A stretch of 64,000 bases of DNA from Gelidibacter maritimus (GTDB lineage Bacteria; Bacteroidota; Bacteroidia; Flavobacteriales; Flavobacteriaceae), in contig NZ_JACGLT010000002.1 in the NCBI RefSeq assembly GCF_014062315.1, positions 310,001 through 374,000 of the forward strand. The letters are read 5' to 3'. This document shows positions 1-64,000 of the stretch, piece by piece (positions within the stretch are counted from its first letter, which is position 1; every line of letters starts with the position of its first letter). The translations under genes and the position numbers were made by a program. Below the pieces are notes generated by a model. That model saw only the letters and a program-made list of their open reading frames with translations. It ran no database searches and was not told the DNA's origin.

Positions 1-355
1 CCGGATTGACTGGTTGGTCAGCTGTTGGATACGGCGTTACTTGAAGCAATTTGACCACAATACCTTCAATGAGAGTGTCATTTTGATACCGTTTATTAGC
101 GTGTAGATTAAAGCGCTTGACCGTATTTGCTTTCCTCAAGGTGAAAGCAGCTAGGGCATCGCCCTCCCAGACACAAACCAAACCTGTAGGACATCTGGAA
201 TCATCAAATATGGAGTCCAAACATATTTCGATACCACTTTCAAATTTATCAAAACACCCATTCACTTCTAAATTAAGGACCTTTGGATTCCTGTCGTCGG
301 TATCGGCGCAGCTAAAACCTAAGCACACCAATAAAAGTAGAACTACTGTTTTCAT
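1..355 (-). CDS. small lipoprotein, DSRCP/CVWEG type (partial, runs off window)
   Basis: The minus strand is open from an ATG at 355 to the window edge, 118 codons without a stop, so the C-terminus is missing. The N-terminus is a short lipoprotein signal ending LGFSC, with Cys16 as the likely lipidated residue, followed by acidic residues (ADTDD). The body carries a DSRCPTGLVCVWEGDA stretch. That pattern recurs, from memory, in small Bacteroidota lipoproteins of unknown function. The protein should sit in the cell envelope. The plus-strand reading of the same DNA is a shadow. A partner role cannot be judged because the downstream side lies outside the window. Confidence 0.7.
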   Translation of the reverse strand, partial: MKTVVLLLLVCLGFSCADTDDRNPKVLNLEVNGCFDKFESGIEICLDSIFDDSRCPTGLVCVWEGDALAAFTLRKANTVKRFNLHANKRYQNDTLIEGIVVKLLQVTPYPTADQPVNP

Positions 356-509
356 TAGAGTTTTGTTTTAATTATCCGAATGTCTATAAAGCACCCTTAT
401 AGACACTTTAATAATAGATGCGTTTTCAGCCTAATAGTTGCGTAAGTAATCCAGAAAATACGAATCTACACAAATCTAATTCTTTTTTTCACCATTCCAC
501 ATATATCAC

Positions 510-546
510 AAAAACCTCAAAGACATAAGTGTTCTTTGAGGTTTTT
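510..546. terminator. bidirectional intrinsic terminator after pyk
   Basis: Perfect 14-bp arms (AAAAACCTCAAAGA and its complement) around a 9-base loop, with A and T runs on opposite sides. The hairpin can stop the minus-strand pyk operon, which ends at 576, and transcription coming the other way. Confidence 0.75.
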
Positions 547-575
547 AGATTTAAAAGCTTGTGGTGTAAAGATCT

Positions 576-2018
576 CTAAAAATTACAATTGGCAATTTCA
601 GTAACCCTTAAGGTATTTACCATTCCTTTTTCCTGTATTGGCATGGCTGCTAAACTTACTAACATATCACCAATTTCAAGATAACCCTCCTTACACGCTA
701 TAGCGTTCACATCTTCAATGGTTTCATCGGTACTTACAAATTTATCGTAGAAAAAAGCTTTAACGCCCCACAGCATACTAAGTTGGGTCAAAATGCGACG
801 GTTGGAAGTAAATACCAAAATATGCGCGCTTGGACGCCATGCCGAAATTTGAAAGGCGGTATAGCCACTATTGGTCAATGTTGAAATTGCCCTTGCATTA
901 ATTTCATTAGCCATGTTTGCGGCGTGGAAGCATATAGATTTTGTAATGTAACGTTTTGTGCGAATGTGGGGAGGCGATTGCGGCACTTTAATTAACGGGG
1001 AGTCCTCAACACTTTTGACAATATTGCTCATTTGTCTGATGACCTGCACTGGGTATTGCCCCACAGAAGTTTCGCCAGAAAGCATTACCGCATCAGCACC
1101 ATCCATAACGGAGTTGGCTACGTCATTAACCTCTGCTCGGGTTGGCGTCAGACTGGAAATCATCGTTTCCATCATTTGTGTGGCAATAATTACTGGAATA
1201 CGAGCGCGTTTTGCTCTTAAAACCAATTGCTTTTGGATTAAAGGAACCTCCTCTGCAGGAATTTCCACACCCAAATCGCCACGTGCCACCATCAAACCGT
1301 CACAATAGGCAACAATTTTGTCAATATTTTCAACGGCTTCCGGCTTTTCAATTTTAGCAATGATCGGAATTTTATGATCACTATGTTTTTTGATCAGTTC
1401 TTCAAGCTCCATTAGGTCTTCCGCATGACGCACAAAAGACAAAGCCATCCAGTCCACTTGCATCTTGACCGCAAAAATGGCATCTTCAACATCTTTTTCG
1501 GTCAATGCCGGCTGTGAAATATTCGTATTTGGTAAGTTGACGCCTTTCTTCGATTTTAATGGGCCACCCTGAATGACACGGGCCTTAACTTCAGATTTCT
1601 TATCTGTAGACACCACTTCAAAAATCAATTTGCCATCATCAAGCAAAATACGTTCACCTGGCTTTGCATCCTGTGGAAATTTATCATAGGTCATATAAAC
1701 ACGTTCTTTTGTGCCTACAAACTTTTTACCGGTTGCAAAAATAATTTCATCACCTGCATTTACCACTACTTCACCTTTCATCACACCAACGCGTAGTTTG
1801 GGCCCTTGCAAATCGCCCAAAATTGCCGCATTATATCCAAACTCCTCATTGAGTTCACGAATCATTTTGATGCGTTCTTCAACATCAGTGTAATCAGCAT
1901 GTGAGAAATTGATTCTAAAGACATCCACACCCTCATCAAGCATACCTTTAAGTATGGCTTTAGTGCTTGTAGCTGGTCCTAACGTAGCTACTATTTTTGT
2001 TTTTTTTCGTTTCTGCAT
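576..2018 (-). CDS. pyk: pyruvate kinase
   Basis: Converts phosphoenolpyruvate and ADP to pyruvate and ATP, the last step of glycolysis, in the cytosol. At 480 aa it has the usual bacterial length. The N-terminal KIVATLGPAT strand and FRINFSH (Arg35) start the barrel, and GPKLRVG follows near 72-78. The catalytic Lys222 and metal ligand Glu224 lie in IIAKIEKPE, the second metal ligand Asp248 in MVARGDLG, and Thr280 in IIATQMMETM. The C-terminal allosteric domain is present. It is the last gene of a minus-strand operon and starts 3 bases after the stop of the IPExxxVDY gene. A strong terminator follows. Confidence 0.97.
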   Translation of the reverse strand: MQKRKKTKIVATLGPATSTKAILKGMLDEGVDVFRINFSHADYTDVEERIKMIRELNEEFGYNAAILGDLQGPKLRVGVMKGEVVVNAGDEIIFATGKKFVGTKERVYMTYDKFPQDAKPGERILLDDGKLIFEVVSTDKKSEVKARVIQGGPLKSKKGVNLPNTNISQPALTEKDVEDAIFAVKMQVDWMALSFVRHAEDLMELEELIKKHSDHKIPIIAKIEKPEAVENIDKIVAYCDGLMVARGDLGVEIPAEEVPLIQKQLVLRAKRARIPVIIATQMMETMISSLTPTRAEVNDVANSVMDGADAVMLSGETSVGQYPVQVIRQMSNIVKSVEDSPLIKVPQSPPHIRTKRYITKSICFHAANMANEINARAISTLTNSGYTAFQISAWRPSAHILVFTSNRRILTQLSMLWGVKAFFYDKFVSTDETIEDVNAIACKEGYLEIGDMLVSLAAMPIQEKGMVNTLRVTEIANCNF

Positions 2019-2021
2019 TAA

Positions 2022-2501
2022 TCAAAAAATTAAATTATCTCGAGACCTTAGTTGGTCTACATCAATAGCGTAGGTTGTTATTACTTGAGGTATGTTCTGA
2101 ATTTTATCTACCATCCGCTTTTCGTCCAAATACCGATCATCATTTGTGATTTTAATCAAGAAATCCACATTCTTAAGTTCGGGCAGCAAATGATAGGTTT
2201 TCAATACTTTTTCGTTCGCTAAAAATAACGAACCAGAACTTTGCAGACTGTCCTCCTCTCGTTTACAAACGTTTGACACCATGTTCCAAGTTGTGAAAAG
2301 CTCTTCATCAAACCATTCATAAATAGGATAAGAAGCAGCAAAATATTTGTAGTCTAAATCTTGAGGTTGACGTTTCAGGTTCAGATTCAAATATTTATTT
2401 AGAAGATACGCTAATCTGTAATCTTCCAATCTACAATGTACGGCTAAAAGTGAGTAGGATGCGTCATAAAAATCATCTACAAGTAGTTTGTGTAACGCCA
2501 T
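2022..2501 (-). CDS. IPExxxVDY family protein
   Basis: A 159-aa soluble protein without signal peptide or membrane segment. It matches what I recall of the Bacteroidota IPExxxVDY family: an N-terminal HKLLVDDFYD segment, then LEDYRLAYLLNKYL, an aromatic YPIYEWFDEE stretch and a C-terminal NIP...IDVDQ strand. The family sits between rnc and pyk in many flavobacteria, as it does here, with tight spacing to pyk. Its function is unknown. Co-transcription with acpP, fabF and rnc suggests a housekeeping role but shows nothing specific. The family name rests on recall of residues and gene order, not on a search. Confidence 0.75.
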   Translation of the reverse strand: MALHKLLVDDFYDASYSLLAVHCRLEDYRLAYLLNKYLNLNLKRQPQDLDYKYFAASYPIYEWFDEELFTTWNMVSNVCKREEDSLQSSGSLFLANEKVLKTYHLLPELKNVDFLIKITNDDRYLDEKRMVDKIQNIPQVITTYAIDVDQLRSRDNLIF

Positions 2502-2648
2502 AGCGATAATAACATGAGCTGTAAAGATAATACTTTATCTCCACTGTAATATCAAGTTTGGATTATTCTTAACAGGCGTAGCAAGCGAAATCGTTATAGT
2601 TAGTAACTTTTATGGCCACTTGTTGTTTTCATGATTGAAAGCAAACTT

Positions 2649-3395
2649 CTATTCTTTAAAAGAGCGGTTGATCTTGTTTTGGAAAGCAAAAAATGCACGT
2701 TTTGAAGCTTTTTCTTCGGCCTTTTTTTTGGAGGTTGCCCTTCCTTTTGACACTACCTTGCCATCAATGGAAAGTTTGACCGAAAAATGCTTAAGATTGT
2801 CATTTCCCGAATCTTCATAAACATTATAGTCAAAGGTTTTCTTTTCTTTCTGACACCACTCAATCAACAAGCTTTTATAACTGATTACCTTACCTTCTAA
2901 CGTCTCAATATCGACATGTTTATTAATGACATTTTTATGGATAAACTTCTCACATTGCTTATAACCTTTGTCTAAAAACACAGCACCAACAAGCGCTTCA
3001 AATAAGTTGCCATGAATGTTACTGCCAAAATTATTTTTAGGAATTTTTGATTCTACAAAATCAATCAATTTCAGCTCCTTGCCTAATTCATTAAGGTGCT
3101 CTCTACTGACCACTTTAGAGCGCATTTTTGTCAAATAACCTTCATCGCCTTCCGGCACTTCCTCATAAAGATAGGCAGCAATCACAAGGCCAAGCATGGC
3201 ATCTCCAACAAACTCAAGTCTTTCGTAGTTGAGCGCTATCCCATTTTTATCCTTGACGTTCATGGAGCGATGGGTAAAGGCTTTGATGTAAAAACTCTTA
3301 TTTTTAGGCTTATAACCTAAGATTTTCTGAAGTTCTAAAAAAAAATTCCCGTCATTTTTAGAACGGGAATTTAATATGTTACGAATGTAATTCAT
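2649..3395 (-). CDS. rnc: ribonuclease III
   Basis: Double-strand-specific endoribonuclease that processes rRNA precursors and structured mRNAs. The catalytic domain (about 1-155) holds the signature ERLEFVGDAMLG with Glu58, Glu61 and Asp65, and the second acidic site is NLFEALVG with Glu133. The double-stranded-RNA-binding domain fills about 165-245 and ends in a KKKAEEKASKRAF helix. Length is 248 aa. At the place of E. coli Asp114 there is Asn130 (GNLFEAL). I recall the same change in other Bacteroidota RNase III proteins, so it is probably a lineage trait. The gene starts 7 bases after fabF stops. Confidence 0.95.
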   Translation of the reverse strand: MNYIRNILNSRSKNDGNFFLELQKILGYKPKNKSFYIKAFTHRSMNVKDKNGIALNYERLEFVGDAMLGLVIAAYLYEEVPEGDEGYLTKMRSKVVSREHLNELGKELKLIDFVESKIPKNNFGSNIHGNLFEALVGAVFLDKGYKQCEKFIHKNVINKHVDIETLEGKVISYKSLLIEWCQKEKKTFDYNVYEDSGNDNLKHFSVKLSIDGKVVSKGRATSKKKAEEKASKRAFFAFQNKINRSFKE

Positions 3396-3402
3396 TCGGG
3401 AT

Positions 3403-4653
3403 TTAATCTAATTTCTTGAATAATACACAAGCGTTATGACCGCCAAATCCAAAAGTATTACTCATGGCCACTTTAACCTCTCTCTTTTGAGCTTTGTTAA
3501 ATGTTAAGTTTAATTGCGGATCAATATTTTCATCAACGACTGAATGGTTAATTGTTGGTGGCACAACGCCATGTTCCATGGCAAGGATAGAGGCAATGGC
3601 CTCAATAGCACCTGCGGCACCCAACAAGTGACCCGTCATTGATTTTGTTGAATTGATATTGATGCTCTTGGCATGTTCACCAAAAACTTCCGTAATAGCT
3701 TTAAGTTCGGCAACATCACCTAAAGGTGTGGATGTACCATGTGTGTTGATATGATCAACATCTTCTGGTTTCAATCCAGCATTTTCCAAACAATTTCTCA
3801 TTACGGAAATAACTCCTATTCCCTCAGGATGTGGGGCCGTCATATGATAAGCATCCGATGACAGTCCGCCACCTACTACCTCAGCATATATCTTGGCGCC
3901 TCTTGCCTTTGCGTGCTCATATTCTTCCAAAATAATTGCCCCCGCACCTTCACCCAAAACAAAACCATCTCTGGTAGCGTCAAATGGTCGTGAAGCTGTT
4001 TCTGGACTTTCATTTCGTGTTGATAGGGCATGCATAGCATTAAAGCCACCCATTCCTGCTATGGTAACCGCTGCTTCACTACCGCCAGTAACTACAACGT
4101 CACAATAACCCAAACGAATATAGTTTAAGGCATCAATCATTGCGTTGGCAGCAGAGGCACAGGCCGAAACCGTGGTATAGTTAGGTCCCATAAATCCATG
4201 TTTAATGGAAATGTTACCTGGAGCTATATCTGCAATCATTTTTGGAATAAAGAAAGGATTGAAACGTGGTGTTCCATCTCCTGCGGCAAAATTTAGTACT
4301 TCTTCTTGAAAAGTTTCCAACCCTCCAATTCCAGCTCCCCAGATCACACCAACACGAAGCTTATCAACAACACTTAGGTCCAAATTAGCATCTGCAATGG
4401 CTTCATCTGAAGCTACCATGGCATACTGCGTAAATTTGTCCATTCTGTTGACTAGCTTTCGCTCAATGAAATCAGTGGGCACAAAGTTTTTTAATTCGCA
4501 CGCGAATTTAGTCTTGAACTTTTCAGTATCAAAATACGTTATTGGCGCAGCACCACTTTTACCACTAACCAGAGCGTTCCAATATTCATCTTTGGTATTC
4601 CCGATTGGTGTAAGAGCACCTAACCCTGTAACTACAACTCGCCTCAATTCCAT
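3403..4653 (-). CDS. fabF: beta-ketoacyl-ACP synthase II
   Basis: Condenses malonyl-ACP with acyl-ACP in the elongation cycle of fatty acid synthesis. The 416-aa thiolase-fold protein carries the full Cys-His-His set: Cys165 in TVSACASAAN, His305 in NTHGTSTPLGD and His342 in SMTGHLLGAAG, plus Lys337. The start MELRRVVVTGLG is the usual one for the family. It lies 12 bases downstream of acpP, so the enzyme and its carrier protein are made from one transcript. Confidence 0.97.
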   Translation of the reverse strand: MELRRVVVTGLGALTPIGNTKDEYWNALVSGKSGAAPITYFDTEKFKTKFACELKNFVPTDFIERKLVNRMDKFTQYAMVASDEAIADANLDLSVVDKLRVGVIWGAGIGGLETFQEEVLNFAAGDGTPRFNPFFIPKMIADIAPGNISIKHGFMGPNYTTVSACASAANAMIDALNYIRLGYCDVVVTGGSEAAVTIAGMGGFNAMHALSTRNESPETASRPFDATRDGFVLGEGAGAIILEEYEHAKARGAKIYAEVVGGGLSSDAYHMTAPHPEGIGVISVMRNCLENAGLKPEDVDHINTHGTSTPLGDVAELKAITEVFGEHAKSININSTKSMTGHLLGAAGAIEAIASILAMEHGVVPPTINHSVVDENIDPQLNLTFNKAQKREVKVAMSNTFGFGGHNACVLFKKLD

Positions 4654-4665
4654 AAAGTCTGTTAC

Positions 4666-4899
4666 TTATTTTGCTGCTTCTATATAAGAGATAGCTTGAC
4701 CAACTGTAGCGATGTTCTCTGCTTGATCATCTGGAATTTGGATATCAAATTCTTTTTCGAATTCCATGATCAATTCCACAGTATCCAAAGAATCTGCTCC
4801 TAAATCGTTTGTGAAGCTTGCTTCAGTGACAACTTCGTTCTCGTCAACACCTAGTTTGTCTACTATAATCGCTTTTACTCTTGATGCAATGTCTGACAT
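4666..4899 (-). CDS. acpP: acyl carrier protein
   Basis: A 77-aa acidic four-helix carrier that holds growing acyl chains on phosphopantetheine. Ser37 in [11 protein letters not shown] is the attachment site. Negative charge is high throughout, as usual for ACP. It is the first gene of the minus-strand acpP-fabF-rnc-IPExxxVDY-pyk operon, and its promoter must lie in the divergent region shared with purN. Confidence 0.97.
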
Positions 4900-4928
4900 A
4901 ATCTTTAATTTTAAGTTTTATTAATTGG

Positions 4929-4936
4929 CAAAAATA
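4929..4936 (-). promoter_or_regulatory. acpP: candidate -7 element for acpP
   Basis: TATTTTTG on the minus strand matches the Bacteroidota TAnnTTTG element and would give a leader of about 25 bases. A second TATTTTTG lies at 4990-4997. Neither has a clear upstream TTG at the usual distance, so the choice is uncertain. Confidence 0.35.
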
Positions 4937-5187
4937 AAAAACTTTAGTTTAAAACCCATTTTTATTTCTACAATGTGTTTCTAATTTAGCAAAAATACAG
5001 CTAAGTATTTCTATTTTACCTCCTAATTGTTAATATTTATTCTTTTTTTTGCTTTTGATTTGAAAGCTAATATCTGTAAATGAAATGAGATTATGGAATT
5101 TTGCTGAACATTTTTTAATTTGATAGTGAATTGCACCTGCGTTTTGACAGACAGGTCTGACAATAATTTAAAATTATAGAGTAGCAG

Positions 5188-5769
5188 ATGAAGCGTATCG
5201 TAATTTTTGCGTCCGGAAGTGGTACTAATGCTGAAAATTTAATCAAGTATTTCAACAACAGAGCTATAGCTTCTGTTATTCTGGTATTGACTAACAATCC
5301 TCATGCCAAAGTTTTAGACCGCTGTAAAAACCTCAAAGTGAGCGCTCTGTCTTTTAACAGGACAGCATTTTTCCAAAGCAATGACGTTCTGAATATCTTA
5401 AAGGCATCACAACCTGATTTGATTGTATTGGCGGGCTTTTTATGGAAGTTTCCAGATTTTATACTGCATGAGTTCCCAGATAAAGTCATTAATATCCATC
5501 CTGCCTTGCTTCCTAAATACGGCGGAAAAGGAATGTACGGCAGTTATGTTCATGATGCGGTTGTGGCCAATAAAGAAACCGAAACAGGCATTACCATTCA
5601 TTATGTGAATGAGCATTATGATGAAGGCGCAATTATCTTTCAGGCGAAATGTGAGGTAAAACCATCAGATACTGCAGAAATGGTTGCTGCAAAAATACAC
5701 GAGCTTGAGATGGAACACTTTCCGAAGGTGGTGGAGGAGTTGCTGCAAGCTCAAGAGACAATTTCCTAA
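5188..5769 (+). CDS. purN: phosphoribosylglycinamide formyltransferase
   Basis: Transfers a formyl group from 10-formyltetrahydrofolate to GAR in purine synthesis. At 193 aa it matches the single-domain form. The N-terminal SGSGTNAENLI binds the substrate phosphate. The catalytic residues are Asn102 and His104 in INIHPALLPKYGGKGMYG and Asp145 in HYDEGAIIFQ. It is read divergently from acpP, an order I recall as frequent in this family. The upstream region contains a small CAGAC-AG-GTCTG dyad near 5149-5160 that could be regulatory or a fragment of the dispersed palindromes. Confidence 0.96.
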   Translation: MKRIVIFASGSGTNAENLIKYFNNRAIASVILVLTNNPHAKVLDRCKNLKVSALSFNRTAFFQSNDVLNILKASQPDLIVLAGFLWKFPDFILHEFPDKVINIHPALLPKYGGKGMYGSYVHDAVVANKETETGITIHYVNEHYDEGAIIFQAKCEVKPSDTAEMVAAKIHELEMEHFPKVVEELLQAQETIS

Positions 5770-5770
5770 A

Positions 5771-5805
5771 AGAAATCCGTATAAATCCGTGTAATCCGTG
5801 TCTAA
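5771..5805. repeat. fragment of dispersed ATCCGTGT repeat
   Basis: Three tandem variants of ATCCGT(A/G)T follow the purN stop. They resemble one arm of the inverted-repeat elements at 52789-52902 and 61021-61168 and look like a decayed copy. Confidence 0.45.
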
Positions 5806-5861
5806 AATTTAATTAGAGTCCTGACATAGAAGGACTTAATCCGCCTTCGCGGGAAGCAAAT

Positions 5862-6500
5862 ATGAGCAAGAAGAAAAAATACTACGTTGTTTGGAAAGGT
5901 CACAAAACCGGAGTCTTTGATAAGTGGAACGATTGCAAAGCCCAAATCAAAGATTACCAAGGTGCGCAGTACAAATCATTTGAAACTTTTGAGGCTGCAA
6001 AAAAGGCCTTAGAAGGCAATTATTTTGATTATATCGGAAAATCCAAGAGTTTTAAAAGCGATTTGTCTCAAGCACAACTCAAAAAAATAGGACAGCCCAA
6101 CTACAATTCCATTTCGGTGGACGCTGCTTCAAGTGGCAATCCCGGTATTATGGAATATAGAGGCGTGGATACCAAAACTAAAAAACAACTGTTCATCCAA
6201 GGTCCATTTCCTGAGGGTACGAATAATATTGGCGAGTTTTTGGCACTTGTCCATGGACTGGCCTTTCTTAAAAACAATGATAGCCAGCGGATTATTTACA
6301 CAGATTCAAAAATTGCCATGAGTTGGGTCAAGAAGAAAGCTTGTAATACCAAACTGGCACGAAACTCGAAAAACGAAAAACTTTTTGAGTTGGTTGATCG
6401 CGCGGTCAACTGGCTTAAAACAAATACTTACACGACGACCATAGTTAAATGGGAAACGAAAGCTTGGGGAGAGATCCCGGCGGATTTTGGGAGGAAGTAA
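5862..6500 (+). CDS. rnhA: viroplasmin-type ribonuclease H
   Basis: RNase H1 that removes RNA from RNA-DNA hybrids. The N-terminal viroplasmin/Cauli_VI domain (about 6-50) shows YYVVWKGHKTGVF and the FETFEAAKKAL helix and binds hybrids in this family. The RNase H domain follows (about 82-212), with Asp87 in SVDAASSGNPG, Glu125 in NNIGEFLALVHGL, Asp148 in IYTDSK and a C-terminal Asp208 in IPADFG. Length 212 aa is normal for the two-domain type. The usual Gly after the first Asp is Ala here, as in other Bacteroidota copies I recall. It stands alone and converges on the toxin gene. Confidence 0.93.
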   Translation: MSKKKKYYVVWKGHKTGVFDKWNDCKAQIKDYQGAQYKSFETFEAAKKALEGNYFDYIGKSKSFKSDLSQAQLKKIGQPNYNSISVDAASSGNPGIMEYRGVDTKTKKQLFIQGPFPEGTNNIGEFLALVHGLAFLKNNDSQRIIYTDSKIAMSWVKKKACNTKLARNSKNEKLFELVDRAVNWLKTNTYTTTIVKWETKAWGEIPADFGRK

Positions 6501-6503
6501 TGA

Positions 6504-6782
6504 TTATTTAAACAACCGTTTCTGGTGCATGATCCTCTGAATAAAAACTGTATTGCCTTCAAATAAATAATGAATGCCAAATGGAAACATCTTGGTAAAA
6601 ACAATTTTGATATTGCGATAGCGTTTTTGAAAATGCTCGAGGTTCTTAGCGATTCTATCAATGATTTCGCTCATTTCAAGTTTGAATTTGGCGGATAACT
6701 CCTTAGAGACTGCCAAATAATAGGTGTTGGCTTCTGTCAAGTCCAATTTCGATTCGTTACTGAATTTTATCAAAAAAAACAT
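6504..6782 (-). CDS. ParE/RelE-like toxin
   Basis: A 92-aa basic protein with the ParE/RelE layout: an N-terminal strand (FLIKFSNESKLDL), the two-helix hairpin with a long charged second helix, then strands around KIVFTKMFPFGIHYLF and VFIQRIMHQKR. The start codon overlaps the stop of the upstream antitoxin frame by one base (TAATG), a common sign of translational coupling in toxin-antitoxin operons. RelE members cut mRNA and ParE members poison gyrase, and the sequence does not decide between them. The upstream antitoxin frame is shifted, which raises the question of how the toxin is kept silent. Confidence 0.8.
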   Translation of the reverse strand: MFFLIKFSNESKLDLTEANTYYLAVSKELSAKFKLEMSEIIDRIAKNLEHFQKRYRNIKIVFTKMFPFGIHYLFEGNTVFIQRIMHQKRLFK

Positions 6783-7028
6783 TAAAACAGTTCTTTTCTA
6801 ACCTCTTCCCACGATGTATAATTTGTTTTTCCAGTTTGATGATTGTCAATCATTTTGTCCATCATCGTTTTATAGGCCAATGAAGGCTCAAAGGCATAAG
6901 CGTTTTCTCGCAACACAAATTCCATATAATTCTTTAAATTTCGACCTTGGGCTTTTGCCTTTTCTTCAAGAACTGATAGCGTTTCTTCATCTAAAACAAC
7001 TTCTTTACGCTTTTTTTTGAAATTCCAT
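6782..7028 (-). pseudogene. antitoxin gene with a frameshift at an A8 tract
   Basis: From the ATG at 7028 the frame reads MEFQKKA and then stops at 7005. Shifting by one base at the run of eight A residues (7011-7018 on the plus strand) opens a frame of about 80 codons. It contains KEVVLDEETLSVLEEKAKAQ, continues through a helical domain with NYTSWEEVRKELF, and ends exactly at the toxin start. A tract of seven A would restore the full protein. The long frame has no ATG, GTG or TTG before its internal Met. It could be a mutation, a sequencing error or a slippage-controlled gene. The family is uncertain; the position and C-terminal helix fit a small helical antitoxin. Confidence 0.65.
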
Positions 7029-7272
7029 GGTTAGTAATTTATACGATAAATATACGTAACTCATACGTAAAATGTTAATTCTCCTCGAAATCAAGTTTAT
7101 AAAAAAAAGGAAAGTTTTTATCCTAAACGTATTTGTAAGAATGCGTATTATTATGTCACATACGTTTATCACGAGGTTAAAAATTTTATTCATTTCTTAT
7201 TCTCTAATATGGAAGAATTAAAATATGTATCTTGATATAGAGAAACATCTTATTCTTTTTTTTATAAAAACA

Positions 7273-8070
7273 ATGTCCTACCTATCTTCCATACATATCG
7301 CAACCAACAGAACTCATCCTTTTCCGTATGATATTCCCGCGATCAAATACGCCAAAAACATTGATGTATCCAACCCAATCACGTTTTTGGTTGGAGAAAA
7401 TGGTTCAGGAAAATCGACTTTGCTGGAAACACTGGCATGTAGACTACAGTTGCCACACATGGATGGCGCCGATTACAACAAACCTAGTTTTGATGCGGCA
7501 AAAAGACTACTGCCCTATTTGGAGCTCACTTGGACTATTGATCGTCCTACAGGATTTTTCTTTCGGGCCGAAGATTTTGGCGATTATTTGAACAGTGTCA
7601 ATAGAACAGATGCCCAGATTCAAAATAAATTTTCTGATTTAGAAGGCAAAGTTCCGGATCACATCATCAGTCAAATGAAAGAAAATGCCAATTACCAATT
7701 GCGCTATATGCGAAAAAACTATGGTCAGGAATTAGATGCCTTTTCCCATGGGGAAGCCTACCTTCATATCATGGAGCAAATGATAAAGTCGCCAGGTATT
7801 TATCTATTGGATGAGCCCGAAGCAGCACTTTCTCCATCAAAACAATTGTCTTTTATTTATTTTCTCCATAACCACTTGCAAAATCATTTATCCCAGTTCA
7901 TCATTGCCACACATTCCCCAATGTTGATGGCTTATCCTGGTGCCACCATATATGAGATTACCAATGAAGCAATGCAGGCAACACCACTCGAAAACACGGA
8001 TCATTATTCGGTTACAAAGTCGTTTTTAAATGACCCCAATGCCTTTTTGCGACATTTCAATGCCGAATAA
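7273..8070 (+). CDS. solitary AAA/ABC-type ATPase
   Basis: A 265-aa soluble ATPase of the ABC-like AAA group. Visible are the Walker A LVGENGSGKSTLLE, an ABC-type signature in DAFSHGEAYLHIM, the Walker B YLLDEPEAALSP and the switch His in IIATHSPMLMAYPG. No permease, nuclease or coiled-coil partner adjoins it, so it is not an ordinary transporter subunit. Such single-domain proteins are often annotated only as AAA family ATPase. An upstream ATG at 7225 would add 16 hydrophobic residues (IEKHLILFFIKT). I prefer 7273, whose MSYLSSIHI matches the start of the fold. Confidence 0.85.
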   Translation: MSYLSSIHIATNRTHPFPYDIPAIKYAKNIDVSNPITFLVGENGSGKSTLLETLACRLQLPHMDGADYNKPSFDAAKRLLPYLELTWTIDRPTGFFFRAEDFGDYLNSVNRTDAQIQNKFSDLEGKVPDHIISQMKENANYQLRYMRKNYGQELDAFSHGEAYLHIMEQMIKSPGIYLLDEPEAALSPSKQLSFIYFLHNHLQNHLSQFIIATHSPMLMAYPGATIYEITNEAMQATPLENTDHYSVTKSFLNDPNAFLRHFNAE

Positions 8071-8120
8071 GCACACATAAATTCCTCGAAAATAGTGCTT
8101 AATTCGAAGCTAAAAAGCCT

Positions 8121-8128
8121 TATCTTTG
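8121..8128 (+). promoter_or_regulatory. -7 promoter element for the PfkB gene
   Basis: TATCTTTG matches TAnnTTTG exactly and lies 22 bases before the ATG at 8151, giving a short leader. I see no convincing upstream TTG. Confidence 0.5.
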
Positions 8129-8150
8129 CACCAAATTTTGAAACCGCAAT

Positions 8151-9077
8151 ATGAGCAAATTAGTAATTGTAGGTACCGTTGCCTTTGACGCTATCGAAAC
8201 ACCTTTTGGAAAAACTGATAAGATCTTGGGTGGTGCTGCAACCTTTATAGGCTTGGCTGCATCCCAATTTAATGTAGATGCCGCAGTCGTTTCTGTTGTT
8301 GGCGGAGATTTTCCTAACGAATACTTAGACTTATTATCAAATAAAAATCTTGATATCTCTGGTGTTGAAATTGTAAAAGAGGGCAAAACCTTCTTTTGGA
8401 GTGGCAAATATCATAATGATATGAACACTCGTGATACTTTGGCAACAGAGCTTAACGTCCTTGCCGATTTCAATCCCGTGGTTCCGGAAGATTATAAAAA
8501 CGCAGAGGTAGTCATGCTTGGCAACCTACATCCATTGGTACAAATGAGTGTTTTGGAACAAATGAACAAAAAACCAAAAATGGTCATTTTAGATACCATG
8601 AATTTTTGGATGGACTGTGCTTTGGACGAATTAAAAGCAGTCATCAATAAAGTGGATGTTATCACTATTAACGATGAAGAGGCCCGTCAGTTGACCGGAG
8701 AATACTCGCTTGTAGTGGCCGCACAAAAAATCCATAAGATGGGTCCAAAATATGTGGTTATTAAAAAAGGTGAGCATGGGGCCTTATTATTCCATAACGA
8801 AAACGTATTTTTTGCACCCGCCTTACCTTTGAAAGAGGTATTTGATCCAACTGGTGCCGGCGACACATTTGCTGGTGGATTTGCTGGATATTTGACAAAA
8901 ACAGCGGATTATTCTTTTGAGAATATGAAAACTGCCGTTATTTACGGCTCTACTTTAGCGTCGTTTTGTGTCGAGAAATTCGGAACTGAGCGCATGCTAC
9001 AACTCCAAGATAGAGAGGTATACCAACGATTGAATCAGTTTAAACAATTGACTAAATTTGAAATCATCCTTGAATAA
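8151..9077 (+). CDS. PfkB family carbohydrate kinase
   Basis: Ribokinase-fold sugar or nucleoside kinase of 308 aa. The first PfkB signature region is GGAATFIGLAASQF near 27-40. The second is DPTGAGDTFAGGF, with the catalytic Asp238 and the anion-hole glycines. The substrate is not shown by the sequence. It is followed by a terminator and then by a PurF-type amidotransferase. The same neighbours recur, as I recall, in Flavobacteriaceae, which hints at ribose or nucleotide metabolism. A -7 element sits just upstream. Confidence 0.9.
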   Translation: MSKLVIVGTVAFDAIETPFGKTDKILGGAATFIGLAASQFNVDAAVVSVVGGDFPNEYLDLLSNKNLDISGVEIVKEGKTFFWSGKYHNDMNTRDTLATELNVLADFNPVVPEDYKNAEVVMLGNLHPLVQMSVLEQMNKKPKMVILDTMNFWMDCALDELKAVINKVDVITINDEEARQLTGEYSLVVAAQKIHKMGPKYVVIKKGEHGALLFHNENVFFAPALPLKEVFDPTGAGDTFAGGFAGYLTKTADYSFENMKTAVIYGSTLASFCVEKFGTERMLQLQDREVYQRLNQFKQLTKFEIILE

Positions 9078-9130
9078 GCAATAAGCTTGTAAAGAACGAA
9101 TCGTCTAAACTAAAAATAAACAATTTTAAT

Positions 9131-9175
9131 ATGTCTTTTAATACCCCTTCTTGGAAACAAATAAAATTGAATTGA
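9131..9175 (+). CDS. possible 14-codon peptide ORF ahead of a terminator
   Basis: ATG followed by SFNTPSWKQIKLN and a stop, within the leader between the PfkB gene and the purF-like gene and 10 bases ahead of a strong hairpin terminator. It may be chance. If translated, its position resembles a leader peptide for attenuation. There is no run of one codon that would suggest which signal is sensed. Confidence 0.2.
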   Translation: MSFNTPSWKQIKLN

Positions 9176-9184
9176 CATAAAACC

Positions 9185-9212
9185 AACGCGCTCAAAATGA
9201 AGCGCGTTTTTT
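9185..9212 (+). terminator. intrinsic terminator upstream of purF-like gene
   Basis: AACGCGCT and AGCGCGTT arms around a short loop, followed by a T run. It would end the PfkB transcript or attenuate read-through into the gene at 9296. Confidence 0.7.
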
Positions 9213-9295
9213 AATAACTTTAGTTTGTAATAATTTTTAACTTATTAAGACTAACCCTCAATAATCAGTAGCAAATTTAAAATTGAAAAAACCCA

Positions 9296-11194
9296 ATGAG
9301 CGATGCGATTAAACATGAGTGCGGTATTGCACTCATCAGACTTTTAAAGCCTTTAGAATTTTATAAGGAAAAATACGGCAGTGCATTTTATGGTGTGAAT
9401 AAAATGTATTTGATGATGGAAAAACAGCACAATCGCGGGCAGGATGGCGCTGGTTTTGCCAGTATCAAACTCGATACCGCACCAGGGGAACGATATATCA
9501 GTCGTGTACGCTCGATCGCCCAACAGCCCATTCAGGATATTTTTGGGCAAATCAATGAGCGCATCAATAAAGAGCTTACCGAGCATCCTGAATACACAGA
9601 TGATGTAGCCCTACAAAAAAAGAACATCCCATACATAGGAGAGGTACTTTTGGGGCACGTACGCTACGGAACTTTCGGTAAAAATAGTGTTGAGAACGTC
9701 CATCCTTTTCTAAGACAGAACAACTGGATGCACAGAAACTTGATTGTTGCCGGAAACTTTAACATGACCAACGTGAATGAACTTTTTGAAGGTTTGGTTA
9801 GAATAGGGCAGCATCCGAAGGAAAAGGCGGACACTGTTACTATAATGGAGAAAATTGGTCATTTTTTGGATGATGCGGTAGCCAAAAAATACAAGCAATT
9901 GAAGCGTGAAGGATACAACAAAAACGAATGTTCACCATTGATTGCTGATCGACTCAACGTGGGTAAAATCTTGAAACGTTCTGCAAAAGATTGGGACGGT
10001 GGTTATGCCATAGCAGGACTTTTAGGACATGGCGACTCTTTTGTACTTCGTGATCCTGCCGGAATCAGACCTGCCTACTATTATAAAGACGATGAAATTG
10101 TGGTGGTTGCCTCTGAACGACCGGTCATCCAAACCGTATTTGATGTCAATTTTGAAGATGTAAAAGAATTAACACCTGGTCATGCCATTATCACCAAAAA
10201 ATCAGGAGAAACAAGTATTAAGAAAATAGTTGAGCCCACTGAGCGCAAGGCCTGTTCTTTTGAACGGATCTATTTTTCACGAGGTAGTGATGCTGAAATT
10301 TATCAAGAACGAAAAACATTAGGCAAACTGCTCATGCCAAAAGTTTTGGAAGCTATCGATTTCGACACTAAAAACACGGTGTTTTCATATATTCCAAATA
10401 CGGCTGAAACCTCCTTTTTTGGAATGATTGAAACTGTTGAAGACCATCTCAACAAAAAGAAAACTGAAGCCATTTTAAATGGTAACGGTGAGCTTTCTGC
10501 AGAAAAAGTTACACAAATCCTATCAGAGCGCCCTCGAATTGAGAAAATTGCGATTAAAGACGTTAAGCTTAGAACGTTTATTACAGAAGACAGTAGTAGA
10601 GATGATCTCGTGGCCCATGTTTATGATGTTACTTATGGCGTTATAAAGCAAACGGACAATTTGGTTATCATTGATGATAGTATTGTGCGTGGTACCACTT
10701 TAAGAAAGAGTATTATTAAAATGTTGGAAAGACTACACCCTAAGAAAATAATTGTAGTTTCTTCCGCCCCTCAAATCCGTTATCCCGATTGCTATGGTAT
10801 TGATATGGCGAAACTTGAAGACCTCATTGCCTTTAGAGCCATGCTTGAATTATTGAAAGAAAACGATAAATATCATCTTATAGACGAGGTCTATAAAAAA
10901 TGTTTAGAGCAGGTACATTTGGAAGACAAAGAGGTTAGAAATTTTGTGAAAGAACTCTATAACCAATTTACTGCTGAACAAATTTCAGACAAGATTGGTA
11001 TGCTTATTTGTGATGACAGTGTCAAAACAGAAGTGAAGGCGATTTTTCAAACCATTGAAAACCTACATGTGGCGTGTCCTAAAAATTTGGGGGATTGGTA
11101 TTTTACGGGAAACTATCCTACCGCTGGAGGAAATCGTGTTGTGAATAGAGCATTTATTAACTTTTACGAAGGAAATAATAAGCGTGCTTATTAG
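9296..11194 (+). CDS. purF: amidophosphoribosyltransferase-type protein, long form
   Basis: Class II glutamine amidotransferase joined to a phosphoribosyltransferase domain. PurF uses glutamine and PRPP to make phosphoribosylamine, the first step of purine synthesis. The nucleophile is Cys9 after an 8-residue leader (MSDAIKHE-CGIA), likely exposed by processing. NRGQDGAGFASI, HVRYGTFG and RDPAGIRPAYYY mark the glutaminase domain. The PRPP loop IIDDSIVRGTTLRKSI lies near 455-470. At 632 aa it is well over the usual 470-510 aa, with extra sequence in the glutaminase half (about 70-115) and at the C-terminus. Bacteroidota may carry a second, shorter PurF elsewhere, so this could be a paralogue of different duty. 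Confidence 0.85.
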   Translation: MSDAIKHECGIALIRLLKPLEFYKEKYGSAFYGVNKMYLMMEKQHNRGQDGAGFASIKLDTAPGERYISRVRSIAQQPIQDIFGQINERINKELTEHPEYTDDVALQKKNIPYIGEVLLGHVRYGTFGKNSVENVHPFLRQNNWMHRNLIVAGNFNMTNVNELFEGLVRIGQHPKEKADTVTIMEKIGHFLDDAVAKKYKQLKREGYNKNECSPLIADRLNVGKILKRSAKDWDGGYAIAGLLGHGDSFVLRDPAGIRPAYYYKDDEIVVVASERPVIQTVFDVNFEDVKELTPGHAIITKKSGETSIKKIVEPTERKACSFERIYFSRGSDAEIYQERKTLGKLLMPKVLEAIDFDTKNTVFSYIPNTAETSFFGMIETVEDHLNKKKTEAILNGNGELSAEKVTQILSERPRIEKIAIKDVKLRTFITEDSSRDDLVAHVYDVTYGVIKQTDNLVIIDDSIVRGTTLRKSIIKMLERLHPKKIIVVSSAPQIRYPDCYGIDMAKLEDLIAFRAMLELLKENDKYHLIDEVYKKCLEQVHLEDKEVRNFVKELYNQFTAEQISDKIGMLICDDSVKTEVKAIFQTIENLHVACPKNLGDWYFTGNYPTAGGNRVVNRAFINFYEGNNKRAY

Positions 11195-11296
11195 GTTTAA
11201 AAGAAGAGATCTAACCACTTTAGCTTGCAAAAAGCCGTTTTATCGGATATTTTGGTAATTCGTCTAAATTATATATCAAGTTGTTGAAATTCAATA

Positions 11297-11304
11297 TACT
11301 TTAG
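11297..11304 (+). promoter_or_regulatory. candidate -7 element for RNA copy 1
   Basis: TACTTTAG, one mismatch from TAnnTTTG, lies 3 bases before CACC, the same spacing as the perfect element of copy 2. Confidence 0.4.
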
Positions 11305-11307
11305 TAT

Positions 11308-11381
11308 CACCATAACATAAGTAGGTTAAGTTCATGGTAGATTTGGGGCAAAAAAAGGTAAACAACTGTTTACCTTTTTTT
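11308..11381 (+). ncRNA. twin small RNA, copy 1
   Basis: About 74 bases that begin CACCATAAC. A 5' stem ACCATAA/TCATGGT has one mismatch and encloses GTAGGTTAAG. A linker GATTTGGGGC with an A run follows, then a perfect 8-bp terminator stem GGTAAACA/TGTTTACC and seven T. The first ~50 bases match copy 2 except for one substitution and one A. There is no convincing ORF. It could be a small regulatory RNA of flavobacteria, perhaps related to the Rfam Flavo-1 motif, but I cannot confirm that from memory. Confidence 0.6.
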
Positions 11382-11540
11382 ATGCCCTTTTTTATTTGGT
11401 ATAAAGTTGAGCTTTAAGTTTATAGTAGGTCTCAATCAATTAAACACTTCAACTAACTGGATCCTATTTTAAGCATATTTTAGACGTAATTTACCCAAAG
11501 TTATCATTCAGCCCAATTTATTCGTAGTTTATCTAATAAA

Positions 11541-11573
11541 TTGAACTATTCCATTGTAGTCGGCTTATATTTG
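11541..11573 (+). promoter_or_regulatory. promoter of RNA copy 2
   Basis: TTG at 11541-11543, a gap of 22 bases and a perfect TATATTTG at 11566-11573. Transcription would begin at or near the CACC of the RNA. Confidence 0.55.
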
Positions 11574-11576
11574 TTC

Positions 11577-11648
11577 CACCATAACATAAGTAGGTTAAGT
11601 TTATGGTAGATTTGGGGCAAAAAAGGTGGACACTCGTCCACCTTTTTT
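11577..11648 (+). ncRNA. twin small RNA, copy 2
   Basis: Second copy of the 11308 RNA, about 72 bases. Its 5' stem ACCATAA/TTATGGT is perfect. The linker GATTTGGGGC is identical. The terminator stem is GGTGGAC/GTCCACC with loop ACTC and a T run. Between copies the terminator arms differ in sequence while staying fully paired, which is the mark of a selected RNA structure. A good promoter precedes it. A 76-codon ORF that starts inside it is rejected as spurious. Confidence 0.65.
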
Positions 11649-11723
11649 CATTAATACCTGCGAAGGCAAGTACTTCGTATATCAATTGCCACCATAAAGT
11701 TCTCAAAAAACCACATTTCCAAA

Positions 11724-11754
11724 TAAAAAAAAGCGAACCTTTTCAGATTCGCTT
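11724..11754 (-). terminator. terminator after superoxide dismutase
   Basis: AAGCGAA/TTCGCTT stem with, on the minus strand, a run of eight T after the stem. It lies just past the stop of the dismutase gene and can stop its transcript. Confidence 0.65.
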
Positions 11755-11777
11755 ATATTGCTATAGTATTAAAAAAC

Positions 11778-11803
11778 CTACAAGGTTTTGCAAAACCTTG
11801 CAG
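11778..11803. repeat. dispersed REP-like palindrome
   Basis: CAAGGTTTTG followed directly by its complement, with flanks CTA and CAG partly paired. It is similar in style to the palindromes around the RAYT gene near 40 kb but with a different core. Confidence 0.5.
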
Positions 11804-11836
11804 ATTGATTTTCCTTTTGCAAGGAAGTTTTAAGTC

Positions 11837-12445
11837 TTATTTCGCTTCTGCGTAACGTCTTTCAACCTCATTCCAATTGATCACATTAAAAAATGCATCG
11901 ATATAATCAGGTCGTCTATTTTGATATTTCAAATAGTAGGCGTGCTCCCACACATCCAATCCTAAAATTGGTGTTCCACCGCAACCAACTCCTGGCATCA
12001 ACGGATTATCTTGGTTTGGTGTTGAGCAGATTTCTACTTTGCCCCCTTTGTGTACACATAGCCAAGCCCATCCTGAGCCAAATTGCGTTGCAGCAGCCTT
12101 ACTGAACTCATCTTTAAAAGCGTCAACTGAATCATACGCTGATTCAATAGCATCTTTTAACTCTCCAGACAAACGTCCTTTGTCTTCTGGATTCATTATT
12201 TCCCAGAATAAGGAATGATTGTAAAATCCGCCGCCATTATTTCTGACGGCTTTTTTATCCATGTCTAAATTGATCAAGATATTCTCAATAGTTTTTCCTG
12301 CCAAATCAGTTCCTTCAATAGCATTATTTAAATTATTGGTGTATCCCTGATGATGTTTTGAGTGATGGATCTCCATTGTTTTAGCGTCAATATGAGGCTC
12401 TAAAGCATCATATGCATATTTTAATTTCGGTAATTCGAAAGCCAT
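11837..12445 (-). CDS. sodA: superoxide dismutase, Mn-type
   Basis: Dismutes superoxide to oxygen and peroxide in the cytoplasm. At 202 aa it is a typical Fe/Mn enzyme. The metal ligands are His27 in EIHHSKHH, His77 in NHSLFW, and Asp164 and His168 in [13 protein letters not shown] at 71-74 and Gln145 in NQDNPLM are the positions that usually mark Mn enzymes; Fe enzymes place the Gln at the first site. No signal peptide is present. A possible -7 element (TAAATTTG, 12484-12491, minus strand) would give a leader of about 30 bases. Confidence 0.95.
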
Positions 12446-12659
12446 AGTGTTTTTTGTTTTTAAGTGTTAATATTTATTCAACCCAAATTTAAGCATAAAA
12501 CCGTGCATTAAAAAATATTAAATGCTTCGTGTTTAAGCGTTAAGAAAAGTTTAACGTTGGATGGGAGTCGTTACTAAATATGGAGGATCTTTGAAAAGAA
12601 CAAATTATCCTAATTAAATCAGGGATAGTTTTTATCTTGTATAAAAAAATGAAATAATA

Positions 12660-15600
12660 ATGGAAGTCAAACATCCTTTCTTGATATATAATGCTTCAGC
12701 AGGTAGCGGTAAAACCTTCACATTAGTAAAAGTGTATTTAAAAATACTGTTCACCTCCAATCAGCAAAATGGATTTAAAAACATTTTGGCTCTAACTTTT
12801 ACCAATAAGGCCGTGGCTGAAATGAAAGAACGTATTGTAGAAATGCTAATTGTCTTTTCTAATCCAGATATTTTAGAAAACCCAACACCAATGTTCGGGA
12901 TGCTTACTGAAGAGCTACAAATGGATTCTAAAATACTACACCAAAAGTCGCAACACATTCTAAATACTATTGCCCATAATTATGCGGCATTTGATATTTC
13001 TACAATTGATAAATTCAACCATCGCCTTATAAGAACTTTTGCCCATGACTTGAAGCTTCCCCTTAATTTTGAGGTCGAATTGGACACCAAAACAATTCTT
13101 GCAAAAGCGGTCGATCAACTTATTGATAAAGCCGGAACCGAAAAAGAGCTCACTAAAATACTCGTTGATTTTGCCATCGAAAAGGCTGATGACGATAAAA
13201 GCTGGGATGTATCCTTCGATTTTAATCAAATAGCACAACTGCTCATCAATGAAAATGATATTCCATATTTTGAAGATTTAAAGGATAAGTCTATTGAAGA
13301 TTTCAAAGCACTAAAAGCACAACTTCTCAAACAAATTGTTCTTATAGAAACTGATATAAGTAAAAAAGGACAGGAGGCATTAGACCTTATTGTGCAAAAC
13401 GGCTTGGAATTCAACAATTTTTCAAGCAGCTATTTACCTAAACATTTTTTAAAATTAGCCGAAGGCAACTCCAATGTCAATCTCGATCAGCTCACCTGGC
13501 AAAAAGATTTATTGGAAGGAAATCCGCTCTATCCCAAGCGCGTGGACACCCTTAAAATGACGCTTATAGACCGTCTTCAGCCAATATTAAGTACCTTGTT
13601 TCAAAAGAGCAAAGAAAGCATTGTTCAATTTAGATTTCTTAAAAATGTTCTTAACAATATAACACCACTATCTGTTTTAAATGCCATTTACAACAGCCTT
13701 CAAGACATAAAAATTGACGAAGATCTCGTCCTAATCTCAGAATTCAATTCTCTTATAAATACTGAAATAAAGCTGCAGCCCGCCCCATTTATCTACGAAC
13801 GGATTGGCGAAAAATACAGACATTATTTTATTGATGAATTTCAGGACACATCGGTAAAACAATGGGAAAACCTTATTCCATTAATCGACAATGCCCTATC
13901 AGCCCAAAATTTAAAAGGTGAAGCGGGCACAACAATGCTGGTGGGCGACGCCAAACAAGCTATTTACCGATGGCGTGGCGGAAAAGCCGAACAATTCATA
14001 GACCTATACACCAAACGGACACAACCATTTCACATTGAACAGCAGATTGATAATTTACCTACTAATTACAGAAGCCTAGAGACAATTGTAAAATTCAACA
14101 ACAATTTCTTTAAACACCTCTCTACTTTTGCTTTTTCCAATCCATCACACCAAAAAATCTATGAGGCCAGTCATCAAAACCTTCATTTGACAGGTGACGG
14201 CTATGTTGAACTTTCATTTTTAGAATTTGAATCTGAGGATAAGGATGACACTTACGGTCAAAAAGTTTTGGAAGCGATTCAAAAAGCCCTGGAAAACTCG
14301 TTTGAGCTTCGGGATATTTGCATCATTGCCCGAAAATCAAAAGAAGGTATTGCACTTGCTGAATACTTGAGCAAGAAAGGGATACCTATTATATCTTCAG
14401 AATCTCTTTTACTTAAGAATTCACCTGAGGTACAGTTTCTAACCAGTATCATTGCATTAGCATCCCAACCCTATAATCAGATGTTGAAGATAGAAGCTTT
14501 GAGTTATTTGGCTGAACATCACTTTCAATTGGAAGATAAACATCAGTTTTTTCAAAATCTTGTTCATTTGGACGCTTTTGAAATGTTCAAAGGACTGAAT
14601 AGATACGACTTGTTTTTCGATTTTAATCAATTCTTACAACAGCCTTTTTACGAAGCTGTGGAAAGTGCGGTTAGGCAATTCAATTTAAATAAGACCTCAA
14701 ATGCCTACATTCAATTTTTTCTGGATGAAGTTTTAGATTATTCGCAGAGGTATAACGCAGGATTTTCAGATTTCACCTCGCATTGGGACATCAAAAAGGA
14801 AAAACTTTCCATCACCTCTCCAAAAGGCAATAACGCCGTACAGATTATGACCATCCATAAATCTAAAGGCCTAGAATTTCCAGTTGTAATTTTTCCTTAT
14901 GCCAACCAGAATATTTATTTTGATATGTCTCCAAAATTGTGGTTTCCCGTGCATTCGGAGTCCTTCCATGGCTTTTCAAATGTGTTTATCAATGTCAATA
15001 AAGATTTGGAAGACTTAGGAACCTTAGGTCAAACTATGTACGCCGACTACAAAGCACAATTAGAATTGGACAGCATGAACCTCTTATATGTAGTCCTCAC
15101 CCGTGCTGTGGAACAGCTCTATATTGTATCAGAATATGATGTGGATAAAAAAAACAATGAAAAGCTAAGTGCATATTCGGGCTTGTTTATCAATTATCTG
15201 AAATCGGTAGGGCTGTATACTGACTCAGAAAAGACCTATTCTTTTGGGCAGCCAACTCGGGTACTTCCAGCTGAGCCAGTTGAAAAAGCTAATATTCAAG
15301 AGCGCTTTATTTCTGTCGCCAAAGAAAATCATGATCTCCACATCGTTACCAATGCCGGTTACCTATGGGATACAGAGCAAGAAGCTGCTATTGAAAAAGG
15401 AAATTTAGTGCATTTAATTCTGTCTAAGGTTAAAACCAAAGACGACCTTGACTTGGTTTTTGAAGATTTTGAAAATTCTGGAGATCTTAATTCGCAACAA
15501 AGCGCTGAACTTAAACCTATAATAAACAATATTGTCCATCATGAGCAACTAAAGGCATTTTTCATGCCCGGGCTTACCGTTTATAACGAAAGAGATATTT

Positions 15601-15812
15601 TAACATCAGGGGGGCTAATATCCAGACCAGACCGGATAGTGCTCAATAATCAAAATGAAGCTGTTATTATAGATTACAAAACAGGTTCAGAACGGCCAAC
15701 CCATCAAAACCAAATTATGGCCTATCAGGTTATTCTTGAAGAAATGGGCTATAATATCGTCAAAAGAATACTTGTCTACATTAATAGCGACATTCACATA
15801 AAAGAATTTTAA
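12660..15812 (+). CDS. addA: UvrD/RecB-like helicase-nuclease (AddA-like)
   Basis: A 1050-aa SF1A helicase with a C-terminal PD-(D/E)XK nuclease, the AddA/RecB plan for processing double-strand ends before recombination. Motif I is [14 protein letters not shown] (11-24), motif [12 protein letters not shown] near 395, motif [16 protein letters not shown], motif IV NYRS, motif [14 protein letters not shown] and motif [15 protein letters not shown]. The nuclease end shows [11 protein letters not shown] and RPDRIVLN...[10 protein letters not shown], the metal-binding D and D-x-K. Its likely partner is the AddB-like gene at 18582, two genes further on the same strand. Kbl starts only 23 bases after the stop. 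Confidence 0.9.
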
Positions 15813-15835
15813 CTTTGTATAAAACTCAAATTATT

Positions 15836-17029
15836 ATGTACGGTAAAATACAACAACATTTACAAAAAGAACTTGAAGACATTAAAGAAGCGGGGCTTTA
15901 TAAAGAAGAGCGCATCATCACGTCACCTCAAGGTGCGGAAATAACCCTTAGCACAGGGCAAACTGTTCTAAACTTTTGTGCTAATAATTATTTAGGGCTT
16001 TCTTCCCATCCTGAGGTGGTTCAAGCCGCTAAGGACACTTTAGATAGTCATGGATTTGGCATGTCTTCAGTACGATTTATTTGTGGTACTCAAGACATCC
16101 ATAAAACATTGGAGGAGAAAATAGCTGAATTTTATGGCACAGAAGATACCATACTCTACGCCGCGGCTTTTGATGCCAACGGTGGTGTTTTTGAACCTCT
16201 ATTGGGCGCCGAAGATGCTATTATATCCGATTCTTTAAATCACGCCTCTATTATTGATGGTGTTAGATTATGTAAGGCGGCACGTTATCGTTACCAAAAC
16301 AACGATATGGACGATCTGGAAAAGCAACTTATTGCTGCCAATGAGAATGGTGCACGCTTTAAAATTATAGTAACCGATGGTGTGTTTTCTATGGACGGAT
16401 TGTTAGCGCCTTTAGATGAGATTTGCGATTTGGCTGATAAATATGACGCCATGGTCATGATTGACGAATGCCACGCCACTGGATTTATTGGAGAAACAGG
16501 ACGTGGTACCTTAGAGGAAAAAGGCGTGATGGATCGTATAGACATTATTACGGGAACATTAGGCAAAGCTATGGGCGGTGCCATGGGTGGTTATACTACA
16601 GGAAAAAAGGAAATCATCCAAATGCTACGTCAGCGCTCACGACCTTATCTGTTTTCAAACTCGCTTGCGCCAGCCATTGTAGGTGCATCTATTAAAGTGT
16701 TTGAAATGCTGACCAACGACACTTCGTTAAAAGATCAGCTGACCAAAAACACCAAGTATTTCAAAGAGGCCATGCAGAAAGCCGGATTTGATATTATTGA
16801 TGGTGATTCAGCCATAGTTCCGGTGATGCTTTACGACGCCAAATTATCCCAGAAAATGGCAGAAATGCTCCTTGAGGAAGATATTTATGTCATCGGATTC
16901 TTTTTTCCTGTTGTACCCAAGGATAAAGCCCGAATTAGAGTGCAATTATCAGCAGCGCACACTCAAGAACATTTGGACAAGGCCATCGCTGCTTTCATTA
17001 AAGTTGGAAAAGCGTTGAATATTATTTAA
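15836..17029 (+). CDS. kbl: glycine C-acetyltransferase
   Basis: PLP enzyme that joins glycine and acetyl-CoA to 2-amino-3-ketobutyrate, the second step of threonine breakdown. The 397-aa protein shows [31 protein letters not shown] and the Schiff-base Lys in [13 protein letters not shown]. An upstream TTG at 15815 would add seven residues. ATG 15836 is preferred because [10 protein letters not shown] matches the family start. No threonine dehydrogenase gene is adjacent. It sits between the two halves of the AddAB-like pair. Confidence 0.94.
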
Positions 17030-17087
17030 AATAAGTTCAAACACGCCTATTTTAAGGCAATTATTCAATATTTTTATACATTTGTCT

Positions 17088-17117
17088 TTGTTAATAACGT
17101 TTAACAACTTATTTTTG
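17088..17117 (+). promoter_or_regulatory. promoter of the OmpA-family gene
   Basis: TTG at 17088-17090, 19 bases, then TATTTTTG at 17110-17117, a near-ideal flavobacterial promoter. A second -7-like TACATTTG lies at 17077-17084. The leader would be about 30 bases and A/T-rich, as expected for a highly expressed porin. Confidence 0.55.
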
Positions 17118-17153
17118 CTCTTAATTAACACTTAAAAATTAAATTATTAGAAT

Positions 17154-18515
17154 ATGAAAAATCTTAGCAGATTATTTTTCGCTATGTTGCTTCTATTTAG
17201 CTTTAGCAACGCCAACGCACAAGACGAAAACAACCCTTGGGCAATTGGGGTTGGCGTAAACGCAGTTGACTTTTACCCAACGGGTGAAGACGGACAAGGT
17301 GGTATCTTTGATCAGTATTTCAATTTTGGAGATCATTACAACGTCTTACCTTCATTATCTTCAATTTCTGTTTCTCGATACTTATCAGACGGGTTTTCAT
17401 TGACTGCTGCTGGTACTATCAACGAAATTAGCAAAATAGGTGATACTTCAGCTGATGATTTATCTTACTACGCTTTAGACGGTACAGTAAAATATAGCTT
17501 TGCTAATGCAATTAACTCAAAAGTAATTGAGCCTTACTTAGGTGTAGGTGGTGGTTACACTTGGGTTGACGACATTGGAGCTGGTACCTTAAACGGAACC
17601 TTAGGTTTCAATTTATGGTTTTCTGATAACATTGGTGTAACAGTTCAATCTGCTTACAAACATGCTTTTGAAGATTACTTAGCGACACATTTCCAACACA
17701 CAGTTGGTTTAGCACTTAAATTTGGTGGCGTAGACACTGATGGAGATGGCATTTACGATAAAGATGATGCTTGTCCAGACGTTCCTGGTTTACCAGAATT
17801 CAATGGTTGTCCTGATTCTGACGGTGATGGTATCGAAGATTCAAAAGATGACTGTCCAGACGTTCCTGGTTTAGCTGAATTCAACGGCTGTCCTGATACT
17901 GATGGTGACGGTGTTCCAGATCATTTAGATGACTGTCCAGATGTTGCTGGTTTAAAATCATTGAAAGGCTGTCCTGATGCTGATGGTGACGGTGTTCCAG
18001 ATCATTTAGACGAGTGTCCTAACGAAGCTGGTCCTGCCGCTAACAAAGGATGCCCATGGCCAGATAGAGATGGAGACGGTGTGTTAGACAAAGATGATAA
18101 GTGTCCAGATGTTCCTGGTACTGTTGCAAACCACGGTTGTCCTGAGGTGAAGCCTACAGAAGAGCACATGAAGCAATTGAATGAGTATGCAAGAACTATC
18201 TTATTTGATACTGGTAAAGCTACTTTCAAGAAAGAGTCTCAACAGACTTTAGAAGCTATGAACGCTATCTTCAAAGAGTTCCCAGAAGCTACTTTCGTAC
18301 TTGAAGGATATACTGACAGTACAGGTAACAAGAGATCAAACCAATTGTTGTCAGAGAGAAGAGCTAATGCTGTAAAAGATTGGTTAATCGCTAACGGCAT
18401 TAACAGAGATCGTTTGACTTCTAAAGGATACGGTGTAGAAAATCCAATTGACACTAACAAAACTGCTGCTGGTAGAGCCAACAACAGACGTGTTGAAGTA
18501 AAACTTACAAACTAA
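17154..18515 (+). CDS. OmpA-family outer membrane protein with TSP3 repeats
   Basis: A signal peptide of about 22 residues ends ANAQDE. An eight-strand-like beta barrel covers about 25-195. Five calcium-binding thrombospondin type 3 repeats follow (DxDGDG...CPDVPG...GCP, about 198-330), then a peptidoglycan-binding OmpA domain with [19 protein letters not shown] and NNRRVEVKL at the C-terminus. Length 453 aa is normal for flavobacterial members. It anchors the outer membrane to the wall and is usually abundant. A strong promoter precedes it and a terminator follows. Confidence 0.94.
17737..18150 (+). repeat. thrombospondin type 3 coding repeats
   Basis: Five in-frame units of about 27-28 codons with the pattern D-x-DGDG-x-x-D...C-P-D...G-C-P. 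The DNA of adjacent units is alike, for example GGTGACGGTGTTCCAGATC twice, so the array could expand or contract by recombination. Confidence 0.8.
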
Positions 18516-18540
18516 GTTTTATAAACTATAAATATTTTAT

Positions 18541-18570
18541 AAAAACGCTCCGATATTCGGGGCGTTTTTT
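18541..18570 (+). terminator. terminator after the OmpA-family gene
   Basis: AACGCTCCGA/TCGGGGCGTT stem with one wobble pair, loop TAT, followed by a T run. The AddB-like gene begins 12 bases further on and so probably depends on read-through or an internal start. Confidence 0.75.
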
Positions 18571-18581
18571 ATTTTTATACC

Positions 18582-21338
18582 ATGAGGAGTTTTTTACAAG
18601 AAGTTATAGACGACATCCAAAAGAAAGAGCAGGATATTTCGCAGCTCACTTTTATTCTACCAAGCAAAAGAGCAGGTACATTTTTAAAGGACATCCTTTC
18701 CCATAGCATTAAACAAACGCTATTTGCACCCGATATTTTATCTATTGAAGAATTTGTTGAAGGTCTTTCTCATTTGAGTTATGCCAGTAATACAGAACTT
18801 CTTTTTGAATTTTACCTCGTTTACAAAAAGCTCACTTCAGAACCTCAACAAGAAACTTTTGATCAGTTCTCAAAATGGGGACAGCTGCTGCTTCAGGATT
18901 TCAATGAAATAGATCGGTACCTAATAGATCCAGATCATATCTTTGATTATCTGAAATCCATTAAAGAAATCAATCATTGGTCTTTATCCGAAGAGCAAAC
19001 CCCATATATCAAAAACTATTTAGCCTTCTGGAATCGTCTTAAAGTATATTATAAAGCATTCCGGGAAGCCCTAATTCAGAATAAAAAAGGATATCAAGGC
19101 TTGGTCTATAAAGAAGCTGTTAATGGCGTTACACCTTACGTATTGTCCAACCCAGGTAAAAAACATATTTTTATTGGTTTTAATGCCCTAAATAAGGCTG
19201 AAGAGCATATTATCCAAGAATTACTGCAACAGGATCTTGCAAGCATCTATTGGGATATTGATACAACTTTTATAAACAATCCAATTCACGATGCAGGTTT
19301 ATTTATTAGGCAGCATCTAAAGTCTTGGCGGTATTTTGAAACCAATGACATGCGTTGGATTGGCGATAATTATCGTACTGAAAAGAACATCCATACCATT
19401 GCCGTTCCAAAAAACATTGGTCAAGTAAAGTATATTGGACAATTATTGGACAGCTTGCCCATGTCTGATTTGAAGAAAACAGCGGTTGTTTTAGGTGATG
19501 AAACGCTTTTAATGCCTTTACTCAACTCAATTCCTCAAAAAGTGGAAGCCATTAATATTACCATGGGGCTACCACTTAAATCAGTACCGTTGGCTTCGTT
19601 ATTTGACTTAGTGTTCAAGATTCAGAAAAACCACGACAACAGATTATATTATAAAGACGTTGTAGCAGTTTTATCACACGCCTCCATTCAGTCCGTTTTA
19701 ACCGATGAGACGATCAATTATGGCAATCAGATTATAAATCATATCCAGAGCAACAATATTGTCACTATATCGGTTGAAAAACTGAAAGCCCTTGCAGGGA
19801 CAAAGCACGAGATTGTGGGCCTTCTTTTCCAATCGTGGGAAAATAATTCTGATAAGGCTTTCACTAATCTCCTTCAGCTCATTTTAACCCTAAAGGCACA
19901 TCTGGATATAGAAAAAACTAAAAACCTCTTAGCGCTTGAATATCTTTATAGGTTCAATCAAATATTCAACGAATTACAACACTATAACACTAAATACAAC
20001 TTCATCAGCAATAGCACTACCCTTTACCACCTCTATAAAGAGTTATTGGGTAATGAAACTTTAGATTTTAAAGGCGAACCTCTACAAGGACTTCAAATTA
20101 TGGGCATGTTGGAGTCTCGTGTATTGGACTTTGAAACCGTCATTATCTCATCCGTTAATGAAGGTATTCTTCCGGCAGGTAAAAGCTCTAATTCCTTTAT
20201 CCCTTATGATGTGAAGCTTGAAAACGGTCTCCCCACCTTTAAAGAAAAGGATGCCGTTTATACTTATCACTTTTACCGACTGTTGCAGCGGGCAAAAAAT
20301 GTTTATGTCATTTATAACACAGAGCCTGATGTACTAAATGGTGGCGAAAAAAGTCGTTTTATAACCCAACTTCAGGTTGAAAATCTCCATAATATAAAAC
20401 ATAGCATCATCGTACCGAAAGTTGAGGTTGCCCAAAAGCTACCTAAGGTTATAAAGAAAACGGCGGGGATCATGACCAGGCTGCAAGAGATTGCCAACTC
20501 CGGATTTTCACCTTCATCATTAACGAATTACATCAGAAATCCGTTAGATTTCTACTATCAAAAGGTTTTGAGAATTCAGAGTTTTGAGGATGTTGAAGAA
20601 ACTGTAGCCGCAAATACTATGGGGAGTGTCATCCATCAGACCTTAGAGGATTTCTATACCCCATATAAAGGACAGCTGTTGACCGAAGCAGATTTAGAGA
20701 AAATGAAAACGCTCATTAATGGCAGCGTCACGCATCATTTTAAGGAGTTTTATAAGGAAGGTGATATGACCAAAGGCAAGAACCTCATTATTCTTGAAGT
20801 TGCCAAACGTTATATTTCAAATTTCATCAATAAGGAACTAGAAACCTTGAAAGCAGGACATGAAATTAAGATTATAGATTTGGAGAAAGAACTCGACATC
20901 GCAGTAGAGGTTCCTGAATTGGATTTTAAGGTACGTTTAAAGGGCACCGTAGATCGAATTGATGAATTTAATGGTACCCTCAGGATTATTGATTATAAAA
21001 CAGGTAAAGTTAACCAGGGACAGGTAGAGATTGTAGATTGGGAAGACATTACCTTAGATTATAATAAGTACAGTAAAAGTTTTCAGGTTTTGGCCTATGC
21101 CTACATGCTAAGTGAGACAGAGCATTTATCGAACCCCGTTGAAGCCGGTGTTATTTCTTTTAAGAATCTTCAAGGTGATTATTTTTTAAAGTTTGGTAAA
21201 AAATCCGCAGCGAGAAGTAGAGATAAAGATCAAACAATCACGAAAGACACCTTGGACCATTTTTACGAAGAGCTTAAAAAATTGATTTTGGAAATTTGCG
21301 ACCCTGAAATCGATTTTATCGAAAAGGATGTGGATTAA
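18582..21338 (+). CDS. PD-(D/E)XK nuclease, AddB-like
   Basis: A 918-aa protein fitting the AddB subunit of an AddAB helicase-nuclease. The N-terminal helicase-like part begins LTFILPSKRAGTFLK, where the nucleotide loop is degenerate. A middle motif VIISSVNEGILPAGKSS resembles the conserved NEG-LP segment of AddB and RecC-like proteins. The C-terminal nuclease has GSVIHQTLEDFY, then GTVDRIDEF and RIIDYKTGKV. The usual iron-sulfur cysteines of Firmicutes AddB are not evident. It pairs with the AddA-like gene at 12660. Confidence 0.85.
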   Translation: MRSFLQEVIDDIQKKEQDISQLTFILPSKRAGTFLKDILSHSIKQTLFAPDILSIEEFVEGLSHLSYASNTELLFEFYLVYKKLTSEPQQETFDQFSKWGQLLLQDFNEIDRYLIDPDHIFDYLKSIKEINHWSLSEEQTPYIKNYLAFWNRLKVYYKAFREALIQNKKGYQGLVYKEAVNGVTPYVLSNPGKKHIFIGFNALNKAEEHIIQELLQQDLASIYWDIDTTFINNPIHDAGLFIRQHLKSWRYFETNDMRWIGDNYRTEKNIHTIAVPKNIGQVKYIGQLLDSLPMSDLKKTAVVLGDETLLMPLLNSIPQKVEAINITMGLPLKSVPLASLFDLVFKIQKNHDNRLYYKDVVAVLSHASIQSVLTDETINYGNQIINHIQSNNIVTISVEKLKALAGTKHEIVGLLFQSWENNSDKAFTNLLQLILTLKAHLDIEKTKNLLALEYLYRFNQIFNELQHYNTKYNFISNSTTLYHLYKELLGNETLDFKGEPLQGLQIMGMLESRVLDFETVIISSVNEGILPAGKSSNSFIPYDVKLENGLPTFKEKDAVYTYHFYRLLQRAKNVYVIYNTEPDVLNGGEKSRFITQLQVENLHNIKHSIIVPKVEVAQKLPKVIKKTAGIMTRLQEIANSGFSPSSLTNYIRNPLDFYYQKVLRIQSFEDVEETVAANTMGSVIHQTLEDFYTPYKGQLLTEADLEKMKTLINGSVTHHFKEFYKEGDMTKGKNLIILEVAKRYISNFINKELETLKAGHEIKIIDLEKELDIAVEVPELDFKVRLKGTVDRIDEFNGTLRIIDYKTGKVNQGQVEIVDWEDITLDYNKYSKSFQVLAYAYMLSETEHLSNPVEAGVISFKNLQGDYFLKFGKKSAARSRDKDQTITKDTLDHFYEELKKLILEICDPEIDFIEKDVD

Positions 21339-21381
21339 CAAAGTCATTTGAAAAATTACTATTTTCAAAACTTATAAAATC

Positions 21382-21412
21382 AAAAAAGCAACGCTTTCGC
21401 ATTGCTTTTTTT
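21382..21412. terminator. bidirectional terminator between AddB-like gene and tRNA
   Basis: AAAAAAGCAA and its exact complement flank a 10-base loop. The T run on each strand can end both the AddB-like gene and the tRNA, whose 3' end lies two bases away. Confidence 0.75.
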
Positions 21413-21413
21413 G

Positions 21414-21487
21414 TGGAGAAGATCGGGCTCGAACCGACGACCTCTTGGCTGCCAGCCAAGCGCTCTAGCCAACTGAGCTACATCCCC
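21414..21487 (-). tRNA. tRNA-Ala (anticodon GGC)
   Basis: The minus strand folds as a full 74-base cloverleaf: acceptor GGGGATG/CTTCTCC, D arm GCTCAGTTGGCTAGAGC, anticodon stem CTTGG/CCAAG with loop CTGGCAG (anticodon GGC), and T arm GTCGG-TTCGAGC-CCGAT. The acceptor has the G3:U70 pair that identifies alanine tRNA and a U:U mismatch at the sixth pair. Discriminator A follows, and CCA is not encoded. The plus-strand ORF over it is an artefact. Confidence 0.93.
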
Positions 21488-21738
21488 AAATTATTTTTAC
21501 GCCACTTCCTTCCTGCAGAAGATTTGGAGTTTTTTAGTATACTTTTACTAAGTGGCAAACTTAAAATATTTTTTTCTTTTTTAACAACTTTTCTGATACT
21601 ATATTTCTATCCGTTCAGTCTTCTTGATGAAATCCATTTAAAATCAACTATTCATTCTAAATAATCTTCTCTATTTTTGCCAATTCTTAAGCATTGTTAA
21701 CATTATCTCCCTCTAATTAAATTCAAAGTTTATCAAGA

Positions 21739-22239
21739 ATGATTCGCAAGGCCACCTCATCAGACATCGAAGCTATTTTATTATTGACAAAGGCTTGTGC
21801 CCAGTTCATGATATCCAAAGGCATCTATCAATGGAATGAACATTATCCAAATGCCTCAGCCTTTCAAAAAGATATCGCAAGAGACGAACTCTTTGTCATG
21901 ATTGATGGTAACGTCATTATTGGTACGATTGTGATTTCTTCGTTTATGGACGAAGAATATCACGCTGTAAAATGGCTCACACCTAATAATAACAATCTAT
22001 ATATTCATCGATTGGCCATACACCCTGACCATCAAGGACGCGGATTTGCACAAAAATTAATGCAATTTGCTGAAAGCTATGGAAGAACCGAAGGCTACGA
22101 TTCCATCAGGTTGGATACTTTTTCTCAAAATCAGAGAAATCAAACTTTTTATGAACGTCGCCATTACACCCGTGTAGGAGCCATTTATTTTCCTATGCAA
22201 AGTGAACATCCGTTTTACTGTTACGAACTTCTCTTATGA
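21739..22239 (+). CDS. GNAT family N-acetyltransferase
   Basis: Single-domain acetyl-CoA acyltransferase, 166 aa. Motif A is clear in IHRLAIHPDHQGRGFAQKLM, where Q-x-x-G-x-G/A contacts acetyl-CoA, and a C-terminal FYERRHYTRVG strand completes the fold. The acceptor substrate is unknown. A TATTTTTG element about 60 bases upstream (21672-21679) could drive it. It stands alone. Confidence 0.88.
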   Translation: MIRKATSSDIEAILLLTKACAQFMISKGIYQWNEHYPNASAFQKDIARDELFVMIDGNVIIGTIVISSFMDEEYHAVKWLTPNNNNLYIHRLAIHPDHQGRGFAQKLMQFAESYGRTEGYDSIRLDTFSQNQRNQTFYERRHYTRVGAIYFPMQSEHPFYCYELLL

Positions 22240-22386
22240 ATTTAACAATCCATTTAAACAAAATCAATCATATCCTATTTTCCCCTTGAAATGTCCGAGC
22301 TAAAATTGTAAGCTAGTTTTATCCTGTTTACTTTATGGATAACTGCCAAAGGTTTGCCACTGATCATAAAATTCAGATAACTTTTC

Positions 22387-22415
22387 TTGCCATCCGAACA
22401 AAACGTTTAACTTTG
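22387..22415 (+). promoter_or_regulatory. promoter for the 32-aa membrane protein
   Basis: TTG at 22387-22389, 18 bases, then TAACTTTG at 22408-22415, a full match to the flavobacterial consensus. It lies inside the longer open frame that starts at 22335, which argues against that upstream start. Confidence 0.5.
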
Positions 22416-22439
22416 GCAGTACCTATCGCGATAACATTT

Positions 22440-22538
22440 ATGGAAGTACTCGAATTTTTAAGTGGTAACGGCTTATTTCTAATATTAGCCATTGTATTGG
22501 TTGTCATTTATGTCTACAACCGACGAAAAAACAAGTAA
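22440..22538 (+). CDS. 32-aa single-pass membrane microprotein
   Basis: MEVLEFLSGN, one strongly hydrophobic helix (GLFLILAIVLVVIYVY) and a basic tail NRRKNK, so the C-terminus should face the cytosol. The frame is open back to 22335, but that part is basic, shows no family trait and contains a promoter. I therefore choose ATG 22440. The function is unknown. The stop is one base from the convergent oxygenase gene. Confidence 0.5.
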   Translation: MEVLEFLSGNGLFLILAIVLVVIYVYNRRKNK

Positions 22539-22539
22539 T

Positions 22540-23184
22540 TTATCGGGTTTTTAACCAACCGGTAATACTCAATCTTTCGGTATTGACCGGTTTAACCTCA
22601 TGTTCAATAATCTGACTTTCAAAAATAACCACACGACCTGGAAAAGGATAAATAACCTTCTCCATCTCCTTGCCATCACCATCCAAATACAACACCAATT
22701 CGCCACCATTTTCTGGCAGCCACCCCGATTCATTCAAATAACACACAAATGAAAGCTTGCGTCTATCATCATTATTGAACGTGTCAATATGACGTTTATA
22801 AAAAGTACCTGTCGGATATAGCGCATAGTGAAATTCCTTATGAAGAATTCCTAAAAAACAAGTTTTGTTAAGATAATCGACCAGGCTATTAATTTTATCA
22901 AAAAATAGTTTTTCAGCACTATTGGCTTGGGACTCATCAATCCATAAAATAACATCGCCTCGAATGGATTTTACAATAACTTCATTGACCCTATTCCCTA
23001 TTGCCGCTTTTTTAAAAGCATTCTCCTCATGCTTATCCACTAATGATTGTCTAAGCACTTCAACCTCATCATCATTAAAGAAATCTTCAACAATGGCATA
23101 CTTGTGCGTAACGATATCGTCAATAATCCTTTCATATAAAGGATTTTCAACAAAAGGAATGTCCTGAAAAATAGAGTTCATCAT
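22540..23184 (-). CDS. 2-oxoglutarate/Fe(II) oxygenase (prolyl 4-hydroxylase type)
   Basis: A 214-aa oxygenase. The iron triad is His132 and Asp134 in KRHIDTF and His195 in IIEHEVKPV. Arg204 in TERLSITGW binds 2-oxoglutarate. The order and spacing fit the P4Hc group. The usual members hydroxylate protein side chains; the target is not shown here. GGELVLYLDG before the second His is typical. No signal peptide. Confidence 0.88.
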   Translation of the reverse strand: MMNSIFQDIPFVENPLYERIIDDIVTHKYAIVEDFFNDDEVEVLRQSLVDKHEENAFKKAAIGNRVNEVIVKSIRGDVILWIDESQANSAEKLFFDKINSLVDYLNKTCFLGILHKEFHYALYPTGTFYKRHIDTFNNDDRRKLSFVCYLNESGWLPENGGELVLYLDGDGKEMEKVIYPFPGRVVIFESQIIEHEVKPVNTERLSITGWLKTR

Positions 23185-23274
23185 ATATTGGAATTAAGAG
23201 TTTGAGGCACAAATGAATACAAGCAATAATTGGCCAAATATAGTCTAAAAAGGGATTCCTTTTTACAAATTGAA

Positions 23275-23282
23275 TATCTTTG
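23275..23282 (+). promoter_or_regulatory. queD: -7 element for queD
   Basis: TATCTTTG, an exact TAnnTTTG match, 17 bases before the ATG at 23300, giving a very short leader. Confidence 0.45.
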
Positions 23283-23299
23283 CGCTAAATTGAGGGTAT

Positions 23300-23749
23300 A
23301 TGAGCAAAATTCGAATTACAAAACAATTTTCTTTTGAAACAGGTCACGCCTTATATGGCTATGACGGCAAATGTAAAAATGTTCATGGACACAGTTATAA
23401 GCTGTCTGTTACGGTTATTGGAACTCCAATCAGCAATGTTGAAAATGCTAAGTTCGGAATGGTGATTGATTTTTCAGATTTGAAAAAAATTGTAAAGGAC
23501 GAAATCGTTGATGTTTTTGACCATGCCACGGTATTCAATAAAAATACGCCTCATGTAGAGTTGGCCGAAATGTTAAAAGTTAGAGGCCACAGCGTGCTTT
23601 TGGTAGACTATCAACCAACCAGTGAAATGATGGTGATTGATTTTGCCGAAAAAATTAAAAAACATTTACCAGATGCCATTCAACTTCATTCCTTAAAACT
23701 TCAGGAAACTGACACTAGTTTTGCGGAATGGTATGCGAGTGATAATTAG
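23300..23749 (+). CDS. queD: 6-carboxy-5,6,7,8-tetrahydropterin synthase
   Basis: Makes carboxytetrahydropterin from dihydroneopterin triphosphate for queuosine-type nucleosides. The 149-aa protein has the zinc ligands His16, His29 and His31 (FETGHALY, NVHGHSYKL), Cys25 in GKCKN as the catalytic thiol, FDHATVFN for the Asp-His pair, and the pterin-binding Glu in LQETDTS. No other queuosine genes adjoin. PTPS members that serve biopterin place the Cys differently, so QueD is the better call. Confidence 0.9.
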   Translation: MSKIRITKQFSFETGHALYGYDGKCKNVHGHSYKLSVTVIGTPISNVENAKFGMVIDFSDLKKIVKDEIVDVFDHATVFNKNTPHVELAEMLKVRGHSVLLVDYQPTSEMMVIDFAEKIKKHLPDAIQLHSLKLQETDTSFAEWYASDN

Positions 23750-23919
23750 ACAGTGGTAGTTAATAGGTAGGAAATTATTTCTATGAGAATATGATTTCTG
23801 TTTTAATGAAAAAATTTTTAAGTAGACATGCTTCCACCAGACCCGTTTTTAAATCGTGAGATGGACTTAGTTAAACCTAAAGGTTTCCTGCCTGCGCAGA
23901 AATTTAAAATAGCTGATTA

Positions 23920-24672
23920 ATGAATATTCCAAAAGGGAAAAAAGTATATTTTGCTTCTGACAACCATTTAGGAGCTCCTACAAAAGAAGAATCGTTTCCG
24001 AGAGAAAAGAAATTCGTAGCTTGGCTTGATGAAATCAAACACGATGCCGCGGCCATATTTCTGCTGGGAGATCTGTTTGATTTTTGGTTTGAATACAAAA
24101 CCGTTGTGCCAAAAGGATTTACAAGAACCTTAGGCAAGCTTGCTGAAATAAGTGATTCTGGAATTCCCATTTACTATTTTGTGGGCAATCATGATTTATG
24201 GATGCACGGCTACTTTGAAGAAGAACTTAATATTGATGTTTTTCATAAACCGAAAGAGTTTACCTTTAACGATAAGTCTTTTTTTATTGGGCATGGTGAT
24301 GGTTTGGGGCCACATGACAAGGGCTACAAGCGCATGAAAAAAATATTTACCAATCCGTTTTTTAAGTGGTGTTTCAGATGGCTGCATCCCGATTTAGGGG
24401 TCAAGCTTGCCCAATATATGTCGGTCAAAAACAAATTGATCTCGGGCGATGACGATGCCAAATTTTTAGGTGAGGACAAAGAATGGCTGGTACAGTATGC
24501 CAAACGGAAGTTAGAAGAAAAGCACCGCGACTATTTTATATTTGGTCATCGACATCTTCCATTGGAGGTTAAATTAAATGACCACTCCTCCTATATCAAT
24601 CTTGGTGATTGGATTCAATATTATACTTACGGAGTTTTTAATGGGGAGAACATGGAGTTGAAGAGGTATTAA
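23920..24672 (+). CDS. lpxH: UDP-2,3-diacylglucosamine diphosphatase, LpxH-like
   Basis: Calcineurin-type metallohydrolase of 250 aa that would release lipid X from UDP-diacylglucosamine in lipid A synthesis. Metal sites appear in order: SDNHLG (Asp14, His16), LLGDLFDFW (Asp51), VGNHDLW, GHGDGLG and FGHRHLPL. The first site reads DNH where LpxH usually has DLH; I recall the same in Bacteroidota homologues. It overlaps the convergent MFS gene by 4 bases. Confidence 0.82.
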   Translation: MNIPKGKKVYFASDNHLGAPTKEESFPREKKFVAWLDEIKHDAAAIFLLGDLFDFWFEYKTVVPKGFTRTLGKLAEISDSGIPIYYFVGNHDLWMHGYFEEELNIDVFHKPKEFTFNDKSFFIGHGDGLGPHDKGYKRMKKIFTNPFFKWCFRWLHPDLGVKLAQYMSVKNKLISGDDDAKFLGEDKEWLVQYAKRKLEEKHRDYFIFGHRHLPLEVKLNDHSSYINLGDWIQYYTYGVFNGENMELKRY

Positions 24673-25949
24673 TTTTCTTTTCCATGCGCTTCTATATCCT
24701 TACGTAAATCTAATTTTCTAAACGATGGGGAGACAAGACCTGTGGTCACCACCGTTAAGATGGTCATTGTACCTCCAAAAACAACGGCTGTCACGGTTCC
24801 CATAAGCTTTGCTGTCAAACCGCTTTCAAAAGCTCCAAGTTCATTGGAGGAGCCTACAAATATCGAATTTACAGATGCCACACGTCCACGCATATGATCT
24901 GGTGTTTTCAATTGTAAAATAGTTTGGCGGATGACCATTGATACGCCATCCGTAACACCACTAAAGAAAAGCGCTGTTACGGATATCCAGAATACAGAAG
25001 ATAAGCCAAACACAATGATACTCACTCCAAAACCAAAAATGGCCATCAATAGTTTCATACCAGCATTTTTACTGATTGGGATATAAGCCGTAATCAACAT
25101 GGTTAAAAACGCACCAACCGCAGGGGCCGCCCTTAACACCCCAAAACCTTCCGAGCCCACTTTTAGGATATCCTGTGCAAATATGGGCAACAGAGCTACA
25201 GCGCCTCCAAAAAGCACGGCCACCATGTCTAAGGTCAAGGCGCCTAATATTGCTTTGGTTTTGAATACAAATCTGACACCTTCCTTAAGGCTATCCATAA
25301 CGGGTTCGCCAATTTTTGGATTTAAGATTGGTTTCCTTGAAATACGAAGTAAATTGATTAAAGCCAAGAGTGCAAAGGCCATGATTAAGCACATAGACCA
25401 ATGGACGCCAATCCAACTGATACTGAAACCTGCCAAAGCGGGGCCAAGAACAGATGCCATTTGCCATGTTGAGCTACTCCAGGTGGCAGCATTTGGATAT
25501 AATTGTTTTGGAACAATCAAGGCAATCAACGAAAATACGGTTGGTCCTATAAACGCTCTGACCAGTCCGCCGCAAAACACCAAGAAGTAAATACTATAAA
25601 GGATTTGATTGGTGGACCAGTCTCCTACAATCCTTGGCCAGGTCAGTAGAAACAATCCAAGGCTGATGACTGAAAACCCTAAAATACATTTGATAAGAAG
25701 TCCTCTTTTTTCTTTTTGGTCAACAATATGCCCAGCAAATAGCGCAATTCCTACAGCTGGAATAATTTCCATCAAACCAATTAATCCAAGGGACCATGGA
25801 TCTTTAGTTATGGAATATACCTCCCATTCAATGACGATAAATTGCATGGACCACGCAAAAACCAACGCGAAACGTACCACTAAGAAAATATTGAACTCCT
25901 TAATCCGAAGTGCAGCGTAGGGATCTTTTTTGATTGGTTTTTGTGGCAT
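24669..25949 (-). CDS. MFS transporter (MFS_3/EntS-like)
   Basis: A 426-aa inner membrane protein with about 12 hydrophobic segments. RVASVNSIFVGSSNELGAFESG near the ninth helix and the opening IFLVVRFALVFAWSMQF are typical of the MFS_3 group, which holds the enterobactin exporter EntS and many uncharacterised drug or siderophore exporters. The substrate is unknown. It is monocistronic on the minus strand. Confidence 0.88.
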   Translation of the reverse strand: MPQKPIKKDPYAALRIKEFNIFLVVRFALVFAWSMQFIVIEWEVYSITKDPWSLGLIGLMEIIPAVGIALFAGHIVDQKEKRGLLIKCILGFSVISLGLFLLTWPRIVGDWSTNQILYSIYFLVFCGGLVRAFIGPTVFSLIALIVPKQLYPNAATWSSSTWQMASVLGPALAGFSISWIGVHWSMCLIMAFALLALINLLRISRKPILNPKIGEPVMDSLKEGVRFVFKTKAILGALTLDMVAVLFGGAVALLPIFAQDILKVGSEGFGVLRAAPAVGAFLTMLITAYIPISKNAGMKLLMAIFGFGVSIIVFGLSSVFWISVTALFFSGVTDGVSMVIRQTILQLKTPDHMRGRVASVNSIFVGSSNELGAFESGLTAKLMGTVTAVVFGGTMTILTVVTTGLVSPSFRKLDLRKDIEAHGKEN

Positions 25950-26167
25950 AGATATCAGGCCCTTATGAGTAGTGTATGGTTAATCTTAAAAAAGATTTAA
26001 TTTGAATACAAATGTAAAGCATCAGGCGTTTTTATTTTAGATTTTTCTTAAATTCTAAAATGACAGATATCCTAATTAGGGATTTTTGAAATCAAACCTG
26101 CAAGTTGTCAGACTTAAAAGGTTTCATACCTACAGGCAGGTCGGGAAAATATCATATTTTGTGCAGA

Positions 26168-27859
26168 TTATGCTTTGATATCCCTTAATTTCAATTGTAG
26201 ACTTACCCGACCTTGCCAATGGTTTTCATCAATGGAATAGACGGCTTTAAATGGTTTTTTGTCAGCAATCAAATCATATTTATCACCAAGATTAAAACCA
26301 ATACCCACCATATTCTGTGAATTACCTTGTCTGGCCGTAATTCTTAAATGTTTGTCTTCGGCACCCACACATTTTCCATATCCAGTATCCTGCAAGTTCT
26401 CGGTCATAAAAACGGGTGCCATATTACCCGGCCCAAAAGGAGCAAACTGTTTCAGAATCCGGTAAAATCTTGGAGTAATGTCTTTAAAATCTATTTGACT
26501 ATCCACTCGGATCTCTGGAGTCAATAAAGATCGATCTATCGTTTTTGACACCTCATCTTCAAAGGCCTGTTTAAAGGCTTCATAATTTTCTTCTTTAAGC
26601 GTTAAACCCGCGGCGTATTTATGTCCTCCAAACTGTTCAATATGCGCACTGCACGCTTCCAAGGCATTGTACACATCAAACCCAGATACCGATCGAGCCG
26701 AGGCTGCCAACCAATCTCCACTTCTAGTAAATACCAAGGTTGGCCTATAATACGTTTCAATCAATCGTGACGCCACAATACCAATAACACCTTTATGCCA
26801 CGAGTCATGATAAACCACTGAAGTAAGTCGGTCTTGCTCCTTGAATACCTCAATTTGTTGCAAAGCTTCTTGGGTTATTCGTTGATCGGCTTCTTTTCTA
26901 TCGGTGTTGAACTGCTCGATTTCTTGGGCGTAAGTTTGCGCAAGCACTTTATCATCTTCCGTTAATAAAGTCACAGCGTGATTGCCGTGCTTCATACGGC
27001 CTGCCGCATTGATCCGTGGTGCTATGATAAAAACCACGTCGGTAATGGTCAATTCGGATTTCTTGGTTTGCTCGATAATCGCTTTAATTCCAGCACGCGG
27101 ATTTCCATTAATCACTTGCAATCCAAAATACGCCAAGGTTCTATTTTCACCTGTAATAGGAACAATATCAGCGCCAATAGCCGTAGCCACTAAATCAAGA
27201 TATTCGGTTAAGTCTTCAATGGATTTACCTTCTCTGGAAGCCAAGGCTTGAATCAATTTAAAACCCACGCCACAGCCGCACAATTCGTCATAAGGATACG
27301 CACAATCCGTACGTTTTGGATCTAAAACAGCAACGGCAGCCGGAAGTTCAGCACCCGGTCGATGGTGGTCGCATATAATAAAATCAATGCGTTTATCTTT
27401 TGCGTAGGCAACCTTATCAACTGCCTTTATTCCACAATCGAGCGCTATGATCAGCGTAAAATCGTTGTCATGAGCAAAGTCTATTCCCTTTATAGATACG
27501 CCATAACCTTCATCATAACGATCAGGAATATACGTGGCAACCGTATCTGTTCTTGTTTTTAGATAAGAAGACATCAAGGCTACCGCCGTTGTACCATCTA
27601 CATCATAATCGCCAAAAACCAAAATATTCTCGCCATCATTGATTGCTTTTTCAATACGATGGACTGCCTTGTCCATATCCTTCATTAAAAAAGGATTATG
27701 CAGCTCATCCAAACGCGGTCTAAAAAACCGCCTGGCCTCCTCAAAAGTCTCAATACCACGTTGAAGCAACAACGAGGCGATAGAAGGCTCCACCTGAAGG
27801 GCTTCAGATAATTGCTTTATTTTGGATGGCTCTGGTTTTGGTTTTAGTGTCCAACGCAT
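26168..27859 (-). CDS. recJ: single-stranded-DNA-specific exonuclease RecJ
   Basis: 5'-3' exonuclease for recombination and mismatch repair. Length is 563 aa. The DHH-domain motifs are FGDYDVDGTTAV (84-95), ALDCGIKAVD and CDHHRPG. APRINAAGRMKHG marks the core, and QFGGHKYAAGLTL is the DHHA1 motif. The C-terminal OB-type domain is present. It stands alone with repeat-like DNA on its 3' side (26095-26150). Confidence 0.96.
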   Translation of the reverse strand: MRWTLKPKPEPSKIKQLSEALQVEPSIASLLLQRGIETFEEARRFFRPRLDELHNPFLMKDMDKAVHRIEKAINDGENILVFGDYDVDGTTAVALMSSYLKTRTDTVATYIPDRYDEGYGVSIKGIDFAHDNDFTLIIALDCGIKAVDKVAYAKDKRIDFIICDHHRPGAELPAAVAVLDPKRTDCAYPYDELCGCGVGFKLIQALASREGKSIEDLTEYLDLVATAIGADIVPITGENRTLAYFGLQVINGNPRAGIKAIIEQTKKSELTITDVVFIIAPRINAAGRMKHGNHAVTLLTEDDKVLAQTYAQEIEQFNTDRKEADQRITQEALQQIEVFKEQDRLTSVVYHDSWHKGVIGIVASRLIETYYRPTLVFTRSGDWLAASARSVSGFDVYNALEACSAHIEQFGGHKYAAGLTLKEENYEAFKQAFEDEVSKTIDRSLLTPEIRVDSQIDFKDITPRFYRILKQFAPFGPGNMAPVFMTENLQDTGYGKCVGAEDKHLRITARQGNSQNMVGIGFNLGDKYDLIADKKPFKAVYSIDENHWQGRVSLQLKLRDIKA

Positions 27860-27913
27860 TTTATACTTTCGTGTATCAGGTTAAACATATTTCAGATTTG
27901 AAAGGGTCTCAGA

Positions 27914-27938
27914 CCTGACAGTCCCGATATCTGTCAGG
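27914..27938. repeat. REP-like palindrome related to the RAYT repeats
   Basis: CCTGACAG and CTGTCAGG arms around nine bases, preceded by AGA so that the left side reads AGACCTGACAG, the same core as the palindrome beside the RAYT gene at 40408. Confidence 0.5.
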
Positions 27939-27960
27939 GTTATCAAGTCTTTATTCAATT

Positions 27961-28383
27961 TTACTTATTGTGATAATGGATCGAAGTATTTACTTTGGCA
28001 AATCTTCTAAACATTTCCATGACACCGCAGTATTTTTCTATGGATAAATCAACCGCCTTTTTAATTTTGCCCTCATCTAAGTTTTTTCCATAAAAATGAT
28101 ATTCTACAGACACTGTATGATAATATCTTGGGTGTTCTTCGGTCAATTCGCCATAAGTATCCATCCTGAAGTCAGAAACAGTAACTTTCATTTTATTGAG
28201 GACAGACACCACATCAAGCCCTGAACAGCCAGCAAGTGACGCAAGCATCATCGCTTTTGGGCGCAGCCCCGAATTATAGCCGCCATGTTCTGCGGAGGTA
28301 TCCATAAGCAGGGTTTTTCCGCTAGGGTTATCAGATTCAAATTGTGAATTTCCTTTCCAATGCGTGATGACTTTATCTTCCAT
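27961..28383 (-). CDS. OsmC family protein
   Basis: A 140-aa peroxidase-fold protein. The two redox cysteines of OsmC/Ohr are present: Cys53 in LAGCSGLDVVS and Cys119 in EKYCGVMEMF. Members reduce organic hydroperoxides with thiols, though the short YhfA-like subgroup, which this resembles, is less well characterised. No regulator is adjacent. Confidence 0.87.
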   Translation of the reverse strand: MEDKVITHWKGNSQFESDNPSGKTLLMDTSAEHGGYNSGLRPKAMMLASLAGCSGLDVVSVLNKMKVTVSDFRMDTYGELTEEHPRYYHTVSVEYHFYGKNLDEGKIKKAVDLSIEKYCGVMEMFRRFAKVNTSIHYHNK

Positions 28384-28638
28384 TTTTTATCAATTTTAAA
28401 TTAGGAAATATTCCAAAATTAGACATACTTCCTCGGTTATATTCATTCACCCAAAAATACTATTAAATATCAAGATTACCCCTTAAGAATATTGAGATAT
28501 CAAGACCATCAAAAAACAATGGCATATTACCAAAAGCTATACAAACAATTCGAAAAACAACCTAAGAGGTTCTTCTAACAAAGCATAGATTTATAATCAG
28601 ATAAGAGTGGCGCAGATTTAAAAGGTATGAATCTCAAA

Positions 28639-30057
28639 TTATTTATGAGCCAATGCTGTGTATTCAGGATGCATTAAGTTAACAGGACTAAGTATTAAGT
28701 CCAACTCCTGTTCTGACAGTAACTCTTTTTCAAGAACAATTTGGCGTATGGTTTTACCTGTTGCTATGGCCTCCTTTCCAATTAAGTCACCCATATGGTG
28801 TCCAATATATGGGCATAGAAATGTAATCAATCCTACCGAATTATAGACCATTTCTTTTGTTTTGGCCTCGTTTGCCGTGATTCCTGAAATACAGTTATCA
28901 GCAAGCGAAACACAAGCATTGGAGAGCAGCTCTATAGATTCAAAAACGCATTGTGCAATAACAGGCTCCATGACATTTAATTGCAATTGCCCAGCTTCTG
29001 CTGCAAAAGATACGGTCACATCATTTCCAATGACTTTAAAACAGATCTGATTGACCACTTCTGGAATAACCGGATTGACTTTGGCTGGCATGATAGATGA
29101 TCCTGCCTGCATTTCCGGCAAATTGATCTCTTGAAAACCACAGCGAGGGCCTGAAGACATCAGTCTTAAATCATTGCAAATTTTAGACAACTTAACTGCT
29201 GTTCTTTTTAACCCTCCAGAAATCATCACATAGTCGCCACAGTCAAAAGAGGCTTCAATTAAATTTTCGGCCTCAACAAAACTTGCCTTGGTAAATTTAG
29301 CCAAATAGCCAACAGAAAGTTTGGAGAAACCATTTGGAGCGTTGACCCGTGTACCAATCGCCGTCCCTCCCAAGTTTACCGGCAGAATGATGTCGCGGCA
29401 CATTTTCAACATTTTGGTTTCCTCTTTTAAATTTGCAGCCCATGCCGAAAACTCATCCCCTAAAGACATGGGTACGGCGTCCTGTAGTTGAGTCCTGCCC
29501 ATTTTTAAAACTTTCTTGAACTCGGTCCCTTTAATGTCTAAACGCGTCGTAAGAAGATTGATTTTTTCCAATAAATGGTTCATATAGTAATATATGGCAA
29601 CTCTGAGACCTGTAGGATACGCGCAGTTGGTAGATTGTGATTTGTTGACATGATCATTTGGATGTAAAACATCATAACGGCCTTTATCATAGCCATTCAT
29701 TTCAAGAGCTACATTGGCAATGACTTCATTAGCGTTCATATTCACCGACGTACCAGCACCGCCTTGAAACATATCGGTAGGAAAATATTTTGTATAGGAA
29801 TCTAAGTTGGCCAAAATTTCATCACAGGCATCAATTATCATATCCGCTTTGTCAGCAGCTATTGTTCCAATCTCCTTATTGGCGTAAGCACTGGCTTTTT
29901 TTGTTACAATCAAACCTTTAATAAATAAAGGGTAATCGAAAATTTTAGATTTTGAAATCTTAAAATTATTGATGGCTCTTTGGGTATGAATTCCATAATA
30001 TAGGTCATCATTAATTTCTAATTCACCAATTAAATCCTCTTCTATTCTGGTTTTCAT
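28639..30057 (-). CDS. aspA: aspartate ammonia-lyase
   Basis: Fumarase/aspartase superfamily enzyme that splits aspartate to fumarate and ammonia. [19 protein letters not shown] has the Ala that marks aspartases where fumarases carry Gly. [13 protein letters not shown] and [14 protein letters not shown] complete the site. From ATG 30057 ([12 protein letters not shown]) the protein has 472 aa, the normal size. The frame continues up to 30114 but that part has no family match. No aspartate transporter adjoins. Confidence 0.93.
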
Positions 30058-30114
30058 TATATTCTGTATTATCATATTTTTACTATGGTTTTCAGTCAAA
30101 AGCGCAATAAACAC

Positions 30115-30596
30115 TATTCATCTCACTGCCAATCAATTACACATAGCCTGACTTACTTTAAACGCTATTAATCAAGTTTTTATATTTGTATTTTCAATCA
30201 TATATACAGTGACGAAAAACAAAGAAAACGCTAAAACTACTGAATAAAACTCAATTCACAATACTGATTGAACAAAGGAAAATATGCCAAATGGACCGAG
30301 ATTTAGCAATCCTCATTTATCAATATTCAAACTGTTAATTTTAAAAATGAAGGAGCCAATTATATGTTTTTGACAATTTCTTAGGGTTTTTGACACAAAG
30401 ATTTAGTGAAAATGAAATGAAGACAAAAAAAAACGCTTTAAGGAAGGATTAATTTGGAAATTTAGCCCCTAATAAAGACTGTTTTTTCCTGGACTATATA
30501 AAGGTGTAGATAATTAATAGAATAATAAATATGCACCATGGTATTACTGAGAAACTTATAAAAAGCTAAGACTTTTATTGACTTTAAATAGCAATC
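30115..30596. other. 482-bp intergenic region, no gene recognised
   Basis: AT-rich DNA between the divergently placed start of aspA and the stop of the UDG-like gene. I see no conserved ORF, RNA fold, palindrome or clear promoter. The longest plus-strand frame with an ATG is about 29 codons and unconvincing. A short A-rich stretch before GCTTT near 30424-30440 has no matching arm. Confidence 0.5.
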
Positions 30597-31178
30597 TTAT
30601 TTATTCAAGATCGTTTTTATGGAGTTTTGCAGCTGAGACACAACCTCCTCTTCAAACCAAGGGTTTCGGGTCAACCAAAACCGATTGCGAGGTGATGGGT
30701 GTGGTAATGGAAAATATTTGGGCAAGTACTCCTGATAATTTGCAACGGTTTCGGTCAGGGTTTTCTTGGCCTCTTTCTTTAAATAGTACTTTTGAGCATA
30801 CATCCCTATTAAAAGCAGCAATTCCACATTTGGCATAAATTCCAGAAGTTGATCGTGCCATTGCGGTGCGCATTCTGGTCGCGGTGGCAAATCGCCACCT
30901 TTACCTCTCCCAGGATAACAAAATCCCATCGGCATAATGGCAAAGTTTTTTTCGTCATAAAACTCTTCAACACTTACATCCAGCCATTTACGTAATTGTT
31001 TACCACTGGCATCATCCCAGGGTATTCCAGAAGCGTGAACCTTTGTACCCGGCGCTTGACCAATAATTATGATTTTTGAATCTTGATGTGCAGTGACTAC
31101 AGGTCTTGGTCCTAATGGCAGATGAGCTTTGCAGATACTGCAGTCTCTTATGGTGTGAAGTAAATCTTGCATTGCCAT
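30597..31178 (-). CDS. uracil-DNA glycosylase family protein
   Basis: A 193-aa member of the UDG fold. The first active-site motif is IIIGQAPGTKVHASGIPWDD and the second is PHPSPRNRFWLTRNPWF. CSICKAHLPLGPRP at the N-terminus resembles the start of iron-sulfur family-4 enzymes but only two cysteines are seen, so the cluster is doubtful. It lies 10 bases after the disulfide-reductase-like gene in what looks like one operon. The exact lesion is not shown. Confidence 0.85.
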   Translation of the reverse strand: MAMQDLLHTIRDCSICKAHLPLGPRPVVTAHQDSKIIIIGQAPGTKVHASGIPWDDASGKQLRKWLDVSVEEFYDEKNFAIMPMGFCYPGRGKGGDLPPRPECAPQWHDQLLEFMPNVELLLLIGMYAQKYYLKKEAKKTLTETVANYQEYLPKYFPLPHPSPRNRFWLTRNPWFEEEVVSQLQNSIKTILNK

Positions 31179-31188
31179 GTAATTACTG

Positions 31189-32556
31189 TTATTTATTTTC
31201 CATCATCTTCTTAAAATCCATACCATAAGAAGGATAGGTCAACATCATACGCTTAAATTCCTTAACGGTCATCTTATTATATATGGCTGTTGCAAAAACA
31301 TTGATACTTTCGTTAGCTTTAGAACTCAAAATATGTGCACCTACAATTTCATCGGTACGCTCATTGACTAAAATTGTGTAAGCATACGTGTCTTCATTTT
31401 CACGTTTCGCATGGTACCAATCACGACAATCTCCTTGATACACCTTGACGTTTTTATAACGCATCTTGGCTTCAGATTCGCCATAACCAACTGAAGCTAA
31501 ATTTGGGGTGGTAAATACCGTAGAAGGCACACAAGGCACATCTAAAGATTTTGATTTTTCTTTGACCACATTGTTCCCAGCAATATACCCCTGAAGGCCC
31601 GAAAGCGGTGTAAGGGACGGCGATTTATTTGAAACATCACCACAAGCGTAAACGTTGGGGTGCGATTTACTCTGCAAATAATCATTGACCACGATGCCTT
31701 TCTTATCCACTTCTATTCCCGCTTTATCAAGTTCTAAAGCTTCAATAGCCGGAACTCTTCCAGTGGCATTAACTACTTTTCTGGATTTATGGGTTTTTGA
31801 TTTACCGTTGTGGGTGTAAGCCACTTTTAAATTCTTTTTCAGTTTCTTAACGCCAGTGACATCGGCATTAAAAACAAATTTAACGCCCAGGCTTTCCAGT
31901 TTAGCTATTAATTTTTCTACTAAATAGTCATCAAATTTAGCCAGAGAAGTTTTGTCCCGTTCCAAAATGGTCACGTTGCAGCCTAATGTTGCGAGCATGC
32001 AGGCAAATTCCATCGCAATATAACCTGAGCCGATGAAAGTGATAGATTTCGGGATTTTTTTGAAATTCAGCACATCTTCGCTCACTTTCAAGAGTTCATT
32101 ACCGTCAATATCAAGTTCTCTCGGGTGATTTCCTGTGGCAATTATAAAATAATCGGCAGAAACTAACTTTCCCTCTACCTCAACTTCATTCTCACTTATG
32201 AATTTTGGCGACTGATGATAGAGTGATATGCCTAAATCTTTTAGCTTCTGTTCTGTATTTGGTGGAATTGGGTCAGAAAATGATCGTTTAAACTTTTGGA
32301 CTTTCTTCCAATTAAGCTTTGGCAGCTTTTTAACACCGCTGCCTTTAAGATTTCTACTTTGATAAACCAGTTGCGAAAACTGAAGTAGTATTTTTTTGGA
32401 ATCGCAACCTCTATTGGCGCAAGTTCCGCCAAATTCCCGATTATCAGCAATGGCCACGCTTAATTTTTGTTCTCTACAAATCTCTGCAGCGGTTTGTCCT
32501 GCAACCCCACTACCTATGACGAACACGTCATAATGTGTTTTTTTGGTGTTTTTCAT
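31189..32556 (-). CDS. pyridine nucleotide-disulfide oxidoreductase (Lpd/glutathione reductase-like)
   Basis: A 455-aa FAD/NAD(P) flavoprotein. GSGVAG (15-20) binds FAD and FIGSGYIAMEF binds NAD(P). The redox disulfide is Cys46-Cys51 in GGTCANRGCDSKK. YACGDVSNK closes the FAD site. The C-terminal catalytic His-Glu pair of true lipoamide and glutathione reductases is absent: the segment reads MLTYPSYGMDF. The physiological substrate is therefore uncertain. No 2-oxoacid dehydrogenase genes adjoin. Confidence 0.88.
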   Translation of the reverse strand: MKNTKKTHYDVFVIGSGVAGQTAAEICREQKLSVAIADNREFGGTCANRGCDSKKILLQFSQLVYQSRNLKGSGVKKLPKLNWKKVQKFKRSFSDPIPPNTEQKLKDLGISLYHQSPKFISENEVEVEGKLVSADYFIIATGNHPRELDIDGNELLKVSEDVLNFKKIPKSITFIGSGYIAMEFACMLATLGCNVTILERDKTSLAKFDDYLVEKLIAKLESLGVKFVFNADVTGVKKLKKNLKVAYTHNGKSKTHKSRKVVNATGRVPAIEALELDKAGIEVDKKGIVVNDYLQSKSHPNVYACGDVSNKSPSLTPLSGLQGYIAGNNVVKEKSKSLDVPCVPSTVFTTPNLASVGYGESEAKMRYKNVKVYQGDCRDWYHAKRENEDTYAYTILVNERTDEIVGAHILSSKANESINVFATAIYNKMTVKEFKRMMLTYPSYGMDFKKMMENK

Positions 32557-32728
32557 AATAGGATTAAGATACCGAAACTTCCGATAAGATATGTTATGGA
32601 AAAACTAAAGTTTAGAAATTATTCGAAAAATAAATAAGGATCTTTATGTTATAAAGAAAGTTACATGTAATTTAAAAACTCAGTGTTACCTATCAGATAT
32701 GGTATTTTCCTAATGGGTTGGTGTATGC

Positions 32729-33202
32729 TCAAAATAAGCTTTGCTGTTTGTAAGGACTTTCGTGTTCCAATAACCATTGTTTACGATGCAATCCACCGGC
32801 GTAACCCGTCAAGCTTCCATCACTTCCAATAACACGGTGACAAGGCACAACAATCCACAATGGATTTTTACCATTGGCATTGGCAACCGCTCTTATGGCT
32901 TTGGCATCACCCAATTGCTGAGACAAATCTAAATAAGAACAGGTTTTTCCGTAAGGTATGGTTTGGAGTGCGTCCCATACCTTTTTCTGAAAGCTGGTAC
33001 CTTCAGGGTTTAACAACAGATCAAACTGCGTACGTTTGCCCTCAAAGTATTCATTAAGCTGATGGGCACAATCTTCAAGCTCTTTAGGAATTACATCAGT
33101 CACTCTTTCATCAGAATTAAGTATAGAAATGGAAGTAATCCCGTATTCATCACCACTGATTTTCGTGAACCCCAAAGGCGATTTGATGATGCACGATTCC
33201 AT
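32729..33202 (-). CDS. ogt: methylated-DNA--protein-cysteine methyltransferase
   Basis: Suicide repair protein that takes the methyl group from O6-methylguanine onto Cys121 in VVPCHRVIG. The helix-turn-helix Arg lies in KAIRAVANANGKNP. Length 157 aa is the Ogt size, without the Ada regulatory domain. Its ATG overlaps the stop of the CNNM gene by one base (TAATG), so the two are likely co-translated. Confidence 0.95.
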   Translation of the reverse strand: MESCIIKSPLGFTKISGDEYGITSISILNSDERVTDVIPKELEDCAHQLNEYFEGKRTQFDLLLNPEGTSFQKKVWDALQTIPYGKTCSYLDLSQQLGDAKAIRAVANANGKNPLWIVVPCHRVIGSDGSLTGYAGGLHRKQWLLEHESPYKQQSLF

Positions 33203-34314
33203 TACTGATTGTTTTCGGGGTTGTCAGTGTTGTTGTGCGCATTATCTTCTGGTTCATCCTGAATCATTCCCAACCGCTTAGCACGCGCTTCCCAACTTTT
33301 TCGAGCCTGTTTTTGAAGGTCTGCAACATTATCGCTCTCATCCATAATTTCAAGCCCCAATAGTGTTTCAATTACGTCTTCCATAGTCACCAATCCAGTA
33401 ACAGTGCCGTATTCATCAACAACTAAGGCCATATGATTCTTACTCTCCACTAATTTTTCAAATAAGATTGGGATTGGCAAATTGCGTTCAATTATGATAA
33501 TGTCCCGTTTGATATCGGCCAATGTTTTATCGTCGTTATCAAGAGCCATTTCTCTGTAGATCTCATCTTTAAGAACCAGTCCTGTAATATTATCAGGGTT
33601 TTCTGCATAAATTGGAATTCGCGAGACACGAAGCTCTTGATTCTTATTAAAAAATGTTTTAACCGAGGTCTGTTCATTCTCGGAAACCATTATGGTTCTT
33701 GGCGTCATGATGTCCTTTGCCAAAATCTTTTTAAAGTTGATAAGGTTTTTAATCACTTTACTTTCTGATGCCTGAAACACCCCTTCCTCATGGGCAATGT
33801 CTGCCATGGCCAAAAAACTATCTCTACTAACAGTGCTAACATGGGCGTTTTTACCACCAATCAATTTGGTTGTCAATTGTAAAAGCCATAAAATACCTGT
33901 GTATTTTAAAGGAAAAATAAGAATATTAAGTCCTTTTGAAGTGAAATTAGCCAAGTTTTTCCAATAGGTGGCACCTATGGTTTTTGGTATGATTTCAGAA
34001 AGTATTAAAATAAGCAAGGTCATTACTGTAGAAACTATTAAAATGGAGTTGTCGCCATTGCCAAATACTTTTTCAGCCTGGACACCCACTAAAATAGCAC
34101 CTACAGTATGTGCTATAGTATTAAGTGTTAAAATAGCAATGAGTGGTTGATCGACATCCTTTTTTAACATTTCCAAACTATCTGCGTAACTTTTGCCTTC
34201 CTTCTTCTTGATATTAATAAACGTGGGCGTGATGCTCAATAGAACCGCCTCTAATATGGAACATAGAAAGGAAAAGAAAATGGAAATAAATGCATAAAGA
34301 ATTAATAGGGTCAT
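33202..34314 (-). CDS. CNNM/DUF21 and CBS domain membrane protein
   Basis: A 370-aa protein. The N-terminal CNNM (DUF21) domain, about 1-160, has four hydrophobic segments, including LLILYAFISIFFSFLCSILEAVLL in two parts. A CBS pair follows, about 190-320, with DIMTPRTIMV and VVDEYGTVTGLVTMEDVIE. The tail is acidic and Asn-rich. The family includes magnesium/cobalt efflux proteins (CorC, MpfA). The C-terminal CorC domain is missing, so this is a short form. First gene of an operon with ogt. Confidence 0.88.
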   Translation of the reverse strand: MTLLILYAFISIFFSFLCSILEAVLLSITPTFINIKKKEGKSYADSLEMLKKDVDQPLIAILTLNTIAHTVGAILVGVQAEKVFGNGDNSILIVSTVMTLLILILSEIIPKTIGATYWKNLANFTSKGLNILIFPLKYTGILWLLQLTTKLIGGKNAHVSTVSRDSFLAMADIAHEEGVFQASESKVIKNLINFKKILAKDIMTPRTIMVSENEQTSVKTFFNKNQELRVSRIPIYAENPDNITGLVLKDEIYREMALDNDDKTLADIKRDIIIIERNLPIPILFEKLVESKNHMALVVDEYGTVTGLVTMEDVIETLLGLEIMDESDNVADLQKQARKSWEARAKRLGMIQDEPEDNAHNNTDNPENNQ

Positions 34315-34407
34315 TTATGGTCATTGATTTTAGAGATTACTGCTAATTTAAGAATATTCTTAGTTTCTTTATTTATGTTTTGCAAAAAACAATGGGGGTG
34401 ATAGCAC

Positions 34408-34815
34408 TTAACTCTCTAAAATGATGCTGGTAGTAGGGATTCCATACTGCGAAATGCGTTCAATAAAAGTGATCAAGTCTTGATTATTTTTAAAATATCC
34501 AAGAATGCATAAACTGTCCTCGCCGGTAATCCGGTCGCAACGCTGCACTTGCTCTTGATGGTAAATTTGATTGTAGGCTGTTCTTAACGTGCTTGATTGG
34601 TGGATTCTTAGATTAATATAAGCCTTAGTGGCAACGCCAAGTTTTTCGTGATTTATTTTTAATGAATATCCTAAGATAATTCCCTTTTCCTCCAACAGTT
34701 TAACACGTTTCCCCACGGCAGGCGCTGAAAGTTCTACTTTTTTGCCAATGGCCGCAAAAGATTCACGTGAATTTCGGCGCAGCATTTGAAGGATTTCTGT
34801 GTCTATATTATCCAT
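34408..34815 (-). CDS. Lrp/AsnC family transcriptional regulator
   Basis: A 135-aa DNA-binding protein from ATG 34815. The N-terminal winged HTH reads MDNIDTEILQ...RESFAAIGKKVELSAPAVGKRVK, and the C-terminal RAM ligand domain follows, with DRITGEDSLCILGYF. Two upstream in-frame ATGs (34824, 34851) add residues outside the family pattern. Lrp members sense amino acids. No amino-acid gene adjoins, so the regulon is unknown. Confidence 0.9.
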   Translation of the reverse strand: MDNIDTEILQMLRRNSRESFAAIGKKVELSAPAVGKRVKLLEEKGIILGYSLKINHEKLGVATKAYINLRIHQSSTLRTAYNQIYHQEQVQRCDRITGEDSLCILGYFKNNQDLITFIERISQYGIPTTSIILES

Positions 34816-34980
34816 TTGAATCATAAATATATAAAGTGATAATGTAATCAATCGAAATTAAATATATGAAATTAATTTTGATTGTTAATTAAAACCTAGA
34901 TCTTGACATATTACAGACAATAAATGAATTTTAGACTTTTACTCGTTTTTAGCTAAAAAGCATACTAGCCTTAAATGAAG

Positions 34981-35973
34981 TTATTTGTTCAAAAATCGAA
35001 CTACATCCTTCGCAAAGTAAGAAGCAATTACATCCGCTCCAGCACGTTTGATGGCGGTAATCTGTTCCATCATTACAGCATCATGATTTAACCAGCCCTT
35101 TTCAGAAGCTGCTTTTAACATGGCGTATTCTCCAGAAACCTGATATACAGCAACCGGAACATCTACGGCATTTTTGATTTCGCGTACAATATCCAAATAA
35201 CATAATCCAGGTTTTATCATGACAATATCCGCACCTTCATCTATATCCATTTTGGTTTCTCTGATGGCTTCAATCCGATTTCCAAAATCCATTTGATAAG
35301 TATTTTTATCCTTCGGAACGTTTTTCATATCCACCGGGGCAGAATCCAAGGCATCACGGAAAGGTCCGTAAAATGCGGAAGCATATTTAGCCGAATAGCT
35401 CATAAGCCCGGTTTCTGTAAAACCTTCATCCTCCAAAGCTTCACGTATGGCCAGAATTCGACCATCCATCATATCACTGGGTGCAACAAAATCGGCACCA
35501 GCCTGAGCATGAGACACGCTCATTTCTGCTAACAGATTAACGGATTCATCGTTCAGAATCATACCATCTTGTACAATGCCATCGTGTCCGTAGGCGGAAT
35601 AAGGATCAAACGCCACGTCCGTCATAACCAACATTTCCGGGCAAGTATTCTTAACCGTTTGGATGGCACGTTGCATTAATCCGTTAGGGTTGATGGCTTC
35701 CTTACCTTGATTGTCTTTTAAATTATCAGGAACCTTTACGAAAAGTAAAACCGATTTTAAGCCCATGCTCCAAAGTTCTTTAACTTCTTTTTCCAAAAGA
35801 TCCAGACTGTAGCGAAAGTAATTTGGCATAGAAGCGATTTCTTCTTTAACATTTTGCCCTTCTACGACAAAAAGTGGCACCAAAAAATCATTTGGCGAAA
35901 TAATGGTTTCTCTCACTAATGAGCGGATTGCTTCATTGGCTCTTAATCTTCTGTTTCTTCTTAATGGATACAT
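34981..35973 (-). CDS. hemB: porphobilinogen synthase (delta-aminolevulinate dehydratase)
   Basis: Condenses two aminolevulinate molecules to porphobilinogen. The 330-aa barrel has the Schiff-base lysines Lys196 (SYSAKYASAFYGPFRD) and Lys254 (VMIKPGLCYLD). The metal site reads TDVAFDPYSAYGHDG, with Ala121, Asp123 and Asp131 where zinc enzymes carry three Cys, so it is a magnesium-type enzyme. It lies at the edge of the heme region, divergent from the large helicase. Confidence 0.96.
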   Translation of the reverse strand: MYPLRRNRRLRANEAIRSLVRETIISPNDFLVPLFVVEGQNVKEEIASMPNYFRYSLDLLEKEVKELWSMGLKSVLLFVKVPDNLKDNQGKEAINPNGLMQRAIQTVKNTCPEMLVMTDVAFDPYSAYGHDGIVQDGMILNDESVNLLAEMSVSHAQAGADFVAPSDMMDGRILAIREALEDEGFTETGLMSYSAKYASAFYGPFRDALDSAPVDMKNVPKDKNTYQMDFGNRIEAIRETKMDIDEGADIVMIKPGLCYLDIVREIKNAVDVPVAVYQVSGEYAMLKAASEKGWLNHDAVMMEQITAIKRAGADVIASYFAKDVVRFLNK

Positions 35974-36128
35974 GATTCTATGTTAAATGTGAAGGTAAAA
36001 GTTGAGGGCATCCTATTTCAATGTCAATTGAATGTCTCTCTAAAATGGGATGGAGAACGCTCATTGCTTTAACCGTTTATTTCTTATTTTTAGCTTTTGC
36101 AAATTTAAAAATTTAAACCCACTTAAAC

Positions 36129-38765
36129 TTGAATAACCGCTTCAGAGATTTGCAATTTGTGTTCACTTGGAGAAATTATCAACAGATTCTTTTAGAAAAT
36201 TTTGAACGACATCTTTCAGACCGTCATTTTCATGTGGTAGCACCACCAGGATCTGGTAAAACGATTCTTGGCATTGAGATTATCAGAAAAATTGGCAAGA
36301 AAACATTGGTTCTTGCACCTACCCTAACTATCAGAAACCAATGGGAAAAGAGACTGCAGGAATTTTTTACGAAATATCAAGATTTTAAGAACTTTTCATT
36401 CAACATTAAGGAACCATCTGACATTACCTTTGTCACCTATCAATCGTTGCACGCATGGCATAAATCTTTTGAAAGTTTAGAGGACTTCACCATGTTTTTT
36501 GAAAAGCATCAAATTGAAGTTCTGGTTTTAGATGAAGCACACCATTTAAAAAACAGTTGGTGGCAAACGCTCATGGATTTGAAAAACACCATCAATCCTT
36601 ATGTTGTGGCACTTACAGCAACGCCTCCTTATGACAGTGACCGAACCGAAATTTCTAAATACTTTACTCTCTGCGGCCCAATTGATGATGAAATAGCGGT
36701 GCCAGACCTTGTAAAAGCGACTGATTTATCCCCACATCAGGATTTTGTTTATTTGTCAAAGCCCGACGATTTAGAAATCAATTTCATTGTAGCTTACCGA
36801 CAACGAATTGCTGATTTTGTTGATGCACTTTTAGTTGATGAAACGTTTAAAGCGTTATTGGTACAACACCGATTTTATTGCCATACCTCTGAAAATCTGG
36901 AGGACTTATATGATAATGTGGCGTACTTTTCGTCCATCCTGATTTTTCTTAATAAATGTGGAGTAAGAATTCCGAATGAAACGTTGAAAATTTTAGGTTT
37001 TGCGAAGAATGAGACTATCACATTTCCTGATTTGACTTTGGAGTGGGTCCAAAGTTTGTTGCAAAACATCCTTGTAAACGACCGCTTAACGTTTGAATAT
37101 CAAGAATCTTACTTAAAATCATTGGAAAATGAATTGAAGCGGATAAATGGGTTTAAGAACGGTAAAATCGATTTTATAGGTGATACTTTGCTGTATAAAT
37201 CCTTGACCAAAAGCCCCAGTAAGCTCAAAAGTATTGCAGCTGTGGTGAGATCAGAATATGAACAACTTAATGGCGATTTAAGATGTGTCATTCTTACCGA
37301 TTATATCAGGAAGGAATTTTGTAGCATCCCAAACGATCAAATACCAACCATTGATAAAATAGGTGTGATTCCCATTTTTCAATATTTACGATATCATTTT
37401 GCCGATAATCAGCATTTGGCAGTGCTTTCTGGTAGTATTGTGGTTGTTCATCAATCTCTTAAAGCCACAGTGGAGCATATTACTGGGGCAGAAACTTTTT
37501 TATTTTCTGAATTTCCATCAGATGTTGAGTTTTTAATGCTTAGCCCTAAAAGCGGCACGTTAAAATCTACGGTTGAGATACTGACTATGCTTTTTGAACA
37601 AGGAGACATCAAAATTTTAGTTGGCACAAAATCGTTATTGGGGGAAGGATGGGATGCACCATCTATAAATAGTTTGATTTTGGCTTCATTTGTAGGCGCC
37701 TTTGTGTCGAGCAATCAAATGCGTGGTCGTGCTATTCGAAAAAACCCGTTAAATCCGCATAAAGTGGGAAATATTTGGCATCTCGCCTGTATTGATCCAA
37801 CCGCGTCCAATGGCGGTAAAGATATAGAAACACTACAACGCCGATTTCAAGCCTTTATGGGGGTTTCCAATGATACCTTCCCTGTTATTGAAAATGGAAT
37901 GGATCGATTAAAAATTCCAAAAGAAATCGGCACAGAAGATGTTGAAGCTTTAAATAAAATCACACTACAAAACTCCAAGAATCGAAAAAACACTACTAAT
38001 AGTTGGCAGGTGGCGATTAATTCGGGTAGTCATTTGACAAGAGAAGTTAAACTTATGGATCTGGATGAAATTCCATATAAACAACAAAAAAGTATCTATT
38101 ATAAAGATATGGTACTCTATTTTATTTTAGAATTGCTACTGGGATTGGGTCTATTTTTTATTGAATATTTCGTCAAGAGCATCCAGGTTATATTGAGTAG
38201 AGGTATCTATTATTTTTTAAACTCCTTGATTATTGCTTTAATGCTCTCGTTTGGATATCGGTTTTACAAGGCGTTTCAACTTTATTCGCAACATGGCTTT
38301 TTGTTCTTGCGGATTGAAAAAATGGGACATGCTATTTTGGACACCCTTTATGAGTTAGGTCACATGACCACCAAAAGAGATCATATTTCATTGATTTCAG
38401 AGTTTTCTGTTCAAGGACAACTGATTTGTTGCCTAAATAATGCGTCCAGATTAGAAGATGCCTTATTTGCGCGTGCTTTAAGCCAACTGTTGGCGCCTAT
38501 TGAAACCCCGCGCTATTTGATCATAAGAACCAGCTTTTTTAAACGCCGTCTGGCTATTGAAAATTTTTATGCAGTTCCTGAAATATTTGGTAATCATAAA
38601 AAAAGAGCTTTGACTTTTCAAAAGCATTGGAACCATCATCTTGGTAAATCAAAATTGATTTATACAAGACATTTGGAGGGTAGAAAACTCCTGCTGAAAG
38701 CACGCCTGCTTCACATTTCTAATAAATTTAGAGAAGTGAGCAGAGAGGTGATGGTATGGAAATAA
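36129..38765 (+). CDS. SF2 DEAH helicase with two C-terminal membrane segments
   Basis: An 878-aa protein starting with TTG (LNNRFRDLQF); no ATG is available before the ATPase core. Motifs: FTWRNYQQILLENF (Q-like), Walker A PPGSGKT (39-45), APTLTIRNQW, DEAH (135-138), LTATPP (162-167), and in the second RecA domain KSLLGEGWDAPS and QMRGRAIR (about 497-540). Two hydrophobic helices follow at about 660-682 and 690-712 (YFILELLLGLGLFFI, LNSLIIALMLSFGY), then a soluble domain of about 160 residues that I do not recognise. It is monocistronic between hemB and hemF. I cannot say whether it acts in defence, RNA metabolism or envelope biology. Confidence 0.8.
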   Translation: MNNRFRDLQFVFTWRNYQQILLENFERHLSDRHFHVVAPPGSGKTILGIEIIRKIGKKTLVLAPTLTIRNQWEKRLQEFFTKYQDFKNFSFNIKEPSDITFVTYQSLHAWHKSFESLEDFTMFFEKHQIEVLVLDEAHHLKNSWWQTLMDLKNTINPYVVALTATPPYDSDRTEISKYFTLCGPIDDEIAVPDLVKATDLSPHQDFVYLSKPDDLEINFIVAYRQRIADFVDALLVDETFKALLVQHRFYCHTSENLEDLYDNVAYFSSILIFLNKCGVRIPNETLKILGFAKNETITFPDLTLEWVQSLLQNILVNDRLTFEYQESYLKSLENELKRINGFKNGKIDFIGDTLLYKSLTKSPSKLKSIAAVVRSEYEQLNGDLRCVILTDYIRKEFCSIPNDQIPTIDKIGVIPIFQYLRYHFADNQHLAVLSGSIVVVHQSLKATVEHITGAETFLFSEFPSDVEFLMLSPKSGTLKSTVEILTMLFEQGDIKILVGTKSLLGEGWDAPSINSLILASFVGAFVSSNQMRGRAIRKNPLNPHKVGNIWHLACIDPTASNGGKDIETLQRRFQAFMGVSNDTFPVIENGMDRLKIPKEIGTEDVEALNKITLQNSKNRKNTTNSWQVAINSGSHLTREVKLMDLDEIPYKQQKSIYYKDMVLYFILELLLGLGLFFIEYFVKSIQVILSRGIYYFLNSLIIALMLSFGYRFYKAFQLYSQHGFLFLRIEKMGHAILDTLYELGHMTTKRDHISLISEFSVQGQLICCLNNASRLEDALFARALSQLLAPIETPRYLIIRTSFFKRRLAIENFYAVPEIFGNHKKRALTFQKHWNHHLGKSKLIYTRHLEGRKLLLKARLLHISNKFREVSREVMVWK

Positions 38766-38896
38766 TTAAGCCCAAAAAAGAGCATTGAAATTTGAACTTG
38801 CTATCTACAATTTTAAATTGATGATATCTTGGCACTTTGGAACGTAAGCCAATGTTTGCCTTTTAATGTACAAAACTGAATCTGCTGACTTTATTT

Positions 38897-40387
38897 TTAA
38901 CTTCCATTTGATCGTGCTATCCAATTTACTGGATGTTTTAATACTTTTAACAATCGGTCTTCTTCACTATTTTTTTCAGGATGATGATCGTACGCCCACT
39001 GTACATGAGGTGGCAAACTCATTAGGATGCTTTCAATACGACCATTGGTTTTCAATCCAAATAAAGTGCCTTTGTCGTGTACCAGGTTGAATTCGACATA
39101 ACGGCCACGACGGATTTCCTGCCAGGTTCGTTGTTCATCTGTATAGGGAGTTTCTTTTCGTCTTTCAACAATAGGCACATAACCGTCTAAAAAGCTATCG
39201 CCAACTTCGGTAACAAAATTGTACCAATCAGTCATGGACATGTCATCTTTTGACTTGCAATAATCAAAAAACAAACCACCAACACCACGTGCTTCATTCC
39301 GATGTGAGTTCCAGAAATAATCATCACATCTTTTTTTGTAAAGCTCATAAAAATCTGGATGATGTTTATCGCACACCGTTTTACAGACTTGGTGGAAATG
39401 AATTGCATCTTCATCAAATAAGTAGTAAGGCGTTAAATCTTGTCCACCACCAAACCATGAATCTACAATATTCCCCTCTTGATCGTACATTTCGAAATAA
39501 CGCCAATTGGCATGTACGGTAGGCACCATCGGGTTCTTAGGATGGAGTACCAAACTCAAACCACAGGCGAAAAAATCGGCATCTTTTACACCAAAATACT
39601 GCTGCATGCTTTCTGGCAATTCACCATGAACTGCGGAGATATTGACGCCACCTTTTTCAAAGACCTTACCATTTTCTATAACTCTTGTGCGGCCGCCGCC
39701 ACCTTCAGGACGTTTCCAAAGGTCTTCCTGAAACTTGGCTTTGCCATCTATGGCTTCAAGTTTTGAAGTGATGGTATCTTGGAGGGTTAAGATGTAATTG
39801 TAGAATTTATCTTTGGTGGAAGAACCTGTCAGGTTTTTAAAACCTGACAGGTCTGAATTATCGATTTTTGATTGTTTATGAACAAATGTGAAATTTTCCA
39901 AATCTGAGAATAAGTTTATAACGTAGTTTTTTTGGTTTGAAATTAGGCTCTTTTCACTATGCATGAAGTGATTAAAAGAAGAAAATTGATAATCCGAAAA
40001 ATTTTGAACTACGCCGTGATTTTGTGGGTTCTTATGAATATATAGGATGAGGTTTTTTAGATAAGCTTCATCTGTTAATGCAACTCTTTTGAAGGGTCTT
40101 TCGAATAAAGTCCCCGTTCTTGAATTCTGTTTGTTAAATGCTTTTGAATAGGCGTTAAATAAATTTGAAAAAGCTTGGGAAGCTTCCTTTTCATCGGAAA
40201 TTATTTGGACCACCATATGAAAATGATTATCCAATAAGCAATAGCATAGAATCTCCACCTTTGACGCCAAATGTTTGTCAACTAACTTGAGGAAATATTG
40301 CATATTATCTTCATTTTTAAAAAGAAGTTCACTGTTTATACCTCGATTAAAAATGTGATAATAATGTTCTTTTTTTAATGTCTCCAT
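38897..40387 (-). CDS. hemF: in-frame fusion: REP-associated HUH transposase + coproporphyrinogen III oxidase
   Basis: One 496-codon frame. Residues 1-175 are a RAYT/Y1 transposase: HYYHIFNRG, CLLDNHFHMVVQ with the HUH pair His55/His57, RPFKRVAL, and ILYIHKNPQ with the likely catalytic Tyr116. Residues 178-190 are translated palindrome (DLSGFKNLTGSS). From 191 the frame is HemF (TKDKFYNYILTLQD...), about 305 aa, with WKRPEGGGGRTRV, GGGQDLTPYYL and RRGRYVEFNLVHDKGT, complete to its normal end. HemF oxidatively decarboxylates coproporphyrinogen III. No ATG, GTG or TTG lies between the palindrome and the conserved HemF start, so HemF is either made as a fusion, released by proteolysis, or begun at a weak codon. 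Confidence 0.85.
   Translation of the reverse strand: METLKKEHYYHIFNRGINSELLFKNEDNMQYFLKLVDKHLASKVEILCYCLLDNHFHMVVQIISDEKEASQAFSNLFNAYSKAFNKQNSRTGTLFERPFKRVALTDEAYLKNLILYIHKNPQNHGVVQNFSDYQFSSFNHFMHSEKSLISNQKNYVINLFSDLENFTFVHKQSKIDNSDLSGFKNLTGSSTKDKFYNYILTLQDTITSKLEAIDGKAKFQEDLWKRPEGGGGRTRVIENGKVFEKGGVNISAVHGELPESMQQYFGVKDADFFACGLSLVLHPKNPMVPTVHANWRYFEMYDQEGNIVDSWFGGGQDLTPYYLFDEDAIHFHQVCKTVCDKHHPDFYELYKKRCDDYFWNSHRNEARGVGGLFFDYCKSKDDMSMTDWYNFVTEVGDSFLDGYVPIVERRKETPYTDEQRTWQEIRRGRYVEFNLVHDKGTLFGLKTNGRIESILMSLPPHVQWAYDHHPEKNSEEDRLLKVLKHPVNWIARSNGS
39824..39852. repeat. REP-like palindrome at the transposase/hemF junction
   Basis: ACCTGTCAGGTTTT, one T, then its exact complement: 14-bp arms inside the fused reading frame. 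Each arm holds a smaller dyad ACCTG-T-CAGGT. The sequence is close to the palindrome at 40408 on the other side of the transposase. Confidence 0.8.
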
Positions 40388-40407
40388 TTTAATTTTTAGA
40401 TCTTTTC

Positions 40408-40440
40408 AGACCTGACAGGTTTTAGAAACCTGTCAGGTCT
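40408..40440. repeat. REP-like palindrome upstream of the transposase
   Basis: Perfect 15-bp arms (AGACCTGACAGGTTT and complement) around TAG, 21 bases before the transposase start codon on the minus strand. As RNA it would form a strong hairpin in the leader of the fused gene. Confidence 0.8.
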
Positions 40441-40596
40441 CGTAAATTCAAAAACAACAATCTTAATACATTTAACTTATAGATTAGGCCGCTATCAATA
40501 CCGCGATTGTAAATATAATAACAGTGGCCTTTTCTAATTTTCATGTTTTATAAATCGTTTTGCATTAGACCTATAAGGTTTTATAAATCATGCAGG

Positions 40597-41136
40597 TCAG
40601 CTCGAGCTCGAAAACTCAAAAAGCTCCATATCCAAAGGAGTTCCGTTTAAGGGTTTAAACTCATCTTTTAATGTGCACTGCCATTTAAAACCCGCCTTTA
40701 TAGCTGTATTAACACTTGGAAAATTAGTTTTATGCGAAAGGATTTGAAGGGTTTCTAAGCCTAAGTTTTTAATAACATAGTTGGAAGTTGCCCTTATAGC
40801 ATCGCTCATAAAACCTTTACCCTTAAAGCGATTTCCAATGCAGTAGGCAAATTCACCTTGTTTTGCATCCCAATCTAAATTCTTTAAAATGATCATTCCA
40901 ATGATATCTTTACTATGATTGTCATGAATGATAAAAACAAACTCTTTCCTTTTCTCAGCCGAAGTAACTTTTCGTTGGATATAGTTTCGCGTACTCTCCA
41001 AAGTCCTATTTTCCGCCAGTGTTTTAGGTAAGAATCGTATAAATCGATCGGTATTCGAAACCAGTAATTTATTAAGCTGCAAGGCATCTTTGGGCTTTAA
41101 ATGTGATATACTGAAATGTTCCGAACTATAAATCAT
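40597..41136 (-). CDS. GNAT acetyltransferase (RimJ/RimL type)
   Basis: A 179-aa acetyltransferase. FAYCIGNRFKGKGFMSDAIRA is motif A, and LETLQILSHKTNFPSVNTAIKAGF is the late motif shared by RimJ/RimL proteins that acetylate N-termini of proteins or amino acids. The start overlaps the EI24 gene by 11 bases, so the two are co-translated. The target is unknown. Confidence 0.88.
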   Translation of the reverse strand: MIYSSEHFSISHLKPKDALQLNKLLVSNTDRFIRFLPKTLAENRTLESTRNYIQRKVTSAEKRKEFVFIIHDNHSKDIIGMIILKNLDWDAKQGEFAYCIGNRFKGKGFMSDAIRATSNYVIKNLGLETLQILSHKTNFPSVNTAIKAGFKWQCTLKDEFKPLNGTPLDMELFEFSSSS

Positions 41137-41887
41137 TAGATTTTAATCTGTTTTGTGATTTAAGCAAAGCTACAGTTTCTGTTGATGCCGCAGTTACCGA
41201 CAATGGCAGCACAAAAATAATTCCGATAACGGGAATCAGTAAGAATAACATAAAAACAATACCGTTCCCGATGGCCAATCCACGATGCTGTTTTACAAAT
41301 TTAATGCTTTCGGCGTATTTAAAATGCCTTTCCAAGGTATAATCCATATTTCCAAAGCCGGCATAATAGGCTTGTACCAAGAACAATACAATGCTGGAGA
41401 AAATACCGATTATGGGCACAAAGCCGATAAGTATTATTGGGATGGTCAATAACAACTCCATCATTAAGTTTCTGATATTTATCTTTATGCCACGCCACAA
41501 TTGCTCAGAAAACGAGGTATCTCTATGTTGGTGTCTTTCCACGCCCAATAAATAGGCTTCGATTTTTTCCGATACCGGACTCATAAAAGGCGCCGACAAT
41601 GCCATGACAATATGCTTATAAAGTATAAAGCCCAGCACAAGAATTAAAATTCCGCTAAGAATTTCACTGACCACGAAAAAGGTTTCACTTCCCCATTCCC
41701 AAACCCAAAGTTTAGATATATAAAAAGCGAAATTATCCGAAAAACTATAAGCAGAAACTATAATTGCCGATGCCACTAAAAAACTGATCAGCATAGGAAT
41801 ACCAAAAAACTTCCAAAGTTTGAGTTTGGAAATTAATTTGAAAGTTCCTGTGTAGGCTTTAATGCCTTTTAAAATGCTGCCAATCAT
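41126..41887 (-). CDS. EI24 domain membrane protein (CysZ-like)
   Basis: A 253-aa inner membrane protein with about five to six hydrophobic segments. The opening GSILKGIKAYTGTFKLI, APFMSPVSEKIEAYLLG and YAGFGNMDYTLERH fit the EI24/CysZ family. E. coli CysZ transports sulfate, but flavobacterial members sit in unrelated contexts. Here it is followed by a GNAT gene and lies within the heme region, which does not point to sulfur. Confidence 0.86.
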   Translation of the reverse strand: MIGSILKGIKAYTGTFKLISKLKLWKFFGIPMLISFLVASAIIVSAYSFSDNFAFYISKLWVWEWGSETFFVVSEILSGILILVLGFILYKHIVMALSAPFMSPVSEKIEAYLLGVERHQHRDTSFSEQLWRGIKINIRNLMMELLLTIPIILIGFVPIIGIFSSIVLFLVQAYYAGFGNMDYTLERHFKYAESIKFVKQHRGLAIGNGIVFMLFLLIPVIGIIFVLPLSVTAASTETVALLKSQNRLKSNDL

Positions 41888-42075
41888 CCTACTCCTACCC
41901 TTTCCAAAGGAAAAGGAATTTAATTATGAACGTATTCGAGATTCGTTTTTAGAATTATGAATACGCTCTTTTTTAAGAATTTAGACACCTCCAAGAATTG
42001 TAAATCCATGTAGGATCTCAGGTAAAACTTAATTGTTTTAAGCAATTTCACAACCGGTCCTTACCGTCGGTACGC

Positions 42076-43107
42076 TTAGGATGAAACTTCATACTCCTTT
42101 ACCGCATCAATAAAGGCTTTGGCATTATCCAAAGGGATATTTGGTAAAATCCCGTGACCTAAATTCACGATATATTTATCTTTCCCAAACTCGTCAATCA
42201 TTTGTTTTACCATTTTCTTGATTTCTGCCGGTGGCGAAAACAGTCTTGAAGGATCAAAATTACCTTGTAAGGTGATATTTCCTCCAGTTAAATAACGAGC
42301 ATTTCTTGGCGAACAGGTCCAATCAACACCTAAAGCTGTAGCATTTGATCTCGCCATATCGCCAAGGGCGAACCAACAACCTTTTCCAAAAGCGATGACT
42401 GGCGCATGATCTTTTAAAGCCTCAATAATCTGATTGATATATTGCCAGGAAAATTCATGATAATCGGATGGCGCCAACATACCGCCCCACGAATCAAAAA
42501 TCTGTACAGCATTACATCCCGCTGCAACTTTTGCCTGCAAATAGGTAATGGTGGTATCTGTTATTTTTTGTAACAATTGATGTGCAGCAACTGGATTTGT
42601 AAAGCAAAACTGCTTGGCTTTATCAAAATTCTTACTGCCTTGACCTTGTACGCAATAGCATAAAATGGTCCAGGGAGATCCTGCAAAGCCTATTAAAGGC
42701 ACCTCGTCATCTAGCATCTCTTTGGTCATTTTAATGGCCTGCATAACATAGTCCAGCTCTACCCCTACATCCGGAACAATGGCATTGTCCACATCTTGAG
42801 ACGTACGAATCGGGTTTGGTAAGTAGGGCCCAAAATCAGGTTTCATTTGTACCTCAATATTCATGGCTTGCGGAATGACCAAGATGTCACTGAATAAAAT
42901 AGCGGCATCCATTCCGTATCGACGGATAGGCTGCACGGTAATTTCACTCGCCAATTCTGGAGTTCTACAACGGGTAAAGAAATCGTATTTTGCTTTTATT
43001 TCTTGAAATTCCGGCAAATACCGCCCAGCTTGACGCATCATCCAAACTGGTGGACGGTCTACAGTCTCACCTTTTAATGCTCTTAAGTATAAATCGTTTT
43101 TTATCAT
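42076..43107 (-). CDS. hemE: uroporphyrinogen decarboxylase
   Basis: Removes four carboxyl groups from uroporphyrinogen III to give coproporphyrinogen III. Length 343 aa. [17 protein letters not shown] is the first signature, [11 protein letters not shown] carries the catalytic Asp, and [16 protein letters not shown] and NLGHGILPN complete the barrel. It lies between the EI24 gene and hemCD on the same strand, with gaps of 157-188 bases. Confidence 0.96.
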
Positions 43108-43264
43108 CTTACCAATACCTGAAATTATCTGTCAGCAGACAAGAAATCAGGAATCTCATTTTTTAAGTTAAATTTTCGTTTCTCTAATACTAGTTCAGAT
43201 CTCAAAACCTTAATGGTTTTGCTCATTCGGCGGTCAGCTTGAAATCTTGAAGGTTACATCTGTT

Positions 43265-44845
43265 TTATGAGGAGTAATTCTCATTCACCAAATCAATTAC
43301 GCTCTCAACTGTTGGAATTCGGGCAACCCGCACATCGTCAAAATGCTTATTGGCTTCGGCCGCCGTCGTATCGCCTATGCAGTAGGCAATTTTACCTTCG
43401 GCATGGTTATTAATCATATAACTCTCAACGGTTGATGGACTATAAAACATAATACCTTCAATATTGGGATCTATTTTTTCCGAATCCAAAATCGTTTTGT
43501 ATGCCTCAACCTCATTGACCTTGATATGGTTTTTTTCTAAAGTCTGAGACAATTCATCCAACCTTATATTGCTACAAAAATGGGTGACTTCTGTGCCATC
43601 GATAAAATCCACCAAATAGGCAGCAAGAGCTTTGGCATAGTTTTCAGAGTGCTTGACCTTGCCAATCTTCTTTTCTATTAACCTTTTAGTGCGTCTTCCA
43701 ACACAATAAATATTTTTAAATTGCAATTCCTCCTTCGGAACACTGGCCACAATTGCTTCTACAGCATTTTGACTCGTGATAACAACGTTTTCAATGGGCG
43801 ACTTTAAAATGGGTTTTGCAATCCTATTAAAGCTTATTTTCAAGAAATCGGTACTTTCTACAGCAACATTTTTAAATCGCTGGCGCTGCAATTCGGATAA
43901 ATTCCGAGTAGAGAATACCTGTATGGCCCTATCGGTCTCATTGAGCTCATTCATCACACGATTTCCACCACGCTCCAATATATAATCTGCTGCAAACTGA
44001 GCAATATTATGGTGGTTTCCGAGTTTTTCCGTTCGTGTAACTTCAATTTTTTTGGTGCCATCCAAGCTCAACAAAACACCATGAAAGTTAACTTCTTCAT
44101 CTTTGATAAATGCCAAAGCCCCAATTGGAGCAGAACAACCGCCTTCCAAAAGATTTAAAAAGCGACGCTCAATCGTGGTACAGATTTCAGTTTCTTCGTG
44201 ATTGATTTCTTTGCAAACAGCTAAGATGTCTTCGTCTTCTTCTCGTGCAGTAATCATAATGGCGCCTTGTGCCGGAGCAGGGACCATCCAATCTAAATTG
44301 ATGGCATCTTGTGGGCGTACACCAATTCTGCCAATTCCAGCAGCTGCAAAAATGGCCGCATTCCAATCCTCATTGTCCTTCAGTTTTTGAAGTCTCGTGT
44401 TAACATTGCCTCGCAAACCAACTATGGTATGCGTTGGATAGCGATTGAGCCATTGGGCTTTACGCCTTAAACTTCCAGTGGCTATCACCGCCTCTCTTTG
44501 CGATAAGAATTCCTCGTTTTTTTTAAAGACCAAAGTGTCCCTGACATTGCCACGCTTTAACACGGCTGCTTGAACAATGCCTTGAGGTAAAAGTGTCGGG
44601 ACATCTTTAAGGGAGTGTACGGCAATATCAATCTCGTTGTTGAGCATTGCTGCATCTAAAATTCGAGTAAATACGCCCACAATACCCATTTCATAAATGG
44701 GTTTATCAAGCACCATATCGCCCGTAGACTTTACCGGAATTAATTGCGTACTATACCCTAAACCCTCAAGTTGTTGTTGTACAGTTTTGGCTTGCCATAA
44801 CGCTAATTCGCTATCGCGAGTACCAATTCTTATTATTTTAGACAT
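43265..44845 (-). CDS. hemC: fused hydroxymethylbilane synthase / uroporphyrinogen-III synthase
   Basis: Two successive heme enzymes in one 526-aa chain. HemC covers about 1-300: GTRDSELALWQ, HSLKDVPT (Asp81 catalytic), TGSLRRKAQ, and Cys237 in LLEGGCSAPIG, which holds the dipyrromethane cofactor. HemD covers about 310-526: VVITSQNAVEAIV, IYCVGRRTKRLIE, VEAYKTI, IMFYSPSTVESY and IAYCIGDTTAAEA. Fusion would pass the unstable hydroxymethylbilane directly to the cyclising domain. It overlaps the end of hemA by 8 bases. Confidence 0.94.
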   Translation of the reverse strand: MSKIIRIGTRDSELALWQAKTVQQQLEGLGYSTQLIPVKSTGDMVLDKPIYEMGIVGVFTRILDAAMLNNEIDIAVHSLKDVPTLLPQGIVQAAVLKRGNVRDTLVFKKNEEFLSQREAVIATGSLRRKAQWLNRYPTHTIVGLRGNVNTRLQKLKDNEDWNAAIFAAAGIGRIGVRPQDAINLDWMVPAPAQGAIMITAREEDEDILAVCKEINHEETEICTTIERRFLNLLEGGCSAPIGALAFIKDEEVNFHGVLLSLDGTKKIEVTRTEKLGNHHNIAQFAADYILERGGNRVMNELNETDRAIQVFSTRNLSELQRQRFKNVAVESTDFLKISFNRIAKPILKSPIENVVITSQNAVEAIVASVPKEELQFKNIYCVGRRTKRLIEKKIGKVKHSENYAKALAAYLVDFIDGTEVTHFCSNIRLDELSQTLEKNHIKVNEVEAYKTILDSEKIDPNIEGIMFYSPSTVESYMINNHAEGKIAYCIGDTTAAEANKHFDDVRVARIPTVESVIDLVNENYSS

Positions 44846-46085
44846 TTGTAGTGGATTCTAACTGGAACACTCTTCTGATAAGCTCAATACTTTCATCAGT
44901 TGAGCTAGCATCATCAGTTTTAAGATGATACGCAAAATGATTGGTTATTTTTTGAATGATATTATTACTGATCAATTCAGCTTGCGCCTCATTAAAATCA
45001 GCATGCTTTTTACGTTGGGTGTCCAATTCCGCATTTTTTAAATCGAGCAATTTATGCTTCAATGCGTTAATGGTAGGTGCAAATTTACGAGTTTCCATCC
45101 AACTGTTAAAATCCTGTTTGACTTCTTCTAAGATATTTTCCGCCAATGGAATAAATGTTTTTCTACGTTCCAAGGTATCGTCTGTCATTTGCGATAAATC
45201 GTCGAGATGGATCAAGGACACATTAGGCAATTCGGTCACATCTGGATTCACATTCCGTGGAATGGACAAGTCTAAAATCAATAACGGTTTTTTAGATTGG
45301 ATGTGGGGTTTATCAACCGTAGGATTAAGAGCGCCCGTAGCAACAATTAAGATGTCAGAGACATTAATTTCTTCTTGAAGATTGGTAAAATCCTTAACAA
45401 TGAGATTGAATTTCCCCGCCACTTCTTGCGCCTTGGTCTTTGTTCTGTTGATTAAGGTGATATGTTCGTTTTTGGTATGTTTCACCAAATTCTCACAGGT
45501 GTTTCTACCGATTTTCCCGGTACCAAAAAGCAAAATATTTTTATCCGAAACGTTTTCAATCGTTTTTAAGATATATTGAACCGAAGCGAAAGATACAGAT
45601 GTTGCCCCTGAGGAAATTTCCGTTTCGTTTTTAATGCGTTTACTTGCTCGGATAACAGCGTTTAACAACCGCTCAGTAAATGCGTTGAGCAATCCCATTT
45701 TCTTTGAGGCTCTTGCCGATGTTTTAAGCTGGCTTATGATTTCAAAATCACCTAAAATTTGACTATCCAGGCCCGAACCCACACGGAACATGTGTGCAAT
45801 GGCTTCTTGATTCTTATGAATATAGGCCACGTGTTGGAACTCCTCAAGCGTACCTTTGGAATTTTCACAAAGTAATTTGATGAGTTGGTAAGGGTGCTCT
45901 GCAAAACCATAAAGTTCGGTTCTGTTGCAAGTAGAATTGACAATTAAGCTCTCAATACCTATTTCCTTCGATTGACGCAGTAAGTTTTGTTTAGACGTAT
46001 CGTCCAAACTAAAACGACCTCTAATATCTGCATCGGCTTTTTTATAGCTCAATCCGATTGCATAAAAATAAGTAGTTTTCAACAT
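44838..46085 (-). CDS. hemA: glutamyl-tRNA reductase
   Basis: Reduces glutamyl-tRNA to glutamate-1-semialdehyde, the entry to C5-pathway heme synthesis. From ATG 46085 (MLKTTYFYAIGLSY) it has 415 aa. Cys53 in NSTCNRTELYGF is the nucleophile. SGLDSQILGDFEI and LFGTGKIGRNT (NADPH loop) follow, with a C-terminal dimerisation helix. The open frame extends to 46175 but those 30 residues have no family match. No hemL is in the window. The gene is divergent from an AraC regulator, an attractive candidate controller. Confidence 0.95.
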   Translation of the reverse strand: MLKTTYFYAIGLSYKKADADIRGRFSLDDTSKQNLLRQSKEIGIESLIVNSTCNRTELYGFAEHPYQLIKLLCENSKGTLEEFQHVAYIHKNQEAIAHMFRVGSGLDSQILGDFEIISQLKTSARASKKMGLLNAFTERLLNAVIRASKRIKNETEISSGATSVSFASVQYILKTIENVSDKNILLFGTGKIGRNTCENLVKHTKNEHITLINRTKTKAQEVAGKFNLIVKDFTNLQEEINVSDILIVATGALNPTVDKPHIQSKKPLLILDLSIPRNVNPDVTELPNVSLIHLDDLSQMTDDTLERRKTFIPLAENILEEVKQDFNSWMETRKFAPTINALKHKLLDLKNAELDTQRKKHADFNEAQAELISNNIIQKITNHFAYHLKTDDASSTDESIELIRRVFQLESTTNV

Positions 46086-46238
46086 AAGATAGATCTCAAT
46101 ACTGGCGTTAGAAATTCGATAGCCGAAGATTAAAGACAAAAGTAGATATGTGATTGGAATATAAACAACGCTCAAAGGACTATAAATGTCGTTCGATGTT
46201 TTTTACTCTTTTATTTTATATAAGTGTTTTAAATACCA

Positions 46239-46246
46239 TACTTTTG
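46239..46246 (+). promoter_or_regulatory. candidate -7 element for the AraC gene
   Basis: TACTTTTG matches TAnnTTTG, 57 bases before the AraC start. There is no clear upstream TTG, which would fit an activator-dependent promoter. Confidence 0.35.
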
Positions 46247-46302
46247 CAGCAGTATCAACGCCTAAGAAAGGTTTAGTTTAGAATGAGTCTAAATAAGAAA
46301 GA

Positions 46303-47205
46303 ATGGATATTAAAACAATGGGGTTAAAAAATGTCGTTAAAGGTTCCATAGATGAAACAGAGATCGATGAGGGGTTCTTGGTTATAACCTATCAAAATGA
46401 AAGCAATAATATTGAGCGGATTGAACGCGCCATAGACAGTAGTTTTATCCAATTTCACTTTTGTTTGAAAGGTCTTAGTAAGTTCATTTTCAATGACGGA
46501 CGTTATACTTTGGATATATTAGAGGACAACTCACTTTTACTGTACAATCCACAACGTGATTTACCGATGCATTTGGAAATGCAGCCTAATTCGTGGTTGG
46601 TTTCTATTGTTATTTCTATCAAAAAATTTCACGGATTGTTTTCTCAAGAAGCAGGATATATTACATTTTTGAGCAATGACAATAAGGATAAGAAATATTA
46701 TAAGGATGGGAAAATATCACCATCCATGGCCATTGGTTTGACACAATTGATACATTATAATTTGAATTCATCCATCAAAAATCTTTATTTTAAAGGTAAA
46801 GCCTATGAAATTTTAAGTCTGTATTTTAACAGAAGTGAGGATGCCAATATAGAGCAATGTCCTTTTTTGGTTGATGATAGCAATGTCATGAAAATCAGAA
46901 AAGCCAAGGATATTGTAATTTCAAGAATGGCTGAGCCTCCAACTTTGCAAGAGCTTTCGGAAGAGATCGGATTGAACATCAAGAAGCTTAAAGAAGGTTT
47001 TAAGCAAATTTATGGAGATACGGTTTATAGCTTTCTATTCGATTACAAGATGGAAGTAGCCAGAAAGCTATTGGAGTCTAATGACTATAATGTGAATGAG
47101 GTAGGTTTGAAGGTTGGCTATAGCACATCGAGTCACTTTATAGTGGCATTTAAAAAGAAATATGGCACGACCCCAAAAAAATATTTAATGTCGTTATCTT
47201 CGTAA
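46303..47205 (+). CDS. AraC family transcriptional regulator
   Basis: A 300-aa regulator. The N-terminal ~200 residues form a ligand-type domain I do not recognise closely. The C-terminal double HTH starts near 210: PPTLQELSEEIGLNIKKLKEGFKQ, then YNVNEVGLKVGYSTSSHFIVAFKKKYGTTPKKYL. Such proteins resemble the PchR-type iron regulators. Lying between hemA and hemH, it is a good candidate for heme or iron control, but that is inference from position. Confidence 0.9.
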   Translation: MDIKTMGLKNVVKGSIDETEIDEGFLVITYQNESNNIERIERAIDSSFIQFHFCLKGLSKFIFNDGRYTLDILEDNSLLLYNPQRDLPMHLEMQPNSWLVSIVISIKKFHGLFSQEAGYITFLSNDNKDKKYYKDGKISPSMAIGLTQLIHYNLNSSIKNLYFKGKAYEILSLYFNRSEDANIEQCPFLVDDSNVMKIRKAKDIVISRMAEPPTLQELSEEIGLNIKKLKEGFKQIYGDTVYSFLFDYKMEVARKLLESNDYNVNEVGLKVGYSTSSHFIVAFKKKYGTTPKKYLMSLSS

Positions 47206-47311
47206 ATTGATTATTTAAAGATGATCATTCCGGAAACTTCCGAGATTTGAAGATCAATATTAATTGAAATATAATTAAAAAAAGAGATTCCTGCTTTCGC
47301 AGGGGTAAATT

Positions 47312-48346
47312 ATGAAAAAAGGAGTTTTACTAGTTAATCTCGGTTCGCCCGACAGCCCAACCCCAGAAGATGTCAAACCATATTTAAGTGAATTTTTAAT
47401 GGACGAACGTGTCATTGACGTTCCGCTTTGGTTAAGGACTTTTATCGTCAAAGGGATCATTTTAAATACACGCCCAAAAGCCTCTGCAGAAGCCTACCAG
47501 AAAATATGGTGGGAGGAAGGCTCGCCGTTAATCGTAATTTCTGAGCGCCTTCAGAAAAAAATACAGCAAAACACTGATCTTCCAGTGGCTTTGGCCATGC
47601 GTTACGGAAGTATGACCATACAAAAAGGGCTTCAGGAGTTGGTGGACAAAGGAGTTGAAGAGGTCTTTTTAATGCCACTTTATCCGCAATTTGCCATGGC
47701 AACTACAGAGACCATTTTGGTATTGGCCGAAGACATACGAAAAGAACATTTCCCACATCTCAAAATATCAGATTTGAAAGCATTTTATAATCGTGAAGAT
47801 TATATTGATGTGCTATCCAATTCTATAGCGCGACATTTGAAAGGTAAGCCTTATGATCATTTGTTGTTTTCCTATCATGGGGTTCCGGAGCGACACATTA
47901 GAAAGCGAGATATCACAAAATCGCATTGCAAAATCGACAAAAGCTGTTGCGTAACACCATCTCCAGCGCACGAATATTGCTACCGTCATCAATGCTTGGA
48001 AGTTACCCGCTTGGTGGCCGAAAAACTGAATTTGAAAGAAGGTACTTATTCTTCTTCGTTTCAATCACGATTAGGTATTGATCCTTGGTTGCAACCACCA
48101 ACAGATTTGACCATAGAGCGTATGGGCAAAAATGGCGTTCAGAATTTGGCTGTTGTAACCCCTGCATTTGTGAGTGATTGTTTAGAGACCTTAGAAGAAA
48201 TTGCAATGGAAGGCCAAGAGATTTTCCATGAAGTGGGTGGAAAGGAATTTACAACCGTTCCTTGTTTAAATGACGATGATGAGTTTGTAGAGATACTTTC
48301 CAATTGGATCAATGATTGGGCAACTTTGCAAGCCGTTCCCGTCTAA
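47312..48346 (+). CDS. hemH: ferrochelatase
   Basis: Inserts Fe(II) into the porphyrin ring, the final heme step. The 344-aa protein has VNLGSPDSP, MRYGSMTI and FSYHGVPERH with catalytic His189, and the acidic site LETLEEIAMEG near 272-282. No C-terminal membrane anchor is seen. The segment CKIDKSCC is Cys-rich but does not match a known cluster pattern with certainty. Its stop overlaps the MATE start (TAATG). Confidence 0.95.
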   Translation: MKKGVLLVNLGSPDSPTPEDVKPYLSEFLMDERVIDVPLWLRTFIVKGIILNTRPKASAEAYQKIWWEEGSPLIVISERLQKKIQQNTDLPVALAMRYGSMTIQKGLQELVDKGVEEVFLMPLYPQFAMATTETILVLAEDIRKEHFPHLKISDLKAFYNREDYIDVLSNSIARHLKGKPYDHLLFSYHGVPERHIRKRDITKSHCKIDKSCCVTPSPAHEYCYRHQCLEVTRLVAEKLNLKEGTYSSSFQSRLGIDPWLQPPTDLTIERMGKNGVQNLAVVTPAFVSDCLETLEEIAMEGQEIFHEVGGKEFTTVPCLNDDDEFVEILSNWINDWATLQAVPV

Positions 48347-49698
48347 TGGCTAAAGTCTCCGCTCAAGATTTAGGCACACAACCCATCAGCAAGCTCTTGA
48401 TTAAGCAAGCTGTACCTGCGTCCATAGGCATTTTGGTGATGTCGCTAAACATCTTGGTGGATACTATTTTTGTTGGCAATTGGATCGGTCCTACAGCCAT
48501 AGCTGCCATAAATGTTGTTTTGCCGGTATCGTTTTTTATTGCTGCTTTAGGGATGGCCATCGGTATTGGAGGATCGTCTATTATTTCAAGAGCCCTTGGT
48601 GCCAATAACTATAAAAAGGCACTAAAAACTTTTGGCAACCAAATTACCTTAACCTTAGTGCTGACACTGTCCATGATTACTGTGGGTCTGCTTTTTGCAG
48701 ATAGTATCATTGAGTCGTTTGGTGGAAAAGGTTCCATTTTTGAACCCGCTAAAATCTATTATGAAATCGTGCTTTATGGGGTGCCGCTTTTGGCACTTTG
48801 TATGATGGCAAATACGGTTATCCGAGCAGAAGGAAAACCTAAGTTTGCCATGTATGCCATGATGATTCCGTCGGTAAGTAATCTTATCATGGATTATATT
48901 TTTATCTATGTTATGGATTTCGGCATGGCCGGTGCTGCATGGGCCACTACGCTTTCATACTTGATCTGCCTACTCTTTATTATGTGGTTTTTTTGGTCAA
49001 AACGATCAGAATTGAAAATTGATTTTGCACATTTGGGATTGAATTTTCCAATTGTTAAAGAAATCACCTCTTTAGGTTTTGTTACATTATCGCGTCAAGC
49101 GGTAGTGAGCGTTACCTATTTATTTATGAACAATATTCTGTTTGATCTGGGGGGAGAAACTTCGGTAACTTCCTATGCTATTGCCGGAAGAATGTTGATG
49201 TTTGCCATGTTTCCTGTTCTTGGGGTTACCCAAGGGTTTTTACCCATTGCCGGCTTTAATTACGGGGCTGAAAATTACCAACGCGTGAAAGAAACGCTAA
49301 GTACAGCTATCAAATATGCTGCATTACTGGCGTCTATAGTCTTTATTGTATTGATGATCTTTCCAGAAAGCATCATCAAGATGTTCACCACCGATGTTGA
49401 TGTGGTCCATCAAGGACCAAATAATATGCGGTGGGTGTTTGCCGCAACTCCAATTATTGCATGGCAACTTATTGGTGCCGCTTACTTTCAGGCCATCGGG
49501 AAAGCAGTGCCCGCATTATTATTGACCCTATCCAGGCAAGGACTCTTTTTTATTCCGTTAATCTTGATTCTACCAGAGTTTTATGGTGAATTTGGAGTTT
49601 GGATTTCATTTCCAATTTCAGATGTATTGGCAACTATCGTAACCGCTTTCTTTTTGAAACGCGAGGTACGGAAGAATTTGACTCCTAAAAATGTTTAA
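48346..49698 (+). CDS. MATE family efflux transporter
   Basis: A 450-aa membrane protein with about 12 helices, translated from ATG 48346, which overlaps the hemH stop by one base. An alternative start at 48316 lies inside hemH and is not preferred. GGSSIISRALGANN and ALGMAIGIGG are typical. The family exports cations and drugs in exchange for Na+ or H+. Coupling to hemH and HemJ suggests that it could move a porphyrin or heme-related compound, but no sequence feature proves this. Confidence 0.9.
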   Translation: MAKVSAQDLGTQPISKLLIKQAVPASIGILVMSLNILVDTIFVGNWIGPTAIAAINVVLPVSFFIAALGMAIGIGGSSIISRALGANNYKKALKTFGNQITLTLVLTLSMITVGLLFADSIIESFGGKGSIFEPAKIYYEIVLYGVPLLALCMMANTVIRAEGKPKFAMYAMMIPSVSNLIMDYIFIYVMDFGMAGAAWATTLSYLICLLFIMWFFWSKRSELKIDFAHLGLNFPIVKEITSLGFVTLSRQAVVSVTYLFMNNILFDLGGETSVTSYAIAGRMLMFAMFPVLGVTQGFLPIAGFNYGAENYQRVKETLSTAIKYAALLASIVFIVLMIFPESIIKMFTTDVDVVHQGPNNMRWVFAATPIIAWQLIGAAYFQAIGKAVPALLLTLSRQGLFFIPLILILPEFYGEFGVWISFPISDVLATIVTAFFLKREVRKNLTPKNV

Positions 49699-49713
49699 TT
49701 TAATTATCCAGCC

Positions 49714-50262
49714 ATGGAATACTACCACTATATAAAAGCTTTACACCTTATCTTCGTCATCACTTGGTTTGCAGGCTTATTCTATATTCCGAGATTGTTT
49801 GTCTATCAAATTGAGGCATTTCATAAACCATCGCCAGACAAGGAGATTTTAGGAAAGCAACTCAAATTGATGGCCAAGCGCTTGTGGCATATCATCACTT
49901 GGCCTTCGGCAATTTTAGCGACTCTCTTTGCCGTTTGGTTGCTTATTTTAATGCCGTCTTGGCTTCAGCAAGGATGGATGCACGTAAAATTGGCATTCGT
50001 TATCTTACTCATCTTCTATCATTTAAAAACCCATCAGTATTACAAACAGTTGCAGCGCGATGAGGTCAGAAAGACCTCTAATTTTATGCGTTTATGGAAT
50101 GAAGGCGCCACATTTATCCTATTTTCAGTCGTATTTTTGGTCATCCTCAAAAATTCATTCAACTGGATTTTTGGTGTGGTGGGCATCGTGGTTTTAGGCG
50201 TTTTATTGATGTTGGGTTTTAAATTATATAAAAACATCAGAAACCGAAATCCCAATGCTTAA
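49714..50262 (+). CDS. hemJ: HemJ-like protoporphyrinogen IX oxidase (CopD family)
   Basis: A 182-aa membrane protein with about four to five helices. The opening YIKALHLIFVITWFAGLFYIPR carries His11 and the conserved Arg, and LKLMAKRLWHIITWPSAILA carries the second His. HemJ oxidises protoporphyrinogen IX to protoporphyrin IX, the step before ferrochelatase. It follows hemH and MATE on one transcript, which supports HemJ over a copper-resistance role. Confidence 0.85.
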   Translation: MEYYHYIKALHLIFVITWFAGLFYIPRLFVYQIEAFHKPSPDKEILGKQLKLMAKRLWHIITWPSAILATLFAVWLLILMPSWLQQGWMHVKLAFVILLIFYHLKTHQYYKQLQRDEVRKTSNFMRLWNEGATFILFSVVFLVILKNSFNWIFGVVGIVVLGVLLMLGFKLYKNIRNRNPNA

Positions 50263-50400
50263 GAGCCCAGGCCCTAAGCTTCAAGGCTCAGGGTGATTGC
50301 TACACACATCATCAATCAGCAGACGCTCTTCTCTCTAATTTTTCATCGCAGCCGTTTTTGGAGTGATTATTGCTATATTTATCGAGCCACTATTAATTAA

Positions 50401-51852
50401 ATGAAAACAAGACGACTTTCCTTACGCGTACGCATCTTTTTTGCTATGATTCTGTTGGTGCTCATTGCCTCCATTTTAATTGCCGCAGTCTCTATTTATC
50501 AATACAACGAGGAGGCACAAGATTACCATAGAAATCGGTTAGAGCGCAAGGAGGACAATATAAAACGTCATATCGATTTTGTAATCCGTGAAACGTCTTG
50601 GGAAATTACTACTGAAAAAGTACCATTAATATTTAGGGAAGAAATTTATAAAATTGCGGATATCCATCAATTACAGGTTAATCTGTTTGATCTTGAAGGC
50701 TCCTTACTAAAATCATCAAAGTCCAGTATTGAAGGTGATACACTTTCAAGCTGTTTGAGCGCCGATATTTTAAATGCACTTTCCAACACCTCCAGACATC
50801 GCTATGTTGAAAAAATGGTACTCAATGATCAGACGTTTCAATCATCGTTCACTTATATCACCGATAAAAAGTTTAAACCAATAGCAATTTTAAACCTCCA
50901 CTATATTCAAAATGATGATATTTTAAATAAGGAATTGAAGGAGTTCTTGGAGCGTTTGGGTTATGCATATTTTGTGATGCTGATCTTGGCTATTTTGTTG
51001 GCATATTTCCTTTCAAAATACATTACGAAATCGCTTAAGACCATCAGTGATAAAATCAATTCAACTCGACTGGGCAAACAAAACCAACGTATTGAAATTG
51101 AATCCTCCAGTGAGGAGATTGGCACTTTGGTAAACTCCTACAATAGCATGATTGACCAATTGCAGGAAAGCGCCGTTAAGTTGGCTACTTCAGAAAGAGA
51201 ACAAGCCTGGCGGGAGATGGCAAAGCAGGTAGCGCACGAAATTAAGAATCCACTAACACCTATGCGTCTAAGTGTGCAAAGCTTTCAGCGCAAATTTGAT
51301 CCCAAAGATCCTGATATTCATCAAAAAGTGGAGGAATACAGTAAAACACTGATTCAGCAAATTGATACCATGAGTTCCATTGCCTCTGCCTTTTCAAATT
51401 TCGCCAAAATGCCTGCGCAACAAAATGAAACGCTTAATGTGGTACAAATTGTGAAATTGGCCTTGGATATTTTCAGTGAAGATTATATTGTTTTCGTAGC
51501 CGATGAAAAGGAAATTATTTCGCAATTGGATCGGACACAATTGATACGCGTGATTACCAATTTGGTCAAAAATGCCACCCAAGCTGTAGCCGATGATAAA
51601 GATCCAAAAGTGGTAGTTAGTGTGCTGTCTGAAAATGATATGGTAAAAATTTCGGTTTCTGATAATGGAAAAGGTATTACTGAAGAAAATATTGTAAGAA
51701 TATTTGAGCCTAAATTCACCACTAAGTCCAGCGGAATGGGTCTTGGTCTGGCCATGGTTAAAAACATTGTGGAAACCTACAACGGAACGATTAGTTTTAC
51801 TTCTCAAAATGGAAAAGGAACGACCTTTACCGTGACATTTCCTAAGGAATAA
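50401..51852 (+). CDS. sensor histidine kinase, NtrY/AtoS-like
   Basis: A 483-aa inner membrane kinase. Two membrane segments (about 11-33 and 187-207) flank a periplasmic sensor of about 150 residues. HAMP follows (KYITKSLKTISDK). The phospho-acceptor His is near 279 in VAHEIKNPLTPMRL. The catalytic domain shows VKNATQAV, DNGKGI, FEPKFTTKSSGMGLGLAMV. The HEIKNPLTP box is typical of NtrY-like kinases paired with sigma54 regulators. No response regulator adjoins, so the partner is elsewhere. Confidence 0.92.
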   Translation: MKTRRLSLRVRIFFAMILLVLIASILIAAVSIYQYNEEAQDYHRNRLERKEDNIKRHIDFVIRETSWEITTEKVPLIFREEIYKIADIHQLQVNLFDLEGSLLKSSKSSIEGDTLSSCLSADILNALSNTSRHRYVEKMVLNDQTFQSSFTYITDKKFKPIAILNLHYIQNDDILNKELKEFLERLGYAYFVMLILAILLAYFLSKYITKSLKTISDKINSTRLGKQNQRIEIESSSEEIGTLVNSYNSMIDQLQESAVKLATSEREQAWREMAKQVAHEIKNPLTPMRLSVQSFQRKFDPKDPDIHQKVEEYSKTLIQQIDTMSSIASAFSNFAKMPAQQNETLNVVQIVKLALDIFSEDYIVFVADEKEIISQLDRTQLIRVITNLVKNATQAVADDKDPKVVVSVLSENDMVKISVSDNGKGITEENIVRIFEPKFTTKSSGMGLGLAMVKNIVETYNGTISFTSQNGKGTTFTVTFPKE

Positions 51853-52001
51853 AATCACGTCAAAAGCAGGAATCTCATAAAATATTGCTTAATTTTCAGC
51901 TTCACTCTCTTCAAATTGAATAGAGAAAATAAATTTATTTAAATAATATAAGATTTCCGTATTACTGTCTTGCAATAGACAGTCATGGAGATAAAAAATG
52001 T

Positions 52002-52790
52002 ATGTCTATGTCTTACGAAAACATCCTATCAGAAAGAATCGACGGGATTACAACCATTACCATCAACCGTCCTAATAAATTAAACGCCTTAAACAAGGCG
52101 ACAATTAATGAGCTTAATCAGGCTTTTAAGGTGGCGGACCGAGATAAACACACCAAGGTGATCATTATTACCGGAAGTGGCGAAAAAGCCTTTGTTGCCG
52201 GTGCGGATATTAGCGAATTTGCACATTTCGACGTCAAGGAAGGTGGGAAATTGGCGGCTAAAGGTCAAGAGTTGTTGTTTGATTATATTGAAAACCTTTC
52301 CACACCAGTGATTGCGGCGGTCAACGGATTTGCCCTTGGTGGCGGGTTAGAATTGGCCATGGCCTGTCATTTTAGGATTGCGAGTGACAATGCCAAAATG
52401 GGTTTGCCAGAAACCTCATTGGGAGTAATCCCAGGATATGGTGGCACCCAACGTTTACCACAGTTAGTTGGAAAAGGCCGCGCTATGGAAATGGTCATGA
52501 CCGCAGGTATGATTGATGCCGAAACAGCAAAAGCTTATGGATTGGTCAATCACGTGACCACACAAGATGAGCTGATTCAATTATGTGAAAAAATAGCAGG
52601 GAAAATCATGCGTAATTCTACAGTAGCCATTAAAGGCGCTATAAAAGCCATTAACGCCAATTATAAAGACGGTGTTGATGGGTATAAAGAAGAAATCAAG
52701 CAGTTTGGAAAATGCTTTGGCACTGACGATTTTACCGAAGGCACGACAGCGTTTTTGGAAAAGCGGAAGGCGGAGTTTCCGGGGAAATAG
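52002..52790 (+). CDS. enoyl-CoA hydratase/isomerase
   Basis: Crotonase-fold enzyme, 262 aa, that hydrates 2-enoyl-CoA in beta-oxidation. AFVAGADISEF and NGFALGGGLELAMACHF form the oxyanion hole. The catalytic Glu pair is in GGGLELA and LPETSLGVIPGYGG. Both acids present favour a true hydratase over an isomerase. ATG 52008 is an equally possible start. No thiolase or dehydrogenase adjoins. Confidence 0.92.
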   Translation: MSMSYENILSERIDGITTITINRPNKLNALNKATINELNQAFKVADRDKHTKVIIITGSGEKAFVAGADISEFAHFDVKEGGKLAAKGQELLFDYIENLSTPVIAAVNGFALGGGLELAMACHFRIASDNAKMGLPETSLGVIPGYGGTQRLPQLVGKGRAMEMVMTAGMIDAETAKAYGLVNHVTTQDELIQLCEKIAGKIMRNSTVAIKGAIKAINANYKDGVDGYKEEIKQFGKCFGTDDFTEGTTAFLEKRKAEFPGK

Positions 52791-52902
52791 AACGCGGATA
52801 ACACGGATTGAGCGGATTTTCACTGATTTGATTGTGAATATTAAATAACGATTGTAGACAAGATCAGTGCAAATCATAAAAAATCAGCGTTATCTGTATT
52901 CT
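52789..52902. repeat. inverted-repeat element without a gene (MITE-like)
   Basis: Left arm AGAACGCGGATAACACGGAT and following bases to about 52830. The right arm at 52861-52902 runs ATCAGCG...TTCT as an imperfect complement of about 40 bases, with a 30-base centre. Related elements lie at 61021-61168 and fragments at 5771, 61592 and 61731. It begins at the stop codon of the hydratase gene. Confidence 0.65.
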
Positions 52903-52945
52903 ATATTTTGAAGTTGATATCACTGAAACATAAATAAACTTGAAT

Positions 52946-52985
52946 AAAAAAATGCGAACCAGTTCATCCAGTTCGCATTTTTTTT
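52946..52985. terminator. bidirectional terminator, ATGCGAAC stem
   Basis: AAAAAAATGCGAAC and its complement around a 11-base loop, with A and T runs on either side. It lies after the hydratase and before the convergent small ORF. The same stem occurs at 55727-55763. Confidence 0.75.
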
Positions 52986-53133
52986 CAAATTCTGGTATTG
53001 CTTTAGAGTCAAAGAAAGAATCGGTCTATGATCTATGATGAAAAAACGCTTAGATCATATGCAATACAAAAAGTACTATTAAAAGCATTTTCAGCATATA
53101 AATTGGCAGAACAAATCAAAAATAAAGTGAAGT

Positions 53134-53316
53134 TCACTGAATTAGCCACACTTTTCCCTTTGGAGGTTTCATTTTGTTCGAATCATATTTAATCTTCTTT
53201 TTGCGCGATGTCGTAACACTTCCATTTTTATTTTTAATCGTAAAATATTTGGGTTTTACTTTTCCATTTTGATAATAGGGAAACCTGCAGAATGTTATAT
53301 GATCATTCAATTTCAA
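53134..53316 (-). CDS. small basic hypothetical protein
   Basis: A 60-codon frame rich in Lys, Tyr and Phe (KVKPKYFTIKNKNGS, KKKIKYDSNKMKPPKGK) with no recognised motif, signal or membrane segment. It starts 12 bases after the stop of the lipoprotein gene on the same strand and so could be the last gene of that operon. Its low complexity and size leave open that it is chance. Confidence 0.35.
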   Translation of the reverse strand: MKLNDHITFCRFPYYQNGKVKPKYFTIKNKNGSVTTSRKKKIKYDSNKMKPPKGKVWLIQ

Positions 53317-53328
53317 AATATCATCAAA

Positions 53329-53952
53329 TCAGGACGTTATAAGTGCTTGTGTATATTTTATTACCCACTTCCCATCAATCTTTTCTAAGATATACAAACT
53401 AATCCCATTACCAATGCGTTCAAAATAATCACCCACCACTACTGCAGCTCTTGTCAAATCCTCATTAAACGAAACCTTTGAAAAACTGATAACTCCTGAA
53501 ATGTCATGCTCATTTTTTTCTTCAATGGTTATCATTTCTTTGTCCCAAAAAACCAAATTTTCTCCGAGTAAGGCCTCTAGTTTGGATGTGTTTATTTTTT
53601 CATTTTTTTCAAATTCTGACAATCCTGCAATTAACTTCATGTAGGAAAAATCTAAGACTTTCTCCTCAAAAAGGTCTTTTGACTTATAAACCTGAAACCT
53701 ATTGGGAATGTCGTAAATATAATCAAAGTCAAAATCAACAAAATTCTCATTAATAACATAATTAAAGTTAAGTGGTTCAAGATTTAAATAGTCGATATCA
53801 TTTTCTTCTTCATCCTCACTATTGGGTGGTGGTATTGCTTTAGGGATGCTTTCATAAACAGTAGCAATGACGTCCAGTTGCTCATAACTGGAAGTTTGTT
53901 TCGAAGAACAACCAATGGTGAGAATACAAAGTGTTATTATAATTAATCGCAT
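53329..53952 (-). CDS. lipoprotein of unknown function
   Basis: A 207-aa protein with a short lipoprotein signal (MRLIIITLCILTIGC, Cys15), an acidic Pro/Glu linker (PPPNSEDEEEND) and a soluble domain ending in strands SLYILEKIDGKWVIKYTQALI, a pattern common in small SnoaL- or lipoprotein-like folds. It overlaps the end of the upstream toxin-like gene by 10 bases and so is co-translated with it. An immunity or chaperone role is possible only by position. Confidence 0.65.
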   Translation of the reverse strand: MRLIIITLCILTIGCSSKQTSSYEQLDVIATVYESIPKAIPPPNSEDEEENDIDYLNLEPLNFNYVINENFVDFDFDYIYDIPNRFQVYKSKDLFEEKVLDFSYMKLIAGLSEFEKNEKINTSKLEALLGENLVFWDKEMITIEEKNEHDISGVISFSKVSFNEDLTRAAVVVGDYFERIGNGISLYILEKIDGKWVIKYTQALITS

Positions 53953-55268
53953 GACAAACTAGTATTAGATTCAACTATTTTTCTATATTTTTCAAATTCG
54001 GCCGACTGCTCAATTCCTAATAAAGAAGGAACATCCCAGTTTCGTAATCCATCCCAAGCGAAAGATTTATAATAATCCAGTGGGTACTTATTTCCGTCTA
54101 ATTGTCTCAACGCAGATGCAATTGGATTTATATAATTCAAGGTCATATAGGGATGATCTAAATGGTGTGACGGAACGCCTGATTCTTGATAAAACTTATA
54201 TAATTGAAACATTCTCGCTCTGTTGTTAGAGTCCTCTCCTGTCGTATGTCTTTGAACATATCGAGCGATCTCAGCATGAATACCCTCATGTAAAATCATT
54301 GCTGCGTTTTCTAAGACACTTCCAGATAATTGTTCTATGGTAATAACAACATTACCCGTAAGACTTATTTCTTGAGAATTTGTACAACCTGCAGCGCCAC
54401 CAAGATTACATTTTCCATTTTTGAAGATTAAATTATATCTTGGATCATCAATAAATTTTCCTATTGTTTCTTGAAATAATTTACTATTAGATTTTTCTAA
54501 TTTTTCATATACACATTTAGCTTTCCCTGTTAAGTTATTTATAATTACAACCTCCTCCACGACACATTCATAGCCATTATCCACCATACCAGCAGGACAC
54601 TCCCACGCTTTGGTTCTGGGGTTATAGACTTTGCTCCCTCCGCAATCCCATACCTCTTTTTCATTGCCATCATTGTAACCGCTGTTGCCGCCCCCGCGAC
54701 TGCCATAGTCCCATTCCAATCCGGTATTTTGAATGGCACTAAGAGGCCCGTTGCTGCCGCCATAATAGATGTCCATTATGGGGAAATAGTTCGCGTTACC
54801 ACCTCCGGTGTTGGTGTCCCGATCGTTCGAAACAATAAGAATCTCGTCAAGCTCCTGGATGCATATAACACAATCTGTATTTGGTGTACATTCCCCATGG
54901 GTGGGGCAGGTAAGTTTAGCCATCCTATTGGCTGCGCCATCACTGGTTTCGACAAGTCTTGCCGTAAACTGTGCCACAGATACACCGCTACTTACCCGAT
55001 ACCCTTTCAAAAAATGACCCTCCATATCTGTGACCATGATCTCTCCAGAAAAAACTTCATTGGTAGCATCTTTTGAAGGATACAAGCTAAAGACCGCACT
55101 CTGTATCGCGCCATCTACCTTTAACAGCAGGATCCGGCTATAGTGTGCTTGGTAAACTGTGGTGGCCGGGGCAACCGTGAGCAGCTCGTTGCTGTTAGTA
55201 ATTTCCTCATGGAGAATGCCCTCCATCGAAAACCACATAACCTGGGGATGTCCCTCTGGAAAACACAT
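53943..55268 (-). CDS. toxin-like protein with C-terminal zincin domain (5' end frameshifted)
   Basis: A 441-codon frame. The N-terminal part (EEITNSNELLTVAPATT, SRILLLKVDGAIQSAVFSLY) belongs, from memory, to a flavobacterial lipoprotein family. A Cys/Gly-rich centre (CPTHGECTPNTDCVIC, DTNTGGGNANY) resembles the linkers before variable toxin domains. The C-terminal domain carries MILHEGIHAEIARYV, an HExxH zinc motif. The annotated ATG at 55268 is unlikely to be the true start: the signal peptide and about 45 residues lie upstream in other frames. Confidence 0.6.
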   Translation of the reverse strand: MCFPEGHPQVMWFSMEGILHEEITNSNELLTVAPATTVYQAHYSRILLLKVDGAIQSAVFSLYPSKDATNEVFSGEIMVTDMEGHFLKGYRVSSGVSVAQFTARLVETSDGAANRMAKLTCPTHGECTPNTDCVICIQELDEILIVSNDRDTNTGGGNANYFPIMDIYYGGSNGPLSAIQNTGLEWDYGSRGGGNSGYNDGNEKEVWDCGGSKVYNPRTKAWECPAGMVDNGYECVVEEVVIINNLTGKAKCVYEKLEKSNSKLFQETIGKFIDDPRYNLIFKNGKCNLGGAAGCTNSQEISLTGNVVITIEQLSGSVLENAAMILHEGIHAEIARYVQRHTTGEDSNNRARMFQLYKFYQESGVPSHHLDHPYMTLNYINPIASALRQLDGNKYPLDYYKSFAWDGLRNWDVPSLLGIEQSAEFEKYRKIVESNTSLSCD

Positions 55269-55405
55269 TTTTGGAACTTAAAAAATCGATGGCCTCATTG
55301 ACACCGACGGTTTCAAGGGAGGTCTGTTTTAAGTCTTCTAAAGGTCTTTCTTTTCACAATTGATCAAGAGAATAAAAAGAACGATAAATAAATAGTTTTT
55401 TTCAT
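55228..55405 (-). pseudogene. displaced 5' end of the toxin-like gene
   Basis: From ATG 55405 the minus strand reads MKKTIYLSFFLFS and stops. One base over, it continues as LLINCEKKDL and stops. One more base over, it reads EDLKQTSLETVGVNEAIDFL and so on into YVVFDGG, after which the 441-codon frame takes over (MEGILHEEI). Joined, these give a lipoprotein signal with Cys in LLINC and the missing N-terminal domain. Three shifts in 180 bases mean decay or poor sequence. Confidence 0.6.
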
Positions 55406-55849
55406 ATCAAATCTCATTACTTTGCTTACTGTCAATGGGTTAAGTTAATTTAAAGATTTGTGGATAAATGTTAATGATATGTTAAAAAACCAGTGTTTGT
55501 AGCTGTATTTATTACGGTTTTACCGTAAAATCCAATGTTAAGAAAGGTTGTGTGATGATGAAACAACGTGTGAAAATGTGTTTGATTTGATCTAAGTAGT
55601 TTGCTCAAACCATTATCCTCAATTTCTTGATAAAAATGGAGGGAAGTCGCTTTTTTATTCTGATCCTGATTGGAATGGAAGGCGTAATCCCCATATCCTA
55701 AGTCATTACCTATCCTTTCATCCCATAAAAAAAATGCGAACCAAATATTTAGTTCGCATTTTTAATTCTATCTGATTTGTTCGGTCACCCGTCATCCGTC
55801 AGAGAAGTTTCACCACTCCCCTCTAAAAGCGAAGCGCTCTCACCACTAA
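55406..55849. other. 444-bp intergenic region between toxin-like locus and S46 gene
   Basis: Holds the upstream region of the toxin-like gene, in which I find no TAnnTTTG element, and the terminator at 55727-55763. An imperfect dyad TTACGGTTTTACCGTAA lies at about 55513-55529. No ORF is convincing. Confidence 0.5.
55727..55763. terminator. terminator after the S46 peptidase, ATGCGAAC stem
   Basis: AAAAATGCGAAC and its complement, loop of 10 bases. On the minus strand a T run of eight follows. The arms match those at 52946-52985, so the toxin-like locus is bracketed by two like hairpins. Confidence 0.7.
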
Positions 55850-58012
55850 CTACGACTTCCCACCAACAATCGTCAATTCATCAACAATATGTTTGGCATT
55901 TGAATATTTGTCGATCAACCAAAGAACATATCTGATATCGACATTAATCGTTCGTTGTAAATCCGCATCAAAAATCACATCACCTGCCATTGCTTCAATG
56001 TTTCCATCAAAAGCCAAACCAATCAATTCACCTTTTCCATTGATTACAGGAGATCCTGAGTTTCCACCGGTAATATCATTGTCTGATAAAAAGTTAACTG
56101 AAAGTTCACCTTTCTCATTAGCATAACGTCCATAATCTTTTTTGGCATAAGCATCCAACATGGGTTGTTGCAAGTCAAATTCATCATCATTTGGAACATA
56201 TTTAGCAACCATCCCTTTTAAGGTCGTGTAGTTGTTAAACTCAGCATCATTCTGCTCACCTTCCTTTCGAGGTAAGGCTCTCACTTTTCCGTAACTTAAA
56301 CGCAAGGTTGAGTTGGCATCAGGATATTGAATGTTGCTCAATCCAGATTCACGTAATCCAGCCACTAACTTTCTAAAAGCCGCTTGAAAATCGTTTTCTG
56401 GCTGCACTAAGTGCTCAGGTTGTTCTCTGTATTTTGTCAATAACTGACCAGATAATTTATACAATTGATCGTTTTCTAACTTTGAAACATCAGGGTTTTG
56501 TAAAAATGCCTCCACGCTTTCTTTTGAATTAAAAATACTTGCATCAAAAGCAGCATCTACAAAAGCGGTAAAGTTGTTGTTGTTTTTATCACCAACTTCT
56601 TTGACCAATTCAGGAAGTGGGTAATTCGCTTTAGACGCATATAAACCTAATTGCTTGGCAAGAAGCTCTTTTTCCAAAGGCAAATGATAATCTTTATAAG
56701 AGCTTTCTATAAACGACTGAAGTCTTGGAAGCATGTTCTCACGCGCAGCTTCATTTGCCGAAGCATATTGTTCTAAAGCGCCACCAATTCTGTATGGTAA
56801 CACAGCAAACTTGCTACCACGTAAAATTCCGGTTAAGTAGTTGTCGTGCTGTGCTTTTTGATTGGTCAATTTGTAATAGGCGTTGATATCTGAAATCACA
56901 TTGCCATATTGAGCCTTATTGTTCTTTTTGTTGGCCCATTTATCAAAAGCGTCCTCAACTTTCGTTTTTGTAGCTACTGTATTATGATCAGTTAAAGCTT
57001 CAATCATACCACCACGGTTTTTCCAATAGTTGGCAATACTTGCATAAGAAGAGGCATACATCAAGTTGATAGCTTCATCATTATCCATATATTTTTTCAT
57101 GACATCCATGCTTGTTTTTGAGCCTTCAACCCAAGCAGGATAAGCAAATTTTACATTTTGTTCAACTCCTTGTGCTGGCATCCAACGGTTGGTTCTTCCT
57201 GGATAGCCCAAGATCATAGCAAAATCGTCCTCCTTAACGCCATCAATACTTACCGGAAGATGGTATTTAGATTTTAAAGGCACGTTAGCAGTAGAATATT
57301 CTGCCGGATTTCCGTCTTGATCAGCATAGACTCTGAACAATGCAAAATCGCCGGTATGTCTTGGCCATTCCCAGTTGTCAGTATCACCACCGTATTTTCC
57401 AACACTTTCTGGAGGTGTTCCTACCAAACGTACATCAGTGTAATCTTCATAAACAAAATAGTAGAACTCGTTACCTTGGTAGAAGGAGCGAACAGAAACG
57501 GTGTACTTACCGCCCTCGTTATTTTCTTTTTCAATTTTAGCAACCTCTTTATTGATGGCAGCTTCGCGTTCTTTTTCAGACATCGTCTCATTGACTTGCG
57601 ATAAGATACGCTTTGAAACATCATCCATTCTAACAAAGAATCTAACGTATAAGCTTTCTGGCTTTAATTCAGCGTCAAGTGATTTTGCCCAATAGCCATC
57701 CTTAAGATGATTTCGGTCTGCAGAGGATAACTCTGCAATCGCATTGTAACCACAGTGATGGTTGGTCAACACCAAACCGCTATCTGAAACAATACTGGCA
57801 GTACACCCACCATTAAATTGTACGATGGCGTCTTTTAAACTTCTATTGTTGATGCTGTATATTTCTTCAGCAGTCAATTGAAGCCCCATTTTTTGCATAT
57901 CTCTTTGGTTGAGACGTTCAATATGCATTAAAAACCACATGCCTTCATCTGCTTTCAGGGCGGATGAAAAGGTCATCATAAAAATGGTGAGGGAGAGCAA
58001 TATTTTTTTCAT
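55850..58012 (-). CDS. S46 family dipeptidyl-peptidase (DPP7-like)
   Basis: A 720-aa periplasmic serine peptidase that releases dipeptides from peptide N-termini. A signal peptide of about 21 residues precedes DEGMWF. The triad is His in VLTNHHCGYN (85-86), Asp in TGDFALFRVY, and Ser near 652 in GGNSGSPVING. The specificity segment reads GLAFDGNIEAM, with Gly where the acidic-specific DPP11 has Arg, so a hydrophobic preference like DPP7 is inferred. Confidence 0.93.
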   Translation of the reverse strand: MKKILLSLTIFMMTFSSALKADEGMWFLMHIERLNQRDMQKMGLQLTAEEIYSINNRSLKDAIVQFNGGCTASIVSDSGLVLTNHHCGYNAIAELSSADRNHLKDGYWAKSLDAELKPESLYVRFFVRMDDVSKRILSQVNETMSEKEREAAINKEVAKIEKENNEGGKYTVSVRSFYQGNEFYYFVYEDYTDVRLVGTPPESVGKYGGDTDNWEWPRHTGDFALFRVYADQDGNPAEYSTANVPLKSKYHLPVSIDGVKEDDFAMILGYPGRTNRWMPAQGVEQNVKFAYPAWVEGSKTSMDVMKKYMDNDEAINLMYASSYASIANYWKNRGGMIEALTDHNTVATKTKVEDAFDKWANKKNNKAQYGNVISDINAYYKLTNQKAQHDNYLTGILRGSKFAVLPYRIGGALEQYASANEAARENMLPRLQSFIESSYKDYHLPLEKELLAKQLGLYASKANYPLPELVKEVGDKNNNNFTAFVDAAFDASIFNSKESVEAFLQNPDVSKLENDQLYKLSGQLLTKYREQPEHLVQPENDFQAAFRKLVAGLRESGLSNIQYPDANSTLRLSYGKVRALPRKEGEQNDAEFNNYTTLKGMVAKYVPNDDEFDLQQPMLDAYAKKDYGRYANEKGELSVNFLSDNDITGGNSGSPVINGKGELIGLAFDGNIEAMAGDVIFDADLQRTINVDIRYVLWLIDKYSNAKHIVDELTIVGGKS

Positions 58013-58035
58013 GTTCTTAAATTATTTGTGAGTGC

Positions 58036-58043
58036 CAAAAATA
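58036..58043 (-). promoter_or_regulatory. candidate -7 element for the S46 gene
   Basis: TATTTTTG on the minus strand, 24 bases upstream of the ATG. The match to TAnnTTTG is exact. No upstream TTG is seen. Confidence 0.4.
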
Positions 58044-58248
58044 TTGAATTTTTACATGGTTTAATGATTTAAAAACTGTTAAAACCTTGTTATTTTTTAT
58101 GATAAGAAAGAGGCTGTCAAAAATATATACCTTTAATAATGAGCAATTAAGATAAATTTCTACATTCTGTAGCCATCAAATAGCTGGTTTTGATTGTAAC
58201 TTTATACGCTCGTCCAATTCGACAGCAACCATCAATAAATTATTAAAA

Positions 58249-59322
58249 ATGGACCCAAATCCTACCTTAAAAGGTCGAGGTGCACAAATTAACGTGCCCA
58301 ATCGATTCTTTGAATTGAGTCACGACATACGTGATGATTTTCTTGAGTATTGCGCCAAGGAAGGTGAAAGCGCCGATAAAAACAAGACACTCTTCCTCGA
58401 TGTTTTCCCAAAAACAATTGTCAATAAAGTTAAAAGCCCTGATGTGGGCATGGGCTATTCCATGAACATGTATCAAGGTTGTGAGCACGGATGCATCTAC
58501 TGTTATGCGCGAAACACCCACGAATTTTGGGGCTATAGCGCTGGCTTGGATTTTGAACGGCGGATTTTGGTGAAAAAAGAAGCGCCACTATTGTTGGAAA
58601 AATTCATCAAAAGAAAAAGTTGGGAGGCCCATCCTATCGTCATGTCTGGAAACACCGATTGTTATCAGCCTGCGGAAAAGCAATATGAAATCACTCGGAG
58701 ATGTTTGGAAGTCTTCTTAAAATACAAACATCCGGTTGGTATTATTACTAAAAATGCCTTGATCCTTCGCGATTTGGATCTACTAAAAGAACTGGCCAAA
58801 GATAATTTGATAACCGTAAATATATCCGTCACCTCGCTTTCTGAAGACACGCGACGCGTTTTGGAACCCAGGACGGCGACCATCAAAAAACGATTGGAAA
58901 CGGTAAAGGTCTTATCAGAACATGGTATTCCCGTCAACGTCATGATGGCACCCATAATCCCTTCTATTAACAGTCACGAGGTCTTGGCACTGGCAAAGAA
59001 AGTCTCAGAATTGGGTGCTTTGAGTATGGGTCATACCATTGTGAGATTGAACGGTGCTATTGGTGAAATTTTCACAGATTGGATTAAAAAAACCATGCCC
59101 GATCGCGCCGATAAAGTGCTCAACCAAATTGAAAGTTGCCACGGTGGGAGTTTAAATGATTCCAGAATTGGAACTCGTATGCGTGGTGAAGGTGAGATTG
59201 CCAAGCAAATCAACGACATGGTCAAACTGGCCAAGCTCAAATATTTTAAGAATAAATCAATGCCAAAACTGAATACGTCGCTCCACGAACAGTATAAAGA
59301 TGGACAGCTCAAGTTATTTTAA
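58249..59322 (+). CDS. PA0069 family radical SAM protein
   Basis: A 357-aa radical SAM enzyme. The cluster motif is CEHGCIYCYARNT (CxxxCxxC). KGRGAQINVPNRF at the N-terminus and VMSGNTDCYQPAEKQY are hallmarks of the PA0069/Rv2578c group, related to spore photoproduct lyase. The reaction is unknown. It is divergent from the S46 gene. A TATATTTG at 59327-59334, just past its stop, could serve the TraB gene. Confidence 0.9.
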   Translation: MDPNPTLKGRGAQINVPNRFFELSHDIRDDFLEYCAKEGESADKNKTLFLDVFPKTIVNKVKSPDVGMGYSMNMYQGCEHGCIYCYARNTHEFWGYSAGLDFERRILVKKEAPLLLEKFIKRKSWEAHPIVMSGNTDCYQPAEKQYEITRRCLEVFLKYKHPVGIITKNALILRDLDLLKELAKDNLITVNISVTSLSEDTRRVLEPRTATIKKRLETVKVLSEHGIPVNVMMAPIIPSINSHEVLALAKKVSELGALSMGHTIVRLNGAIGEIFTDWIKKTMPDRADKVLNQIESCHGGSLNDSRIGTRMRGEGEIAKQINDMVKLAKLKYFKNKSMPKLNTSLHEQYKDGQLKLF

Positions 59323-59404
59323 TCCTTATATTTGGCGACACTTATCAGATTTATGAGGATTATTATTATCCGCTTATTTAGTTTTTGAATTTTAGAACGC
59401 TTCC

Positions 59405-60280
59405 ATGCCAATTATGAACAGACTTGTAAAAAGTATCCTAACCACCCTTTTGAGTTTCTTGTCGGTAACAATGATTTCTCAAGAAAACGATAATACAAAC
59501 CTTTGGAAAATTGAAGGTGATGAGATCAAAACTTCTTATCTTTTTGGCACCATGCACCTTATTCCGCAAAAAGACTTTGTGTTGAAGGACAAAGTAAAAA
59601 GAGCTTTTGATTCTTCTGCGCTCGTGGTACTGGAATTAGATATGTCGGATCCTGGTTTTATGCAAGATATGATGGCTCATGCATATTTAGAAGAAGGAAC
59701 GGAATTGAAATCGTTTATGGATGACAATGAGTATGAGTTATTGGATAATTTCTTAAAGGACAAAACCGGAATTGGTATGCAGATGTATAATACCATGAAA
59801 CCTTTCATGCTCATGTCTGTTATTTTAATGGGATCAGTGGATGAGCCTTTGGCAAGTTTTGAAGTGACCTTGATGCAAATGGCAAAGGAGTCGGATAAAC
59901 AAATTAAGGGTTTAGAAACGATAGCAACTCAAGTTGGTGTTTTTGATGCAACTCCTTATGAAAGGCAATTGGACGATCTGCTTGACATGATTAAAAACTT
60001 AGATGAGAGCACAGCATTATTCAACACCATGGCTCAACTCTACATTTCCGAGGATATAGACGCCTTATACGATTATATGGATGACTATATGAATGGCGAT
60101 ATGGAAATGATGGCGCGCTTTTTAGATGACAGAAATAACAATTGGATTCCGGAAATTACAAAATTATCTAAAGAGGCCTCTACATTTTATGGCGTTGGAG
60201 CCGCGCATCTGGCAGGCGATCAGGGCCTCATCAAGTTGTTGAGAAAAGCGGGTTACACAGTGACGCCAGTGATGGATTAA
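59405..60280 (+). CDS. TraB/GumN family protein
   Basis: A 291-aa protein with a signal peptide (about 1-25, LTTLLSFLSVTMISQE) and the family's two His motifs: YLFGTMHLIPQ (GxxH) at the start and FYGVGAAHLAGDQGLIKLLRKAGY near the end. The Tiki-like fold has been proposed to be a metalloprotease. The middle is Met- and Asp-rich. ATG 59414 is an alternative start. Confidence 0.9.
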   Translation: MPIMNRLVKSILTTLLSFLSVTMISQENDNTNLWKIEGDEIKTSYLFGTMHLIPQKDFVLKDKVKRAFDSSALVVLELDMSDPGFMQDMMAHAYLEEGTELKSFMDDNEYELLDNFLKDKTGIGMQMYNTMKPFMLMSVILMGSVDEPLASFEVTLMQMAKESDKQIKGLETIATQVGVFDATPYERQLDDLLDMIKNLDESTALFNTMAQLYISEDIDALYDYMDDYMNGDMEMMARFLDDRNNNWIPEITKLSKEASTFYGVGAAHLAGDQGLIKLLRKAGYTVTPVMD

Positions 60281-60317
60281 GATTAAATAATAACAACTTA
60301 TAAATTAGTTATTTATC

Positions 60318-60357
60318 AGACCTAACAGTCCCGATAGCTATCGGGACTGTTAGGTCT
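60318..60357. repeat. perfect 40-bp palindrome, terminator-like
   Basis: AGACCTAACAGTCCCGATAG followed directly by its exact complement, then TTTTATTTTT. The core AGACCT(A/G)ACAG matches the RAYT-associated palindromes. It lies between two convergent genes and can act as a bidirectional terminator. Confidence 0.7.
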
Positions 60358-60358
60358 T

Positions 60359-61015
60359 TTATTTTTCGCCATCCCACTCCGCATAAAATTGCTCAAGAAA
60401 TTGCACCATAAATTGGTGCCGCTCTAAGGCAATTTCACGCCCTGTTTTGGTGTTCATCATGTCTTTTAACAACAATAACTTTTCATAAAAATGATTGAGC
60501 GTTGGTGTACTGGAAGCTTTATATTCTTCTTTGGACATGTTTAAGTTTGGAAGTATTGACGGATCGTAAAGGGTTCTGTTTTTAAAGCCACCATAATTGA
60601 ACGTTCGTGCAATCCCGATGGCACCTAAGGCATCCAATCGGTCGGCATCTTGGACGACATCAAGTTCTGGAGAATGGAATTTTTGAAGTTCATTGCCACC
60701 ACCAAAGGAGATGTTTTTAATGATATTGATAACGTGTTTGATAACTGCAGCATCCACACCAATATTCGATAAAAGCTCACCTGCCACTTTCGGACCTATG
60801 GTTTCATCGCCATCATGGAATTTACTATCGGCAATATCATGAAGCAGCGCTCCGAGCTGAACCACAAAAAGATCAACGTCTTCATTTTGAGCAATCAATT
60901 GCGCATTTTTATAAACACGCTCAATATGGAACCAGTCGTGGCCACCTTCGGCACTCTTTAATTGTTCTTTTACGAAAGTGATGGTTTGTGAGATTTGATT
61001 TTCTTTGATGCTCAT
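60359..61015 (-). CDS. HD domain phosphohydrolase
   Basis: A 218-aa soluble hydrolase from ATG 61015 (MSIKENQISQ). The HD metal site is HDWFHIERVYKNA, ALLHDIADSKFHDGDE and VQDADRLDALGAIG, the pattern of YpgQ/YedJ-like nucleotide or pyrophosphate hydrolases. The open frame continues upstream to 61057 but there it crosses the 61021 repeat element, so that part is not coding. Confidence 0.88.
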   Translation of the reverse strand: MSIKENQISQTITFVKEQLKSAEGGHDWFHIERVYKNAQLIAQNEDVDLFVVQLGALLHDIADSKFHDGDETIGPKVAGELLSNIGVDAAVIKHVINIIKNISFGGGNELQKFHSPELDVVQDADRLDALGAIGIARTFNYGGFKNRTLYDPSILPNLNMSKEEYKASSTPTLNHFYEKLLLLKDMMNTKTGREIALERHQFMVQFLEQFYAEWDGEK

Positions 61016-61020
61016 AATAA

Positions 61021-61168
61021 TAGAACGCTGATGACGCGGATTTTTTATGATTTTCATTGATGAAAGTTTGATATAATAATAGGATTATATATTTATCGTC
61101 TAAAATTTAAATGAACCTCTTGTTAAAATCAGTGTAAATCTGCTTTTATCAGTGACAACTGCGTTCTA
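61021..61168. repeat. inverted-repeat element beside the GxxExxY gene
   Basis: Left arm from TAGAACGCTGATGACGCGGA to about 61062 and right arm at 61125-61168 ending ACTGCGTTCTA, imperfect complements with a 62-base centre. It matches the element at 52789 in arm sequence. It lies between the HD gene and the 3' end of the GxxExxY gene. Confidence 0.65.
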
Positions 61169-61186
61169 ATTTAAAAATCTAAAGTC

Positions 61187-61564
61187 TTATTGATTAGAAT
61201 AAATCTTTCTTTTTATTTGAGGTTTTTTTCCGAAGTTAAGTAAGTGACCTACTCCAATATCGGTTGCTTTGTGGTAATTGATGAGTTGAAATTCGTGCTC
61301 TTCACAAAGTGTTTCAGCTGCTTTTATTTCTATAATCACAGATTCAGATACTATGAGGTCGGCGTAGTATTTGCCAACTTGTTGTTCCTTGTAGTAAACA
61401 CTAATTGGTTTTTGATGTTCTACAAAAAGACCTGAATTTTTCAGTTCGATGAACATAGATTTTTCATATACTTTTTCCAAAAAACCGTAGCCTAATTGAT
61501 TATAGACATTGTAAAAGCACTTAATAATTAAGTCTGTGGTTTCTGAATTCTTATAGTTTTCCAT
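61187..61564 (-). CDS. GxxExxY protein
   Basis: A 125-aa protein of the GxxExxY family: LGYGFLEKVYE contains the name motif (27-33), and YYADLIVSESVIIEIKA gives the D-x(n)-ExK pattern of a PD-(D/E)XK nuclease-like fold. LINYHKATDIGVGHLLNFGKK is the usual C-terminal segment. The biochemical role is unknown. It is bracketed by copies of the AACGC-GGAT-CAGTG repeat, and the 5' relic of a second copy lies just upstream. Confidence 0.88.
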   Translation of the reverse strand: MENYKNSETTDLIIKCFYNVYNQLGYGFLEKVYEKSMFIELKNSGLFVEHQKPISVYYKEQQVGKYYADLIVSESVIIEIKAAETLCEEHEFQLINYHKATDIGVGHLLNFGKKPQIKRKIYSNQ

Positions 61565-61591
61565 GAATCAAACGTGCTAAGTAAAATAAAT

Positions 61592-61614
61592 AAAAATCAG
61601 CGTTATCAGTGTTC
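61592..61614. repeat. single arm of the repeat element
   Basis: AAAAATCAGCGTTATCAGTG and TTCC, matching the right arm of the 52789 element, directly upstream of the GxxExxY start. Confidence 0.5.
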
Positions 61615-61642
61615 CAACTTATTTCAAGCTCGAGGATTCCAT

Positions 61643-61705
61643 CTACTCAAAATGATAAGAGTTGATAATTAAGTCTGTGGCTTCAAAATGCTGATGGTTT
61701 TCCAT
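61643..61705 (-). pseudogene. 5' relic of a second GxxExxY gene
   Basis: From ATG 61705 the minus strand reads MENHQHFEATDLIIN and leaves the family at once, stopping after 20 codons. The complete gene begins MENYKNSETTDLIIK. The similarity also runs through the DNA ahead of both start codons (AAACGTG and the repeat arm), so gene and leader were duplicated together and one copy was deleted. Confidence 0.65.
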
Positions 61706-61730
61706 AAATCAAACGTGCCATTTAAAACAC

Positions 61731-61776
61731 ATAGAAATCAGTGAATATCAGCTCAATCAGCATTATCCGTGTTCTA
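61731..61776. repeat. single arm of the repeat element
   Basis: GAAATCAGTGAATATCAGCT to CCGTGTTCTAT, a variant of the right arm of the 52789 element. It ends at the stop of the desaturase gene. Confidence 0.55.
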
Positions 61777-61777
61777 T

Positions 61778-62767
61778 CTATTTTAACCTCGCCGGCTCAA
61801 CCCATTTAAACTGATAAGAGTTTTCTGGAATTTTCATTCGATCAGCCAAACGTTTCATTCGGTCGGGAAGTTTCATGAGATAGTCTCTTGCCTTTTCAGC
61901 ATCGTCAGAAAGATTCTTGATATTTCCTATTTCCCAACGGTTGATCAGTTTTTCTAGAATGTCCACATAATCAGCCGATGTATAGACGCCAATCCGCTGT
62001 GCCGTATTTGAAAATTCTTCAAATGCAGTACCAATCTGATCTCCGGATTCTCTTAGGAAATGCGCAGGCATGGTAATTTTTTGCTTCATCATGGTTTGAA
62101 ACGCAATCATCATTTGGTTAGGATCTACCGCAAAAATACGCTCCACAAATTCAGAATAAGCATGGTGATGACGCATCTCATCACCAGCAATAATATTACA
62201 CATTTTCGCAAGTGACCTGTTGCCTTTTTCTTTGGCAATTTTCCCAACACGATTATGGGAAACATAAGTGGCCAGTTCTTGAAAGCTGGTATAAACAAAA
62301 TTCTTATAAGGATCTCTATCCGTACCTATGTCAAATCCGTCGGCAATTAAATGTTGGGTCGTTTTTTCGATTTCTCTCATATTGACGCGACCAGACAGAT
62401 AGAGGTATTTATTGAGCACATCACCATGCCTGTTTTCTTCGGCAGTCCAATGGCGTACCCATTTTCCCCATGAATTCCGTCCTACCTGATCCACGCCTTC
62501 TACATCCATCAGCCAGGATTCGTAAGTTGGCAAGGCTTCTTCCGTGATCATATCGCCAACTAAAACCACCCAAAAATCATAGGGTAAGTCTTTGGATAAT
62601 TCTCGTATCTCCCGAACCTCATCATAAAACGACTCGCTTTCTGAGTCCGGTAAGAAATCAGTAGGTTGCCAAATTTTATCTATCGGAATTAAATATTTTT
62701 CTATTAGTGATTCGACGTCTTTTTCCAAGTGTTCCATCACTTCCAATCGCACATTTTTTAAAGACAT
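61778..62767 (-). CDS. acyl-ACP desaturase
   Basis: A 329-aa soluble ferritin-like diiron enzyme that puts a double bond into acyl-ACP. The di-iron motifs are WTAEENRHGD (E-E-x-x-H) and IAGDEMRHHHAYSEF (D-E-x-R-H). The start MSLKNVRLEVMEHLEKD resembles plant stearoyl-ACP desaturases. It lies 11 bases after plsC on the same strand, so unsaturated chain formation and phospholipid acylation are linked. Confidence 0.93.
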   Translation of the reverse strand: MSLKNVRLEVMEHLEKDVESLIEKYLIPIDKIWQPTDFLPDSESESFYDEVREIRELSKDLPYDFWVVLVGDMITEEALPTYESWLMDVEGVDQVGRNSWGKWVRHWTAEENRHGDVLNKYLYLSGRVNMREIEKTTQHLIADGFDIGTDRDPYKNFVYTSFQELATYVSHNRVGKIAKEKGNRSLAKMCNIIAGDEMRHHHAYSEFVERIFAVDPNQMMIAFQTMMKQKITMPAHFLRESGDQIGTAFEEFSNTAQRIGVYTSADYVDILEKLINRWEIGNIKNLSDDAEKARDYLMKLPDRMKRLADRMKIPENSYQFKWVEPARLK

Positions 62768-62778
62768 AATCTTATAAT

Positions 62779-63516
62779 TTAAGGATGAATATTTGAAGAA
62801 ATCGTCTCTTCAACAGATCGGATTAATTCTTGCTTATCTACAAAGGTAGCAATTTTGATAGGTTGATGTACGGTGAATTTCAAATGATTTCCTATTCCCA
62901 TAGGAAATTTCCCATAGCGCAACATTTTCCAAGAGTTGTTGATACTGATAGGTACAATGGTAGCTGATGGCACTTTTCTGATCATCATTTCCAATCCTTT
63001 TGTTTGAAAAGGCTTCGGAACACCAGTTTTGCTTCTCGTGCCTTCAGGAAAAATAACGGCCGCCCGTTTGTTCTTTTCGATATATTCGCCAAACTTCATA
63101 ATAGCAGGAAGCGCCTGTCTCGGATTTTTACGATCGATCAATACAGAACCGCCATGGCGTAAGTTGTAAGACACACTCGGAATACCTCTGCCCAACTCTT
63201 TTTTTGAGATAAATTTTGGATGGTGTTTACGCATATACCACATAATAGGTGAAATATCGTACATACTCTGATGGTTGGCCACAATAATCAGCGGCTGGTC
63301 TGTATCAATATCATAAGGATTGGTAAAAGTGAATCGGGTGCCCAAAACATTAAGGGAACGCATCAAAAAAAACTGAAGCCAATCGACACTGATTTTATGC
63401 GCTTGATAACCAAATACATTGAAGCAAATCCATTGAATGGGATGAAATACAACAAGTGTAATTCCGAAACAAACGAAATACAACACAGTTAAAGGGTATG
63501 CCAATATTTTTCTCAT
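62779..63516 (-). CDS. plsC: 1-acyl-sn-glycerol-3-phosphate acyltransferase
   Basis: Acylates lysophosphatidate to phosphatidate. The 245-aa protein has an N-terminal membrane segment (LTVLYFVCFGITLVVF), the catalytic NHQSMYDI (H-x4-D), the glycerol-phosphate site FPEGTRSKTG and a later IVPISINNSW. It is the first gene of the plsC-desaturase pair. Confidence 0.93.
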   Translation of the reverse strand: MRKILAYPLTVLYFVCFGITLVVFHPIQWICFNVFGYQAHKISVDWLQFFLMRSLNVLGTRFTFTNPYDIDTDQPLIIVANHQSMYDISPIMWYMRKHHPKFISKKELGRGIPSVSYNLRHGGSVLIDRKNPRQALPAIMKFGEYIEKNKRAAVIFPEGTRSKTGVPKPFQTKGLEMMIRKVPSATIVPISINNSWKMLRYGKFPMGIGNHLKFTVHQPIKIATFVDKQELIRSVEETISSNIHP

Positions 63517-63552
63517 GCTACAAAATTAAGAAAAACTCGACCTAAAAACCTA

Positions 63553-63954
63553 TTAATAAATGGCAATGCATTTATTGTCCTCACATTCTATCCGAAGCGG
63601 CGGTTTTACCATCATGCAATCTGAATATTGTTGACATGCAGTGTTGTATTCGCGTTCTAATTTATTATGCGCCTCAACCAGATTGTGGAGCGTCAACGTG
63701 TCAATAGACGTAGAATAGACCAAGTAACTCCATGGTCCGCCGCAAGGCTTACTACCAAGCGCAATTGAACGGCATTCAAAGTTTTTATCGCAAACAGACG
63801 CTTCTCCAAGGTCTTTAATCTCCGCTTTCATTTGCTCTAATTTTGAAATGTAATCGTCACAAGATCGAGAATTAGAATCCTGGTCATCACATTTAAAGGC
63901 GGTCAATAATAAAAATAGGAAAACCAGTTTTATAATGAATGTTGATGCTTTCAT
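63553..63954 (-). CDS. small Cys-rich lipoprotein
   Basis: A 133-aa protein with a signal peptide (KLVFLFLLLTAFKC); the Cys may be lipidated though the box is not ideal. The mature part holds eight further Cys, including CDKNFECRSIALGSKPCGGPWSY and ACQQYSDC. GSKPCGGPW-Y recurs in small Bacteroidota lipoproteins of unknown function. Probable envelope protein with disulfides. Confidence 0.7.
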   Translation of the reverse strand: MKASTFIIKLVFLFLLLTAFKCDDQDSNSRSCDDYISKLEQMKAEIKDLGEASVCDKNFECRSIALGSKPCGGPWSYLVYSTSIDTLTLHNLVEAHNKLEREYNTACQQYSDCMMVKPPLRIECEDNKCIAIY

Positions 63955-64000
63955 AACAAAGTACTTTTAAGATAGATACATTTTATTCTCATTGGTTGCG

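Follow-up and report, generated by a model that had tools for sequence, protein, structure and literature searches.

The fused gene and its surroundings

The gene considered here lies on the minus strand of the window (by which is meant the whole stretch of 64,000 nucleotides of Gelidibacter maritimus DNA that was analysed), where one uninterrupted frame of 496 codons, 38897..40387, joins a transposase-like domain of the RAYT type to HemF, the oxygen-dependent coproporphyrinogen III oxidase; the predicted protein of 496 amino acids has a calculated mass of 58.0 kDa. Its front part, roughly residues 1-176 (39860..40387, minus strand), is of the TnpA_REP or Y1 HUH type, and contains both a HUH motif, H55-F56-H57 (40217..40225, within NHFH), and a candidate catalytic tyrosine, Tyr116 (40040..40042, within YIHKNP), whose role is assigned by analogy with TnpA_REP as presented in PMC8266576. 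Besides a profile built from the fusions themselves, two public models match this part, both under their cut-offs: NCBIfam REP_Tyr_transpos (NF047646) covers residues 18-136 with E 3.1e-16 and 59.6 bits (curated cut-off 80), and Pfam Y1_Tnp scores 21 (cut-off 23). The best match to a solved structure is TnpA_REP 4er8, at only E 0.012. The back part (38900..39814, minus strand) is a complete HemF, for which Pfam Coprogen_oxidas (PF01218) matches residues 195-489 with E 4.6e-134 over profile positions 2-295 of 295, NF003727 scores over its cut-off, and solved HemF structures match also. Since the HemF model is over cut-off and the RAYT model under it, the RAYT half of this protein is easily overlooked in annotation. 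Compared with an ordinary HemF, the protein carries about 190 added N-terminal residues and lacks an ATG start of its own, but it resembles ordinary HemF in having a complete catalytic domain, an equivalog model over cut-off and strong purifying selection.

Comparison with unfused Gelidibacter genes places the codon ACC (39815..39817, minus strand) where the native ATG of HemF would be; upstream of it there is no in-frame ATG, GTG or TTG within 27 codons, the closest in-frame TTG lying 28 codons away and the closest ATG 49. A palindrome whose arms are 14 nt long (39824..39852, minus strand) is read in frame, giving the linker part DLSGFKNLTG, and as RNA would form a hairpin of -21.4 kcal/mol (z -6.7). 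A second one (40410..40438, minus strand; -25.2 kcal/mol, z -6.3) stands directly before the RAYT start, in the remainder of the interval that runs to 40440. For both hairpins, none of 200 shuffles was as stable as the real sequence, and the palindrome pattern has 2 matches within the 64-kb window as against 0.00 expected. The RAYT ORF of the window is flanked by a palindrome on each side, as are RAYT or TnpA_REP genes. The initial annotation, which was made from the letters alone, had described the single open frame, the RAYT-type domain with its HFH pair and YIHKNP, the complete HemF at the back, the translated palindrome and the missing HemF start, and all of these are indeed present.

The surroundings are those of a heme operon, which on the minus strand runs in the order hemA (44838..46175; TIGR01035 over cut-off), a hemC-hemD fusion gene (43265..44845; TIGR00212 over cut-off, with a HEM4 domain), hemE (42076..43107; TIGR01464 over cut-off), an EI24/CysZ-type membrane protein (41126..41887; PF07264), a GNAT acetyltransferase (40597..41136; PF13302) and then the RAYT::HemF ORF. 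In translation, the short segment 40461..40544 (minus strand) looks like the relic of another RAYT N-terminus, and it is probably what gives rise to a partial profile match of 26 bits; a decayed RAYT N-terminus immediately upstream of the present cassette is the probable trace of an older one.

In the five unfused Gelidibacter genomes the stop of the GNAT gene overlaps the ATG of hemF, and in 23 of 31 loci without a RAYT the start of hemF lies between -11 and +12 nt from the nearest upstream stop (counting only stops that close a frame of at least 110 codons). Given so tight a junction in most of the unfused loci examined, translation of hemF is probably coupled to that of the upstream gene.

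The question of a second enzyme for the same step had been raised by the initial annotation, and there is one: each Gelidibacter genome has one HemF match (9/9), and hemN is present in the window genome. Of 39 further genomes, 37 match hemN at E 1e-60 or better and 36 score over cut-off. HemF therefore need not be the sole route, and because hemN is common in these genomes any lock-in of a fused hemF would be weaker than for an essential gene. A possible exception is G332, a genome with a fusion in which TTT replaces the HemF start: no hemN match at E 1e-60 was found in its assembly, which is 96 percent complete, so that to judge by its gene content the fusion may there be the only enzyme for this heme step.

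Recurrence of the fusion

The fusion occurs in four of the nine Gelidibacter genomes in the set (G000, the window genome; G002, G. gilvus; G003; and G005, G. pelagius) and is absent in the other five. In a draw of 397 Flavobacteriaceae genomes it was found in 17, belonging to 17 genera. Matches at E 1e-40 or better were obtained in 336 of the 397 (a few of them perhaps to the RAYT part alone), and the whole fused profile scored more than 900 bits in 18, the next best score being 701; one of these 18 top scorers, G219 (locus L139), proved to have an adjacent rather than a fused RAYT. For 12 of the fused genera besides Gelidibacter a second member was also drawn, and in each of these the fusion is absent. 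Among 13 sister genomes, namely these twelve second members and the sister of G219, 10 have no RAYT match of this type at E 1e-10.

Further afield, a draw of 395 genomes from the phylum, in 70 of which a RAYT matched at E 1e-30, gave no fusion outside Flavobacteriaceae among the matches listed, and the three RAYTs that lie in frames of more than 500 amino acids among those matches are all from Flavobacteriaceae. In a draw of 395 genomes from the order, E 1e-212 was passed by G000, G132 and G164 alone, though so strict a threshold could have missed divergent fusions.

It follows from recurrence across genera that this is neither a single-genome oddity nor, as the initial annotation had offered as one alternative, a recent insertion tolerated by chance, since it is shared by four species of Gelidibacter and, in the family draw, by 17 genera. 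An assembly or sequencing artefact is extremely improbable, as the same fusion is found in independent genomes of many genera, several of them assembled as single contigs (G254, G132, G164, G175 and G352).

A search of named genomes with the RAYT part, using two peptide patterns, confirmed at least 519 relatives, of which the best 80 were examined. Among these best 80 of at least 519, 69 lie upstream of hemF on the same strand, 37 of them fused and 32 adjacent, although this share is not an unbiased rate, the search profile having been built from fusions. The adjacent RAYTs are 30 to 2363 nt from hemF. The remaining 11 of the best 80 have no hemF in the locus; by eye, five of these stand before a fumarase-like gene, one (L160) is near a ferrochelatase-like gene, and another (L135) is an open frame at a contig edge with hemE- and GNAT-like genes before it. 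Pooling all distinct hemF loci, and dropping identical ones, gave 111, comprising 48 fused, 32 adjacent and 31 without a RAYT; the last group is not a random sample, consisting of five Gelidibacter loci and others that were chosen for long frames or high rank. Upstream of these 31 unfused hemF genes, RAYT remnants were sought as traces of earlier cassette loss, and none was found at E 0.01.

The RAYT part

Both histidines of the HUH motif are present in 47 of the 48 fused loci, its middle residue is F or Y in all 48 fused RAYTs, and the tyrosine is present in 48/48 fused and 32/32 adjacent loci. By eye, most of 15 fused RAYT rows have LFE[RK], and the tyrosine motif in them is mostly Y[IV]HKNP. 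In a set of 38 fused proteins, HemF models match in every case and NF047646 likewise at E 1e-5 or better (the best value, E 1.4e-16, implies that all are under cut-off), and Pfam Y1_Tnp matches in 33 at E 0.01. For the pair G000 and G003, dN/dS is 0.117 in the RAYT part (dN 0.077, dS 0.66) and 0.050 in the HemF part. Among the pairs listed, the RAYT values range from 0.12 to 0.39 for fused pairs with RAYT dS below 1 and from 0.06 to 0.19 for adjacent pairs, so that the constraint on the RAYT may be weaker when it is fused than when it is adjacent. Purifying selection together with retention of the catalytic residues implies that the RAYT part is maintained as a protein.

As to its family, Table 1 of PMC6006769 gives NH[LIV]H, WQ and YIH[QN]NP for subclass 2.6 of Bacteroidetes (which is RAYT group 5), and for a variant of subclass 2.1, entered there without REPs, NH[YF]H, FQ and Y[IV]HLNP. 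An identity with subclass 2.6 was considered and rejected, because F or Y within the HUH motif, LFE[RK] and Y[IV]HKNP do not fit the entry in that table. The motifs of the fused RAYTs (NHFH or NHYH, F in place of W, YIHKNP) have no exact fit among the Table 1 entries compared. The closest known kind would appear to be class 2 of the TnpA_Y1 family, REPtron-like. In the survey of PMC6006769, unexpectedly long proteins were dropped as fusions or annotation errors.

The palindromes

Within the final 150 nt before HemF an inverted repeat is present in 32 of 48 fusions, as against none of 48 control segments taken from inside hemF. Two types of palindrome occur near hemF-linked RAYTs, and all 32 adjacent rows are of type 2. 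When palindrome type is mapped on trees of 77 rows (three untyped rows having been left out), the RAYT tree needs 4 changes, where shuffled types need 19.6 on average and never fewer than 15, and the HemF tree needs 15 (shuffled types: 19.2 on average, never fewer than 14). The uniform type 2 of the 32 adjacent cassettes contributes to this signal.

Copies of the palindromes also occur elsewhere in some genomes. Of 21 genomes whose RAYT is linked to hemF (20 with the fusion, and G219, where the RAYT is adjacent), 19 contain the first pattern searched (type 1 together with symmetric type 2). Of 21 further genomes 4 contain it, and G145, which is among these four, has an adjacent RAYT as well. 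The type-2 pattern was found in 17 of 42 genomes, made up of 8 of the 9 whose cassette is of type 2, 4 whose cassette is of type 1, and 5 more that have a single copy apiece. These counts include the copies belonging to the cassette itself, which account for both copies in G160 and 2 of the 4 in the window genome; G254, G266, G043 and G002 clearly have copies outside the cassette. With no more than 19 per genome, the numbers are far under those of classical REPs.

Reading frame and loss of the HemF start

Of the 61 RAYTs that end no more than 400 nt from hemF, 53 share its frame (48 fused and 5 adjacent) and 8 do not, where one third would be expected to be in frame (binomial probability 6e-18, with kinship ignored); taken by genera or single rows, 31 of 35 show frame 0 only. 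The fused loci have 27 different distances between the RAYT tyrosine and HemF, ranging from 72 to 160 codons. An excess of this kind is what would be expected if HemF were translated as part of the fusion.

The native HemF start is something other than ATG in 33 of the 48 fused loci, in none of the 32 adjacent ones and in 3 of the 31 without a RAYT, ATG being kept in 15, 32 and 28 respectively; for fused against adjacent loci the Fisher p value is 3.6e-11, again with kinship ignored. The three exceptions without a RAYT have a TTG in the same place (-33), an ATG two codons upstream (-35) and an ATG 22 codons upstream (-55). In the 33 fused cases the replacement codons are ATC (15), ACC (4), ATA (3), GTC, GTG and TTT (2 each), and GTT, TTG, CTG, CTA and CTC (1 each). 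On quick trees of the fused rows, changes between ATG and its loss number 11 (HemF) or 10 (RAYT). ATC accounts for 15 of the 18 replacements by isoleucine codons, although it is the rarest isoleucine codon in these ORFs (246 of 1347, 18 percent), which is perhaps a sign of weak initiation at AUC.

The claim of the initial annotation that HemF relies on read-through from the RAYT is well supported by this combination of start loss in fused loci only when set against separate ones, an in-frame excess and a constrained HemF part.

The cassette as a unit

An empty site is seen in G051, where the TAG stop of the GNAT gene is followed directly by ATGAAAGAT with the ATG of hemF, while its close relative L116 has the whole cassette between the same TAG and ATG. 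Eleven pairs of loci were profiled in 100-nt windows, borders thus being resolved to 100 nt. For G. gilvus and G. pelagius, identity is 81-92 percent in the operon windows and falls to 47-72 percent in the cassette, and a similar dip is seen in three Winogradskyella pairs (cassette 50-71 percent, hemF mostly 84-97 percent, upstream mostly 72-93 percent). One of these Winogradskyella pairs has a long gap adjoining the cassette. Clear swaps of the cassette are thus seen in 4 of the 11 pairs, and no such dip in the other 7.

Trees and distances point in the same direction. The HemF parts of the four fused Gelidibacter form one clade (support 99), whereas a single clade of their RAYTs is rejected (AU p 0.0042, for a group that was chosen after the tree had been inspected), and the correlation between RAYT and HemF distances is 0.30 for fused loci as against 0.76 for adjacent ones. 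From the identity profiles and these comparisons, some cassettes appear to have been exchanged at hemF while hemF itself stayed native. The distribution over the HemF tree is patchy, with 21 changes, of which well-supported branches force at least 6; on the RAYT tree the fused RAYTs fall together, with 4 changes. The initial annotation had proposed as its other alternative a domesticated arrangement with a putative link between heme supply and element control, in which the leader hairpin might conceivably play a regulatory part. Domestication fits in part, as regards purifying selection and the retained catalytic residues, but one hemF locus also seems able to receive its cassette from another.

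Proposed explanation and its rivals

Taking these observations together, it is likely that a RAYT/REP cassette repeatedly comes to occupy the 5' junction of hemF, captures the hemF start and is then hard to lose. A RAYT with its flanking palindromes, forming a REPtron-like cassette, would come to sit just upstream of hemF in the heme operon of many marine Flavobacteriaceae, often between the GNAT gene and hemF. Placed in so tight a junction it would cut the presumed translational coupling, unless it were read through in frame; an in-frame fusion would restore expression of HemF, with a RAYT::HemF polypeptide made from the RAYT start. The ATG of HemF would then become dispensable and be lost repeatedly, after which losing the cassette would mean losing HemF as well, a condition that may be called start capture. 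Cassettes of different RAYT lineages, each with its own palindrome type, would replace one another while the native hemF stays behind, and the RAYT part, being under selection and having kept its catalytic residues, may still act on its own palindromes. The fusion, its recurrence, the in-frame excess, the loss of starts, the selection acting on the RAYT and HemF parts and, for several pairs, the exchange of cassettes can all be read from the sequences, while the unprocessed fusion protein, the activity of the RAYT, the route by which cassettes move and the translational coupling are parts that we infer from them. A bolder version, in which there is a family of hemF-homing RAYT/REP cassettes that settle in frame, take over the start, are held in place by the threat of losing the enzyme and can be displaced by another cassette, is put forward tentatively and is, on balance, doubtful.

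One of the other ways of reading these data is that HemF is made separately by internal initiation, either from a weak non-AUG codon standing where the start used to be (AUC, AUA, GUG, UUG or CUG) or from a start within the RAYT, the open frame then being incidental. The preponderance of ATC, a possible weak start, among the isoleucine replacements would suit this idea, as would the GTG or TTG found at the old start in 3 of the 48 fusions, the ATG kept in 15 of them, and the fact that some ATG, GTG or TTG occurs at that position or within 27 codons upstream in 15 of the 33 lost cases; the TTG and ATG that lie 28 and 49 codons upstream in the window could likewise serve internal initiation, and the two parts might also be separated by proteolysis. 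However, in 18 of the 33 there is no ATG, GTG or TTG within 27 codons upstream, in 28 no in-frame ATG within that distance and in 22 none within 100 codons, and in 11 of the 33, the window among them, the lost start has become ACC, TTT, GTC, GTT, CTA or CTC, none of which is known as a start codon. If the two parts were translated apart there would, moreover, be no explanation for the in-frame excess. Internal initiation is considered unlikely. Still less probable is purely vertical inheritance of an ancestral fusion or neighbourhood, with many losses, fast divergence of the RAYT and no exchange: the patchy distribution over the HemF tree, the clustering of fused RAYTs and the 10 of 13 sister genomes without such a RAYT are all compatible with it, but the four pairs in which the cassette dips between more similar flanks, the rejected RAYT clade in a Gelidibacter group that HemF supports, the lower distance correlation in fused loci and a palindrome type that tracks the RAYT tree more than the HemF tree all tell against it.

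Rather a different matter is whether homologous recombination between related species, acting on the hem operon, is the only way in which cassettes move, in which case hemF would be a passive bystander and the RAYT would have no role in its own relocation. This is a sub-question that overlaps with start capture rather than competing with it, and it is a serious possibility, if not quite the one we would favour. The cassette is found at the same operon junction every time, and RAYTs are described in PMC8049555 as not copying themselves, both of which would suit such a route; on the other side, in the four swap pairs only the cassette shows the dip (at 100-nt resolution), although recombination mediated by the palindromes or linker could give that as well, and the probable older relic adjoins the present cassette in the window.

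Relation to known systems

With RAYT or TnpA_REP genes (REPtrons) the cassettes share the HUH motif with a single tyrosine, flanking palindromes with copies elsewhere in several genomes, and few RAYT copies per genome; they differ in that here, at a single locus, the gene makes up the first part of the ORF of a metabolic enzyme. RAYTs are described as vertically inherited, domesticated and not self-copying, their exact function being unknown (PMC8049555), and TnpA_REP/RAYT is likewise treated as domesticated (PMC8266576), whereas here, in contrast to the vertical inheritance described in PMC8049555, cassettes seem to be exchanged.

Repeated occupation of a single chromosomal site beside a housekeeping gene brings to mind elements of the Tn7 type, Tn7 being a mobile element with a fixed attachment site beside the conserved gene glmS. 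Such elements spare or restore the end of the target gene, whereas the RAYT cassette becomes the 5' end of the target ORF. A likeness also exists to host-transposase fusion proteins, which are mainly eukaryotic and in which purifying selection maintains a host protein with an attached transposase domain; the present case differs in that the join occurs at one locus, involves different transposase lineages and has often cost the host gene its start codon.

No paper describing a RAYT-HemF fusion was found in the literature searched, which mostly did not include subscription papers. PMC2817692 describes RAYTs, and nowhere in its main text do the words Bacteroidetes, Flavobacter, fused or fusion appear. 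The component families are known, and it is the RAYT-HemF arrangement that we regard as a new form of RAYT/REP element, start capture being the bolder case.

What the arrangement may mean

RAYTs persist over long periods without a known reason, and PMC8049555 gives their exact function as unknown; at this locus there is a visible and testable cause, in the form of fusion to a heme enzyme together with a lost start, which recurs across many genera and involves several RAYT lineages. The loci also provide a natural series, from no cassette through a separate cassette and a fusion that keeps its ATG to a fusion without one, which allows the decay of start codons, the exchange of cassettes and the specificity between palindrome and transposase to be measured. 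If a hemF-homing family of the kind tentatively proposed above does exist, it would represent a low-copy transposase kept in its hosts by capture of a host gene's start, which would be a maintenance strategy unlike transposition, horizontal spread alone or toxin-antitoxin addiction.

Codon replacement and possible cassette remnants at hemF

Where an isoleucine codon has replaced the lost ATG of HemF in fused loci, that codon is ATC in 15 of the 18 cases, despite ATC being the rarest isoleucine codon in the ORFs of these loci. At one locus where hemF is unfused (L050, in genome G103), the native start position also reads ATC and an ATG lies 22 codons further upstream, an arrangement that might be the scar of a lost fusion. 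In a Polaribacter MAG (L145), the RAYT gene lies 30 nt upstream of a hemF that retains its ATG, with a stop codon at the point where the frame of its relatives continues; in contrast, three Polaribacter loci among the best 80 of at least 519 RAYT relatives are fused, and from its sequence L145 would represent a fusion either broken or not yet formed.

Within the window itself, the stretch that separates the GNAT gene from the current cassette holds the decayed N-terminus of another RAYT (40461-40544, minus strand). In the same operon as RAYT::HemF, hemC and hemD also form one fused gene (43265-44845, minus strand).

RAYT genes at other sites

The four Gelidibacter species that carry the fusion also have a second RAYT, near a hemW-like radical-SAM gene that matches the hemN model weakly (L004/L195 in G000, contig C67; L021 in G002, C17; L022 in G003, C1; L025-L026 in G005, C9). 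Five Flavobacterium RAYTs of the lineage that is fused to HemF (L155, L167, L180, L182 and L184), among the best 80 of at least 519 relatives, precede a gene that by eye resembles fumarase, and this position is possibly a second favoured site for the RAYT lineage.
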